This document shows, piece after piece, positions 1 through 64,000 of a stretch of 64,000 nucleotides of DNA; positions within the stretch are counted from its first letter, which is position 1; each line of letters opens with the position of its first letter. Location: positions 14,604,484 to 14,668,483 of the forward strand of contig CM059579.1 in the NCBI GenBank assembly GCA_030386875.1, in the 5' to 3' direction. The position numbers and the translations under genes were made by a program. Under the pieces are notes generated by a model, which did not search any database, was not told the origin of the DNA, and saw only the letters and a list, made by a program, of their open reading frames with translations. This DNA comes from Morinoia aosen. Lineage: Eukaryota; Arthropoda; Malacostraca; Amphipoda; Talitridae.

Positions 1-185
1 ACGCTGTATCGACTGGAATAGACTCTTGCTTTATAAAGAGCCCTGTAAAAGTGAGAGTCCATCTCGGCTCCTCATGCCTTAAATCGCGCACGCCGGTGCT
101 TCATATAATATGTGCAGCGTTTGTTTGACTTTGTTCTTGACCTACCTCTTGTGATCGTGAAAAGTGATAATTTCGATTTGTGTGC

Positions 186-430
186 GTGGCACAACATGAG
201 CGTGTGTGTGGCACATGAGCGTGTGTGTGGCACAACGTGAGCGTGTGCGTGGCACAATGTCGGGGTGTGCGTGGCACAATGTCTGCGTGTGCGTGGCACA
301 ATGTCTGCGTGTGCGTGGCACAATGTCGGCGTGTGCGTGGCACAATGTCGGCGTGTGCGTGGCACAATGTCGGCGTGTGCGTGGCACAATGTCAGCGTGT
401 GCGTGGCACAATGTCAGCGTGTGCGTGTTA
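186..430. repeat. 22-bp minisatellite (GTGTGCGTGGCACAATGTC type)
   Basis: About 11 tandem copies of a 22-bp GT-rich unit, the first few shorter and the later ones near-identical (Y or R changes at one or two sites). Because 22 is not a multiple of 3 and the unit has no stop, all three frames stay open on both strands. This produces ORFs of 68-105 aa that are not genes. Confidence 0.95.
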
Positions 431-1489
431 AATCGCGTGCGCGTTTCTGCCACGTTGTGTGCCGGTGCCGAGCTTTATTTTCACTAGGTCGTACCTGAAG
501 AGCGGTGCGGTGGTGACAGTGCCAAGAGCGCGCTGCTCGGGCGCTACCTGTCACAGGTGCGACCGAGAGCCCGGCCGGGCGTGGCACTGCAGCCCGCACC
601 GCTGCCCGCGTGGCACTTCTGGCGCAGGCACCCTATTTTGGGGCGACCTGTTGTGCTCCCGGGCTCTGGCGGGCACCCTTGCATTTGAGCATGAGTTCGA
701 TACCCGTGATAATATACTACGTTGCTTATATGCGTGAACACGCGCTGTGCTCCCGTGCGGTGCTCCCGTGCTCTGGCAGACCCCTTGCATTCTGTGCTCG
801 CATGAGCAAGAGTTCGATACTCGTGATTATATACTACTTTGCTTAACATCCTTACGCGTGACTCGGCACCACGTCCTGTTCGATGAATAATATTGCTGGA
901 AAATCCTTTTCATAACGTGTTCTTACCTAAGGGAAAGCTGTTCAACTACGGATTGCCAAGAGCATGCTGTTTTCTCACCTCTTCCCTTTGTGATACGACT
1001 CGCTGATCAGCGAGCTGTTTGCTGTAACTGCAAATCTGTGAGGCGCAATATTCCCGTACCGTAATAGGAGGGACGAGCAGCATAGGGTTATAAATGTGCT
1101 ACTGTCTTAGCGACAGCAACTGCGTTCACGGTTGTGCTTGCCAACTCGGCGTTTATTGTTGTGGTTTGCTTCGGTGCAGCTTCATTCATAATTAGCGTTA
1201 CCATTTAATTCGTGTTGCGAACTTCCATTTACGGCCTGCAAATATTACTTCAAGGTAGAGAGGCTTCAGTTACGCATTGAAAGTATTTCACTAGACATCC
1301 ACTCCTCTGAACGCCCATTATTTCACACGTTACAAAGACACCGAACACCTGCGTCTCTTTCACGGGAATGAAGTAATGAATAATAAGCTCTACGTGCACA
1401 GCACATTCGTTGTGACTATTAGGCTTCATCGCATCTTTGCGTTATTGATTGCTGTTACTGTGTCGTTAGTTCAAGAATGTTCTTTAATG
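431..1489. other. Non-genic stretch with GC-rich patch and imperfect duplication
   Basis: The first 300 bases are CpG-rich. A segment at 652-731 is repeated imperfectly at 760-847; each copy ends with a GAGTTCGATAC motif and GTGAT-ATATACTAC. No exon with recognisable coding potential was seen. Confidence 0.6.
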
Positions 1490-1492
1490 GGA

Positions 1493-1660
1493 ATTTCTAC
1501 TCATTTTATTTACAAGATTCTTGCCTGAAGATCTCTAATATTAATTCAACTATAGAAACTAATATTAATTCAACTATATTAATTCAACTATTTAACTATT
1601 TCTACTCATTTTATTTACAAGATTCTTGCCTGAAGATCTCTAATATTGATTCAACTGTAG
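1493..1660. repeat. Local tandem duplication around TTCAACTA repeats
   Basis: A segment beginning TTTCTACTCATTTTATTTAC occurs twice in direct orientation about 105 bp apart. The copies are separated by short ATTAATTCAACTA repeats. Confidence 0.85.
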
Positions 1661-1889
1661 AGGTTGTTGTCTGTCACTGCTCAGTTGTGGGTTTCGTTCT
1701 CCGATGATTGAGTATCTTTGCTTTTCTTCATTGTTCTGTAATTTATCCTTTGTTTCTTATCCGCTGACGCGCTGCTAATACCGTTATATTTTCTTTTATT
1801 TTGTGCCATGTTGACTGGATGTCGCTACCCAAGTTGAAGTGGTATTATGGCAGAACTTGTGCTGGTAAATTCATTTTTCTAACCTGGAA

Positions 1890-2226
1890 CTCAGTGGGAT
1901 ATTGACTATTGTATCTATGGAAACTAGAGCTCCCAGGGGGAATATGTGAGGCCCTGAGCTAATGGTTAGGGAAGCCATCCCTTTTTTGAAGTATAATAGT
2001 ATTTTATTTTGTTACTGACCGTCGTTTTTGGTTTATTGTGTCGTGTTTTTCAGCACTTACTATTTCTTCTTCAAGTTTAATCTTGTTTCATAAACTTCTT
2101 TCTCAACTTACTGTTTCTATGCACCTTGTGCATAAATTCCGCGTTCCATTAAGTTCGTACTAAATGGTGCCATTACTTTGTAACGTCTTTGTTGTGGTTA
2201 GAGGTCTCAAACTAAAATCTAATCTT
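1890..2226 (+). mobile_element. Family-A retroposon copy, near full length
   Basis: This copy has the family's landmarks in order: GGGATAttgACTATTGTATC, GAGCTCCCAGGGGGAATATG, GAGGCCCTGAGCT, TTTTTCAGCACTTACTA, ATGCACCTTGTGCATA, TAAATGGTGCC, and a tail AAAATCTAATC. It is diverged and has no clear target duplication. Confidence 0.8.
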
Positions 2227-4513
2227 TCTTATCTGGTGCTAATGAGAAAGTCATTTTGTAATTAAAAGTCACGCATGAATCCTTTTGTTCCACGGTGTGG
2301 GCCTTGGATCGATGTCTAATTCCACTAAATTTCGATTGAAACATTGAGGTGCTGTTTTTTCTTTTTAATTGATGTTTGTGGCTTCATTTAACGAATTTAT
2401 GTATTTTCATTATTAATACCCTCAAAAACATAACCTGGTGCTGTTACACAAGGAATTAATTTCAATCAGAGCGTATTTATTCTCCCTCAGATTTGAAGTA
2501 TATGAGAATAAACCTCAGATAAGGAGACAAAAAGGCCTCCTCTTTGATCCGACTAACAATGGCACGCTCTGGCGTCGTTTGTATAGATAAGATCCAAAGA
2601 GGTCCAACTGCTCATATCGGTTCACACCTTCCGTTTCTCATTGTCTCGTCGACTTTCCACTTTGTTCTTTCGGAATCACTCAGTGGGGAAACTGACGACG
2701 TCGACAGAACTTCTAAGTAAACTTGTGGGCCAACTCGCGCTCTCTATTCATGAGTCTCCAGCGCACGCCTTTGTGATCTCTCCGTATACACGATACGTAC
2801 CGGCCCTCATAAGTAACGCTAACATTTCAATGGACTTCAATCCTACCGCTATGATCCATTGTTTACGCTCACCTGACGCCAGCTTGTGCATCCTTGCATA
2901 CTTTCTGCCCGCTAGTCACGATATCGTGCTATGCAACTGATAGATGAAGCTCAAGTAATTCTATCTTGTCTTCCCTGCACAGTGCTTTCTCTCTTTCATC
3001 CCCAATGCAAAGGGTTCATGCTTGTATCAGGTAACGCTGTTTGTGTATTTGTTAGCTCACATCTGCAGTTAGTTTTACTGGTCGGTGACTTGAATATTTT
3101 GTTGCTGTGCTTTGATGTTAATAAGAGAGGAACTTTCGTTGCATTACTTTGTGAACAGTTAAAGATGTGCTAGGCAGTCAGTTTTTTTTATCAACACGTG
3201 TATTTGCGTCTTATTTTAAGATCGTTTTTATTTATCGTCATGAGTCCTTGAACGATCTAAGTTATTACTGTCTAAACCTTTTGTACTCTTTCGGACAACG
3301 AATCTATGATCAACGAAGGCGTTTTCCTGAAGACCACATTTATCAAACGGAACTTGTAAACGTCTGGGAAACCCGGTTGAAGTCGAATGATTCATTGTTT
3401 TCATTGTTAATTAGGTCCCCATTATTTTCAGCATGCGAGATGAGAATTTCGTTAGGTGATAGTGAAGAGAAAGTCATACGAGTGAATACATTGGAATAAC
3501 TGATAAGGCTCCTCAAATTTGAGGGATGAGCAGATCGCTCAGGAGATGCCCGATTCACTCTTTTGTCTAGGTCAGACGTAAAATTCTTTATTATCACCAC
3601 GGAACACGATTAAAAGTAAAAATGGAGATAGTAAGGATCGAATCCTAATTACAGTCATGCTTGCACTATCTCACGTATACATGAGCGAAAATGTTGCGCA
3701 TGTACACTGTACAGGCACGAAGAGAAGCAAGCTCCCTTCGCCCGGTAGCCACCTCTGACCTTCCACACACACCTTTATGCCATCCTCCTCCCATCTCCCT
3801 CTTGCCTGATTGCCGCTCCTCCGTTCTCTCCGCCTTCGCTTTAATGCGGCCGCGAGGTAGTTACACTTTATGCATTTTCGTTCCGAGTTCTTCCAAGCGC
3901 ATTTCAGACTCCTGCAAAAAGGTCGCTGCACCTCATCATTATTGTTGCTTTTAAACTGCATTAATTTCCGTGCAATGAGGAATTTGCTTTAAATCTAGCC
4001 GTTCATTTCCCCATCCGAGCTTCAAACATTGACCCTAGACGTAGCCACTGCACTATGCCTTCTCCTGGTGTAGTCGTGCTTGGCTTGCTAGACGCTAATT
4101 CTGTGCGCATAAACAGAAGACTCCCTACGGTGTGATTGGTGCGCGATTAAGCTTGATCTATGTCGCAAGGAGTTCGGAGAGTTCGTGTAGCGATCACTGC
4201 GCCTGCAATGCAGTTTGTGTAGCCCCTAGTACTGTTGTACATGGGCTGACAGACAAGTTTACACAAGTGCTCTCTGTCGCGGTCACGAGAGTGAACTCGT
4301 TGGTCCCCAGTGTGGGTGTGTCGTCACCGCTCGCAACGCTATCTGTGGTGGTGATAGCGTGCAAAACGCAGTTTTGTTTTGCGGCATCGTCACTTGTAAA
4401 GCCAAACAATTTCCACGAGTTTTTCAACAACACGTTAGGTCTACGTTAAGAAAAACTCTTCTTTTCAGCCTACATCGGTGTTTAGTTTTAGCTGTTCGAT
4501 TTTTTAAGCAAAG
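2227..4513. other. Intron-like sequence, no gene recognised
   Basis: Mixed-composition DNA with several short ORFs (up to 110 aa) that lack recognisable motifs or homology. No splice-flanked conserved segment was seen. Confidence 0.55.
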
Positions 4514-4892
4514 CTCACTAAAGGGGATACGCCTAAATTGTGTGGGAAGTAGCATTCCCAGATGGAAAACGTGAGGTCTCGAGCTGAAAGATAGGTAGGG
4601 TTTACTTTGTTTATACTCGTAGTAGACGATTTTTTTTCGTTGCGATCCATTTTTTTCACTGCTGTCCTATTTTTCAGCGTCTGTTACTTTTTTATTCAAC
4701 TTTTATCTTTCATACAAATATTTCATAACTTGCTGTTTTTATGCGCGGGAGATCTTGTGTGAGAAAACACCTTGTACGCAGATAACATCGATCCTGAACT
4801 CCATTCTTAATAGTGCCTTCCTCTTTTTTTTTTTAAATACTTTTGTTGTGATTATGGAGGCTTAAATTAACTCAAAATCTATGTAGCCTAAT
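4514..4892 (+). mobile_element. Family-A retroposon copy, long variant
   Basis: Begins CTCACTAAAGGGGATACG and continues through GGGAAGTAGCATTCCC, TGAGGTCTCGAGCTGAAAG, TTTTTCAGCG and GGAGGCTTAAATTAACTC. Between TATGCGC and ACCTTGTACGCAG it carries an extra segment of about 25 bp. Copies at 5145, 12440, 30551 and 38144 have a similar insert, suggesting a subfamily. Confidence 0.75.
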
Positions 4893-5144
4893 TTTATGTC
4901 AGCAGAGCTGTACGAGTCGTTTTTTTTAGAGTGTCTCGTTTAAAGAAGCTACATTCCCCAAAAGTTAGCATTGATCCGAGTGACGTGTGCTTGAAACTCT
5001 TGGCAAGATGTATCAGCAGCTCCGGCCTTGCTTGTCACGTAAATGGTTGCCAAGCAGTGTCGCCTCGCTTCTGCAATGCTCTGCACTGTAGTTGTAAACA
5101 GTGTATGATAGCACTACTATCTTGTACCGTTTCGGTGTTTATTG

Positions 5145-5488
5145 TCTCAGAAGGATACTACCATATTATTTATGGAAATTAGTACTCCTAGGAAGGAAAT
5201 GTGAGGTCCTGAACTGAGTAAGGTAAACTTTCTTTTTGTTGAAATAAAATATTTTTTGAAGGGCCAATTTTTTCGGTTCACAGCTTTCCTGTTTTTCAGC
5301 ACCTCTGACTTTCTCCTTCATCTTTTATCATGTTTGTCTTCCTTCTCAACTTACTGTGTCTATGCGCAGGAGATCCTGTGCGGGAACGACCTTGTGCATA
5401 GATTTTAACTCGATACTAAACGGTGCCTTCATCCTTCCTCTCTTTGAACATCTTTGTGTTAAGGGAGGCTGAAACTAGATCGTAATCG
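5145..5488 (+). mobile_element. Family-A retroposon copy, long variant
   Basis: Starts TCTCAGAAGGATACTA and keeps GTACTCCTAGGAAGG, TGAGGTCCTGAACTGAG, TTTTTCAGCACCTC, the 25-bp extra segment (GCGCAGGAGATCCTGTGCGG), TACTAAACGGTGCC and GGGAGGCTGAAACTAG. The tail is diverged. Confidence 0.8.
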
Positions 5489-7009
5489 ATCAATTGAACA
5501 AGTTTTGGGATATGAAGATGGTTTGGACGCCTGCTTTGACCACGCTTACGAAATTTGGGAAGAGTTTTAGTTTCTCAAGTAGTTACCAGTAGTTAAGGAA
5601 AAAAATGTCTTCGAAACCGTAACTACCCTGTAGATGCGAGTGGTATTCGGCATTTCGTGAAAATACGTAAATTGAAGTCAAAATTGGGAAAAAACGCACC
5701 TTCTAAATGCATAGAACTACGAGCTCTTTGTCTTCCAAGATCAACCCTCTACATAGGGGGTGAGATGCGCGGGAGTGCAGCGGTTATGATTAGTCACCTC
5801 ATTCGGGGACGGAGGGGAGTGTGGGGTGTGTGCGCTGTGGCCCCACATCCAGAGGCCTTGGTTTTGGATTTCACGACTGCTGCGCCTTCGTTTTCTTAGT
5901 TCAGGATTTCACGACACGCTGTTCAGCCGGTCTGCGCTTTCGTCTTCTTAGCACGTCACATGACGTGTTATGCTGTGCAACGACATTTTCGTGGTGTTCT
6001 GTTGCTGGACGAGTTGCATCCTAACGTTCATACACGCTTCTCGTCTAACGCGATGGAGGAGTATTGCAGTTCATTTTATTTATCAACGCCTCCTGTAATT
6101 CATTTTTTAGTAGATCCATGAGAAGGCTATTTGCTTCTCTAGACACTTCCGTGTGGTCTCAAAACTACGTTTTGCCCCCGTATTTATTGCAAAGAAAATG
6201 TAATGCAGAGAGCAACTCATGAAGTTAACACATTTAAAGTTGTTCATTCTAGTTTGTATGGGCTAATTTACTTTTGTATTTTTCTCAGTAATAAAGTGTG
6301 CAACATTTTAGAGCATGGAAAAACTTTCGTCTCTTGTTTGTCGATAGGATCAAATTAGGCTTTTCGGGTAGCCATTCAATTTTCATACTATAAATATCAA
6401 GAGGATTGATTTCCCAAGCGTGCTCTGTAAAAGCTGCGACGTATTCCATTTGTTTAAAAAACACAGCTTAGTTTACGTGTCTCTACAACGGTACTACATT
6501 CTTGTTTTTACACTTTTTTCCACACGCTTGTCTATACACAATCTGTTTTTTCTACGCACTACACTTGTTCTATGGCCTCAAAGCTTTCCTTACTGGCAAT
6601 CTCGCACATGTTCTTTTGTACTATCTGTTTACTTTGCGTGTTATCGGCCAACCGGTAATTACTGCGAATAAATAAGGTGTGTGATGGGTTTTTGTGAGAC
6701 TTGCATGGCGTGATCGACGTGTGTTGCCAGCCGTCTTTCTTTTTCTATTCATGGTGCTGCGGCTCATCTCTTTCTCAGTGTTTTTTAATAAAAAATTTAA
6801 ACAAAGTCTTGGTAAGTCTATGAGAGCTAGATAATGGGGCCACCTCAGCTGTTGGTACGCCTTCTGGTCAGATATTGTTCGTGTCTACTTGCGCCTTCCA
6901 GTTTCCATGCCTTATTCGATTCTTTCAGTAAGAAAGGCTTCTTTTGTTCCTCTGCTTGATTTCTCCTTTCATTCCATTCCAGACTTGATATTTCTTTGTG
7001 CTGGGTACT
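5489..7009. other. Intron-like sequence, no gene recognised
   Basis: No conserved coding segment or clear repeat. Short T-rich ORFs on the + strand only reflect base composition. Confidence 0.5.
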
Positions 7010-7085
7010 CAGTGTGGGTGCGTAGATTCCTCACTTCTCAAGTTCATACTAAGTAGTCCCTTCTAGCTCTCTTCGGATTGCAATT
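7010..7085 (+). mobile_element. Decayed 3' fragment of family-A retroposon
   Basis: GCGTAGATTCCTC, TCAAGTTCATACTAAGTAG and CCCTTCTAGCTCTCTT match the 3' half of the family in order, with heavy divergence and no tail. Confidence 0.4.
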
Positions 7086-8654
7086 CATGCCGCTAGGGAA
7101 TTTCGAGCTAACATTTTCTCAACTATACCTCTGTAAAGGATATCTCTTCCAGCATGTTCATGCTTTCTTGCTTCCAGTATTTCTTGCTTAAATCAAGTTA
7201 TATCGTTCTGACTCTGGACGATGTGAAAGTTATTTGGTTAGTAAAAATGCTGTTTCTTTATTGTTTCTAATTTATATTTTCGAGAGTCAGTAAACTCGAC
7301 AGCAAAGTGAGCTCTTGCATGCTGTATGAAACACTAAAATTGTATGTTTGGTTTATGTATTTTTTTGGCTTTCGTTCTAATTTTCATTAATACGCATTTA
7401 CGTTCAATGATTTATTTTAAAACGAACAATCAAGTGGAAAAATGTGACAATTGTTTGGTTTGGGAAAGTAAATTAAACATAGACAATATTTAATTGATGA
7501 GTAAATGTGAAACATTTTTTAGAAAGGACAAACGAACGTCACTGCGTCTCTCCACTAGTCCAGTTACATTTGTGACTCTCATTTTTCTGTGCTCTGAAAA
7601 AATGTCAGTCGGTTGTCCTCTGGGTATGGTTTGACGTCGTGCTGCAATTAATGTTCCGAGTTCAAGTTCGTTTTTTATGCTCCGCCATGACTAGACCTGC
7701 TGCTGCATCTCGAACCGGTTTGCACTCTTGCGCGGCTCTGAGTATGTTCTGCCGATGTGCTAACATCGTTTACGCTGCAATTACATCACTCTTTTATCAC
7801 GACTTTTCGTTTTTACACACCAGTCGTAGGTGCATTAGCTTTTCGAAGATGTACCGTATGTATGTACTGACATCGTGGCTGTTCCTTTGCAGTCAATGCA
7901 ACAGGCTGTGACAGTTTTTCTACCTGGGAGTCGCCGGTTGTTGGGAAGTTTTTATAATAATTTATTCCTGTCTCATCCTGATCTTCATTACGTCTGTGAC
8001 CGTGTACGAACTATCAGCTGAAAATTTTCTCTGATTTCAAGATATTACTAGCTAGTTTTACGCTAGACCGCATTGTTATCGAAAGAAATGGCGAGCATCT
8101 TTCATACAAGTTATGTTCATAAAGCTGTGGGTATCGTGTGAATGTCCTTGTTTACCTACCTGTGATATAAAAGTTTCCGTGATCATTTTATATATGTTTG
8201 ATTTATTCGAGTAGCGTTTATATTACAGGCTATGTTGCAGTGTAGAATGTAAATAAACTTACCCTTTTGCTGTGTGTGTGTACATCGTTTGTTATCGCAC
8301 TGTCGATGGAATAGTATGAGAAGATATGCAGCTCCTTTCCCGTGTTGCACAACCAATCCTTGCTCTATCACTTGCTAAGTGTCTCGCTCTCAAATTCGTT
8401 CAGGTTCTTTGCAATAGACGTGTGTAGGGAATGCGTGTTGTTTCCACAGAAATAGGGGTAGAAGCCTCACCCTGTAGCGTAGCCCTGCGATGGGTTATAT
8501 ACGCGCACGCGCCACGTGGCGGCCGCGGAGTAACACGACACCGGTGTTGTGGTTACCTGCCTTCAGCGGCCTCCGCGTTGTGTGTTCTGAGGCGCAACCG
8601 CATGCCCGTCTCGTCTTTTTGTGGGCCCATTGTTCCCGCGCTCCCTCCCGTCCT
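7086..8654. other. Intron-like sequence, no gene recognised
   Basis: AT-rich until about 8430, then a CpG-rich patch at about 8490-8650 containing a NotI-like GCGGCCGC. No start-proximal ORF or promoter element could be identified with confidence. Confidence 0.45.
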
Positions 8655-8930
8655 CCCTCGTGTGTCTGTCTGTTAACATGTACTCTTGTCTGAGCTCTGA
8701 ACGCATTTCAGCTATTTCAAGTGCATTTCTTAGTCTTTGGTTGTTCCCTCTTGACTTTTTTCCTAAAAAATGTTCCTTAGTTAGGAAGCTCTACTTCCTC
8801 TCTCGTGTGTGTCTGTGAAGATGTACTCTTGTCTGAACGCATTTCAGTAATTTCTGGTGCATTTCTTCCACTTCGGTTATGCCCGCTTGAGTTTTTCTTT
8901 GACCTATTCCTTAGTTTAGAGCTCTGTCGC
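8655..8930. repeat. Tandem duplication of about 145 bp
   Basis: Two diverged direct copies (about 8655-8798 and 8799-8930) share CTCGTGTGTCTG, ATGTACTCTTGTCTGA, GAACGCATTTCAG, TGCATTTCTT, and TTCCTTAGTT followed by an AGCTCT. Confidence 0.85.
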
Positions 8931-9624
8931 ATGGTGTGTAGCCAACTGCTAGTTTCTTATGTATTCCCTTACCCGCCTCGTCCGGTATTTTTTTTTGTCT
9001 CGTCCCCTGGGGACGACTGCTTGCAGCTGCCTCGGACGTGCGTCCTGACTCATACTCTGCAACCAACTCTTGTTACTATGTTTATTAGGTTGACACCTAT
9101 AATTGAATCGCATATTTTATAATTGAGGCCAGTGACTACTCAGTGTTCCCTTAAATGTCTGAAATGTTTGTTTCTTCATCCCAGAACTGCATTGACATTT
9201 ATTTTAGTGTATCCGACTTGATGCCACAAATGCAGTATTTTTAGGTATGTGAAAGGAAAGAAACTCACCAAGTTAAGAGTCTGGTCCCCTTACAGTTTGT
9301 CGACTCGCTTTCTCTGTTCTCTACATCGCTGAAGGAGCTGCTTGTCCGGTAAATGTACTCTGCAGTTGAAGCTAATCGAACCCGGACCTTCTCGTCCAGA
9401 ATTAACGCTCAGGCGTTGTCACAAACAAAGAAATGCAGTATTTAAATCAAAATTATTTGTTTTATCATATTTCAAAATTTCATTATGTGCACTTTTCAAC
9501 TTGTGAACGCTTTGTGCTTCGTAGTAAAGTGGACTAGTCAGATTCCAGTGAGACATGTAGATGAGCCGGAGTAGCATTCCGACTACCCGTGCACTTAATG
9601 CCCAACTCAACGTGCTTTGTGGCT
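8931..9624. other. Intron-like sequence, no gene recognised
   Basis: Contains a splice-flanked open segment at 9296-9348 with no recognisable homology. No other structure was seen. Confidence 0.45.
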
Positions 9625-9838
9625 CTTAGTTCTCAGCCAATACCTGTCATTTTCTCCCTCAATGTTCATCTTGTGTTAGCTTCTTTCAATCTGCTTCTGT
9701 TTTCAAGAAATGCTTTGTGGGAATATTCTTGTGCATCGATTCCCTGTTCCCTTAACTCCATACAGGATGGTTCTTTTCTCCTTCTTATGATGGAACGTTT
9801 TTTTTATGCTTATGGAGGTTTAAGATAACTTCTAGTTT
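9625..9838 (+). mobile_element. 5'-truncated, diverged family-A retroposon copy
   Basis: Keeps GTGGGAATATTCTTGTGCAT, CGATTCCCTGTTCCCTTAACT, CCATACAGGATGG and TATGGAGGTTTAAGATAACT. The 5' half is missing or too diverged to place. Confidence 0.6.
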
Positions 9839-12015
9839 TATCAAATAAAATTATATGTGAGTGTACTAGGTGCGATAGGGCGTGCTTTTCCTACACCTCC
9901 GTGCTCAGCTGGATGCGCTCCCCAGGGGGCAGCAGCGGACGCAGTGTGGGTGTTGTAGGCCGGAAGGTAGGCCCGCGGATGTTTCTTTGTTGTCGGTCTT
10001 TTTTGATCCCTTCCGCTGAGTTCCCCGCTGTTCTGCGCTGCTCCACCTGCGGTCTCCAGAAACTGTTTTTCTCGCTGCCCCGGTCAAAAAATGCGGTACC
10101 GAAAGTGAAATGGACTGAGAACTTCTCTGCTGGTATTGAACGATTGCTGAAGCTTTTGAAGTTGCTAACTTAACAGAATTCTAACTTGTGTTGTTATGAG
10201 ACGCGATGTGCAGAGCATTTTTGTAAATAAAACGCCAGAGTGCTAAGGCTTTGTTGAGCGAGATGTTTCGAATGACGTATAAAGAGAGTGCGCGGAGTGA
10301 AATTATACTTGAGAAATTTTGTATTCAGTTTCTGAATAACAGAACCGGATTCGTAACTCTGAGCACCAAGAATTGAGACACAAAGCGAAAATTTGTCTGT
10401 ATTTCTTGGTTTCTTTCCTGCCTGATTTCTTTCTCGTTTAGATTGCTGGGAAGAACTCGATTTCGTTGAAAATTTCGTTGCCTTGATCTCGTTCCGCCGC
10501 GTTGAGCTCATCAGGAAGGAATCGTAAAGTTGCCAAATTTAATTTGAAAAATCAAAAAATTGGAGACGTTGAATTTCTCTGCACGACAGCTCATCTCGAC
10601 GCGGACTTTGCTTCGAAATGTGCTGGGCTTGTGCAATTCCAGTCGAGGTATTGGAATGACGAAGTTGTATTGTTATCGACTGGGAACCGCCTTGAACACT
10701 TGCACAGAGGCGTTGTCCTAATAATGCTTTGATAAAGCTAACTAACATTAGTGTTGTGTGCTGCTTGTGTTAATGGCTTGCTTTATGTTGAGGAGAATCG
10801 AGTCTTGAATTTTTACGTCTTCAAATGGATCGTGGATCCCTGGCGAGAAACAATCTAAAATGATATCCGCATTAATGTGTCTGATTGTTAAAATGAAAAG
10901 CAAGGCGAAAATCGCTGTACGCAAAGTCAGAATGACTATAATGATTATCTTCGGCTTGCTTTTCATTTCGAGAAACAAAAAAGAATGTTGGCCAAGGAAC
11001 GCCTCCGTTTCAAGGCCTTCACGTCAATGGCCTCTGTACACGTGCACGGTTTCCTGCAAGCCTCGCTAGCGCGCGCCGAGAAGCGTGCGTGCGGTATAGC
11101 CTCGCTACAGGCGCACACGTGCGCAGCCTGCAGCTCCTGGTAACAATCACACGCCTCGCACCACCGAGCGGAGCTTTCAAAGACTTCAGCCGACGTGTTT
11201 CTGGGCGTCCTGCTTCGTAGAGCAGTAACTGTTTTTGGTTTAGTGCGTGTCTTGAAAACGCGATGTGTACTTTATGGGTCTTTAAGAGGCGCGTGCGTTT
11301 GCTCCGTGGTTTCGTTGCGCTGCGATCGGTAGCCATATGTAGGATCTAGGTGCAAATGCGCGGTGTTAAGCATGACGTCAATCCTTTCGTGTGTTCCCTT
11401 TGCTTCTGTTCTGCAATGCGTGGACAGGCGTGCAATTTGTACTTCTGCCGCCTTCTTACTATCTTTTGAGTTGAGTGCACGCGTTGTTGACTCGCTTTTT
11501 ATACAGCGAAAAGTGTGAAGGGTTTAGTGATCGCTTAGCTTGTCGTACGTTATCCACGTTAATTTGGTTTTAATTTATTATTTTTCGCTTGCACGTACTG
11601 CTGCTGAGGAATTGTTCAATGAATACGAATGCACGAAGGTACCTGTTTTAAAGTTTTTATTCCGCGTAGTCACCATATTTGAACCATTTACGTATTGCAC
11701 ACGAATATATTCCTATTTCTGTAGCTATGGTACGTTTATGAGTGTCAAGTCTGTGCGTATCGTACGGATGGAATATAATTTTTCCCCAGGTTCCGGGTGG
11801 CTGCAATGTGGTGGGAATGCTGGCGTTGCTACAACCGTCGTACGTAGCTCTCGGTATTGTCTGCGAGGTACAGTTACGCACTGAGGCACGGAAGGCGTGG
11901 TGCCTACCTACATCCTATCCGTACCTCGGTCCAGGCTCGCTCCGTACAGCTGCGTACCGAGATATGCTAGGCGTGGCGCCTCCGCTCTTTACAGAAATCT
12001 CGTTCTATGAGCTCT
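9839..12015. other. Intron-like sequence with one exon-like segment
   Basis: CpG-rich sequence lies at about 11030-11200. A 78-nt segment at 11790-11867 lies between TTTTTCCCCAG and GTACAG and is open in two frames, but I do not recognise it. Nothing else was supported. Confidence 0.45.
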
Positions 12016-12413
12016 AGAACACATGTTCTATCGTTTCATTTTATCTTCCAGTAGATTTTGAAGAACACATGTTCTGTTTCGTTTTATCTTTCAGTAGATT
12101 ATGAAGAACACATGTTCTATTGTTTCATTTTCTTTCAGCAGATTTTAAAGAACACATGTTCTATTGTTTCATTTTATCTTTCAGCAGATTTTAAAGAACA
12201 CATGTTCTGTTCCATTTTATCTTTCAGCAGATTTTAAAGAACACATGTTCTGTTCCATTTTATCTTTCAGCAGATTTTAAAGAACACATGTTCTGTTTCA
12301 TTTTATCTTTCAGCAGATTTTAAAGAACACATGTTCTGTTGTTTCATTTTATCTTTCAGCAGATTTTAAAGAACACACGTTCTATTGTTTTATTCTAGCT
12401 TTCAGTAGATTTT
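12016..12413. repeat. Minisatellite, about nine copies of a 43-47 bp unit
   Basis: Each unit contains AGAACACATGTTCT, a T-rich stretch ending TTTATCTTTCAG, and CAGATTTTAA. Later units are more uniform than the first two. The 6-bp arms AGAACA and TGTTCT are separated by CA. Confidence 0.95.
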
Positions 12414-12439
12414 TACTTTTACAGTGATATGGGCTGATC

Positions 12440-12685
12440 TTCTCAAGAGGAAACAGCTACTGTATCTGTAGGAATTAGTTAAGTACCTACTATTTTCTTC
12501 TTGAACTTTTATCTTGTTTCATTGACTTCCTAAGTTGCTGTTTGTATATGCACGAGATCATGTGTGGGAACGCACCTTGTGCATAGATTCTCATTTCCTT
12601 AACTCCGTATTAAATGGTGCTCTCCTATTTTTGTTTGGGACACTTCTGCTGTGGTTAGTAAGATTTAAACTTAGACCTCTAATGT
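12440..12685 (+). mobile_element. Family-A retroposon copy with internal deletion
   Basis: The 5' end (TCTCAAGAGGAAACAGCTAC, TGTATCTGTAGGAATTAGT) is joined directly to AGTACCTACTATTTTCTTCT, skipping about 140 bp of the family sequence. The rest runs to GTGGTTAGTAAGATTTAAAC. The long-variant segment (GCACGAGATCATGTGTGGG) is present. Confidence 0.8.
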
Positions 12686-13075
12686 GTAGGCTGATGGTGG
12701 AGGTAATGTGGGCTGATGGTGGTGATGTGGGCTGATGGTGGAGGGGATGTGGGCTGATGGTGGAGGTAATGTGGGCTGATGGTGAAGGTGATGTGGGCTG
12801 ATGATGGAGGTAATGTGGGCTGACGGTGGAGGTGATGTGGGCTGACGGTGGAGGTGATGTGGGCTGATGGTGAAGGTGATGTGGGCTGATGGTGAAGGTG
12901 ATGTGGGCTGACGGTGGAGGTGATGTGGGCTGACGGTGGAGGTAATGTGGGCTGATGGTGGAGGTGATGTGGGCTGATGGTGGAGGTGATGTGGGCTGAT
13001 GGTGGAGGTGATGTGGGCTGACGGTGGAGGTGATGTGGGCTGACGGTGGAGGTGGTGAGACCTTGAGGGCTGATG
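12686..13075. repeat. 22-bp minisatellite (GTGGGCTGATGGTGGAGGTGAT)
   Basis: About 17-18 tandem copies of a 22-bp purine-rich unit with changes at a few sites (TGATGG/TGACGG, GGAGG/GAAGG). Three units make 66 bp, so the complementary strand reads a 22-residue Pro/His/Ser/Thr-rich period. This gives spurious ORFs of 140 and 185 aa. Confidence 0.96.
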
Positions 13076-13545
13076 GTGAAGTGAGCTGGCCATGTTATAG
13101 TATCTGAACCAGCTGGCCGGTGATGAGCACTTAATTTATCGTGTAAGAGTACACCATGCTCTTGATCAGGACAACTAAAAGGCCAATATGAACGTACTGA
13201 GTTGGATACTCGCGAACGATGGGAAACATTTATCATCTTGAAGAACTATCAAACGTTTTTATGTCACTTCACAATACCAGATTTTTAGTGCCCATTCTGT
13301 TTTCAGATATAATTTGTATTGAAATTTACCCGCAAGTCTCATTTTGATGAAATAATTTTTTAACCATCGTGAAAACAATAAGGGTGAGTGGTAAATTCTT
13401 TTCGGTGATTTCTTATACGTTTAAAGGGTCTCACGTTGATTACCACATTTTATTTTACAAAGAACTGTGTGAATGGAATTTGGTTTCTGACTGTGTGGAT
13501 GCAATTTACTCTCTTGTTTACTGTGTTACGGAAAAAAAAATATAT
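13076..13545 (+). other. Intron upstream of the Mxd microexon
   Basis: AT-rich intronic DNA between the 22-bp array and the microexon acceptor. I see no other exon. Confidence 0.6.
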
Positions 13546-13568
13546 TAATGCAATTTCTTATTTTTCAG
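13546..13568 (+). promoter_or_regulatory. 3' splice site of the Mxd microexon
   Basis: An uninterrupted pyrimidine-rich run ends in CAG directly before the conserved coding segment. A TATTAAT-type branch-point candidate lies just upstream. The strength of this acceptor fits constitutive use despite the tiny exon. Confidence 0.8.
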
Positions 13569-13598
13569 GAGCACACACAACGAGTTGGAAAAAAATCG
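13569..13598 (+). CDS. Mxd: Microexon encoding the MAD/MXD/MXI1 bHLH basic region
   Basis: The exon is 30 nt long, preceded by TTTCTTATTTTTCAG (with a branch-point-like TATTAAT about 20 nt upstream) and followed by GTGAGT. With the first base completing the previous codon and the last two bases opening the next, it reads STHNELEKNR. In MAD, MXD and MXI1 proteins this stretch is the basic region that contacts CACGTG E-boxes as a heterodimer with MAX. His3 and Glu7 are at the class-B E-box contact positions; the Arg expected at position 11 would come from the next exon. Both flanking introns are phase 2, so the neighbouring codons are CG|N or AG|G Arg. From memory, vertebrate MXD genes also have a very short exon here. 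These nuclear repressors recruit SIN3 through an N-terminal domain, not seen in this window. MNT proteins differ at the first residues, so MXD/MXI1 is the better match. The flanking exons are not in view. Confidence 0.87.
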
Positions 13599-13607
13599 GT
13601 GAGTACC
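13599..13607 (+). promoter_or_regulatory. 5' splice site of the Mxd microexon
   Basis: TCG|GTGAGTACC is a strong U1-type donor. It follows exactly two bases of the split Arg codon that the MXD family has at this point (EKN-R). Confidence 0.8.
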
Positions 13608-14765
13608 AATAAAAGTACAAAAGAAGTATCTTCTGTTGATTAGGTTAGCTAATCTGTCGTGGTGTTTGAGCTGATTATAAGCAATAATTGCTGCTATTTC
13701 TAGTACTAGTGCGTTCTTCAAGACTGCATTTATGAACGCGTGTTATGAGGACAAGTGTTCTGGATCCATATGTCATATGTCCTAGTACGACTTCGTTTGC
13801 GTCTGTTTGCGGTACGTCTTCGTGGTAGAAAGATGGTCGCTTTCCGCAACTTACAACAATTTTTGTAACGCTGACGGAACGAAAACAAAGTCTGCGACGG
13901 GTAATCGTGTACGCTACGAGGGTCCGAATTTAGGCTCAAGGCACGAGTTTACCGCATTTCACCTCAATGGGACGGCAAGCTGCGTGATTTCTCTCGTTAA
14001 GAGGAAACTTGTACGATGCTGTCTTCTTCGATCGCGATTTCCTCAGAACTTTGTCCATGTTTCATTTTCATCGCACGCATCTTCATTTATTTCTGCTTCG
14101 TTTTTCAATTTATTTTTCTCACTATATACACCATTTTGAATTTGATTACTTCCTTGTTCTATTTTCTACTCTCCATGTCCTGTTCTTCTACATGGTCGAC
14201 CACCTTTGCAAGATAGCTAAGCTGCTAAGCTTCTTTGGAAATTATTTGTCGACATACGCGGTGAACCGGTCGCGATCGTTATGTATTGTGCACTTATGTA
14301 TTTTCTATAGTTAGAGAACAACTGACGCTTTCTGATACAATTGCATGTTGGCGCGTATCTCACGTTGTTTACCTGTCATGTTGATTCTCGTCAGTGATAA
14401 TTGTTGGCATGCGGCGTTACGTGCTTGATCGTGGTGTGGTTCAATGCTGTTTATGGTGCGCATGACTTATTTTCTCCCAACCGGCAGGAGAGTTGTCGAA
14501 CGAGAATTCATGTACCGCAAAGCAAGAGCCCTGTAAATAGTGGTTGCTCTTGATGTCGTCCTCTGGAAAGTCCAGTTTTGCAGGCGTGAGGCGATCTGCT
14601 CTGATGCTTGCTCCTCTGTTGGCGCGGTACGAGCTCTGAGTTTTTTACCGATCACCCTAGCTGACGTGCTCTGTGACTTCAGGACTCAGCGGACTCCTGA
14701 CTTCTGACTCGTTCGATCTACTCGACTGTCGAGTTTATGGATCTGAGAACAGGATCCCAATCCAC
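13608..14765 (+). other. Intron downstream of the Mxd microexon
   Basis: No helix-loop-helix exon was seen. ORFs of 66-110 aa on the + strand are rich in F, L, S and I, as expected from T-rich DNA. Confidence 0.55.
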
Positions 14766-15885
14766 ACTTGAACTTGAACTTGAACTTGAGGGCCGACAGT
14801 GTCGGGGCCTTTGTAACGGCCTACAATTCCCTCCACAATTTTCACACAAAGAGTTCAGCGCCTGGTACCAGACTTGTCCACTAAACTACTCAGGATCTAC
14901 GATCCTTGTCACAAGCCTCCATTGGAAGGCATCACCGGGACAACCAGCGTGTCAAAACACCATCCCCCGGCACATTGTGTCATTACAGCCCATTCTACCA
15001 GACTGGCTCATTCCAGTCACTGTCTCTTACTCCAGGCACGCACAAGAAACACTTTCATAGCCTCAGTGATACTCGCATTACACTCCTGATCCAATCCAGC
15101 AAGACAGCTCATACCGCAATCATCTTCAGCACATCTGGCATTCCACTCATTCTCTCCATACTGCTCAGACACCACATTCATAAAACTCTCTCTCTCTTGC
15201 TCATACTTACTACATTTCAGCACAAAATGCTCAATTGTTTCCTCTACTCCACTATTACACTGCTGACATAATCTGTCATTATTCTCATTCCATCTCCATG
15301 TACGTCTGTTCACACTCAATGACTTACATCTCACAGCAAACAAGAGTTGACTTCCAAAACTACCATCATAGAACAGCTCAAACTTAGGTGCTTTCTTTTT
15401 CATATACCAGTTAAGTGTAGGCTTCCGCATCATGCTAAGCTTCCACTTATTCAATCCATACTCTTTTGTTTGTCTCTCAATCTCTTTTTTCCACCTCTTG
15501 CAGTCCCACTCAGGCCCTACACCTCCAACATTTATTAAACTCCAGTCATCCACAGGTCTCCCAATTCTAACATGAATAATCTTTTGCATACTGAGTTTCC
15601 TTGCATGCCCCCAACATACTTTCTCCCAATAGCTTACACTCAGATTCCATTCAAAGATTCGCCTTACCCACCTGCTATTCTGCATTCTTTCAATTCTCAC
15701 CTTATAATTCAGCACAGCTTTCATCATTCTTTCTGAAAATAGGCTCCACCCTAGGTCACCTCTAATGGCTTCTATAGCTGTCCATTTCGGAGCACCCAAT
15801 GCTACACGTCCTACCTTATTTTGTATCACATCCAGCTTTTCAAGATCACTTCCATTCCAAGCAAGAGCACTCATACTCATACTCG
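14766..15885 (-). mobile_element. 5'-truncated non-LTR (LINE) retrotransposon
   Basis: The element is read on the minus strand. Its 3' end is a tail of about four TTCAAG repeats (14766-14790), preceded by a GC-rich hairpin-like GACACTGTC region. A 3' UTR of about 230 bp then leads back to the ORF at 15017-15880. The 5' end stops abruptly near 15885, which is the usual truncation pattern for target-primed reverse transcription. I could not find a convincing target duplication. Confidence 0.85.
15017..15880 (-). pseudogene. C-terminal part of a LINE ORF2 (reverse transcriptase tail)
   Basis: This is a 287-codon open frame without frameshift, much shorter than the usual ORF2 of about 900-1200 residues. 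It lacks the endonuclease and the catalytic RT core. Residues 11-66 (KLDVIQNKVGRVALGA, then AIRGDLGWS) resemble the region after the RT thumb in jockey/CR1-like elements. Residues 205-223 form a CX2CX9HX4C zinc-knuckle-like motif (CQQC, then EHFVLKC), common near the C-terminus of these proteins. The first Met is only the first in the surviving frame; the open frame runs a few codons further upstream. The uninterrupted frame suggests a fairly young insertion. The exact clade is uncertain. Confidence 0.85.
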
Positions 15886-16328
15886 AAGATAGATCGAATC
15901 ATCTTCAGAGAGTGCGGGATAATGATGTTTATCGCCTCATTTTCCTAATATATGAGTGTGTTTAGTAGAATTGATGGTGTAGTTGATGTCCGAAAGATTA
16001 CTCGGTTATCAATCAGGCTTGACATTTTCAGCGAGAAATTGGCTTTCACATTCAAGTTACTAATATTCAAACGAAAAAGTGAATCCAAAATTGTTATTTT
16101 ATAAATTACTCTAGATCATGAAAACACAGTGTGAAACCAATGTCAGTTCTAAGTTTTTGGCCTGAACGTAGGAGTAGCTAATTTCTTTGGCTAATGAGTG
16201 AAGGCCTTGGGCGACGGGTGCTCGCCAAGTTGTTGAGTAGAGATGGTGACTTGTTCCAGTGATGAAATGCGGCCTTTCGATCTGTTTCTCTCTATAAACG
16301 CGAAGTGAGAACGATTATAGTTTTTCCA
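15886..16328. other. Intron-like sequence, no gene recognised
   Basis: AT-rich DNA between the LINE fragment and the 32-bp array. Nothing identified. Confidence 0.5.
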
Positions 16329-16435
16329 TCAATGAGGAATGATCTCATCAGTGGAGAATGAGGGTAACTAGCCATGGTATCAATGTGGAATGAAGGTAAC
16401 TAGCCATTTTATCAATGGAGAATGAGGGTAACTAG

Positions 16436-18366
16436 CAGGGTTGGCACATAAAAAACCCACCCAAAAAAGCCCAAAAAAACCCACACTAAAAAACCCACTA
16501 AATAGTGTTTTTTTTTGGGTTTTTTGGGTTTTATTACTGTTATGTAAATTTTATTTGTTTTCAAGCTTATAGAATCAAAATGAGCTAAATATTTATCTTG
16601 TCAAAATAAGTATCTAAGGCATGTGCATGACTATGACACGAAAACATTGAAAAACAAAACACCAACCCTATACAGATCAAATTAGAAAAACCTTAATCAC
16701 AAAAAAACTCCAGGGACTAATATATTTTTATGAATTCCATTTCCAAAGTAAAAAAACAAAAATTTAGAAACAAATGCAGTTTGACTACTTAATATAGAGA
16801 CTTCTGAATTTTTCCTGTTTTCTAGACTAGACTGCTACTACAATACTACTGTGTTTCTCTTTCTACATCCACTGCCATTTCATCGTTGTCATCCACATCA
16901 TGATCATTTGTGAGGTGGCGATATACTGAGACGATTTCTGTGCGCGTTCTGATACTAATCTATTTCTCAATTTATTCCACACAATTCCAAATGTTGAGAA
17001 ATTTCTCTCAATGGATCCTGGACTTGCGGGGCAAGAATGAAGATTGCCTATAAACTTGCAGAAACCCTCTGCCAGTGTTTTTTCATGAATGTGCATTTTC
17101 TGCTGTTTCATGTCTTGAATATCCCACCATCAACAAGGAGCCATTGTCTTAGTGATATTCTCATTGAACATGTGTTTTGGGAAGATGTTGGAGTCCTTCA
17201 ATTTATAGGAGTAAAGCGCACCGATGAACTCCGGATTGTACTCAGCCAACCACTCTTCAATATCAGTCTCCTGTGAGAGCTTTGCCTTAAATGTTGTAAA
17301 ATGAAACATCAATATCGAGTTCATTATCTTGTTGATCAGTCTAATGTGAAACTAGGCTAAGTGAATTAGGTTAAACATTATTGTACACCCTAGAATAATG
17401 TAATGGTAGGATGCCCTAGAACTAGAAGTCGCTGAACTTATTCGGGCCCACAGGTAGCTATACTCAAATTTGACCATTGTATTAGACTTAAGAAAAATTC
17501 TACCTCTGTATCACCTGTGGTAAATAAATTGTTTAAATTGAAATAAGTCTAACAATTATAGTCAGATGGGGCAAGACAACCGCAGCCATCATGGGGTGAG
17601 AAAGTAAAGAAACTACTGAAACATTCAAGCTGCACTGGAACAAATTTGACGATGGAATCTGTTAGAGCATTTACTTCCAATCATTTTAGTGTTTGTTGCT
17701 ATTCTGTACTGCGAAAATTGAATTTTTTTTGGCAAATTTAAAAAAAAAATTTGGCATTTTACTACATGTTGTAACATGTAACAGTGTGGTTGACTGACTT
17801 GACTTGCGCAGCTAAGCACTCCAGCTCCCACAATACACATGTTAAGTTGTTAACAGCATGACTGTTAAGTGATGTGCAGCTGTCTTGCTTCAAGTTGCTT
17901 GTGGTGGTTACTTATGATCTGCATGGTGCTTCCCTCTCACATGACTTGCGCCTGTCTGCTGCTAAAACAACTTACTATGGATTGACGAGCATAGCAATTC
18001 TCTTTGGACATCTTATATCTTTACAGACTGCAGAGCTATGTCTCTATGCATATGGTAAATGGTAATTGTGATGGACAAACTTAATTCATATATTGTTCAT
18101 ATAATGTAATAATTCATATAATAATGTAATATAATGTTGGAAATAAAGTAATCAAATAACAATATTTACTCAATAAGTGTATGTATATAAATCTAAAATA
18201 GGGGCAACAGGAGTTGTGTGAATAACTCTTTTACAAAAACAGGTATTACAAAAAAAACCAATAAAGCCCCCAAAAAAAACAATAAAACCCATAAAACCCA
18301 ATTTAACCCAAAAAAACCCAGGTGGGTTGTTTTTTTTTAAAAAACCCTGGGTTTTTTCCATCCCTG
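16436..18366 (-). mobile_element. hAT-1 DNA transposon (1,931 bp), degenerate
   Basis: The left end reads CAGGGTTGGCA and the right end, on the opposite strand, CAGGGATGGAA, typical short hAT inverted repeats. GTAACTAG is duplicated exactly at 16428-16435 and 18367-18374, an 8-bp target duplication as expected for hAT. Both subterminal regions are filled with AAAACCC/GGGTTTT runs. Only the C-terminal transposase region is recognisable, so this is a decayed or internally deleted copy. Confidence 0.93.
16863..17324 (-). pseudogene. hAT-1 transposase, C-terminal fragment with internal stop
   Basis: On the minus strand one frame runs from 17324 to 16863, interrupted by a single TGA at 17130-17132. 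The part before the stop ends with FPKHMFNENITKTMAPC; the part after it begins WWDIQDM. Further on, SIERNFSTFG and KLRNRL match the hAT C-terminal dimerisation domain, which bundles transposase subunits and completes the catalytic fold. The N-terminal zinc finger and the catalytic aspartates are not visible upstream. This piece cannot encode an active enzyme. Confidence 0.88.
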
Positions 18367-18475
18367 GTAACTAGCCATTTTATCAATGGAGAATGAGGGT
18401 AACTAGCCATTTTATCAATGGAGAATGAGGGTAACTAGCCATTTTATCAATGGAGAATTAAGGTAACTAATTTTC

Positions 18476-19159
18476 CTGTTATTTGAAAGTGAACGAAACT
18501 TTTTTTCCCAAGAAGTCCTCTATGGCTCAAATTTACGAGTGGGGAAAAGGGACAACTGAATGCTCTAGGAAAGAGAGGGAGACTGCGAATGTACTCATTA
18601 ATGAGGAGTGGGGGCGGCTAGGTCTTGTCAAAACTCCCCTCTCATCGAGCGCTTTGTTGGCGTATGAAGCCCCGGCAATAGCGTGTGCCAATATGCTGAA
18701 ATGCAACGTTCCTACCACCTACGCGAGCGCGTTCGTTCGATATGGTCGTTTACGGTGCCACTCATATCGACTGTCGGGTTTAGGAGGTATTCGATTTTTT
18801 CCTTTCATCAGGTGGAAAACTGAGGCATTTTTGCTCGCGCCGTTCACTGTTCAGTACACTCCTCATGTTTGAGTTCTCACTATGGGATTCCTGCTATTAG
18901 GACGGCGATACTGGACCAGTGCTACTTCATCTTTACGCAGCATTTTATAAACTTGGAATCTCAAAATGAATTGACTTTCTTTTGCGCTCTGTTCCTGAAG
19001 GGAAGGGGTACAAGATAGACAACAAGTTTAGGTTAGTTAGGGTTGTTCATCTTGTGCTTTGAGTACTGGTGCCCCTAGGGGAATACTGTCACACTTAGGC
19101 TTCAGTAAAGGCTCCTCTGCTATAGATAAGGGTTGCGGACTATATTTCGAGCTCATTAT
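18476..19159. other. Intron-like sequence, no gene recognised
   Basis: A 129-aa ORF at 18483-18872 (+) has no recognisable motif and no clear splice context. I treat it as chance. Confidence 0.45.
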
Positions 19160-19362
19160 GTCTTATCCAGTTCTATGCCTTATTTTTTATCACTTCTTCT
19201 ATTTTCTCTTCCTTTATTTTCTGAACTTGTTTCTATGCACAGGGCACGCTTTATGCTTTGACTCCTCGTTTCCTACGGTTCACACCAAATGTATTCTTTC
19301 TTCTCCTTGCTCTCTTGAGATCACATATGTTGTGGTGATGGACTCTTAAGCTAACTAGTATA
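19160..19362 (+). mobile_element. Decayed family-A retroposon, 3' half
   Basis: TTTCTATGCACAGGGCACGC, TTCACACCAAATGTATTCTT, TGCTCTCTTGAGATCACATA and TTGTGGTGATGGACTCTTAA follow the family order with many changes. A possible remnant of the 5' part lies at 19065-19110. Confidence 0.5.
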
Positions 19363-20573
19363 ACAAGTACAAGCTTTATAGCTTCAAAAGCTTTGCTCTT
19401 TGTTCTTTTGATGGTAAAACGGTAGCGGAAGCTGATATAGTTGTGCGGTGTACTGTATTTTGATGTTACAGTAAACTTTACTCTCGTCATTTTACTGTTG
19501 GATTTGGAGGTCAGTTGTTGGAAGCTCGTTCAAAGGGAGGCGCTTTTGCAATTCAATACATTTATAATAGAAAACATGAGATTCCTGAATTCGTCAATGC
19601 TGGAAGTTCTCTCCAATTCAGGCACAGCTGTATCATCACAAAAAAGCGTGCCTCTCTTTGGGAAGACGTGGTCCCATTGAAAGAGCTCCGTATTGATTCT
19701 CCAAGGCTTGCATCTAATAATTAAAAATTTCAATGGGTGCTGGTTGAGTGCACGTTTCACTGATGTAACAGGAACCGAACGAAACAACTGAATGATAGAA
19801 GAGCTAGTTGTCTGGTGTGCTCGCTGCCACTAGAAGTAGGATCGTTCTTATTAGAGATCGCAAGCTTTGGGAATTGAGAGTTGAATTAGAATTGCATTTT
19901 GTTTACTCTCTGTCGGGTACGGTCATGCCTTTCTGCGGGTTGTTTTTCTCAATTTAGGTTTTTACTCGGTACTGCAAACGAATGTATTGAATATGGCATC
20001 GGTCTGTGTACATACAGTCGGACTGAAGCTCGATACTCTATTTCAAAGAAAGTGCCTAAGCATTTCGAAACAGATCCGCTATTTATTATAGTTAGTCAAT
20101 CGCGGCGATATGAAATAAATCTACTTCTTCAAGTAGTAGCTCCTAGTTCGGCTAATTTGTAATCTGCCGAGAAGTATAGGCAAGATTTATACAGTGTGTA
20201 ATTGCGTGGTTAGTGAATTATTCGAAAAATGTTAGTTTATATTCTTCTATGTTGATGAGTAGCGTTACTTAATATTGAGCGCTAACTCGAGCATGATCAT
20301 TGCCTCTATACGAGTCATTGGCATCATTCTATCAAATGGAGCGTATGGCATTTACACCATGATGGTGTTTCAAGTTAAGGGAAGCATTTTGGGAGCTTTT
20401 TGGTCATCTGCAGTCCAAAAGTCGATTCTCCCGATTTTTTTTTTTATTGCTTTAAATGAGTTTGAGATATGTCCCCGAATGTCTGTAAAAATATCAGGAA
20501 CGTATCCCAGAGCTAACGTCCCCCCCGGGGGGGAGGGCATGCCCCTTACGGACCTATTTTTTCATTTTTGAAC
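19363..20573. other. Intron-like sequence, no gene recognised
   Basis: Contains a perfect odd palindrome ACACCATGATGGTGT (20354-20368) and a C7G7 palindromic run just before the foldback region. No gene was seen. Confidence 0.45.
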
Positions 20574-20785
20574 CTAGATCAATGAAATTTGGTATACTGA
20601 TAGGAAATGCAATTTAGAATCATTTATCATCAATGACAAAATGCGATTTTCTTGAAAAGAAAATGGGAAATCATAGAAAACGACATTTTGGGAGGGGTTT
20701 TCTAAATGCCTCTCCTCCTACAGTTTTTGAGCTACAGTAATGATTTTGGTATCATTGAATGCAAAATAACGTGATAAAAAAAAAA
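20574..20785 (+). repeat. Module A of a direct/inverted repeat block, copy 1
   Basis: About 210 bp from CAATGAAATTTGGTATACTG to GATTTTGGTATCATTGAATG. It is nearly identical to 20902-21105, an offset of about 328 bp. Confidence 0.93.
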
Positions 20786-20901
20786 AAAAAAAAAATTCTC
20801 AAATTCTCAATTTTATTTCATTTTATTTTTTTTATATATTTCATCATTCATATTCCTCAAAGTAAGCAATCCCAATCCGAATATTTCTCTTATTATTGAA
20901 T

Positions 20902-21105
20902 TTAGAGCAATGGAATTTGGTATACTGATAGGAAATGCAATTTAGAATCATTTATCATTTATGACAAAATGCGATTTTCTTGAAAAGAAAATGGGAAATC
21001 ATAGAAAACGACATTTTGGGGGGGGGGTTTTCTAAATGCCTCTCCTCCTACAGTTTTTGAGCTACAGTAATGATTTTGGTATCATTGGATGCAGAATAAC
21101 GTGGA
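20902..21105 (+). repeat. Module A, copy 2
   Basis: A direct repeat of 20574-20785 with only a few differences, including the length of a G run (G8 here against GGGAGGGG). The high identity implies recent duplication or conversion. Confidence 0.93.
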
Positions 21106-21338
21106 AATTCCAAACACTTGAATGCTTTTCCTCAAATTTCCAATATAAAAATTTAAAAAATTAAAATAAACAAAAATCAAAATATTCTCAAGAAAATTCA
21201 AATTTATGACGTCATAACTTTAAAACAAGAATGAATTTTGTAAAACTTCTCAATACATTTTAAAGCCCTTGTTTTTCTGCATCCAATGATACCAAAATCA
21301 TCACTGTAGCTCAAAAACTGTAGGAGGAGAAGCATTTT
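21036..21338. repeat. Inverted repeat formed by the end of module A
   Basis: The last 60 or so bases of module A (CTCCTCCTACAGTTTTTGAG, then GGTATCATTGGATGCAGAA) recur in reverse orientation at about 21274-21338. They can form a long stem with a loop of about 175 nt. Confidence 0.88.
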
Positions 21339-21390
21339 TTTTCTTAAAAATAGGTCTTCTAACAAAACTAAGTTTTCAAGACGTTTGTCA

Positions 21391-21681
21391 TTATTACTCC
21401 GAAGTTTACAAAGCTAGAGCAATGCGGTTTGTTGCATTTGAAAGTGAAATGATTGCTCTATCTAATTTACTAGAAGATTTTCAAAGTTTTTTCTGTAAAG
21501 CTTTCCGTAGACTTTTTACCCTAAAAGTATAATTTTTGATCTGACCTTTACAAAAAAATTCATATAAATTCTGAATGAAATATATCAAAAAATGCCCTAG
21601 TAAATTAGATAGAGCATAAGTTTGACTTTCAAATGCAACAAACCGCATTGCTCTAGCTTTGTAAATTTCGAAGTAATAATG
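21391..21681. repeat. Inverted repeat B, stem of about 85 bp
   Basis: 21391-21473 (TTATTACTCCGAAGTTTACA, then AGCAATGCGGTTTGTTGCAT) is inverted at 21597-21681. The loop is about 120 bp. It may be part of the same composite or foldback element as module A. Confidence 0.9.
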
Positions 21682-22130
21682 AAAAATATATGTATATATA
21701 ATTTTTTTTTTTTTTTAATAATTAATTTTCTATGCCCCGGGGAAAAATTTTTCTTAAACAAAAGTTGTTACAAATGTGGAGATCTAGTAGTCTGCAAATT
21801 TTCATAGACGGAAGTCCAATAGAAAAAAAGTTTCAGTTTTTTGGAAATGGCACGTGGCCTTCCCTCGAGTTAGCAGTGCCTTGCATGTCAAATGTGTTGG
21901 TTCTGTGAGAAGTAACGTGAATTATTTTCTGGTTAAATTGTTCGTTTGTAGGCAAATTGATGGCACCCCTCACGTAGATAAGACCAAAGCCTGGAGTGAG
22001 CTATCCAAACATTCGGGTGAAGTGAAGTGTGGGCAGGGGTGTGGTCGTCGGGAAAGCGAGGGGGCGACCTCCACTCCTTTAGGTCGCGGGGGTGCAACTG
22101 AGTGTAGGGCTTGTAGCCTGTTGTAGGGGT
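21682..22130. other. Non-genic stretch before hAT-2
   Basis: AT-rich, then GC-rich near 22020-22130. A 90-aa ORF here has no recognisable motif. Confidence 0.45.
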
Positions 22131-22895
22131 CCTGAGGGCAGGGCTTCCACGAGTGCGGAAGTTCCTACCCTAAAACTTTGTTCAAGATTACCCTAAAAAT
22201 GCATAAACTACCCTAAAATGTTAAATAAGCCCATTGCTGGTATTACCTCAAACTATTCAATGTTTCCATGTATATATGTGTAAAAATGAAACGACATCAG
22301 GGTCATGCGGATATAAGAAAATGAAATTCTCTGACTTTAGGTAGCCATATGTGTCACGATACGTGCAACATTTTATATTGCTTTCGCTATAGATCATCTT
22401 CTTTGTATAGGTACCTAGTTGCAAACTTTGTTCAATGAGCGTAAAGTTTGAGGCCAGGCGATCTATTCCTGACTATCAGAGAGAAGCAAAGACATAGTAA
22501 GAGGAAATGAACGACAAAGTAATATTCGAAACATTTATTTATGGAACACAACACAAACACAGTTTCAAAATTTTTGCTCAGAAAGATTAGGAGTAATTTA
22601 GTTGTGAAATAAGTTCACAAAAACACTAATTCTCGGTGCAATTGCAAAGAACGGGGCAAAGAATCTAATGCACTGAATGACGAATTTCGACTTCACCAAA
22701 ATTTTCGCGATCAGTATACTTAATTGGCTCGAATTTAACTGCGCATAGAGATAATTTACGTTGAGTTAGACGAAGCAGATGTTGCTCAAGGCTTAAGGTT
22801 AGCCCAATTAAATTACAAATACGAAACTCCTTACAATTAAGAATCTCGGCCTATGGCCAGATTATTTTTCGACAGAAGCCACCATGCCAAGAAAG

Positions 22896-23155
22896 TCAAA
22901 ATCCTACAGTCGAATACTTGTAGCTCCTCCAAGAATCGGAGTCATATAATAGAAAAAGAACCTCGATTTCTATCTCACAACCTTTTTTATTCACTCCCAA
23001 TATCTGTATTTCCACCAAGCCAACATTTCTTCTATGAAATCGAACATTCATTTTTTTTAACAAAGAAGCCACAGAATGTTTGGATCCCATCATAACGTTA
23101 GTCGTGTCAGAACAGAACCCTACAATGTCGCTCAATTTAATATTTTTATCACTCG
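22896..23155 (-). pseudogene. hAT-2 transposase fragment
   Basis: The minus-strand frame reads DKNIKLSDIVGFCSDTTNVM, then MGSKHSVASLLKK. This matches the hAT transposase region around the second catalytic aspartate (GFxSDxxxxMxGxxxSV). The frame is cut at its N-terminal side by the retroposon at 23156. Beyond that insertion (23495 onward, leftward on the minus strand) the same frame continues for about 11 codons and then meets a stop. After SLLKK the frame no longer resembles the family. It is not functional. Confidence 0.82.
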
Positions 23156-23494
23156 CCTCAGGAGGATACAATTATGGTATCTATAGGAATTAGCGCTCAA
23201 AGGGGGACATTGTGCATGAGGGCCCGAGCTGAGAGTTAGGTAGGCTTTCATCTTTGTTGAAATAAAATGTTTTTGTTATGTTAAGGACCACCCTTTTTTA
23301 GGTTCACTACTGTCCTGTTTTTCAGTACCTACTACTTTCTCCTTCAACTTTGGTCTTGTTTCATAATCTTCTTTCACAACTTACTGGTTCTATGCCATTT
23401 CTGCGTAGATTCCATGTTTCCTTAACTCCATACTAAATGGTGCCTTCCTCCTTCATCTCTTTGGATCGTATATGTTGCGACTAATCTAATCTAT
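23156..23494 (+). mobile_element. Family-A retroposon copy nested in hAT-2
   Basis: Near full length, from CCTCAGGAGGATACAATTAT to CTAATCTAATC. An approximate target duplication, TATTTTTATC(A/G)CT, lies directly before it and directly after its tail. The insertion lies in the hAT-2 transposase frame, so it post-dates hAT-2. The internal BoxB-like element of tRNA-derived SINEs is not evident. Confidence 0.9.
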
Positions 23495-24884
23495 TTTTAT
23501 CGCTGAAATCTTTTTTGTAGTAAACAATCCGTTAGCTGTGCTATCCTTTTTTTCAACAAGATGAACAGAGTAGCTCTTAATTGCACTCCCACTTCATTAT
23601 TGGACGATGAATCCGAGCTGTTTAGCTTTAGTGCGATCAGTTGTTTCAGCAATTATTACATAATATAAACTTCATTAAGGACAACGACAAGATCACTTGA
23701 TAGATGTCTACCCAAACATTGTCTAATAATGTTTGAAGCTCTTTGCTTCCCTAAGCTTACTTTCTTTAAGAAAAATTTGTTTCAGTAGTTACGAAATAGG
23801 TAAATTATGCTCATAAAGATTTGCACTTATCGGCATTTCAATTTTCATACCTGACTTGTCAATTGGATCGTGTGATAAAATGAGCAAAGTTATAGCTTGT
23901 GTTTTCCTTCTCTGCACTTAAAGATTTTATGGCGTTGCGTGTTAGCATGGAGAATAATCTCAGATTTACCAAACGTAATGATAGTTGAGCATATAGTACA
24001 GTATGCCATATCCTTAGTTGATGTATAAGACTTAGACTTTTCTAACTAGCCTCGAAACAGTTGTCTCTATCCTTCCTTCTCTTTTCTTGAAAAGGGCTTA
24101 ACAGACGATACAATTTGGCTTTCCTTCATGGGTGGTGTAGCAGCTCCATCGTACACCGAATCTATTCAATAGTACCAATTTTACTGAAACGCAAGTAACC
24201 AAATATTTTGTCACGATGCAATATTGCACCTGGCACAGTTAATTGCACCTGAATGAAACATAACTACCAACCCTCGGCTCTGGCAGTGTCGTTCTGTACA
24301 CGTTATGTAGCTGTTCAATTCCAGTAAACGACGATGATCGATGTATTGGTGTAAATCTTGATACAGTTACGTGTGAGTTATGTAAAGCTAAAAAATATAA
24401 ATTCCCAACATTATATCAAGTTGCATATCACTTTAATTATTGAAATTACTTTTAATTAACGAAGGTGTTATTTGTGCAGCAAATCTGGCAACATTATACT
24501 GAAGAGAGATCTGAGTTCTGGGAGATCTGCAGCGATGTGCACAGCAATTTGCGCCTTATCGGAGTGTCCAATAAAAACTAAAATCTTAGCGAGTTCTGGC
24601 AAATCTGTTCCAAATATGACTCTTATTGAACATTTTCATAAATGCTTCGGTAGCGTTTCTTCCGCAATGTACCTTACACGAGGTATATTGTAGTACTTGA
24701 GAGCAAACTTGATATTGGTAATGAAAACTGGCCATTACCCTACAATTTTGCTGCGCTACCTCGACTGAAGTCGAATTACCCTAAAAATCATGGAATTTTG
24801 CTTTACCCTAAACTCTACCCTAGCCAACACCTGATTACCCTAAAATGGGGTATTTTACCCTAAAGTGGAAGCACTGCCTGAGGG

Positions 24885-25881
24885 AGGCAGCTAGCTCAGT
24901 GATGCCAACCTTGAAGCAGAATTCTGTATGCCGTTCCTAAAATTCTTTGTGTTCCCTGACTTGGGAGTGGAATGGATATCGCATGATTATTCCTTTCGTA
25001 AATCGTTGTTTCAGACCAAGATCTGATGAGTTTACGCATTGTTTCTATTAAATTTCAAAATTTGTGGCCGAATCCCTAGCTTGGTGCCTCGTAACAAATG
25101 TCTGTAGGTTTTGGCATCACCGTGCGGGAGTGCTGATTGCAGGGGTCAGTGAGGACGGTTGCTGGGATGCCACATCTTGCATGAGGAGCTGCTGCAGTGT
25201 GCCACATTTACACATGGGAACAAACTCTCAGCCTGCATGACGTGTTTCTAAGTTTGGAGCGCTTGCAGCTCGTAGGCAGTTGTGTGGCAGAGCTCGTCCC
25301 CCGTTCCTGTCATTATTAACGACAGTATCCCGTGATCTTTGAAGAGTATTTGGGCCGTAGATTTAACGAGGTTCGATAGTTATACCTCGTGCAGCGGAGC
25401 CAGTTTAGGCTTGGCTTGACGGTGTTCATGTTACACGCTGCTTCAGCCTGCGCTCCAATGCAATCCCGCTCCTCTGATTACGTACGCCCTGAAGCCGCGC
25501 TAGCACGTTCGCTGCACGGTGTCCTCCTTGCTTGACTCACCACGGCTGGGCAGGCAGGCGGTGGTTCTGTAGCCGATGTATCTTCTTGAAATCCTCGGAA
25601 ATGTGGTAGAAACCGCTGGTTAGTTGTGCTCTCGGGTGAGAGTAGTTGATAGGGTGTGTGTTTCGTGTTAGATGGTTAGAAACTCGGCTCTTGCAGCTGC
25701 TTTATTTTCTTGCACTGAATGCACTCCTCGTGCTAGACAAATACCGTTCGCAATACCCGCTGCACATGCGTTGTTCATTAGAACTTGAAGCTGAGAGTTG
25801 TGAGTCGGGTTAGCTTGCTGTGTTCCTTGCTGTAGGTTCAAGTTAGTCGAGAGTGTCAGTGTTACGAAACGACTCTAATCA
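24885..25881. other. Intron-like sequence, no gene recognised
   Basis: Moderately GC-rich DNA with short ORFs only. Nothing identified. Confidence 0.45.
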
Positions 25882-26150
25882 CCTCAGGGGGATACAACTA
25901 TTGAATCTATGGGAATTAGTACTCCCAGGGAGAAAATTATGGTCTTGAGCTAAGAGTTAGGTACACTTTCTTTTTGCTGAAATAAAATGTTTTATTTTTA
26001 AAAGACTATCCCGTTTCGGTTCACTGCTGTCCTGTTTTTGAGCCCCTCGATAGCTTTCTTCTTCAACTTTCATGTTCCCTAACCATCCGTCACAACTTAC
26101 GAGCACGGTTCCTATGCGAAGGGAATCCACCGTTTTGAAATTGGACGTTT
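25882..26150 (+). mobile_element. Family-A retroposon copy, 3' end decayed
   Basis: The 5' end is well kept (CCTCAGGGGGATACAACTAT, TAGTACTCCCAGGGAG, TTGAGCTAAGAGTTAGGTA). The 3' half is scrambled after AACTTACGAG and no tail is visible. Confidence 0.85.
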
Positions 26151-28140
26151 CAGTCATCCCCTTCCCTGAGTTTCTTAGTCAAACTGACTCACAAATGTCA
26201 TATTAACTTCATAAATGAGGTAATGAATGAAACAAATACTTGCTATAGATCTTTTAGCAAGAAATTTAGATCTGAAATTCTCTTTAGGGATAATCAGTTG
26301 AAATAAAATTAATTTCATTGATGAGAGATTGATTCATGTCCAAGTTTTCATGAGAAATTTGGAGGAAATCCGAAAGCATGAACTAAAGTTCTTTCTTTCA
26401 GGAGACGTAGTCTGCTTCCATGCGTTTCCTCATGGAGATGCATCGGAGAAGTGAAGTTCCAGTTTGCAGCAATCTAAAGTCATTTTAGGACGGGTCATAC
26501 GAAAATATTTTTCATGCCCGGAAAAATCGTGTGGCGTAAAAGCAGGCCATTGTCCTCCTCCGGCTCGCGAGCGTGCTCGAGTGGCAGGCAGGCTTCATCT
26601 CTTCATTTCAGCGGATCCCCCTAAGAATTTCCGAGCTTGCTATTGACTTCAGCGACAGAATTTTCCTCGTTTTAATTGGCTCCCCTCGGCCTTTTGTCCT
26701 TGTCCCTAACAAGGCTCAACTGGAAGCTGGAGACGAGGCTTGTCTCCGAAACTCGCTCCTGGACCCAGGCTTCAACAACATCCTCTCGCTTGGGTTCCGA
26801 GTCTGCTTGGCGAGCGTCGTGTTGCATTATTCACCTTGAAATTAATTATTAGTGAAACTGACTTATATTTCCGTTAAACAAAGGCATAAATGCAAGAACT
26901 GACTTCATTCAAAGTTCTCTTTACGTGTGCATGAAAAATGAAACAGTTATGTCCGTTAAAAAAAAGTGATAATTGTAAAAAGCGAATAACTCTGACTCAT
27001 TTGAAGTTTTCGTCACCTGTACACGTAAAATTTATCTAGGTGGTCAATTGAGATGCTCTCTCTCATTGAGAATGTGAGCCATGTTTCGCAGCAAATTAGT
27101 GATGACCAAACTTACTGTGGCTTCTTGTCTCTTGAGTGCAATGGACCTCCAGCAGGGGATGCTTGTTTTGGTGCCTCCTCTGATAGTTAGGGCCGAGTTA
27201 TGGCTCACCGACCGACCCTAAACCCCTGACTTACCGTGACAACTGCTGATAAACAGCCTCTCGCTTGCGGCCACTCGTCTCACAGCCGGGTGCGTGCGCC
27301 TTTAGGTTCATTGCCCCATTTCTGTGCATGTGGCTCATTCAATCAGTCAATATGTATTTGATGAAAAAAAGAGCATTTGTCTATTTAATTTATTTTCAAG
27401 CATGCGCACTGCTACCTTCTACATGAAAGTTACAAAATGGTATCATGTCAACAAGAACTGTTATTGTGTGTGCCGTGACACTGCTTGCATCTTACGATGT
27501 AAGGAAGCGCTCTTTTGTGGTACTCACGTATTGTATAGCTAAGGAGGTTCTTGTATCGATTTTATGGTTTAATTTCTCAGCATGTGTTAATGAAATTAAT
27601 TTCTACTATAAATTGGTGCATGGGTGTGCCATATATGCTCGGAGGAAAATGCAAATGGCTATATACTAATGTGTATGCATAATTCTACATTAGGAAAACG
27701 AGCATAACTTTCCATTCAAGGGTTGCATCTTGCATCGCGCTGAACGGTTGAATCTCGGAATCTTCTCCAAATGTACAGAATGTTTGTTCACAATAGATTG
27801 CATGAAAACAGAGGCGATTTTCGATCGACGTTTGGTAGTTCTGCATAAAGAGAAAAAGATTGTTTAAAATTTTTCGATTAAATTTTTAAGGTGTTTTTTC
27901 AAAAAATAAAAAATGCTGCTTGACAGATAAGTGCACCAGCCAAATATGCTGTTGATAATTGACTAGCATTTTAATGACCGGTTTTATTCGAGTCGTCAGG
28001 CTTAGTTAAAACTCATAAAAGCTTCGCATTCTCATTGGTTCTGAAGAGGACTATAATTTTACTGCATTTAGCATCCATTTTGTTGAGCAAAACTTTTTGG
28101 CAGTCTAGTCGTTGGTAGATATCTATGTGTGGTAATGTTT
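26151..28140. other. Intron-like sequence, no gene recognised
   Basis: Includes a strong acceptor-like TTCTTTCTTTCAG ending at 26401, with no recognisable exon after it. No other structure. Confidence 0.45.
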
Positions 28141-28409
28141 TGCTCACAGGGGGAAAATGTGTTGAAATATGTTTTTGTTATGTTAAGGGCCAACTTTTTT
28201 TCGGTTCACTGCTGTCCAGTTCTTCAGCACCTACTACTTTTTTGCAACTTTTATCTTGTTTCTTAAACTTCTCTCTCAATTTTCTGTTCCTATGTCCCTT
28301 CTGCGTAGATTCCGCGTTCCCTTATTTCCATACCAAATGGTGTCTTCATCTCTTTCGGACGCCTTTGTTGCGGATAGAGAGGCTTTAACTGACATCTGAT
28401 CTAATCTAA
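28141..28409 (+). mobile_element. Family-A retroposon copy, 5'-truncated with internal deletion
   Basis: Starts at GCTCACAGGGGGAAAATGTG and jumps to GTTGAAATATG, omitting the CCTGAGCTGAAAGTTAGG block. The rest is typical: CACTGCTGTCCAGTTCTTCA, TCCGCGTTCCCTTATTTCC, tail CTGATCTAATCTAA. Confidence 0.85.
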
Positions 28410-29105
28410 ACCTGTGGGCACAAACCGATCTATTTGTTGTTTTTATTAGAGAATCTAGTGAACACGGGCGTGAGCGAACACAGCTATGTCGATATTTTTA
28501 CGCATAACTGAAAGTTTGTGGCCATTTCAAGAAACTTTTTTCTTTCGTTGTACAGTAAGCTTGGATAGCAATATCCACCTAACTTGTTTTAAGCAAACCA
28601 AATTGACAAAGTTTTACTCCGTTTTAATTTATTCCAACGAGTTGACGTTTTAATGACTGTTTTAATAGATTTATAATTCGCTTTCATTGGTCTGCGCAGC
28701 ATCATCAAATTAAATTTCAAGCGTAAAAGGGTGATGGTATTAGGTTAATTCGTTTCCGATATTTTTCTGATTTTTATTGCCAGATACTTATTGTTGGAAA
28801 CAGGTAATACTCGAAGCAACAGAGGCCGAGTCAACAGACTTAAGGAATTTTTGCCTGTCTGAAGACGATGATAAAATAACCGCGATATGGTAATGATTTA
28901 CTTGCTGGCCATGAATCCATAGTGTCGCGTGTGTATAGTGTGCGTTTCAGCTATGCGGGAGTAATTATGCCACTTCCGCGTGTACCTGTTGTGAAGGGGG
29001 TAGTTAATTAAGATTTCGGCACACGTACCTCATCTTTTGTGCGGCTATGAGGTGGTCGTGACGTGTGCCTCGTCACTCTCGTGAGATGAATGAACACTGG
29101 GCGCT
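28410..29105. other. Intron-like sequence, no gene recognised
   Basis: No coding or repeat structure recognised. Confidence 0.45.
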
Positions 29106-29120
29106 TTTCCGCATGCCGTC

Positions 29121-29475
29121 CCCTCAGGAGGATACAACTATTGTATCGATGGGAATTAGCGCTCCCTGGGGGAATATGTGTGAGGGCCTGAGCTGAAAGT
29201 TAGATAGACCTTTTTTTTGTTGAAGAAAAATGTTCTGTTATGTTAAGGATCACCTTTTTTCGGTTCTCTGCTGTCCTGTTTTCCAGCACCTTTTACTTTC
29301 TTCTTCAACTTTTATCTTGCTTCATGAACTTCTTTCTCAATTTACTGTTTCTATGCCCCTTATGCATAGCTTCCGCGTACCCTTATTTCCATACTAAATG
29401 GTGAATTCCTCCTTCCTCTCTTTGAAACATTGTACTTTTTAGCGGTTAGGGAGATTTAAAATAACATCTAATTTC
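29121..29475 (+). mobile_element. Family-A retroposon copy with target-site duplication
   Basis: Full length, from CCCTCAGGAGGATACAACTA to AACATCTAATTTC. The 15-bp TTTC(C/T)GCATGCCGTC at 29106-29120 is repeated at 29476-29490 with one mismatch, directly bounding the element. Confidence 0.93.
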
Positions 29476-29490
29476 TTTCTGCATGCCGTC

Positions 29491-30540
29491 GTTGTTTTTT
29501 CATGCTACCAGATGTAGGCCAAGTGCAGTAGCACTCGCTGTGAAATGTCGATAGCTAGACGACGTGGTCCTTGTGTGAACATTCATTCAAATTTGGAATT
29601 TTCTTCTCCGTCCTATCTCCTCGCTCCTCGACACGTGGTGGACGAAAGGAGACGGAAGAGGTGACAGGATAAAACTGCGTGTTGCCCGAGGAACGGCACT
29701 CGTACGCGCGGCATCGCTTTGTAGTGCAAAATTTGCTTCACTCCCATCCAGTTGGAGTGGGAGCTACTTTTAACTATCAATCAATCTGGGAGTAAGCCAC
29801 GCTTGAAGCAGGAATTTTCTCGCGTTTAGATGGGCTTCAACTTTTCGGCTTGCCTCTCAATGGTGAAGTTCTGACTCAATTTCCTCTTCAGTTTAGACTA
29901 TGGTGTGTCTGCGATGCGTCCGGAAGATTTGCATCGATTGTAGCGTACTGTGCCAACTTGAGAGTAAACCGTGAAACCCTTGCGGTATTACTTGAAGATA
30001 GTCTCAGTTAGGTTTCACTATTAACTTATCTTTCGTTGTACAGGAATTTAGTTTCCATTGAACTGAAAATGTTTTTGTTTCCTGTACACATATGCTATCT
30101 GATTCATGTTGGGTTGCATCGCTAACTCTGTTTTACTATTCGTAATGAAGTTGTTATTATTGGCTTGAAAAATTTCCTGTTTTGAAGGACTTGTAACTGC
30201 CGTTTACCTTAATGTGCTCTTAATAACAAAGCCCCAATGCAAGCATTCATTACGCGCCTGGAATTGTCCTCATAGCTACTTCCCACCAAATTCCGCTCTG
30301 CTTGCGAAAGCGTACACTTTTTCGCCGACATCGCCTTAACAGTCGTGGATGTTAGCTCTCCAGTCAAATGCAGGCTCATGTTCTTCAAAGCAGTGCTCGT
30401 GACGCACGTGCGAGGGCTTCATCATGAGGCCCTGTTAGCATTTGAGCCTGGACGCCTGAGCTGACATCCTGGTGCTGCTACCTCAGCTTTAGGGCTCTTG
30501 CTGCCTTGCTTTTGCTACACCGCACTCGTGCGAGTCCTCT
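29491..30540. other. Intron-like sequence, no gene recognised
   Basis: No coding or repeat structure recognised. Confidence 0.45.
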
Positions 30541-30550
30541 CGCTCGTCCC

Positions 30551-30910
30551 GTCTCCTCGCTTGTCCTCCCAGAGGGGAAATGCGAGGTCCCGAGCTGAAA
30601 ATTAGGTAGGCCTTCCTTTTGTTGAAATAGAATAGGTTTTTCTATTTGTTACGGTCCGTCTTTTTCGGTTCTCTTCTCTCCTGTTCTTTAGTATCTATTA
30701 CAATCTTCTTCAACTTTTATCTTGTTTCATAAACTTTCTTTCTAGCGTACTGTTTCTATGTGCATGATATTTTGTGTGGGGACACAGCTTCTGCATGGAT
30801 TTTCGCTCCATTAATTTCATATTAAATGGTATCTTCATCCTTCCTCTCATTTGGAATACCTTTGCTGTGACTAGGGAGTCTTTAGCTAACCTAAAATTCA
30901 ATCTAACTCG
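30551..30910 (+). mobile_element. Family-A retroposon copy, long variant
   Basis: Runs from TCCTCCCAGAGGGGAAATGC through TTGTGTGGGGACACAGC (long-variant insert) to AAAATTCAATCTAAC. CGCTCGTCCC at 30541-30550 is repeated at 30911-30920, a probable 10-bp target duplication. The first hairpin of the family is missing. Confidence 0.85.
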
Positions 30911-30920
30911 CGCTCGTCCC

Positions 30921-31245
30921 AGTCCCCACACTCGTTCGTTCTCTTTATCCCTCGTTTGTTCTCTCTATCCCTCGTTCATTTTCTTTTTCCCTCGTTGTTT
31001 TCTCTTTCCGTTGTTCGGTTTCTCTTTCCTTTGTTCGGTTTCTCTTTTCTTTTTTCGTTTTCTCTTTCCATTGTTTTTCTTTCTCTCGTTCATTTCTTTT
31101 TCTCTCTCGTTCTTTTTCTCCATCGTTAATCGACGTTTTTTTCCCCCCATTATACGTGCTGTTTTCAATCACTTGCTGTTTTATCTTTCCCTCATTCTTT
31201 CTTCCTTTCCATCGCTCGCAGTCTTTTTCTTTCATTCCTTTAGGC
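30921..31245. repeat. Polypyrimidine tract with degenerate CTCTTTCC(C/G)TTGTTCG repeats
   Basis: About 320 bp in which the + strand is almost only C and T, with loose repeats of CCCTCGTT, GTTCTCT and GGTTTCTCTTTCC. It encodes F/L/S-rich and, on the other strand, K/R/E-rich ORFs that are compositional artefacts. Confidence 0.9.
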
Positions 31246-34200
31246 TTCAGCCTCTGGCTGTTCTTTATGTCTCTTGCCCGTACTTTTCTTATTTGTCATG
31301 AGACTACAGCTTTATTTGTTACTTAAATTAATTCCCGCTCTCTTGTATCTGGTGGCACAGTTTTGTATGCAGCTTTTATCGTCAAATTTAGCGAGTTGAA
31401 AAATGAGTGAATCAATTTGTACCGCAGTGTTCATGATCTGGCAATGTTTGATTAGAGAAAAATCGCCATGTTGACTTCAGTGTTTCAGGGCTTTAGCAAA
31501 ACCGGTTTATTATATGTGTCTACGGCCATAGGAGTGAAGTTTAGCACACCGCTTGTGCTGCACGATAAATTTGGAGTTTTTTTAAGTTTGTAAACCAAAT
31601 GGTATTACAAATTTAGTTCAAATTCTGAGAATTGCTTTTGATAACGGTGTAGACCCGTCTAAAACCCTCACTCTAGATTTAGGGCTAAGAAAAGTCACCT
31701 TGACCATCAACACAACACTTTTTGATGCTTTACGCGCTCCTTGCCTCAGCAGCGCGCGCTGTCTCTCCCTCCCCTGCGTCACGGAGTCACGTCTTTCGAG
31801 TTCTCGTTTGCTTCTTTGAGTTCTTCCTTGTCGTCATCTCTCTTAGCTCTTTGTGCCTCTCTAGGCTCCAAATAGTTAGACTTATCTTCTTTATTGTTGT
31901 TTTCTTTTTAAGGTTTTAACTTGTCTTTGTTTTTCTGCCTGTCTGACATCTATTCATTTTCGTCTTTAAAGCTTGCTAACTTTTCTTTTGCCAAATGTTT
32001 TATGCTATTTCTTGTTTCGTTTTCTCTTGTGGTTTGTAATTTTTTTCTGCGGTTCCCTCGCTGTTAATTACTCTCAGAGTCATGCGCTCTGTGCCAAAAA
32101 GTTCATGGTATGTACTACCGCTCTTGATGTCATGTGCACTAGGCGATTAATCTTGTTCACGAGATATTTTATTGGGGAATAATTTCCTTCTTGTTTTAAC
32201 AATCAAATGGGTATCCTCGTTAGAAATTAAATATAACTGATTCGCATTCTTTTAAATATTTTTTCAAGTGTGCAGGGCGACGGAGAATGTTGTGAATATA
32301 TGTCTGTTATCATTACTTTGTGCGGATGATGGTAGAGTTCTATTTCATTATATTATTTGTTTGCGATTGTAAGCTGATGTAAGGAGATTTTTGGGGGAAT
32401 GTGGGAAAGTGTACAATTTTTTTTGGTGTTCATGTATGTCTAAAATAGAAATCTGTTGATGCTTTTCTTGGACGCCTCACTGTCTTGGTAAATAAATTGA
32501 AACTCTATGTATTTTCACGAGATGGCAGTATGGCCAAGATTTCAATGAGATCACTGATTGGCAAAATTTTTGTAAAGTTTAATCCGTGTAAGCTTCCTCA
32601 AAAATGTTTGATTTCCAATTTTTGGTCATAATCAGAACATCAGAAACAATGAAATATTCCTACATCATGTCCAGTATTCGGTTCACCACGAGTTCTTATC
32701 ATGCTTGTAGCATGTGTTCATCTATGTTCCACTCGAAAATTTTTATTTCATTTCAAAATTTCGCGGTACACGGGAACTTTTTTGGCCAGCTACACTACAT
32801 CACCCTCCCATTAATATATGAAGAAGCAGTTTTTCTATGTGACTATATTTTTTTTACCCTGGACTAGGTCTGTGTTGTGTTTCATTTTCGCTTGTCAGCC
32901 CGCAGTAATATTCACTGTTAATAATTAACAGATTCAGTATATTTTGTTCTCACAAATAATTGTTAACTGGAGTTAGTCCAATCACCTTTATTCATTGCAC
33001 TCGGAGGTGATTCTCACTGAATAAAAATATTTGTTTTTCATTGAATCAATATGATCGGTTTTTCGAGGTGCGCATGCCAAAGGCATTCTTACAGTATATT
33101 TCGCATAAGCCCCTGAAACCTTTAGCGTTTCAACATTAACTGAAAACATTTCCGGTATCGATTTACTGCAGCCGTTTGCAAACCACTTCCAGTAGAATGC
33201 GTGCAACAGCAGTGCGGCTTCTTCTGTGGCTCTATTTAAACCTACATAATGGATGTCGCCTTGCACCTTTGCCAGGGAAGCCAGAGAAGCTCACGTGACA
33301 CTGTGTTAGTAGTTCGGACCGTTTTCTGTGTAGCTGTTCACTTTGCCCGGACGACAGCAACACAGGTTACTAGGAGTCCTATTACTTCCCTCGCTCACCT
33401 GTGGGGGGTCACCAGGCAACCACAAGTGTGAACTTGAAGCACTTTAGGCAAGTGGATGGTATTTTTCCACTTTTGGTGCCTATACATTTGAAGCCTCAAG
33501 ATTTGTTGTAGCTGCTGGGAAAGTTGTCGCTTCGTCGTGTTATGGGGATCAAAAAAACAGGCATGCTGCGTATTTTTGTTAACATGATAGTTAGAAATTG
33601 CTGCTAATGGAAAATTTCTGGTAAAAATTTGAGTATTGAAGCGCAGTCGAACATTTTACACTGCTTATTGAACAGCTGATCCGCGTTTTTGAGAAATTAC
33701 GAATATTTTCACCGAATTAGTTTTTTAAATAACGTTATGGTGAGATACATCTCCAGAAATTTAGAAAAATTTCACGGTATGTGCTCAATTTTTTAGCATT
33801 ACTACGTAGATTGTTCAAAGGAATTTCACTGCAGAATTGCTTGTACTATTTATTTCACGTTTTCAGTTCATAAAAAGCTCGTTTTATTTGTTCATATAAG
33901 CATTCATCGTTTACAACTGTGGTTTAAAAACGGTTTCGAGCTAAAAGCATATATGTTTGTTGCTCACGTACTTGACCTACTGCTGTACGATGAGGTTCCT
34001 GTCACTTTGACAGGACCGATTGCTTCAAGTGGCATGTAAATTTAGGCGTGCTAAAATAACTCGATAAAATGGATCGAAAGTTTCCGCAGGGACTAAAAGA
34101 CACATGAGGACCGACATCGCCATGTGGGACTTAAATTGAGCAAGGAAATTACGCATTTGACTAAGAAAAGGTTTGTAGAGTTTAGAAATGAAGAAAAATG

Positions 34201-34275
34201 ACGAATCACACATTCAGAACGACACCTCGTCAAATGAATTTGTGATAACCTTACCTTTCGTTTTACACGTCGCGA
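31246..34275. other. Intron-like sequence, no gene recognised
   Basis: Three kilobases of AT-rich DNA. No clear family-A copy, conserved exon or tandem array. Confidence 0.5.
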
Positions 34276-34289
34276 AATTTCAAACAAGA

Positions 34290-34753
<464 letters not shown>

Positions 34754-34765
34754 TTTCAAACAAGA

Positions 34766-36217
34766 TCTCTGATGTTTTTTGCATTCCGCTACATTCTTGT
34801 CAGAATAAATTTTATTCACTTTGACTCGGGAAGTTGGGTTACGGAATGCTCATGTTTTTCTAAAATATCATCCTTCTGAAACATTCAAATCTTACCCTAA
34901 CCCTTGTTCAGTCTGTCACTACCCAATTGAGTCGTGGATACACCATTACTGATCACTGATTCACTTATACCACCATCTTCCTTTCTCATTTTAAGGCTGT
35001 CGAAGAACTTGTTCTAGGTTTTTACTCGCAGCGGTCAATACCAGTGCATGCCGTGTACCAGTAAGAAATCTTGCGATTCCTCTCTACTGTCACTAGAGCG
35101 AACCCCGGAACCTGAGAATGGCGCATGATCAAGCCTTCTAAACTTCGTGACTTGAGTGTCGAACCCTTCGAACATACCGAACTGGGTGGCTTCACTGCAT
35201 AGCCTAATTTGGCCCCCGTGCGTTATTAAAGTTGATACAAGTCTCTGGACTCCGAATACGCCTTGTAGGTGGTTGTTGATCGATGTTGATCGCTTCCTGT
35301 AAAGTTCGAGACGAAAATAACACTACTACTCGATACACTACTTTACTAGACACCAATTCGTTTATATTTTTCCTCAATGACATTTTTTTAAAATGCTTTC
35401 AAACCAATTAAGTGTATACGGAAACCTTGATCTTTCGTGCTTATGAAGGAAAACGGAAACCACTCGAGTATGTTCACTATACTTAAATATAATACCTTGA
35501 ACAATAAAAAACATTTCTTTCTCATAAAGTTAAAAAAATATAATACCCTGAACAATATAATTCACTCCTTTCTCATAAAGTTAGAAAAAATCCTGCTTCC
35601 TGGCTTTTGTTTGTGTACTATACTCGCTCGACTGTTTCTTGTGGTGGCATACACGCTTGCCACAATTTTTCCTTGGGAGTCTTTTGGACAATGATTTGAA
35701 TTAAATGCTGTTAATTTAAAAATACAAGTCTCGTGACCGAAGCTCCAGCGTACCGTCTTTGTGTTAGAGTCGTCACTGCAGTTCCTACTCATGAAAAGTG
35801 GGCAACGATGATTGGGCAACTGCTGCTCTGATGCCGCCGCTGCCAGGCTGCGAAGTTGGCACCCACGTCGTGTGCTGCAGCCGCAAGGGGGAGTTCGTGT
35901 ACATGTATGACCTACGTTTCTCGTGTTCGGGATAAGCCTTTTATCACATGACCGACGTGAAGCTTCGCATTAAAGAGTCCGCATACCTGCATTGACGTTC
36001 ACGTGAGCAGGTGTCCCATGCACGTGTGAGACTAATGTGCCATTGGCTGGTCGTAACCAGTTGCTTAGTAAATATCGCTTGAGTCATGCATGGTGTGCTA
36101 TGTCCACATAGTTTTACACACAAGTGGCGAAATATGTTTGGATGTGTACAGTGCTACCATGTTGTAACAAATATGCGTTGCTAAATATTGCCCCATTTTT
36201 CTAATATTGCCTCATTA
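34766..36217. other. Intron-like sequence with a small tandem duplication
   Basis: A unit of about 57 bp (TATAATACC(C/T)TGAACAATA, then TTTCTCATAAAGTTA) occurs twice at about 35487-35597. A small GC-rich patch lies near 35820-35890. No gene was seen. Confidence 0.6.
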
Positions 36218-36418
36218 AACTGCTGTCCCGTTTTTCAGCACCTACTATTTTGTTCTTTAACTTTTATCGTGGTTCGTAAACTCCTTGCTTAACTTACTGT
36301 TTTTTGCATCTCGTGCTGAGATTCCGCGTTTCCTTGAGTCCATGCTAAATGCTGGATTCTCCTTCCTCTTTTTCGAACGCCTTTGTTGCGGTCAGGGAAG
36401 CTTAAACTAATCTAATTT
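36218..36418 (+). mobile_element. 5'-truncated family-A retroposon copy
   Basis: Begins within the family at ACTGCTGTCCCGTTTTTCAG and runs to GGGAAGCTTAAACTAATCTA. The first 170 bp or so are absent. No convincing target duplication. Confidence 0.85.
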
Positions 36419-36768
36419 CCCTCGATAACTTTCAGATTAGTGCATTCATGACATTTCTTAGTGATGGATTTCATTTCTGAAATATTTACTCATTGCATGA
36501 ATATTCAGTCGTGGGCTGAGTTCAAAAGACCGTCATGTCAATGAAGGCATTCTGTGCAGTTCCAATCACGTTTTATGGCGTTGGAGTAACACGTGCAGCG
36601 TAATTTGTATTTTCAGTCCGACTTCGACGAACAAACTTGGGGTTCTTGTAGTCACCAATTTAAGTTTTAGTGTTGCCTGTACGACCTTGCGTTTTGTTTT
36701 GATACATAACCGAGCGTGCATCATGTGTGCTGCTACAAGCAACCTTAACGAGCATTTTACTCATTGAC

Positions 36769-37105
36769 TTTAACTACTTCCTTCTTGTTTCGTGAACTTC
36801 CTTAATCTTGCCATTTCTATGTGCAAGGTGTGAGGGCACTCTTGCACAGGTTCTCAATTTTTTTTCTAATTTCAAACTAAATGCTGCCTTCTTTCTTCCT
36901 TTATTGAAAACGCCTTTGTTATCGTCAGAGGCACTCTAACGTACGATCTATCAATCCATTACGGTTACAACTATTTGTTTTATTAATTTGAAATTTCGTT
37001 TTCCGGTGTCGGAAAATTTATTGTTTAGCAGGGAGATATCCATTTTCCAATGCTTATGAAAAGTGGCATTTGTGGTCATCTTCCTTTCATTTACAAAAAT
37101 GATGG
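36769..37105 (+). repeat. Duplicated segment, copy 1 (family-A 3' half plus 150 bp flank)
   Basis: TTAACTACTTCC to AAAAATGATGG is about 90% identical by eye to 40314-40647. The first 185 bp is a family-A 3' half (GTGCAAGGTGTGAGGGCACT, AACGCCTTTGTTATCGTCAG). The rest (TCTATCAATCCATTACGGTT onward) is not part of other family-A copies. Confidence 0.9.
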
Positions 37106-37197
37106 CTTGGAATATGAGCGCATGCGCATGCGTTTTCTAGGTAATGCCAACAGAAAGAGTTTTCTTTCACAATGCATATGACCTGTTCTTTAACATG

Positions 37198-37462
37198 GGC
37201 TGAAATTTTATACGTTTGTTCATGCCTCTTCGAAATTACTATTGGCTGAAATTGTATACGTTTGTTTATGCCTCTTCGAAATTAATATAGGCTGAAATTT
37301 TATGCGTTTGTTTATGCCTCTTCGAAATTACTATAGCTGAAATTGCACACGCTTGTTTATGTCTCTTCGAAATTACTATAGCTGATATTGCACACGCTTG
37401 TTCAAGCCTCTTCTAAACTAATATAGGCTGAAATTGTATTGGTTAGTTTATGCGTCGTCGAA
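37198..37462. repeat. Minisatellite, about 5.7 copies of a 46-bp unit
   Basis: Units begin GGCTGAAATTGTATACGTTT and contain TATGCCTCTTCGAAATTA. The first three are very similar; the fourth and fifth share GCACACGCTTG; the last is partial. Confidence 0.95.
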
Positions 37463-38143
37463 GGTGAGTTCCTCTGCCGTGCTTGAAGTGAGGCAAGGAG
37501 GCACTGGCGACTCATGTATTGCCCGGAGCGCCCGCCTCTCAGAGGAGACCGACCTCGCGCTCAGGTTCAAACTCAAACTTTACTGCAAGGTTGCGCTGTT
37601 GTTGTTGCTGCCGCAGCTTCGAGCTCAGCCGGTTGGCGGTTCGGGCGCGGGCAGAGCATGGGCGCTTGTGTGGGTTTTGTGGTGTCTAAATTTAGTTGAG
37701 AGTTTCGATTCTCCATGCTTATGAAAGAGAAAGAACTCTGTTTAGGCATTGAATAGATCGTGATACTGTATTATCGATAAAAACATTTCAACAAGAGCGG
37801 AGATAAAACAAGCGTCTAAATAATCTAATAATAAAGTATCAGTTCATAATTAGATGAAATATCATTACAAAATTTTACGTTCTAGACTGCAAAATCGGGA
37901 AACAAAGGCAAGCGCTGAAACAAGTGTGCGGTTACATTCTTCACAATTTTTATCGACCGCTTCGTGTTCTCCACACTACAATAATTCATACGCAGGTGTT
38001 TCGTTATCTATTCACATTTGGAGCCATCTTAGACTTGTCAGTGACTTCGTGACGTATGTTCAGCTCAATACAAGGAAAAACAGAGCATAGTGCGCTTCAC
38101 GCTGAAAAAGCAGGAACTGTTTTTTTCTCAAACTCCCATTATA
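37463..38143. other. Intron-like sequence, GC-rich at first
   Basis: A CpG-rich patch at about 37490-37680 gives overlapping ORFs on the + strand with no recognisable motifs. AT-rich thereafter. Confidence 0.45.
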
Positions 38144-38528
38144 CTGAGAGGGATTGGATTATAGTATCTATTGGAGTTACCGCTCCCAAGTGAAAGATGC
38201 GAGGTCCCTAGCTCAAAGTTAAAAAGCCTTTCGGTGAAACAGAATAGTTTTTTGTTTCGTTTGGGACCATATTTTTTCGGTGCACTGATGTCTCTTTTCA
38301 CTATCTACAACTTCTTCAATTGTATTTGCTTCATAGAATTTTTATCATCCAGCGGTTTCTTCGCGCATTCTGGAACTTGAAATATTAAGAATGGGGAATC
38401 AATGCGCAAGGTGTGAAGACGCCCCTTGTGCATAGTTTCCCGTTCTTTTGATTTGACGCTTAACAGCACCTTCCTTTTTTTGGGAACCCTTATGTTGTGG
38501 AGAATGAGGCTTGAACCAACTTTTAATT
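38144..38528 (+). mobile_element. Diverged family-A retroposon copy, long variant
   Basis: Landmarks ACCGCTCCCAAGTGAAAGAT, GCGAGGTCCCTAGCTCAAAG, CTTGTGCATAGTTTCCCGTT and GAATGAGGCTTGAACCAACT are in order. Unrelated sequence near 38340-38400 interrupts the middle. Confidence 0.75.
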
Positions 38529-38576
38529 CCAAACTTCGACGAATAGTTCACACTAGAACTTATGTGTTTTTACGTT

Positions 38577-38655
38577 TATGGTACATGAGACACAAGTGTA
38601 AGGTGTCAATTCTACAAGTGTAAGGACATGAGACACAAGTGTAAGGTGCCATGAC
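38577..38655. repeat. Short direct repeats (GACACAAGTGTAAGG)
   Basis: ACATGAGACACAAGTGTAAG occurs twice with an extra ACAAGTGTAAGG between them, giving three repeats in 75 bp. Confidence 0.85.
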
Positions 38656-40209
38656 TGACCACACTCGTGAGGTAAACCAGTGAGCGTTTTAGATGAGGTG
38701 ATTGTCTTGTTAATTAACATAGGTGATTTGACAGTCGAACGTTGTGTACTCCGCAATAAGTTGCCACCTCAGCACACTTCGTGTTATCATGCTAGTTCTG
38801 CTTCTCGGTCAGGCAGTTGTTATAAAGGAGTCTTGGTTTAGTTAGAGGACATGATATTTAGAGTTTATTTTCTTTCAGGTTTTGCGTAACTTTATAAAAT
38901 TAGGGGATAAATATTCTGTCGCTGTTGCTGCGGATAGTTTCTCAAATGAGTAGATTTTAAATGGTACATGGTGTTTTGAAATTCGATATGTTGCAGATTT
39001 TTAATTTAAAGACCGAGGTACTTACGGTACTTCTTTAATCGGACTTTTAATGTTGGGGTTGCCCTGATTGAATATTAATTGTGATCATGCTTGAATCGAT
39101 TGAAAAAATGAAACTTAACGATTTTTCATGTGCGGGTGCAGTGATTTCTCCAACATGTACTCCGGAGAAAAGTGCATGTGCGTCTTGGATATTAGGCCAA
39201 GTAGCCGTGCGCTTGCTGTGGCCACTACCGGCCGGCCGAGCGAGAGTACCTACCCTGCATTCAGTGATGCGTGACTTGGCTTTAATCTTTCTCTCCTTGT
39301 GCTGCTGTGTTGGACGCGCCTGCGGCCGTTGCTGGCCAATATCTGTGCAACACTCCACCCCCCTCTCGCTGACCGACCTTTTCCCTCCTTCGGCCGCCTT
39401 CCCATACTCGACACCTGTTCGTTGCTTTGCTAACGGACGGCTTCTCTGAAGCTTGATCACGACTTGCTGTTGAGCTTCTCTCTCTCCATCCTTGACCGTG
39501 AAGTGGCCAGCACTGTCTGCTCACTTCTTCTTCTTGTGGTCACCACAAATGCATCCTCGAGTCCGGTGAATTTTGGCTTCGTTTTCGATTTCGCTGGCTC
39601 AATGTCTTTGCTTTTGTGCATTTCTCCTTTGTTTTCTCTATCTGGTACTTTGAATGCATTCATTCACTGCCATGTTTTGTATAGGTGCGTTCAGAGCTTT
39701 CTGCTCCATTCAACTTAGTTGAGAATCTCGATGCAGAGTAACAGTTTTCTTTGTTTTTTTACTTAGTTCCTGTTAGTTGATTACAGTATGATTCATTTTG
39801 TTTTGGCCATTCCGATAGGATTTTTCCTATGTTTTTATCCCATCAAAATTAATAGGTAGTTTGTGTTATGTTGCCTTCTTTATCAACTTTACTCAAAGTT
39901 GTCTGCCGATTTCCGTAAATTGAGTTAATATATTTTACGTAGATGTTTCTTATGCGGATTTTCTTTGTTGCTTGGTAAAATGAGAATGGTTTGCAAGGCT
40001 ACAGTGCTTCTTTTTCGATTCTCGTGAATATTTTTTGTTTCTTCTTGTAACGAAGTTTTATCCTGCTTTTGCTTTCACCTAAGTTGTGAATGAACGAACT
40101 GGTGCGTTCTAAACTTGGCGAATTTTTGTTTTCACACACGATACCTTAGCCCGGAATTTTCAGGCTTACCGTTGGAATGTTTCTCCGATTTATTTCATTA
40201 TTTCTTGGG
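38656..40209. other. Intron-like sequence with a GC-rich patch
   Basis: 39180-39440 is CpG-rich and open on both strands (122 and 137 codons), but neither product shows a known motif. The rest is T-rich. Confidence 0.45.
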
Positions 40210-40497
40210 ATTTTGGGCTGATTGTTAGGTTGGCCTTCTTTTAGTGATATAGAAGGATTATTTTATTTTGTAACGGAGTATCGTTTTTTCAATTCTCTTG
40301 TTTTTTTTTAGCGTTAACTATTTCCTCCTTGTTTCGTGAACTTCTTTCATCTTGCCATTTCTATGTGCAAGGTGTGAGGGCACTCGTGTGCAGGTTCTCG
40401 ATTTTTTAAAAATTTCATGCTAAGAGCTGCCTTCTTTCTTCCTTTCTTGGAAACGCCTTTGTTATCGTCAGAGGCACTCTAACGTACGATCTATCAA
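40210..40497 (+). mobile_element. Diverged family-A retroposon copy
   Basis: Covers GGGCTGATTGTTAGGTTGGC through CTTTTAGTGATATAGAAGG to GTCAGAGGCACTCTAACG. It overlaps the duplicated segment that begins at 40314. Confidence 0.75.
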
Positions 40498-40647
40498 TCC
40501 ATTACGGTTACAACTATTTGTTTTATTAATTTGAAATGTTGTTTTCCGGCGTCGGAAAATTTATTGTTTAGCAGTGAGATCAGTTTTCCAATGCTTATGG
40601 AAAGTGGCATTTGTGATCATTTTTACTTTCATTTGCAAAAATGATGG
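40314..40647 (+). repeat. Duplicated segment, copy 2
   Basis: Direct repeat of 36769-37105, lying about 3.5 kb downstream. Identity runs through the retroposon end and 150 bp beyond it (ATTACGGTTACAACTATTTG, AAATTTATTGTTTAGCAG). Confidence 0.9.
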
Positions 40648-40925
40648 GTTATTTAAAAGGCTTACAGTGTTTCATGGAAGTGATAAGCAACAACTGTCGT
40701 GATAGTTTACTATCCCAGTGTGCAGTAAAACTTACTTTTGTGAGGCTTGGCCATTTTGTTGAAAAGCAGTGCATAATGCAGTGTTGCTGGGGCTTCGAGT
40801 ATGCATGATCATGTCACTGATTACTGTGCTACTCAGTTGTTCCTGCTGAGGGCGTTGGGTGTTGTATGGAACGTGCATTCAATTTTGGGCTAGTGTCTGA
40901 ACCCCGTTGTTTGGAGCTTTGTCAT

Positions 40926-41280
40926 CCCTCAGGGGGATACAACTATTGTATCTATAGGAAATAGCGCGCCCCGGAGGAATATGTGAGGTCCTGAGTTGAA
41001 GATTAGGCAGGCTTTTCTTCTGTTGAAATAGAGTTTTTTTTGTTTTGTTTTATTACGTTTTTTTTTCGAGTCCAATGCTGAAATATTTTTCAGTACTTAT
41101 TATTTTCTCCTTTACCTTTTATATTGTTTCATGAACTTCTTTCTCAACTTTCTGTTTTCTTACACCTTGTGCATAGATTCTGCGTTCACTTACGCCTATA
41201 CTAAATGGCGCCTTCCTCCTTCCTCTCTTTGGAACGCTTTGTTGAGGTTAGGGAGGCTTAAACTATCATCGAATCTAATC
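40926..41280 (+). mobile_element. Family-A retroposon copy, full length
   Basis: From CCCTCAGGGGGATACAACTA to AACTATCATCGAATCTAATC, with all family landmarks. The flanking sequences are not convincingly duplicated. Confidence 0.92.
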
Positions 41281-44200
41281 TGCAGCTTCATGAGCTAGGA
41301 TAGCCTCTCCTAGCTCACAGATGCCGAATTTGTTTAATTAAGGAAGTGTCGCCGAGCTGACTGGTGAACCGTCGCAAGTGTTCGGCTGCTTTCCTCTACC
41401 GATGTTGAGGAGAGGGGAGGGGGTGTCTAAACAGTCCAGGTTAGTTGGGCACCTGAAAGTGGCAAGGCGTTTATGTATACTAATCGATGGTTGTAGCTGC
41501 AATTGCGTGAAGGAATTTTTGGAGGTAATTAAAGTTAGTTCGTTTTTTTTGCCGTGTGTGAAGTAAGTTTCCGTGTAAGGTAGATGCAAGTGTTCATTTG
41601 TGGTGAACTTATCGATGTGTTTAGAATATTTTCCGTGTAAAAATTTCGTTATGTGTCAGGCTATGTTACGACTTATGTGATAGTTGCAAAAGAGACTAAC
41701 GTTCTGGATATAGGCATCGCTCACGTGGCAGTTGTGGAAGAGAAGTTAGAAAGTTTCACCCGCCGTCACGAATTTCTAATGGTTCAAATTACAATTTAGG
41801 AATTGGGGGTAACTGTGTCGCAAACAAGGAGATGTGGACGCTTCACTCGCGCAAATTAATCACTCGATAGTATCCAGTGATTAAACACCTGCCCTTTGGA
41901 TATCTGGGTGACGAAGCGTAGATTCTTTACTGGAAACTGGAATAGTGTTACGAATAAGCGAGCTGAATATTAGGTAGAAAACTTGATCTAGATGGTCTAC
42001 GCTTAACAGTAACCATTGATCTGGATGTAGTACTCGGCATCTGAACTTGCACTGTATTCACGACCGCCGATGTCCTCTATTCATTTTTTGTATGGTCCCG
42101 GTTCCCTGGATGTTTGGCGGATGCGCAATGGCGAACGTACTGTTTTTGTGTCGAGTTGTTGCAAAGCCAGCTTTTCTCTGCTCTGAACTCCAGATCATTA
42201 ACCCCATGACTACAGGAGCACGGACTCTACACTAACTCACTGTTTGCACACGTTGATTTGCACCTGCGAACTGCAGCTGGGTTATTCATGGCTCTTCTCG
42301 AGCCTTCATCTCACGTTGCAAGGTGATGAGTAGAAGTTGATCAAAGAGACGAAAAAAATAGGTATTGCTGAAGTATTCATAACTCCTTGTAAGGTTGTTC
42401 TTAAAAAAAAACAGAAAATGTTTCTGTCTAACTTCTTAAAATGCTGAAAAACTTACTGGTATTTTGTATTTCTAGAACCTCCCAAGTTTCTGTTATTTAC
42501 CCTGTTCGTTGGTGTTGTTCGGGAGATTTACATTGTTTCTGTCTATAAAATGGGAAGAAGAGTTTCTCTTGATTCCGCTCATCGTTGGGCGGAGCTGCCG
42601 AAGTGCACCTGATGAAATAAGCGTGGCATGTGCGTCAGAACAGCTGATATCTCGACAAGTGTTCTTCCCGAACACGTGTGTCGACTGCAGTTTTGAGGGT
42701 CGTGCACCTGGAATGTGGCCTGTGAATGCATGAGTCATTCTTGAGGCGCTTTACTGGCCGAACATGTTATAATTATTAGCCAACATACATTTGACGAAGA
42801 CTGGTTTGCATTTGACGAAGACTGGTACGTTATAGTATTTAACGTATCTTTCTTTGTATGCTCTTTATGAGCGCTCAGGTTTAAGTTGTTAGTGCTACAG
42901 TGGATGACACTCAGCCTCTGCTATCTCCTCCTAAAGGGAAAGTTGAAAGCATGCGATTGCTGTTTTTCAATCAGAGTGATGTAAATTTTTATCAACTCTT
43001 CGAAATGTTTGTAGTTAAATCAGTTCTTATATTTTGATTACTTTTTAGAAACTGATTGATCTTCTGAGCTTTTTTCTCACAAGTGAAGTTGTTAGCAATT
43101 AAATTTATGCAACGACTGCGATTATCTAGGTATAAAAAGGAAGGAGACACTTGAACGATTTGATTACTCATTGCTCTGACTCATAAGTGCGTTTTGTACT
43201 TGGATAATAGTTACTGCTCCGGCTTTTACTTTTCGATGAAAGTAAATTGTGTCAAAATACTTCGAGGAGCGTATTCATGGCTCAATTCGGTAAGACGCAT
43301 TTACTGTTGAAAGATGTCTCAGGTGTGTAATTCTATTAACGTTAGAAAAATTCTGAAACTTTTTATTCGACTTAAAATCATTCAAGACTGTATGCAGGTT
43401 CTAAATTCTCACAACTGCTTATCTTTCTTGCTGACTTCGGCAGAATTCGAAGTTGTTGTGACAGAGTGCTTTTAAAGTTTAGTACGAAAAATGGTACAAC
43501 TTCAACTTCAGTACAACTTCAACTCACCCATGCGTAATAGTAAATATTTTACATCCAAGCTAAGTATTCAGTTGACACGTGCTAGTGATCTGTGTTAACT
43601 TGGCCCACTAGGAAAGCGTTCTTCAATGGTTTTGTCAGTTGGAAGCCTGAAAGTGGGTTTGTTCCTTGATATTTTTATTTTTCAAGTTTCAGGGAGACTT
43701 TTTCTTGCATGTTCTTTTTTCTTTTCGTGGTTGCTAAACGCTTCTTGGAGAACTACAACGATTTCGATAAGATGTTTCGTTTCAGATTTTATTTGCTCGC
43801 TCATGTATCTTTTCTTCAGCAGATGAGGTGTCTAACACATGCTTCATATTTCAAGTGTTTATTCTTATTAATTTTTTATTTTCTTGCTCTTACGAGACAA
43901 CAGACTAGCTGTTTTTTGTAGTTGAAGTGAAAGAGGGGAAATCTATTCATAGTTGTTCATCTTTAGACGACAAAGACATTCCTGCACGTCGAAGGTTTCA
44001 ATCACTTTCGCTGTTGGACGCTGTGTGTCGGAGGTGGACCGTGGACGTGTAGAGTTGCGCATGACGTCACTGCCTTGCGTGTTGGCACTGCCTCACCTTC
44101 TCGGTGCCAGCTGCAGTTTTTGCATCACCCTTGAAAAGCACGCGTGAGTGCCTGCCTTCCTGAGCAGAGCGCATATCCCAATCGCGATCGCAGACCCTGC

Positions 44201-44726
44201 GGCCGCGCTAACTGGGTTCCGGTAATTTCGGTCATCGCCAAAACGCCGTTTGCGGTCCCCGGGACCAGGAAGAGAGGCTCTAACAGGCTTCTTGTCGCAG
44301 GTCTCAACAGAGCTGGTGCCAGCTGATGCAGATTTATTTTAACCTCATTTTGACATGCCGCGCACCTTACTCTTGACGCTTATGTTGTTTATTTTATGAT
44401 TTGTGCTTGCCCTTCGGCCGGCGTCAAATCACGTGTGTTGGTTTAACATCGTACACTAGCAATGACATTTTTAGGAAGAGGTTAAAGATTTAGGTCGTTA
44501 ATGTGGAGGGGCATAATTTTCTCCGCTCCTTCATATTTTTCGATTATTATTTAATGCGATAGACGTGATGCTTGCATTATCTGCCCTTTGTAACAATTCA
44601 CAACATATGGCAGAGTAGTTACTGAGCATTGACCTCTTATTCCGACATCCTCCCGAGACAGCAAATACTGAGCTTCTTGCGCGTGATTAGGTTAGTATGT
44701 TACTAGGAACTGGTTGAGGTGCTCAT
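41281..44726. other. Intron-like sequence, no gene recognised
   Basis: Short direct repeats occur at 42787-42828 (CATTTGACGAAGACTGGT twice) and 43496-43533 (GTACAACTTCAACT twice). A CpG-rich patch lies at 44140-44320. No exon recognised. Confidence 0.5.
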
Positions 44727-44740
44727 TCCATCTCTTTATC

Positions 44741-44847
44741 ACCCCTCAGGGGGATACAACCATTGTATCTATGGGAATTAGCGCTCTCTTTGGATCGCCT
44801 TTGTTGCGGGTAGGGAGGCTTAAACTAACTAATAATCTAATCCAATC
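44741..44847 (+). mobile_element. 107-bp internally deleted family-A retroposon
   Basis: The first 45 bp or so (ACCCCTCAGGGGGATACAAC to TTAGCGCTCT) are joined to the last 60 bp (CTTTGGATCGCCTTTGTTGC to ATAATCTAATCCAATC). TCCATCTCTTTATC is duplicated exactly at 44727-44740 and 44848-44861. Confidence 0.95.
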
Positions 44848-45139
44848 TCCATCTCTTTATCGTTATCTGAACGCCAGCATTATGCATATGTAGGTGCCAA
44901 TTTCATGTATACAGTTTTCAATGTGATTGGTTATTGAACTGCTTTTTGAAATTGAATGAGTGCTTTTTGTTTAAATTGTTGCAATTTGTGTGTTTTTAAG
45001 CGAAGGAATGAAGTTCGAATGCTGATAAACAAAGAAATTACTGAAGCAAGCGATGACGCACCGTATTTGTGCTATACCACAATGCCGGGACTTTGTATCT
45101 CACCCGTGGTATCGTGCTCTTAGAATTGAATTCCCCCTT

Positions 45140-45358
45140 CATAAATTCCCTGGTCCCTTATTTCTAAATTAGATGGCACCTCCCTCGTTTCTCTCTATGG
45201 AACTCTTATGCTGTGGGTAGTGACGCTCAAGCGAACTTTCAGTGTTATCTTATTTTTCTACAGTCCATATTGAATGTTTCCTTCTCTCTGATTTCATAAG
45301 ACCGCCTATGTTGTGTTTAGAGATTCTTAAATTAACTAACTTATTAATAATAATAAGA
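45140..45358 (+). mobile_element. Two tandem 3'-end fragments of family-A retroposon
   Basis: 45140-45238 and 45256-45358 each contain a diverged 3' end (GGAACTCTTATGCTGTGGGT and CCGCCTATGTTGTGTTTAGA) ending in a CTTAAATTAACTAAC-like stretch. The second ends in a short (AAT)n. Confidence 0.6.
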
Positions 45359-48300
45359 GGGGTACGAGAATGTATTTTTACCAAATATTTCGTTAATTTT
45401 TTTCATTCAGTAAGCTACAGTCCGGATAGCCGTGAAGTTCCGTTTTATTTTAATTAAAAAATCATTCATTAAATAACGAATAAAAGCTTAAATTTCTGAC
45501 AGTCTAGGTTTGGTGTCTGTTTATGCCGCTCAATAATTTTGTGGAGGATTTTCTGAAATAAAATGCCAAATATTACACAATTTTCAACTCATACTTTGTG
45601 CCGTTTATTTATTTAGTTAGATTTTAAAAACGCTCTGTTTTTCAAGACAGAATATCCTAAAACAACCATTTACTCATCATAGCAATAACGTTGGGCGATG
45701 TATTGACGAATTTCATGTTAAGTTTTAATTTGTAGGTAAAATGTGGAATCAATTTCAATACACATTCAGCAACACTAAAAATTTCGGGAAAATATCTCGG
45801 TTGAAAACTCCAGCGCTTGTGCTCCAGACGTGGTGATAAATAATATGAGGCCCTGTGCTGTTCGCCTTTTCTTTGGTTGGAATTATATGTGTAGCCGCTT
45901 ACCTTATGCCGTCCCCATGGACGCGTAATCATTTTTAACTTGAATTGACTATGGCCGATGGCTGTGCATGAAAGTTGATCAGTAAAACATCTGTCGATGA
46001 AACAGTAAACCTATTCAATGTTCGCAACGTTCCCCGGGGTGAAAGAATTCTGGAAACAACTTAGGATTCATTTTCGAATTAATTTTTCTGTTCGTTTTTT
46101 TTTCATTGTAAAGTTCGGCTGTTCTTCTTTTTTCATTTTTCAGATAATACAGGGTGTCTCGCATTTGAAGCTCGCATGATAGCACCTTTAAGTACTAGAA
46201 CAAAAACTCTGAACTTCAAGTTAGTGCCCTAATCGGATGCGTTGCGTCATTCTGATAGTTTTTTAACGACTTCAAATGCATTTTTTAAAAATTTTTCCCA
46301 TGTTCTCCCTGTCAAGTGATTGTTTTCCTTAGAGGTAGAAGTGGGTCAGCAGGGCCACCTATTATGTTGGCGTGTGCGACGCGTCAAGGTGTATGTGTGT
46401 TCAATTGTGTGGCACATCTGCATGTAAACGTTTTATTAATGTACTCAGATGATGTTTTTGAAGAGTTTTCCTGCCCAGCCCTAGCGAGCTACTTAACGAA
46501 GAACTTTCCTATACGTTAAAAAGCTATAATTTTGACCTGAATGAGGAACCTAAATCACGTCTGTTGTTTGTCGTTCTGATGTCGCCGTCGACCTGGAAGG
46601 CTAAATAGCCTTTTGATGTGTCCGTCGCAAGTGTTTTTGCTCATTAAGGCTTCACCTGCTGTAAATTTGGACTCAGTACTTCTGAGGAAGCCATACCGCT
46701 TTTTTACGATCAGTTTATGTACAAGAACTGACTAGGAGTCTAATTTATTATTCCTTTAACAAAGGTGCTGATAAATTGGCTTTAGCAAGGAAACGTTAAT
46801 CTTGAACGAAAGTTATTCAAAGCAGATCGTCAACCGAAAAATATCGTCAGTGTGGTTACAATAGTTATGAAATGCTGCGACTCTTATTTCTAATACGTTT
46901 TAGATGTATGTTTGGGAGGGGAATAAAAGTGGTGTGCATGGAGATGGCCCTTGACATTCGTGTAGGGCAATTAAGGGAAATTAGGGCGTTGACGCAGATA
47001 AAAGCTTTGTGCTGGTGATGCACTGCACTGCAATTTTCTGCTTAGCTTTGCGGGCTTAGTTCTCCCCTAAGCTTGTGCGTGTTGAACAGCTCAGTTATGA
47101 AGTTCCTTTTGAGGCTAGCCATTTTCCTCGCTTGTAGTCAACTGCAATTCATTCTCCATTCGTTATTAAGTAGACGTGTTGCGTCTAAGAGACGTAAACT
47201 CGTTTATGCTCTTTTCATTTATTTCATTCTCAACGTTCAACTTTTTATGAGTCTTATTGATCTCAGTTAAGTTGGTGTTGTTCGAAAGCATTCATGCTCA
47301 CTTTCTCATATGAATTGATACATCATACGTATGTTATATTTGACCTTCTTTTACGGTATATGTAATATATGAATTGCGATTCGACTTGAGAATCGTAACT
47401 CATTTAGAAAGACCCTGAGAACTTTCAAAGTTCTGATACCCTAACACGATTCGTGATTTCGTTCATGATTGCTTTATATCGTCAGGTTATTTTTTCCGCT
47501 TCCTAACATTAACTGACAATCTTTTCACTAAATGAACGAATGAATTACTTCCTAAAAGCTTAAATGGATTGCTTCCCTGTGGCTATTAGTCGTTGGCCTA
47601 ACGCTTGCGTCAATTTGTGATCTTTTGTAGAACGTATTGAAATTCCATTATGCTGAGACGCTATTTCAAGCAGTCACTTCATCAGTTGAAAATTTCAGTC
47701 ATCTAAGCTAATTAGTACGTCTCGCGATTGTAAGTAATTACAGTGTTATTCCCAAAATCCTTTTTCTTCATGCATGTATGCCTTTGTTAGCATCTTTTAT
47801 TCTGCATGACATACGAGTATACTGCGTCAGCTGTGCCTTGCTATTGTCTTTTATGTTGAAAATATCGCAATGTATTTGAGCTCCCAGCTCATCGCTTGCT
47901 GCGCCCTATTGATTGCGTCCTCAATACAATTGCAAAACCGAGTGTGCGGTGCTGCTGCATGTTAGACCGTATGATGCACAATGAAGTTATCAGTTTAATA
48001 ACTTTCTGATGGCTTTGTCCTTCAGTGATGTATACATTGAGACCGACTTGTACTCTGCAATGTGTATTAGAATGAAAGTATGGACCAAACGCTAGTTTTG
48101 AAGTTTAATGTTCTATATCCGATTGGCTCTTTTGTAATGCTCTTAATTTTACTCCCGTACATAAGTGCTGATACGTATTTTTGCTTCACGTTACACCCCA
48201 TGTATTTCATTACGTAGAACCAGCCTATCATATGAGTGAAAGGCAACTTTTTGTACTTGGTGTGAGTAGATTCCACCCTTTTCAGTTGCCTCTATGCGGG

Positions 48301-49274
48301 AATTATTATTGATCAATGGCTGATACGTGAACTGTACAACCACTCGCTGTTTTGTATGCGAAGGAAAGAACGATTTGTAAGTTTGTAGCCTTGTGAATGT
48401 ATTTCATTCATTTTACATTCTCAGCATTGTCACCAAGACATTTGTCAAACTGCCTTACCGTCGTTTGTCTGACTGAAGAAGAGATGCAAGTCTAGTTAAT
48501 TAATATGTACGCTATCGAACTCGGTCGTGAATAATGTGTGCCGATAGATTACCAACTCCGCTCAACTGAACTTAGGGAGTCCTGGCTGCGTTACAGCACA
48601 GGCCTAGATGGGATTTTGCTCCAAAGCAGGCTTTTGATAGATTACCTTCATTGGAGAGCGACAGTGTTCCTTTGGTATTGGTTTTATTACTTCCCGACTT
48701 GCACGAGATCGTTGCGTCACAATTCAGTGAAGTTCCGAGCAGGGTGTAATTTGAGGATTGGATGGCAGAAATTAGCAAAAAGTTAAAAAAATTTTTTGAA
48801 TGACCGTAAAAATAGTTCACTTTTTTCCCCATTTTATGATGGATGGTTAATATGAACAATCATATTTAGAGTCATTTGCATGTTTTAAATTTTTTATTGT
48901 GATTTGATCAATGTTTTCACTGTCATTTGGTGAATTTTCAGACTATTTATCAGTAAATAATCAAGGATTTCAAACTTTCAAAAATTGAATTCAGTTTAGT
49001 TAGTGCTTGAGTTCTTAAACAACTTCAAGTTTCCATTGCTCTCTGTAAAATTCAACATTCTTGTCTTTTAAGGATATTCTTTGAATAAACCCAATTGCGT
49101 TACCTTCGAAGTAAAACACACCCTTCATCATTGAAAGAGCATTTAAATGTCCTCACTCTGAGTTTAATACTAGCACTTCTCTCAAATTATCGCATCATAT
49201 AACTATACCTCAAAAATATGAACATAAAATATAAGCAGTGACAAACCTAGTGAATCACAACACAAATGTTGAAA
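45359..49274. other. Intron-like sequence, no gene recognised
   Basis: About 46149-46314 begins ACAGGGTGTCTCGCATTTGA and ends CTTCAAATGC, then CCCTGT, a weak inverted-repeat candidate. No host exon was recognised. Confidence 0.45.
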
Positions 49275-49355
49275 AACCCTTGCAAGCTCAATCGCTTGAA
49301 CTTGAAGTCGAGTGGCGACAGCGTCAGAGCTTTTGTATCGGCCTTCGCACCTCAC
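49275..49355 (-). mobile_element. Relic LINE 3' end
   Basis: On the minus strand this reads AAGGCCGATACAAAAGC, GACGCTGTCGCCACTCGAC, then TTCAAGTTCAAG. The same features, in the same order, form the 3' end of the LINE at 14766. Nothing upstream of the terminal 80 bp is recognisable. Confidence 0.7.
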
Positions 49356-52184
49356 AACTTTCGAGATCGGACTGTCCGAAATCCGAATGTCTGAGAGACG
49401 CATACCATTATACGCTAAAATAATAATCATCCAGAGGAGGTATAAATTCAAGGCGTTAATATTTATGAGTGTTGAGGAAATTACCAAATGAAGCAATGAA
49501 TTTGAACAACTTGGATGGATTGATATAGAGGTGCAAAACTTATATTTTACATTTCTAATTATTTCTAATTAATACGAGAACCTGTAAAAAAGAGCGCATT
49601 TCAGAATTGCGCAAAAAATACAATATTTCCCTCATAGTCTCGCTGCTAACTCAATTCTATATATGCATGTTATTTGGAGTATTTAGCTATAATGTTCATA
49701 GCATTTTGCAAACACTTTAATTTTATGAAAAGAATAGAGACATCCCTTTTCGCTAAGCCCGTGTAGCTAAAATATAATTTTCCTCAGGTGCCGGTGACAG
49801 TACTAATGAGTGTAAAAAAGTTGTATAATCTCACTGTTTGAAGTATATTGAAAATGAGGTATCATTGTAGTAGAAATAAAAAATTTTTATGGGCACACAC
49901 AAGATCTAGATGGGTAAATTCACAAGGTGGTGCATCCTGCATTGCAGGTAATTATTACATGCTCATAATCGAAACATGATTGTTCAGAAAGATATGCTAT
50001 TTGATAATATTTTCCACCAATTAAAATCTTTACGTGCTCTGTCAAACTATTCGAGCATCCATTGCCTTCAGTTTTGATGGGCTCTGCACACAAATCTTCA
50101 ATTATTTCTGTAATATCGCAAAAGTCTTCGAACCTGATTTAGTTGGACGAACGTGCAACGTATGCTATAAAGTATCTCGCTCTCAACATGAATTTGCATT
50201 TATTCATATGTATACCAAATGAAATTGGAAAGCGTCATTTGAAAAAACTTATTTCCGATCTTAGAAAACAAAAAATAGGGAAATAAAATGTTATTTGCAG
50301 GCCATTACTTGCAAGGCACTCTTCTATTTTTGTAACTTGTGAATATAATGTGAGACAAAAAAATAATTCTGAGCAGTTTGTTTCCAAAAAAATGTACAAA
50401 ACGATCATTTTGTTTATAAAATATCATGCAATAAAGATACATAATAGATGAGCATGCTTGTATCTTAATACTCATTTCAATTGTCGAAAACAATTATTGA
50501 GAGAAAAGAGTAAAAAAAGCTTTAGCTCTCATGCAGTAGTCGAGGTTTCATAATTCGTATAGCTACAAATTAAAATAATATAATACCAGTGACGATGCAT
50601 TGTTGACAACATTTTTATTAGTGCGCACTTACGTTGAAATATGAGCTTAGGAACTTGGATATCAGGGGTTAATAATGAAAATAGTATATCGATTGAAAAA
50701 TTCTGCGCTTATGAGTATGAGGTCGTCATTCGACATCTTTTATTCCTACGTATCAAATATGCATGTAAACGATTTGAAAAAATGAAATAGCCTAGCTACA
50801 GATTTTTCGTGGAAGTTTATCAAGTGGCTTTGATTAAAATATGTTTGTCAAATCAAACCATTTATATTTTATGGCAAATCAAGATTTTTTTAATGTAAAA
50901 CATCATGTGAACTTATTCTTTTGTAGTTAATAAATAAAAATCTAGCCAAAATTGTCTAATAGGTAGTCGTATTTATCACAAAATAATTATTACACTTTAT
51001 TAGACTTTGTCTTAAGTAAATGCAGTAGCCCGTGGGATATATAGCATTGATGACCTTATTGTTTTTGTGCTCATGTCACTAGAAAATTAGAGTATTTCAT
51101 TCACAAATGTGAGCACTGAAATTAAATGGTCTAAATGGTTTTAATTTGTCTTACAGACTTTTGTAGCTATTTTAGATGAATGAGTCGCGAATCGAACTTT
51201 TTACATTTCTATTCCCGATGAATGATGTGAAAACATAGTCATTTATTTGGCTGGCAAAATCTTGATTATCATTAACTTGATATAACGAATTTCTATTCAT
51301 AAATAAAAATTCGCAATCTAAGCACTTCAATGCAAACATATATATTATGGGATTTTACGAACAATATAAGGGTAAAACTTGATTTACATTTCAACTATTT
51401 CGTACCACGTTCATGGGATTCAAATTTTATATATCTCATTACAATGCAATACATCATTATATCCTTAATTTAACGTCAGTACATTACACCGCATACACAC
51501 TGAAAAATTGTTGCTGCAGGATAGAAACATCGGAATGATGTCAAAGGAACTTCTCCGCACTCCGTAGTTCATTTACATTCAGCAAGTGGTTTTTATGCCC
51601 TGAACTTGATCGCAAGGCTAATTTCTTCCTTTGAAAAGACTGGAGTTTATTCTGTCTGCTACGGTGTGCAGGGAACAATAACGAATAAAAGTACTTATAA
51701 ATATTTTTTTTCCATGAAAAATTACCTCTTCGTAAAGCTGAAAGTTTTTTCTTTCCAATGACATTAGGATACGCCCAAATACTGAAAGAATTATGGTGTA
51801 AAAATGCATTTTAATACGATGTGTAATCATTTGAACGAACGTAAGTTCATTTCACGTTCGTTTTGACGTCACGGACTCACGGGCTCACAGCGATTCAGTT
51901 ACCTTCAAACTGTCGTACGGGGATTATGTCGACGCTCTGTCTTATCGTAGTTTATTCTTCGACTTTTCATGGGAAAGCTGCATGAAATTAGCGTTTTCAT
52001 GATTTGTCCCGTATTATAACATGTTAATTACCTATTTGTGGTCACTATTGATCGAAAATAGGGTGCCGATTGAAATTTTCAGGAAGGATAGAAATAGTTC
52101 ACAAAAGTTCGTGTGACTGCTACTCATAGTTCAGATGTGCCATTGTGTCTGGTCATAATAAAGTTCCCTGATATTCCACCTTGG
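49356..52184. other. AT-rich block, no gene recognised
   Basis: Rich in both A and T and free of family-A copies. ORFs are short and featureless. Confidence 0.5.
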
Positions 52185-52486
52185 TTCCGAGCTGGAGCTT
52201 AGGTGGGCCTACATTTTGTTAAAATTGAATAGTTAATTTTGTTTTATTAAGTACTCTTTTCGTTTGACTGCAGTCTTCTTTTGAACCCTTAATACTTTTT
52301 TCTTCATTTTCATTTTGATTCACATACTTTTTCGATCTTGTTATTTCCATACGCAGTGTATTGAGGACAAACCTTAAAAATAGATTTCTAGTTCCTGTGA
52401 TTCTATCCTAAATGGTGCCTTATTTCTTCCTGTATTTGGAACACTTTCGTTATGGAAGCTTAAATTAAGTTATCTAATCTAATCTG
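52185..52486 (+). mobile_element. Diverged family-A retroposon copy
   Basis: GGTTCCGAGCTGGAGCTTAG, AAAATTGAATAGTTAATTTT, CTAAATGGTGCC and TAAATTAAGTTATCTAATCT follow the family order. The 5' hairpin region is missing. Confidence 0.75.
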
Positions 52487-53907
52487 CTGCATCGTATCTG
52501 CTAGGAATAGATTTTTTTTGTGTCGATCAATGTGCCCTTTGGTAGGCGTGAGGCAGAAATTCCTTCTGACAGCCTGCTCTTGTTGTTAATTAGTTCACCT
52601 TGATTCTAAATTGTATCAAAAGATATTTTTATTGATCACTTTCCTTACTACTACTTCTCTAAATTACGCGTATGATTTGACGTGATCTCAACCCGTTTAA
52701 AAGTCGTTAATTTTGTGTATGTGATTCGACACAACTAATGTTTCAAATACGCTTTTGATTCTATTTTTGAAGGAAATTTGCCTTCAGTTCTGAAAGTATA
52801 AAACCCTAATCACGTATATTTACAGCATTGGCTCCGGTATGATGAAATTGTAACTTGACACGCGTGTAGCAATTATAGGTCTTCTGCTTTGCTCGAGTTT
52901 CGGCAAGTTGGTTGTATGTATTGCTTGTCTTCTCTGCTGCTGTCACTCGAGCTCTGCCTTGCTCAAGCTGGCATGCTTCCTGCATAAGCAAGCAGGCTCC
53001 CTGCCCTAACTTTTTGTGAGTTTTTAGTCCCTTGTGCAGCTAGCTTCGCATTGTGCTGTGGATCTAGACGGTATCAGAACATATTTCCGCCTTAGATAGT
53101 CCTTTGGATAAAACTTACGTTTCATGGTAGAAAAGAAGTGATATGTTTGCGAATGATTCCAAAGTTTTGTGACAAAAGAAAAGGCTTTTGCTATATCGAG
53201 TATCAGAATTTTTTGGTCTGCATCTTTGGGGATTCGAAAGAACGATAAAATAGGTGACTAGTAAGACATCTAGTATCACTATCTAAGGACTACTGCTAGT
53301 CTCCGAAATTTATTATAAATTCATATAATTGAGAAAGGAACTCAACAAAGGATGATCTTGATAGAATATCTCAACAGGCAGCACTTTTGATGTGCATTTC
53401 GATACCTTCGGCATGAAGTGTTTTGAATTACGAGTATTTATTATAACGGAGTTCAAGTGGGTGAACTCAACTTTATGGGCTTTAACCGTGGTTGATGAAG
53501 TGATGGAATTCTAGATGCAATAAAATCAGAGCTACTTGCATCATCTATCAATAAAATGCTCCCTGTGCGGAAGACGCGTGCTAGCTATACAACTGTGATA
53601 TTATTTACGTCTACTGAGCTTTGGTTCATATCGGCTGGAGAAATCATCGCTCCTTCCCCGGAGTTCAAATTTCATGGTTCAGTGTTCCTTGCTGAGTGCT
53701 TTTTATCCGAGAAGAATTCTGAGCGACCGCCTGGTGTGTTCCCCTTCAAGTCTACGATGATGGCGTGGGGTTCTACGGCCTGTCACCTGCTGCGCATCTG
53801 AAGGCTTTAAAAAAGTAATATTACTGTAGTTATTAACTAGGCTGAATAATGCATAGATCATTGAATTTATCGGATGATAAATTAATTGAGTTATAGAATT
53901 TTTTCTT
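52487..53907. other. Intron-like sequence, no gene recognised
   Basis: No coding or repeat structure recognised. Confidence 0.45.
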
Positions 53908-54152
53908 GCAAATGCAACCCATCCTCGAGAAATCGTAGAAAATACACTTCGCTACTGTTGATGTTGCATCAGTACGATTCTAAGAAACAGATACGAGAAT
54001 CAAAGTTTAATAATAATGCATGCAACAGTGGAGGTAGCGAATTTATTCCTGCAGATGCAACCCACCCATGAGAAATCATAGAAAACACAATTCGCTACTG
54101 TTGATGTTGCAACAGTACGAGTGTAAGGAACGGAAACGAGAATCAAGCTTTC
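53908..54152. repeat. Tandem duplication, unit about 144 bp
   Basis: GCAAATGCAACCCATCC to ACGAGAATCAAAGTTT at 53908-54010 is repeated with changes at 54052-54152. Between them a segment reads as an inverted copy of the CGCTACTGTTG...TGCA portion. Confidence 0.9.
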
Positions 54153-54261
54153 ATTGTCGAGGGAGGCATGCTTGCAGCCGCCGCACGACACGGCGTGCTT
54201 GTCTGGGGAGCGGTGCTGCGGCCGACCTTCGTTCTCCGTGGCTGTCGACAAAGCTGGTCTT

Positions 54262-54436
54262 GCTGTTACTGCTGCTTGTGTTGGTGTTGTCACTGCTTGT
54301 GTTGGTGTTGTCACTGCTTGTGTTGGTGTTGTCACTGCTTGTGTTGATGTTGTCACTGCGTGTGTTGGTGTTGTCACTGCGTGTGTTGGTGTTGTCACTG
54401 TGTGTGTTGGTGTTGTCACTGCTGGTGGTGGTTGTC
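54262..54436. repeat. 21-bp minisatellite (CACTGCTTGTGTTGGTGTTGT)
   Basis: About eight copies of a 21-bp unit. Because 21 is divisible by 3, each frame gives a seven-residue protein repeat (for example LLVLVLS). This produces ORFs of 139-200 aa that I do not consider genes. Confidence 0.96.
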
Positions 54437-56671
54437 ATTGCTTGTGGTATAATTGCTCCTGCTATGACAGCCTTTGTTTGTGTTTGTCGCTACAAAAGCG
54501 GCGGCTGCTTATTGGTTGTACTGACCTATACACCCAGTCAGCGAGTCGTAATGGTGTTCAAGAGATATTTAAACCCACGTGTTGTTCTGCCAGTCTACAG
54601 GACATCGGGCTTAATTGCACGTTGAAAAAAGAATGTGCGAGCAAGGACGCAGAATTACCGAGAGTACAGAAGTCAACACTTAGATGTGCTTGGTTGCTAC
54701 TTGGATCTGCGTGGTGCTTGCGTCTTGATGTCGGGCGTTTACATTGTTTTGCATGAAATTTATTTCGTACAGATTTTTATGAGTTTGCATTACTGTAAGC
54801 CTTTTAGTGAATAGTTGTCTACGAGCGATGTTCAAGTAATTTAGTGACTGTTTAGTGACAGGTTACAAGTGTTATTATATTAATTTAATTTGGCCTGGCT
54901 GCTACAACCCAGTCTTTAAAAAGCGTTTGAGCGTCTGATGCATTATTGTATTGGAGGAAAGTTACGTCGAAGAGAACAAATTTGCAAGGCTTATGGGTGT
55001 AGAAGCAGGAGGGATATTTGTACGTACATTACACATTTCAAAAGTGGGAAGAGAAAGTAATCGACCAAATATTACCGTCTTCAGTTGAATTTTAGTCTAG
55101 GATTACGTGAAGCTAACATTAGGATTGAGCGGCCGGCCGTCACGCACAACGAGCAGTATAGATGGATGAAGAGCGATTGTGATGGATTCGGCTGCAGCCG
55201 AGTACCGTGGTTCGTGTTGGCGAGAAATTATGAATAGGTGTCTACATTTACCGCAACGCAGGTAATCCAGGTTGTTCCTTCTGCAACCGCAAGAATTAAA
55301 TCATTTGGCTTGAACGCTACATTTTTAGTCTTCTTGCGTTATGGTCTTCTTATTCAACACGTTCTCCGCGTATTGGGCCTTATGTGTACCAATAGGCTAA
55401 TTGCTCATTTACGTACCGGTATAAATGAATGACATTTCATTCATTTCACGACCGTTTCAAGAAATGACTATCATCATACGAGGTGAAATGTTATCATGCA
55501 ATTTATTTTTCATATTTCTTAGGAAGGATAAAAATGCATTTGAGCAGTTATGTCGATTTCCCTTTTCTGTTATTCACAACCTTCTCAAATCAACCGTTAA
55601 CACTCGCAGAAACACGGTGAACGTTTTAAGTTATTGATATTCCAACTTTTCGGCTCCAATTATGTTTCTATTAAGGTAGATGTTTTCAATCCCACTGCCA
55701 TGGCATCAATTGTTATAGACCTACTTAGGTTGAGATTTTCTGATCGTGCTGTAGCGCCATCTTCTCGTGTTATTTACTCTTCAATGCTACGTGATCAACA
55801 TGAGATTTTTTCGTGGTATTGTTTCAAGAATGTGTGTGGAACGCGGTACGCTCGGTTCGTTATCTCATCAGATTTTTTTTTATCATCATTTTCTTGTCAC
55901 TGCAATATTTCGTTTATCATTCAGAAGATAGGTAAGTCATCCGTAGTCTATATCGAATTTATCCTGTAATATGATTCACCATATCAAGGCTTCAAAGTTT
56001 CAAGGTATTTAAGGTAGCGGGAATTATCGTGAGGTAGCACTCTAATATTTTCAACTTCAATAACGTCAGCAACAACTTGCTACTTCATCCTTAGCAGGGA
56101 AGTAAGACAACCTGAAATGTTCATGATTTAATCACTAAAAAGAAAGAATTACGGAATTACCTACCGCATCAAAGATATGCCTATCACATCAAAGATTCAC
56201 TTACTACAGCAAAGATGATCCTAAGCATAAAAAAAAATTCTACGCGTGAAAGACGATCCTACGTGTAAATCAGAGGTGAGAATAGGGTTTATGTGAACAC
56301 GTAGGTAATGACACATAGCTTTGCTCGTAGGTTCTTAGTTTTCAATTGGAATGGGAGTTTTTGATTCGTTGCACGTCTCTTGGATTTGGTTATTTAATGA
56401 CAACAAAGATTTCATAAAGAAAGTTCCTACCAAGTTCCATGCTCAATCACGGGCGTGATACCAGAGCTGGCGTTAGAGCGTACTCTACTGTCTCACTTGA
56501 CCATGGGTTTCGTCGTATGTAAGAGCGTTATGAGATGATTAATAACACTTGGATTCTTTCGTTTCAACGCTACGTATTCAGTTTTCCAATCGAGATTTGT
56601 CTAAGTTTTACTTGGATCATTTTGAAGTGAAAATCTAGTATGCGGACGCGATGAATGTTCCATGTTGATAC
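54437..56671. other. Intron-like sequence, no gene recognised
   Basis: A 111-aa ORF at 55634-55969 (+) ends near a donor-like GATAG|GTAAGT at about 55930, but its product is not recognisable. Loose 22-bp repeats (CATCAAAGAT) lie near 56165-56215. Confidence 0.45.
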
Positions 56672-56765
56672 AGTCGCGTCACACGTTGCAGGATAGCGTT
56701 TCGTTGCGCCACACGTTGCAGGATAGCGTTTCGTTGCGCCACACGCTGCAGGATTGCGTTCCGTT
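56672..56765. repeat. 30-bp tandem repeat, three copies
   Basis: GCGCCACACGTTGCAGGATA followed by GCGTTTCGTT, repeated three times with few changes. A 10-codon period makes the RHTLQDSVSL-type ORF repeat. Confidence 0.95.
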
Positions 56766-59091
56766 TTGTACCCTGTGCTCTCCGCTGCTGACGGCTGCTC
56801 CTGCAGTGCGAAAGCGACCTTCTCCGCGCGCCGCAAGCGTCCAATTCCTTTTTTGCCTAGAGTTTTCTGGACAATTTTCTGCCGACCGCACTTCCCGTTC
56901 TTTTTTATCGAAGCTTTCCATTTCCAGGGCGTGATGTGTTTTTTTTTTATACTCTCGTGAGTTGTTTTCGAACAAAATTTTGAATCTCGCTAGTAAGGCT
57001 AAGATTTGGGTATTTATTCGACCATATGAGGTTGAGCTGCGCTGCGCTTTGTCCGGCCTCAAGGTTTGGACCAACGGTCATTCGGTACGCTCAGCACCAC
57101 CCTACCCTCGCCCAGACGTCACCTATTGTGTTGCAACCTTATTATTCCACATGGTTGCTGCATGCCACTTTTTGTTTCGACTCAGATAAATTCTGAAATT
57201 TCAGCTTGTGTTAGCGAATTTACAACCTGGACTTAGGGCTACTAAACAGACTCGAGTGCTAGCAGAAACCAGGTACATGATTACTTCCCAGTCTTTGACG
57301 AAAACTCATCTGCATATGTCTAAGGCCGAACGCCTAATGCTATTCTGGAGATGAGGGGCTGTTGCAGCTTAGAATAGTGAGTAGTGGCCGTGAATTTCTC
57401 CCTGAAATCATTGACTGTCACTTCATTTTTGGCATGAACGCCTATAAATAAATTCCATTGACGTCAGCAGCTTGCATAGCTTAAAACTGTTCAACAGTGC
57501 AATTCAAAATTATATGTACTCAAAAACGAGTTACATCATTGAGACGGAGTGTTAGTATTTATACCCAGCTAAATTTTTCCCTCTTTTGTGCGTTTTTTTA
57601 CGCGTATTTCCTTACCAAGTTAGTAAGCTGTTTAATGTTCAGTGGTGTTTTGTTAAACTCTATATTAGTTCAACTTAGTTTTTATTTTTATCACGAATTA
57701 TAACTACGTGAAATTAGTTCTTATCTTCTTCAAGCTCGTTATAATATAGTAATCGCCAGAAGTTATTATCAACAATATGAATTAAAGTTTATGAAACATC
57801 AGTTACGAATTTTTGTCATCCAAGATCAGAATATATCAACAAGAACACTGGCCGATTTATCATTCTAATTTACATACATTTCGCTTTTAACTCGAGTAAT
57901 GGTGATTTTTTTACTCTATTGCTATACGCTAACATAGAAAGAGAGAAAAGTCGAATAAAACTTATGAAAGTTGAACAGTCGTTTGTTCGTAAATGGACGG
58001 AGTAAATGCGCTGCATATGTCTGGATTCTCGTCTAACATATACTAAATAATAGACTGATTCTAGTTCCCAATTTGGTTCTTCCGTGTTTCGTATGCAGTT
58101 TCACACTCTCCACATTCATTGCTTGTGAGTACGGTCCGGTTAGAAAAAGTAACATGCGTCAATCAAGGAATTATTTGTTGTATAATTATACGGAATACTA
58201 CTTATTTGCGTTAAGACTCCTAATGGGTCCACTCAATTTGCCAGACTATGATCATACTTGTATTAGTTCAGTTTCAAATGCAATTTCAACATGGGCTATA
58301 CTTGTACCGTATGACTCCTTTATCCCCCTTTTTTAAATTATTAGTAAATATAGATCAGGTAACAATTACCAACTCCGTCATGGGCTTGGCTTCTATATTC
58401 AAATTTTAAATTTATTTTTAGGAGTTTTCCAGTATCTTTCCAATCTTTTAGCTACTTTCTGAGGTCTGAAATTTCCTGAGTTGAGCAAAATTTGCAATAA
58501 AACACAAAGCAAAATTTTTCAGATAATGTATATGTATATATATTTAAAGTACGTACGAACAGCATACTATTTCGTAATGATAACGTGTGATTTAACGGAG
58601 TAGTTACGGTTGCACGTGATACAAAGGTTACGAAAGAAAGGCGTTCTTGTTTTTGTAAAGGTGACTAGTTTTGTTTCTTTCATATTACCATGGCTTTTCA
58701 CGGGTAGTTGTGAAATGTGCCAACTTTTTTTGTAGTATCGCAGTGGACAAGGCGTTGGTCGAACAGGATTTGAAAATGTATTGTACTTTCATAGGAGTCA
58801 GTTAATTTCAGGGAAGACTCTTCAGTTCCCTTGTACGCGAAACTTGTATTGTCTTGCCCAAAATAAAACCACTCAATCCCTCCTGGCCTCAAATCAGGTA
58901 AATTCCGAATCGCAAAGAATCTGTACGACTGTAATCGGTCAGCATCAGATCATCCTGCCAAGCAACATCCCTTGTGGAATCAAACGACTTTTTCCACGCT
59001 GCGCTCAGCTGACAGTTCAGCTCGCGTGGCCACGTTGCAGCCAGCTTGGTCCTCTGCTTCGTACGTGGCCGCAGCGGCGGCGGCCAGCTCA
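56766..59091. other. Intron-like sequence, no gene recognised
   Basis: A GC-rich stretch at about 58970-59090 encodes an Ala-rich run. No exon recognised. Confidence 0.45.
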
Positions 59092-59121
59092 CCTGTTCCT
59101 CAAGGTTCCATATTAGGTCCT

Positions 59122-61444
59122 CCTGACCTACCTCTGACTCTCCTCTTCCTCATGAGATGCTGGTGGTGGCGACTGTCGTGCTGATGGTGTGGGTTACACG
59201 GTCAAAATTTCTATTTGCGTCTCGATTTGAAGTTGACAGCAGTGGACATCGCAGTTCGTCGTTCAAAATGGTGCTGTAGAGTCCAGTGTGGGCAATTCTG
59301 GTACATTCGATGCGTGGTTGGACACTGCGGGATAGCTACCGAGTCAAACGTGCTGGCTCTATCTGGATGCTTCTGGCGCTCAGAAAGAAACCCGTCGTCC
59401 GCGTAAAAAATCTTATTCGATTGAGCTGCAGTCAAAACGGTCGGTAAAATTAGCTTCGAAGTCGTCTTGATCATCCAGATGCAAAAATGAAAAATTTATG
59501 CTCTAGACGATTGATCTGTCTGTTTGTTCATTGTGAAGTAGGTGTTGGCTTTCTATTTTCTATTTGTTTGGTCGAGCGTCAATGACAAGTCTCTCGTACT
59601 TTCATACACCTCGAGGCGAATTTAATTACATGTAAATCTGGTGCTGTACTTCATTTTGTACAATTAGCGTACGACTAGTTACTGACCTTTGCTTAAATGC
59701 TAGACTGACTTACTAAAGCTACTATCGATAAATTGTCCATTAGGAGCGGAAATGAATTTTTCAATAATGCAATACTAGTCCACCTCCAAGGTGCATAATT
59801 AGATTGCGTTAGTATAATTTTACGTTTATTTCAATCGTCACAACTATACTCTTTAGATGTTTTACTATCGAGTTCTCAACCGTAGCTCCTTACTATCAGA
59901 AATGATCGTAATGTTTTAGGCTTCTTTTTTGTTGATGTAACTGGATAACTTTGTACATTGTGAGTTCATGTACAAGTTGAACAATATCAATTCATGCGAT
60001 TAATTGTAACGTGTTGGAACCAAGCCTTCATCGGAACCAAGTGAGATCCCTTGAAGACATTTGTACTCGTTGATCCCGACTATGAGATCTGCAAGTCGCG
60101 TGGTGTTATTGAGAGCTCTATTCAGCGCTTAGTATGCCGTATTTTTTTTTGTTTCCTTCTCTCCTTACCCTTTAAAGGGTACGACCATAAAATCGATAAA
60201 TTATTCTGGTTTCTTCGCGGTGGTGTACATATGATAACTTTATTCATCTCTTTTTATTTCGTGCATGTACTGATTGAACGAACCACTACTCGAATGTCTG
60301 CAAGTAATATGCTCTTATTAAGTCAATACATTGTAGAAAAACTCAATAAACCTGAGCAATTTAATTGCACAAATAAAATATTTAGGGACGCTATTTTTTT
60401 ACAACACCTTGCTTTTAGTTTGATCCATACATGGGAAGTTAGCTGTAAGCGCTATTTCCATCTCAAATATTCGTGCTAACATGCATTTTATCGCATTGAG
60501 TAAAAGAAAAGGTATAGAAAGATGTATGCAAGAATAATGATATTTCAGAGTTTATAGCGTACAAACGATGCGTGCGTTAAAAAATGGGTTCAAACGTGAA
60601 CAACATTTCTCTCTTGAACAGACTAATGTAAGACGTAATGCAAGTTTGCCAGACAAAAAGCACTCACTTCCTCTGTTGGAAATTCACGACTTGTTTTGTT
60701 CGCGTTGCTGCGCAGGTGCAAGGCAAAATATCTTGTGAGGTTACGCCTCTTTCTTGCTTGCCTCGCAAACCGTTCACAACAACCGGCTTTTTATTTCGTG
60801 CTGCACTTCGAGCGTCTCGTGTTCGCGTTGCCTTTTTCTAGGGGTGTAGGTGTACGACTTGGACCGTTCACATTAATTCTCTTATTGCTCCTTGTATTTT
60901 TGCGGAGGAAAATTTATTTTTTTCTAGAGCTTTGTTGAACTTTTACTGTTATTAATGCTAGCTGAGTTATGTCTCTCAAAAATGATTGATATGATGCATT
61001 TTGGGAAGTATACGTGCTGAAACGGTTTCATGATTGCTTGAAAATGATAATGCAAGTTACTCTGTTCACACCTGCTTCTTGCCGCTGTCACCTGCGCGGT
61101 AGAAATACTTTGAATATTTTTCTGCGCACATAATAAAAATCAGGTATCATGTTCGTAATACTGTTACTGTCACTTTAAGCACTGTAGGTTGTATTGCGAA
61201 GGAATTGAAGATGTTCGGTACTGCAAAAATGTTCCTAGTTTTGGTGCACTCTACAAGATTTCCCCAAGTTTTGTTACGGGAAGTTCAGAGGAAACTCGAA
61301 AAAATTCCTTACTGATGTGCTCACTTCTACATAACTTGCTTCACACTTGCATTCAATGTATAAGTTCTATGCCTGCACTTGCGTCGCCAATGTGCTGTGC
61401 TGTGGTTGCAGCTGTAATGTTCTTTCCATGGTTGCACTTTTAAT
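59122..61444. other. Intron-like sequence, no gene recognised
   Basis: A 142-aa ORF at 60051-60479 (+) is T-rich and lacks recognisable motifs. No repeats stand out. Confidence 0.45.
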
Positions 61445-61456
61445 GTACCTGCCGTG

Positions 61457-61671
61457 ATCCATGGGAAGTAGCACTCATGGGGGGAAAATGAAAGGTCCCG
61501 AGCTGAGAGTTAGGTCAGCCATCCTTTTGTTGAAACTAAAAGTTTTTGTTATGTTAAGGACCATCTTTTACCTCTGCACTGATGGAAGGCACCATACTAA
61601 ATGGTGCCTTCTTCTCTTTGGATCGCCTTTTTGTTGCGGATAGGTAGGCTTAAACTAACATCTAATCTAAC
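61457..61671 (+). mobile_element. 5'-truncated, internally deleted family-A retroposon
   Basis: Starts at ATCCATGGGAAGTAGCACTC, skips from TTTTACCTCTGCACTGATGG to the CCATACTAAATGGTGCCTTC block, and ends AACATCTAATCTAAC. GTACCTGCCGTG is duplicated exactly at 61445-61456 and 61672-61683. Confidence 0.93.
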
Positions 61672-61683
61672 GTACCTGCCGTG

Positions 61684-64000
61684 CTTGCATGTGCCGTGTC
61701 CCTGCGTTGTTTCACTTGTTTGCACCTTCAATGGCTCTGACGTGTTTGCATATGCGCTGTACCTTTCGTTGTTGCATCTGTTGTTCTTCTTGCATCATGT
61801 TATACTGCGATATTCGTTCATTCCTCTAACACTCATACAATCGGGAGCAAAATACAGTTAGCTCATCGTTATTGATTCACAAATACCAATGTGCGCTACC
61901 TGCGGTGTTGGTGATTGGTGGATTGCTCCTGATTACTGAACCTAGATTGCTCCTGATTACTTCTAAGGCAAGCACACGCAAAACCCCAACGCTAAGAGCA
62001 CAAATCATATTGCAACCACTTTCAATTACTCAAGCGAACAAGCATGTTACAAGCAGTGAGGTCTGGTTGTGTGAGATAGATAGGGATGTACCTGATAACC
62101 CTGGCCAGATGTTCAGGGTTGCCCAGTGCTAGAAGTTACCCTCACTTAGCGTGACGCTCCTCTTGCCTTCTGTAACCTCAGTTTCTTCTGAGCATGTTCA
62201 AGCTTCCTTCAGTTGTGTTTACAGTACTGCACTTCGGTAGACATAATTTTCAAGAGCAACTGAGCTTGGCATGTTCTCCGTTTTCGAGCGCATTTTATTT
62301 CGTGCGTTCGTTGTGTTTTGTCCTGTCAGGTGCAGCTGTTGACGCAGCAGAATGTTGACCTGTGTACTTGGTTTAGCATTGCTAAATAAAGTATCAGAAT
62401 GTGTACTATATTATCCGTACCATATAATTCAAACCCGTCTTATGTGTGTTGCATACTAAGAATCTATCGGCTTCTGTAACAACCTACACACTTTTTCATG
62501 GAGTGCGTTGTGTTCATTTTTGCATTAGTGAAACGTAGCCGCATTTTTGTGTGTGTGCTTAATTACTACACCAGTGCAGCGGTAGGTCTTCCTGTATCAA
62601 AGCCTGCTCTAAAGGACGTCTTTTGGCGTACTCGTACGCTATTTGTGTCGGTTCTCATCAGCAAACAAAAAACAAGGGGGTCTCGGAAGTGACCATAGCT
62701 TCTCATCATTGTATTTGTAGTCAGTTGCGAGTTCAGCGTACTATTTTATTTAGTTAAGTATCAGTTTTACTTTCTCATTTCTGTCTCGATTAAGAGACCT
62801 TTTTACCGCGTAAACTTCTTCACAGTAAAATAGTCTTTAGTGACTAGTTTTCTTTGGTCACCATCAGAGATGTTATATTAGATGTTATCCTGAGAGATGT
62901 TATGCTCTTACGAACTGCCTTGAGCTGTTCTCCGACACTTACTAGTCATTGACATCTCCTAGGTCTTCTATTCTCTTTGAGAAGTTTTATGACACTACGT
63001 CCTTGTAAGTTGACCTCGGATATCCGTACTGTATAGGAGTAATTCGGGAGAGTCTCTCACTACGGTGCACTGAACTAAGGCTTGAAACGTGATTCACAGT
63101 CAATTTTCGTTTCTCCTCGGGTTGGCTGAGAAATTCCTAGTAACCTTACTTTCTGTACATAGTTTTGCGATACTGTATTTTACATAGTTTTAAAAAAATA
63201 TCTTTTATTGTCATGCATGCAGTACTGCGTAGTAAATTGCAATACGGGCATTTTAACACCAGGACCATTTACAACAATGAACTTCGATACAGTTCCCTTG
63301 AATGTCTTCACTCAGTCATGATCGTTTCTCAAGAACCGTTGTTCTGGTAAAATGCTGGCATTTCGGTTCGTTTTATTTCACATTTGTTTCTCGTGCTAAT
63401 GTGGCTTTTCTCTGAAAAGATTTCGTGGAAATTTATTCCACTTTTTCAAAGGTAAAGCGGTTTACTTATATTAAACACGATTTTAGTTCTTAAACATAGC
63501 CAAAATGCCGCAAAGTTAGAGTCTCGAAAGTTTTTATTTCATTTGCTTCGAGGGTATTTCTGTGAAGCAGTTTGGCAAGTACAATTTTTTCCCCATTTTA
63601 TCAGCAGTTCTCTGAATGGGCTGTAAGATCGATATTTTAGTGAAGCGAGCGTGGCAGACATCGGCTTGACGATTATGGTTCTAAAACTTGTGGCAAGTTA
63701 GCAGATGAGAAAACTGTAGATAATTTTTTTCTTGGGATCTACACGACCTACCCTCTTCACAAGTAGCAGGCTTCATGCGTTATACATCCGTCACGGACAC
63801 ATAGTTGCACGTGAACGATGTTGGAGACAGCTCATTTTCTGATTTCTTTTACGGGAGAGAAATCTTTTTACGTGCACTTGCGACGATCCTAACTTGAGTG
63901 CGGCAAACTCGCCAGTTGCCGGCTGGTGGTGGCGTGCCAGCGTGGCACCTCCACTGGCACCACTTTCACCTGCGGGGCCTTGTCGAGGGAGGGGGAGGGT
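61684..64000. other. Intron-like sequence, no gene recognised
   Basis: GATTGCTCCTGATTACT is repeated twice near 61920-61965. The last 100 bases are GC-rich. No exon recognised. Confidence 0.45.

Follow-up and report, generated by a model that had tools for sequence, protein, structure and literature searches.

The closest described systems to the exon reported here are the Mad (MXD) genes of mammals. In the rows of a giant panda bHLH survey used here, the GpMad1 bHLH motif is encoded in pieces of 5, 30, 115 and 9 bp; two of its introns fall in the basic region and a third in helix 2. GpMad3 has two basic-region introns (pieces 26/120), while GpMxi1 and GpMad4 are each listed with one (pieces 35/115 and 31/117, respectively). 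These piece lengths were worked out from the printed coordinates, and the survey's introns were predicted with NetGene2 (PMC3212526).

Splice variation has also been described in man. According to a passage on human MXI1, its exon 3 encodes the DNA-binding domain and isoforms without that exon have been suggested to be dominant negative (PMC2441969, citing Kawamata 2005); the excerpt consulted on human MXD3 describes splice variants that differ in the last exon (PMC6390498). Because exon-3 loss has been published for human MXI1, the idea of dominant-negative skipping is already in print for a vertebrate relative. Our literature search retrieved no text pairing MXI1 with 'microexon', none on MXD with 'microexon' among the matches listed, and none joining MXI1 alternative splicing, exon 3 and the DNA-binding domain. 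In insects the family is patchy as far as two tables go, Mad being present in five of 13 columns of one (PMC5126786) and two of six columns of the other (PMC3527142).

A 30-nt exon in a six-exon gene

The window, the whole 64-kb stretch of Morinoia aosen DNA that was analysed, corresponds to C24:14604484-14668483 (+) in a genome of 1.99 Gb and 29 contigs. The initial 5 kb of four contigs, one of them N throughout, showed no telomere motif. At window positions 13569-13598 on the + strand (C24:14618052-14618081) lies a 30-nt exon, bounded by an AG at 13567-13568, which follows TTTCTTATTTTTC, and by GTGAGT at 13599-13604. The exon reads G AGC ACA CAC AAC GAG TTG GAA AAA AAT CG, preceded by ...TTATTTTTCAG. 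Its first base completes an Arg codon begun upstream, the residues STHNELEKN follow, and its final two bases open another Arg codon. It is a very short, in-frame exon of phase 2/2; the upper size of microexons is usually put at 27 to 30 nt. The original prediction of a splice-flanked, phase 2/2 coding exon for STHNELEKNR at this position is borne out, and neighbouring exons fit it in phase.

Those neighbours were located by motif scans over 160 kb of C24 surrounding the window. The resulting model of an MXD gene has six exons on the + strand, spanning about 132 kb (C24:14557502-14689583), with all but exon 3 outside the window. The scans place the Sin3-binding helix in exon 1 (C24:14557502-14557556), a linker in exon 2 (C24:14589676-14589916, ending ...AAC AG before gttagt), the helix-loop-helix in exon 4 (C24:14684139-14684253, starting A CGA GCT CAC after gcag) and the zipper in exon 5 (C24:14687709-14687940). 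Exon 6, the putative tail (C24:14689201-14689583, with a TAG stop at its end), was chosen because its phase fits, an acceptor is present and the stop follows a Ser/Asp-rich stretch; with phase, acceptor and stop alone behind it, its placement has less evidence than that of the other exons. Exons 1-5 end in phases 1, 2, 2, 0 and 1, respectively, and the five introns, all GT-AG, measure 32119, 28135, 66057, 3455 and, by coordinates, 1260 nt. Window positions 1-13568 thus belong to intron 2, which begins after exon 2 upstream of the window, and positions 13599-64000 to intron 3, which runs on to the start of exon 4, some 15.7 kb beyond the window end. The joined frame is 1056 nt long with the stop at its end, encoding 351 residues.

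The arrangement closely resembles that of panda GpMad1, where a 30-bp basic-region exon is likewise followed by a 115-bp exon and by an intron in helix 2. Among the four panda Mad rows, the exact 30/115 combination of exons 3 and 4 is found in one and both introns in two. The flanking introns differ, being 28 and 66 kb in the C24 gene and 4 and 14 kb in GpMad1 (PMC3212526). It is the same layout in a mammal, together with the exon loss reported for human MXI1, that makes exon 3 look like a normal gene part. It is probably an ordinary, old part of MXD genes, and the C24 gene amounts to an ordinary orthologue of one already described.

Identity of the encoded protein

When compared with the MAD chain of PDB 1nlw, the residues of exon 3 are identical at nine of ten positions. 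With only ten residues in the window, and with a motif scan of its 64 kb finding no further exon of the MXD gene there, the possibility that the match is fortuitous or stems from a pseudogene has to be weighed. Among the six frames of the window, however, exon 3 was the top match to the MAD basic-region 10-mer, with 9/10 against 5/10 for the runner-up, and 40 dinucleotide shuffles never rose above 6/10. Since phase-matched exons with an open frame also lie on both sides, a chance or pseudogene origin is scarcely credible. Searches of the window for RNA families at gathering scores and for tRNAs both returned zero.

Exons 1-5 together (224 residues) match the Pfam HLH profile with 51.8 bits over positions 2-53 of 53. 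A PDB search with the same residues yielded 13 sequences at E ≤ 0.01, led by MAD (1nlw_A, E = 3.7e-25); MYC came next (9.4e-6) and the best MAX chain scored 1.5e-3. The gapless alignment to 1nlw_A continues past the HLH, as a leucine zipper, through exon 5 to residue 176. Residues 1-22 match the Sin3-interaction peptide of Mad1 (1pd7_B, E = 3.2e-4), the sole other listed match being a ribosomal protein at E = 1.8. Judged by its sequence, then, the gene product is an MXD repressor. This agrees with the identity first proposed for the exon, in which most of the basic region is encoded. The His-rich linker and long Ser-rich tail of the predicted C24 protein set it apart from MXD1.

The motif HN-LEKNRRAHL is common to MNT, so that the gene might instead encode MNT or another bHLHZ relative. 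Against this, its N-terminal helix is Mad1-like, its HLH is closest to MAD among solved structures and a separate MNT-like exon lies elsewhere in the genome, at C13:51075267-51075410 (-). The latter, which we take to be part of the MNT gene, reads SREVHNKLEKNRRAHLKECFDLLRRQIPN. Its basic region, VHNKLEKNRRAHLKECF, is related to that of the C24 MXD gene, but in C13 basic region and helices are unsplit by an intron. Assignment of the C24 gene to MNT or another relative is accordingly very improbable. We therefore read the feature as exon 3 of a normal, apparently single-copy MXD (MAD/MXI1-type) gene, with a probability of about 0.95 on the sequence data.

The gene is presumably transcribed, and its mRNA would join the six exons to encode a 351-residue protein comprising, in order, an N-terminal Sin3-interaction helix, the His-rich linker, basic region, helix-loop-helix, zipper and Ser-rich tail. 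As in other members of the family, this protein is predicted to pair with MAX, to bind E-boxes through the exon 3 residues and to repress by recruiting the Sin3 co-repressor. The residues of HNELEKNRR that read the E-box are presumably the His and second Glu, both supplied by exon 3, and the last Arg, which lies in exon 4.

Copy number

The exact 44-nt stretch comprising exon 3 and its splice sites occurs once in the 1.99-Gb genome. A protein search of the genome listed three places, namely exons 4 and 5 and a weak match at the C13 site (E = 0.044, 48% identity), with exon 3 unlisted. A degenerate basic-region pattern found two places, exon 3 and the C13 site, but since a reversed control pattern likewise found two, the number of pattern hits is no evidence by itself, and it is the context that identifies the sites. 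Neither exact pattern, protein search nor degenerate pattern revealed a second MXD gene across the genome, in six-frame searches that scored the best candidates only. The original prediction named a complete MXD gene at another locus, containing an intact version of this exon, as evidence that would count against it; these genome-wide searches found none.

An HLH family search of the genome gave 71 places. One of them, C24:14684134-14684253 (+), covers profile positions 11-50 only, so that the basic part of the HLH is largely missing from it. Several HLH exons, on C2, C3, C5, C7, C15, C16 and C24, come in pairs that score identically, such as C2:52119525 with C2:52816591 and C7:8604579 with C7:14216105. 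Such pairs may reflect either recent duplication or assembly redundancy.

Splice sites and the consequences of skipping

Skipping of exon 3 would join AG to A and keep the frame, changing ...KHVSNRSTHNELEKNRRAHLR... to ...KHVSNRRAHLR.... The HLH score falls from 51.8 to 33.0 bits, with the match starting at profile position 11. The joined sequence thus agrees with the earlier proposal of a frame-preserving skip that removes DNA-reading residues and spares the partner-binding parts: the Sin3-binding helix, helix-loop-helix and zipper all remain in it.

Splice sites on the + strand were scored over 224 kb by means of an approximate matrix, and all ranks and scores given here are to be read accordingly. 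On this approximate scale the exon 3 acceptor ranks 25 among 11560 AGs and is the best of the four scored (exons 2-5), while the exon 4 acceptor is weak (4676 of 11560). The exon 3 donor ranks 79 among 14583 GTs, yet is the lowest of the five donors of exons 1-5. Only three AG-GT pairs 6-60 nt apart in the 224 kb, exon 3 among them, reach both exon 3 scores. Overall, the scores lean weakly towards inclusion of exon 3.

These results bear on whether exon 3 might be a regulated cassette, skipped in certain tissues to give an in-frame MXD protein that would pair with MAX and Sin3 without reading E-boxes and so act as a dominant negative. The preserved frame with its reduced HLH score, the long flanking introns (28 and 66 kb) and the donor that scores lowest of the gene's five on the approximate matrix are all consistent with such regulation. 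On the other hand, the high-scoring exon 3 acceptor and low-scoring exon 4 acceptor give no hint of preferred skipping, and shared ancestry alone explains the equal exon size in a mammal. The human MXI1 isoforms without exon 3 were reported from haematological tissue (PMC2441969). In the C24 gene a regulated cassette is judged unlikely, and constitutive use is the preferred reading, with exon 3 most likely present in almost every transcript. More doubtful still is the stronger proposal that skipping has been a regulated switch since the common ancestor with mammals, by which MXD would cease to repress at E-boxes and sequester MAX instead, perhaps under the influence of acceptor-like repeats upstream.

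Intron neighbourhood

The repeats in question lie 1.2-1.5 kb upstream of exon 3, at 12016-12413, where a 43-nt tandem repeat with a polypyrimidine tract and CAG is present in about nine copies. The array contains nine of the 46 acceptor-like sites scoring at least 8 on the approximate matrix in the 224 kb, spread over eight copies, and most copies include the near-palindrome AGAACACATGTTCT. Between this array and exon 3, at 12685-13054, are 17 copies of a G-rich 22-nt tandem repeat, TGTGGGCTGATGGTGGAGGTGA, in which no donor-like site scored at least 4 on the same matrix.

Further downstream, a 293-aa open frame at 15017-15898 (-) has a sub-threshold zf-RVT match (18.7 bits against a cut-off of 27.5) and is probably, from this resemblance, a retrotransposon remnant in intron 3. 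At 54272-54446 a 21-nt tandem repeat of 8.4 copies falls within two overlapping + strand open frames.

Implications

Exons as short as this one are a likely annotation trap, since gene finding that misses them would produce an MXD model lacking the residues that read DNA. The panda Mad1 exon sizes, as worked out from the survey rows, match those found here and suggest an early origin for the division of the basic region in MXD genes. If so, exon-3 loss of the kind described for human MXI1 may be worth seeking in other animals.
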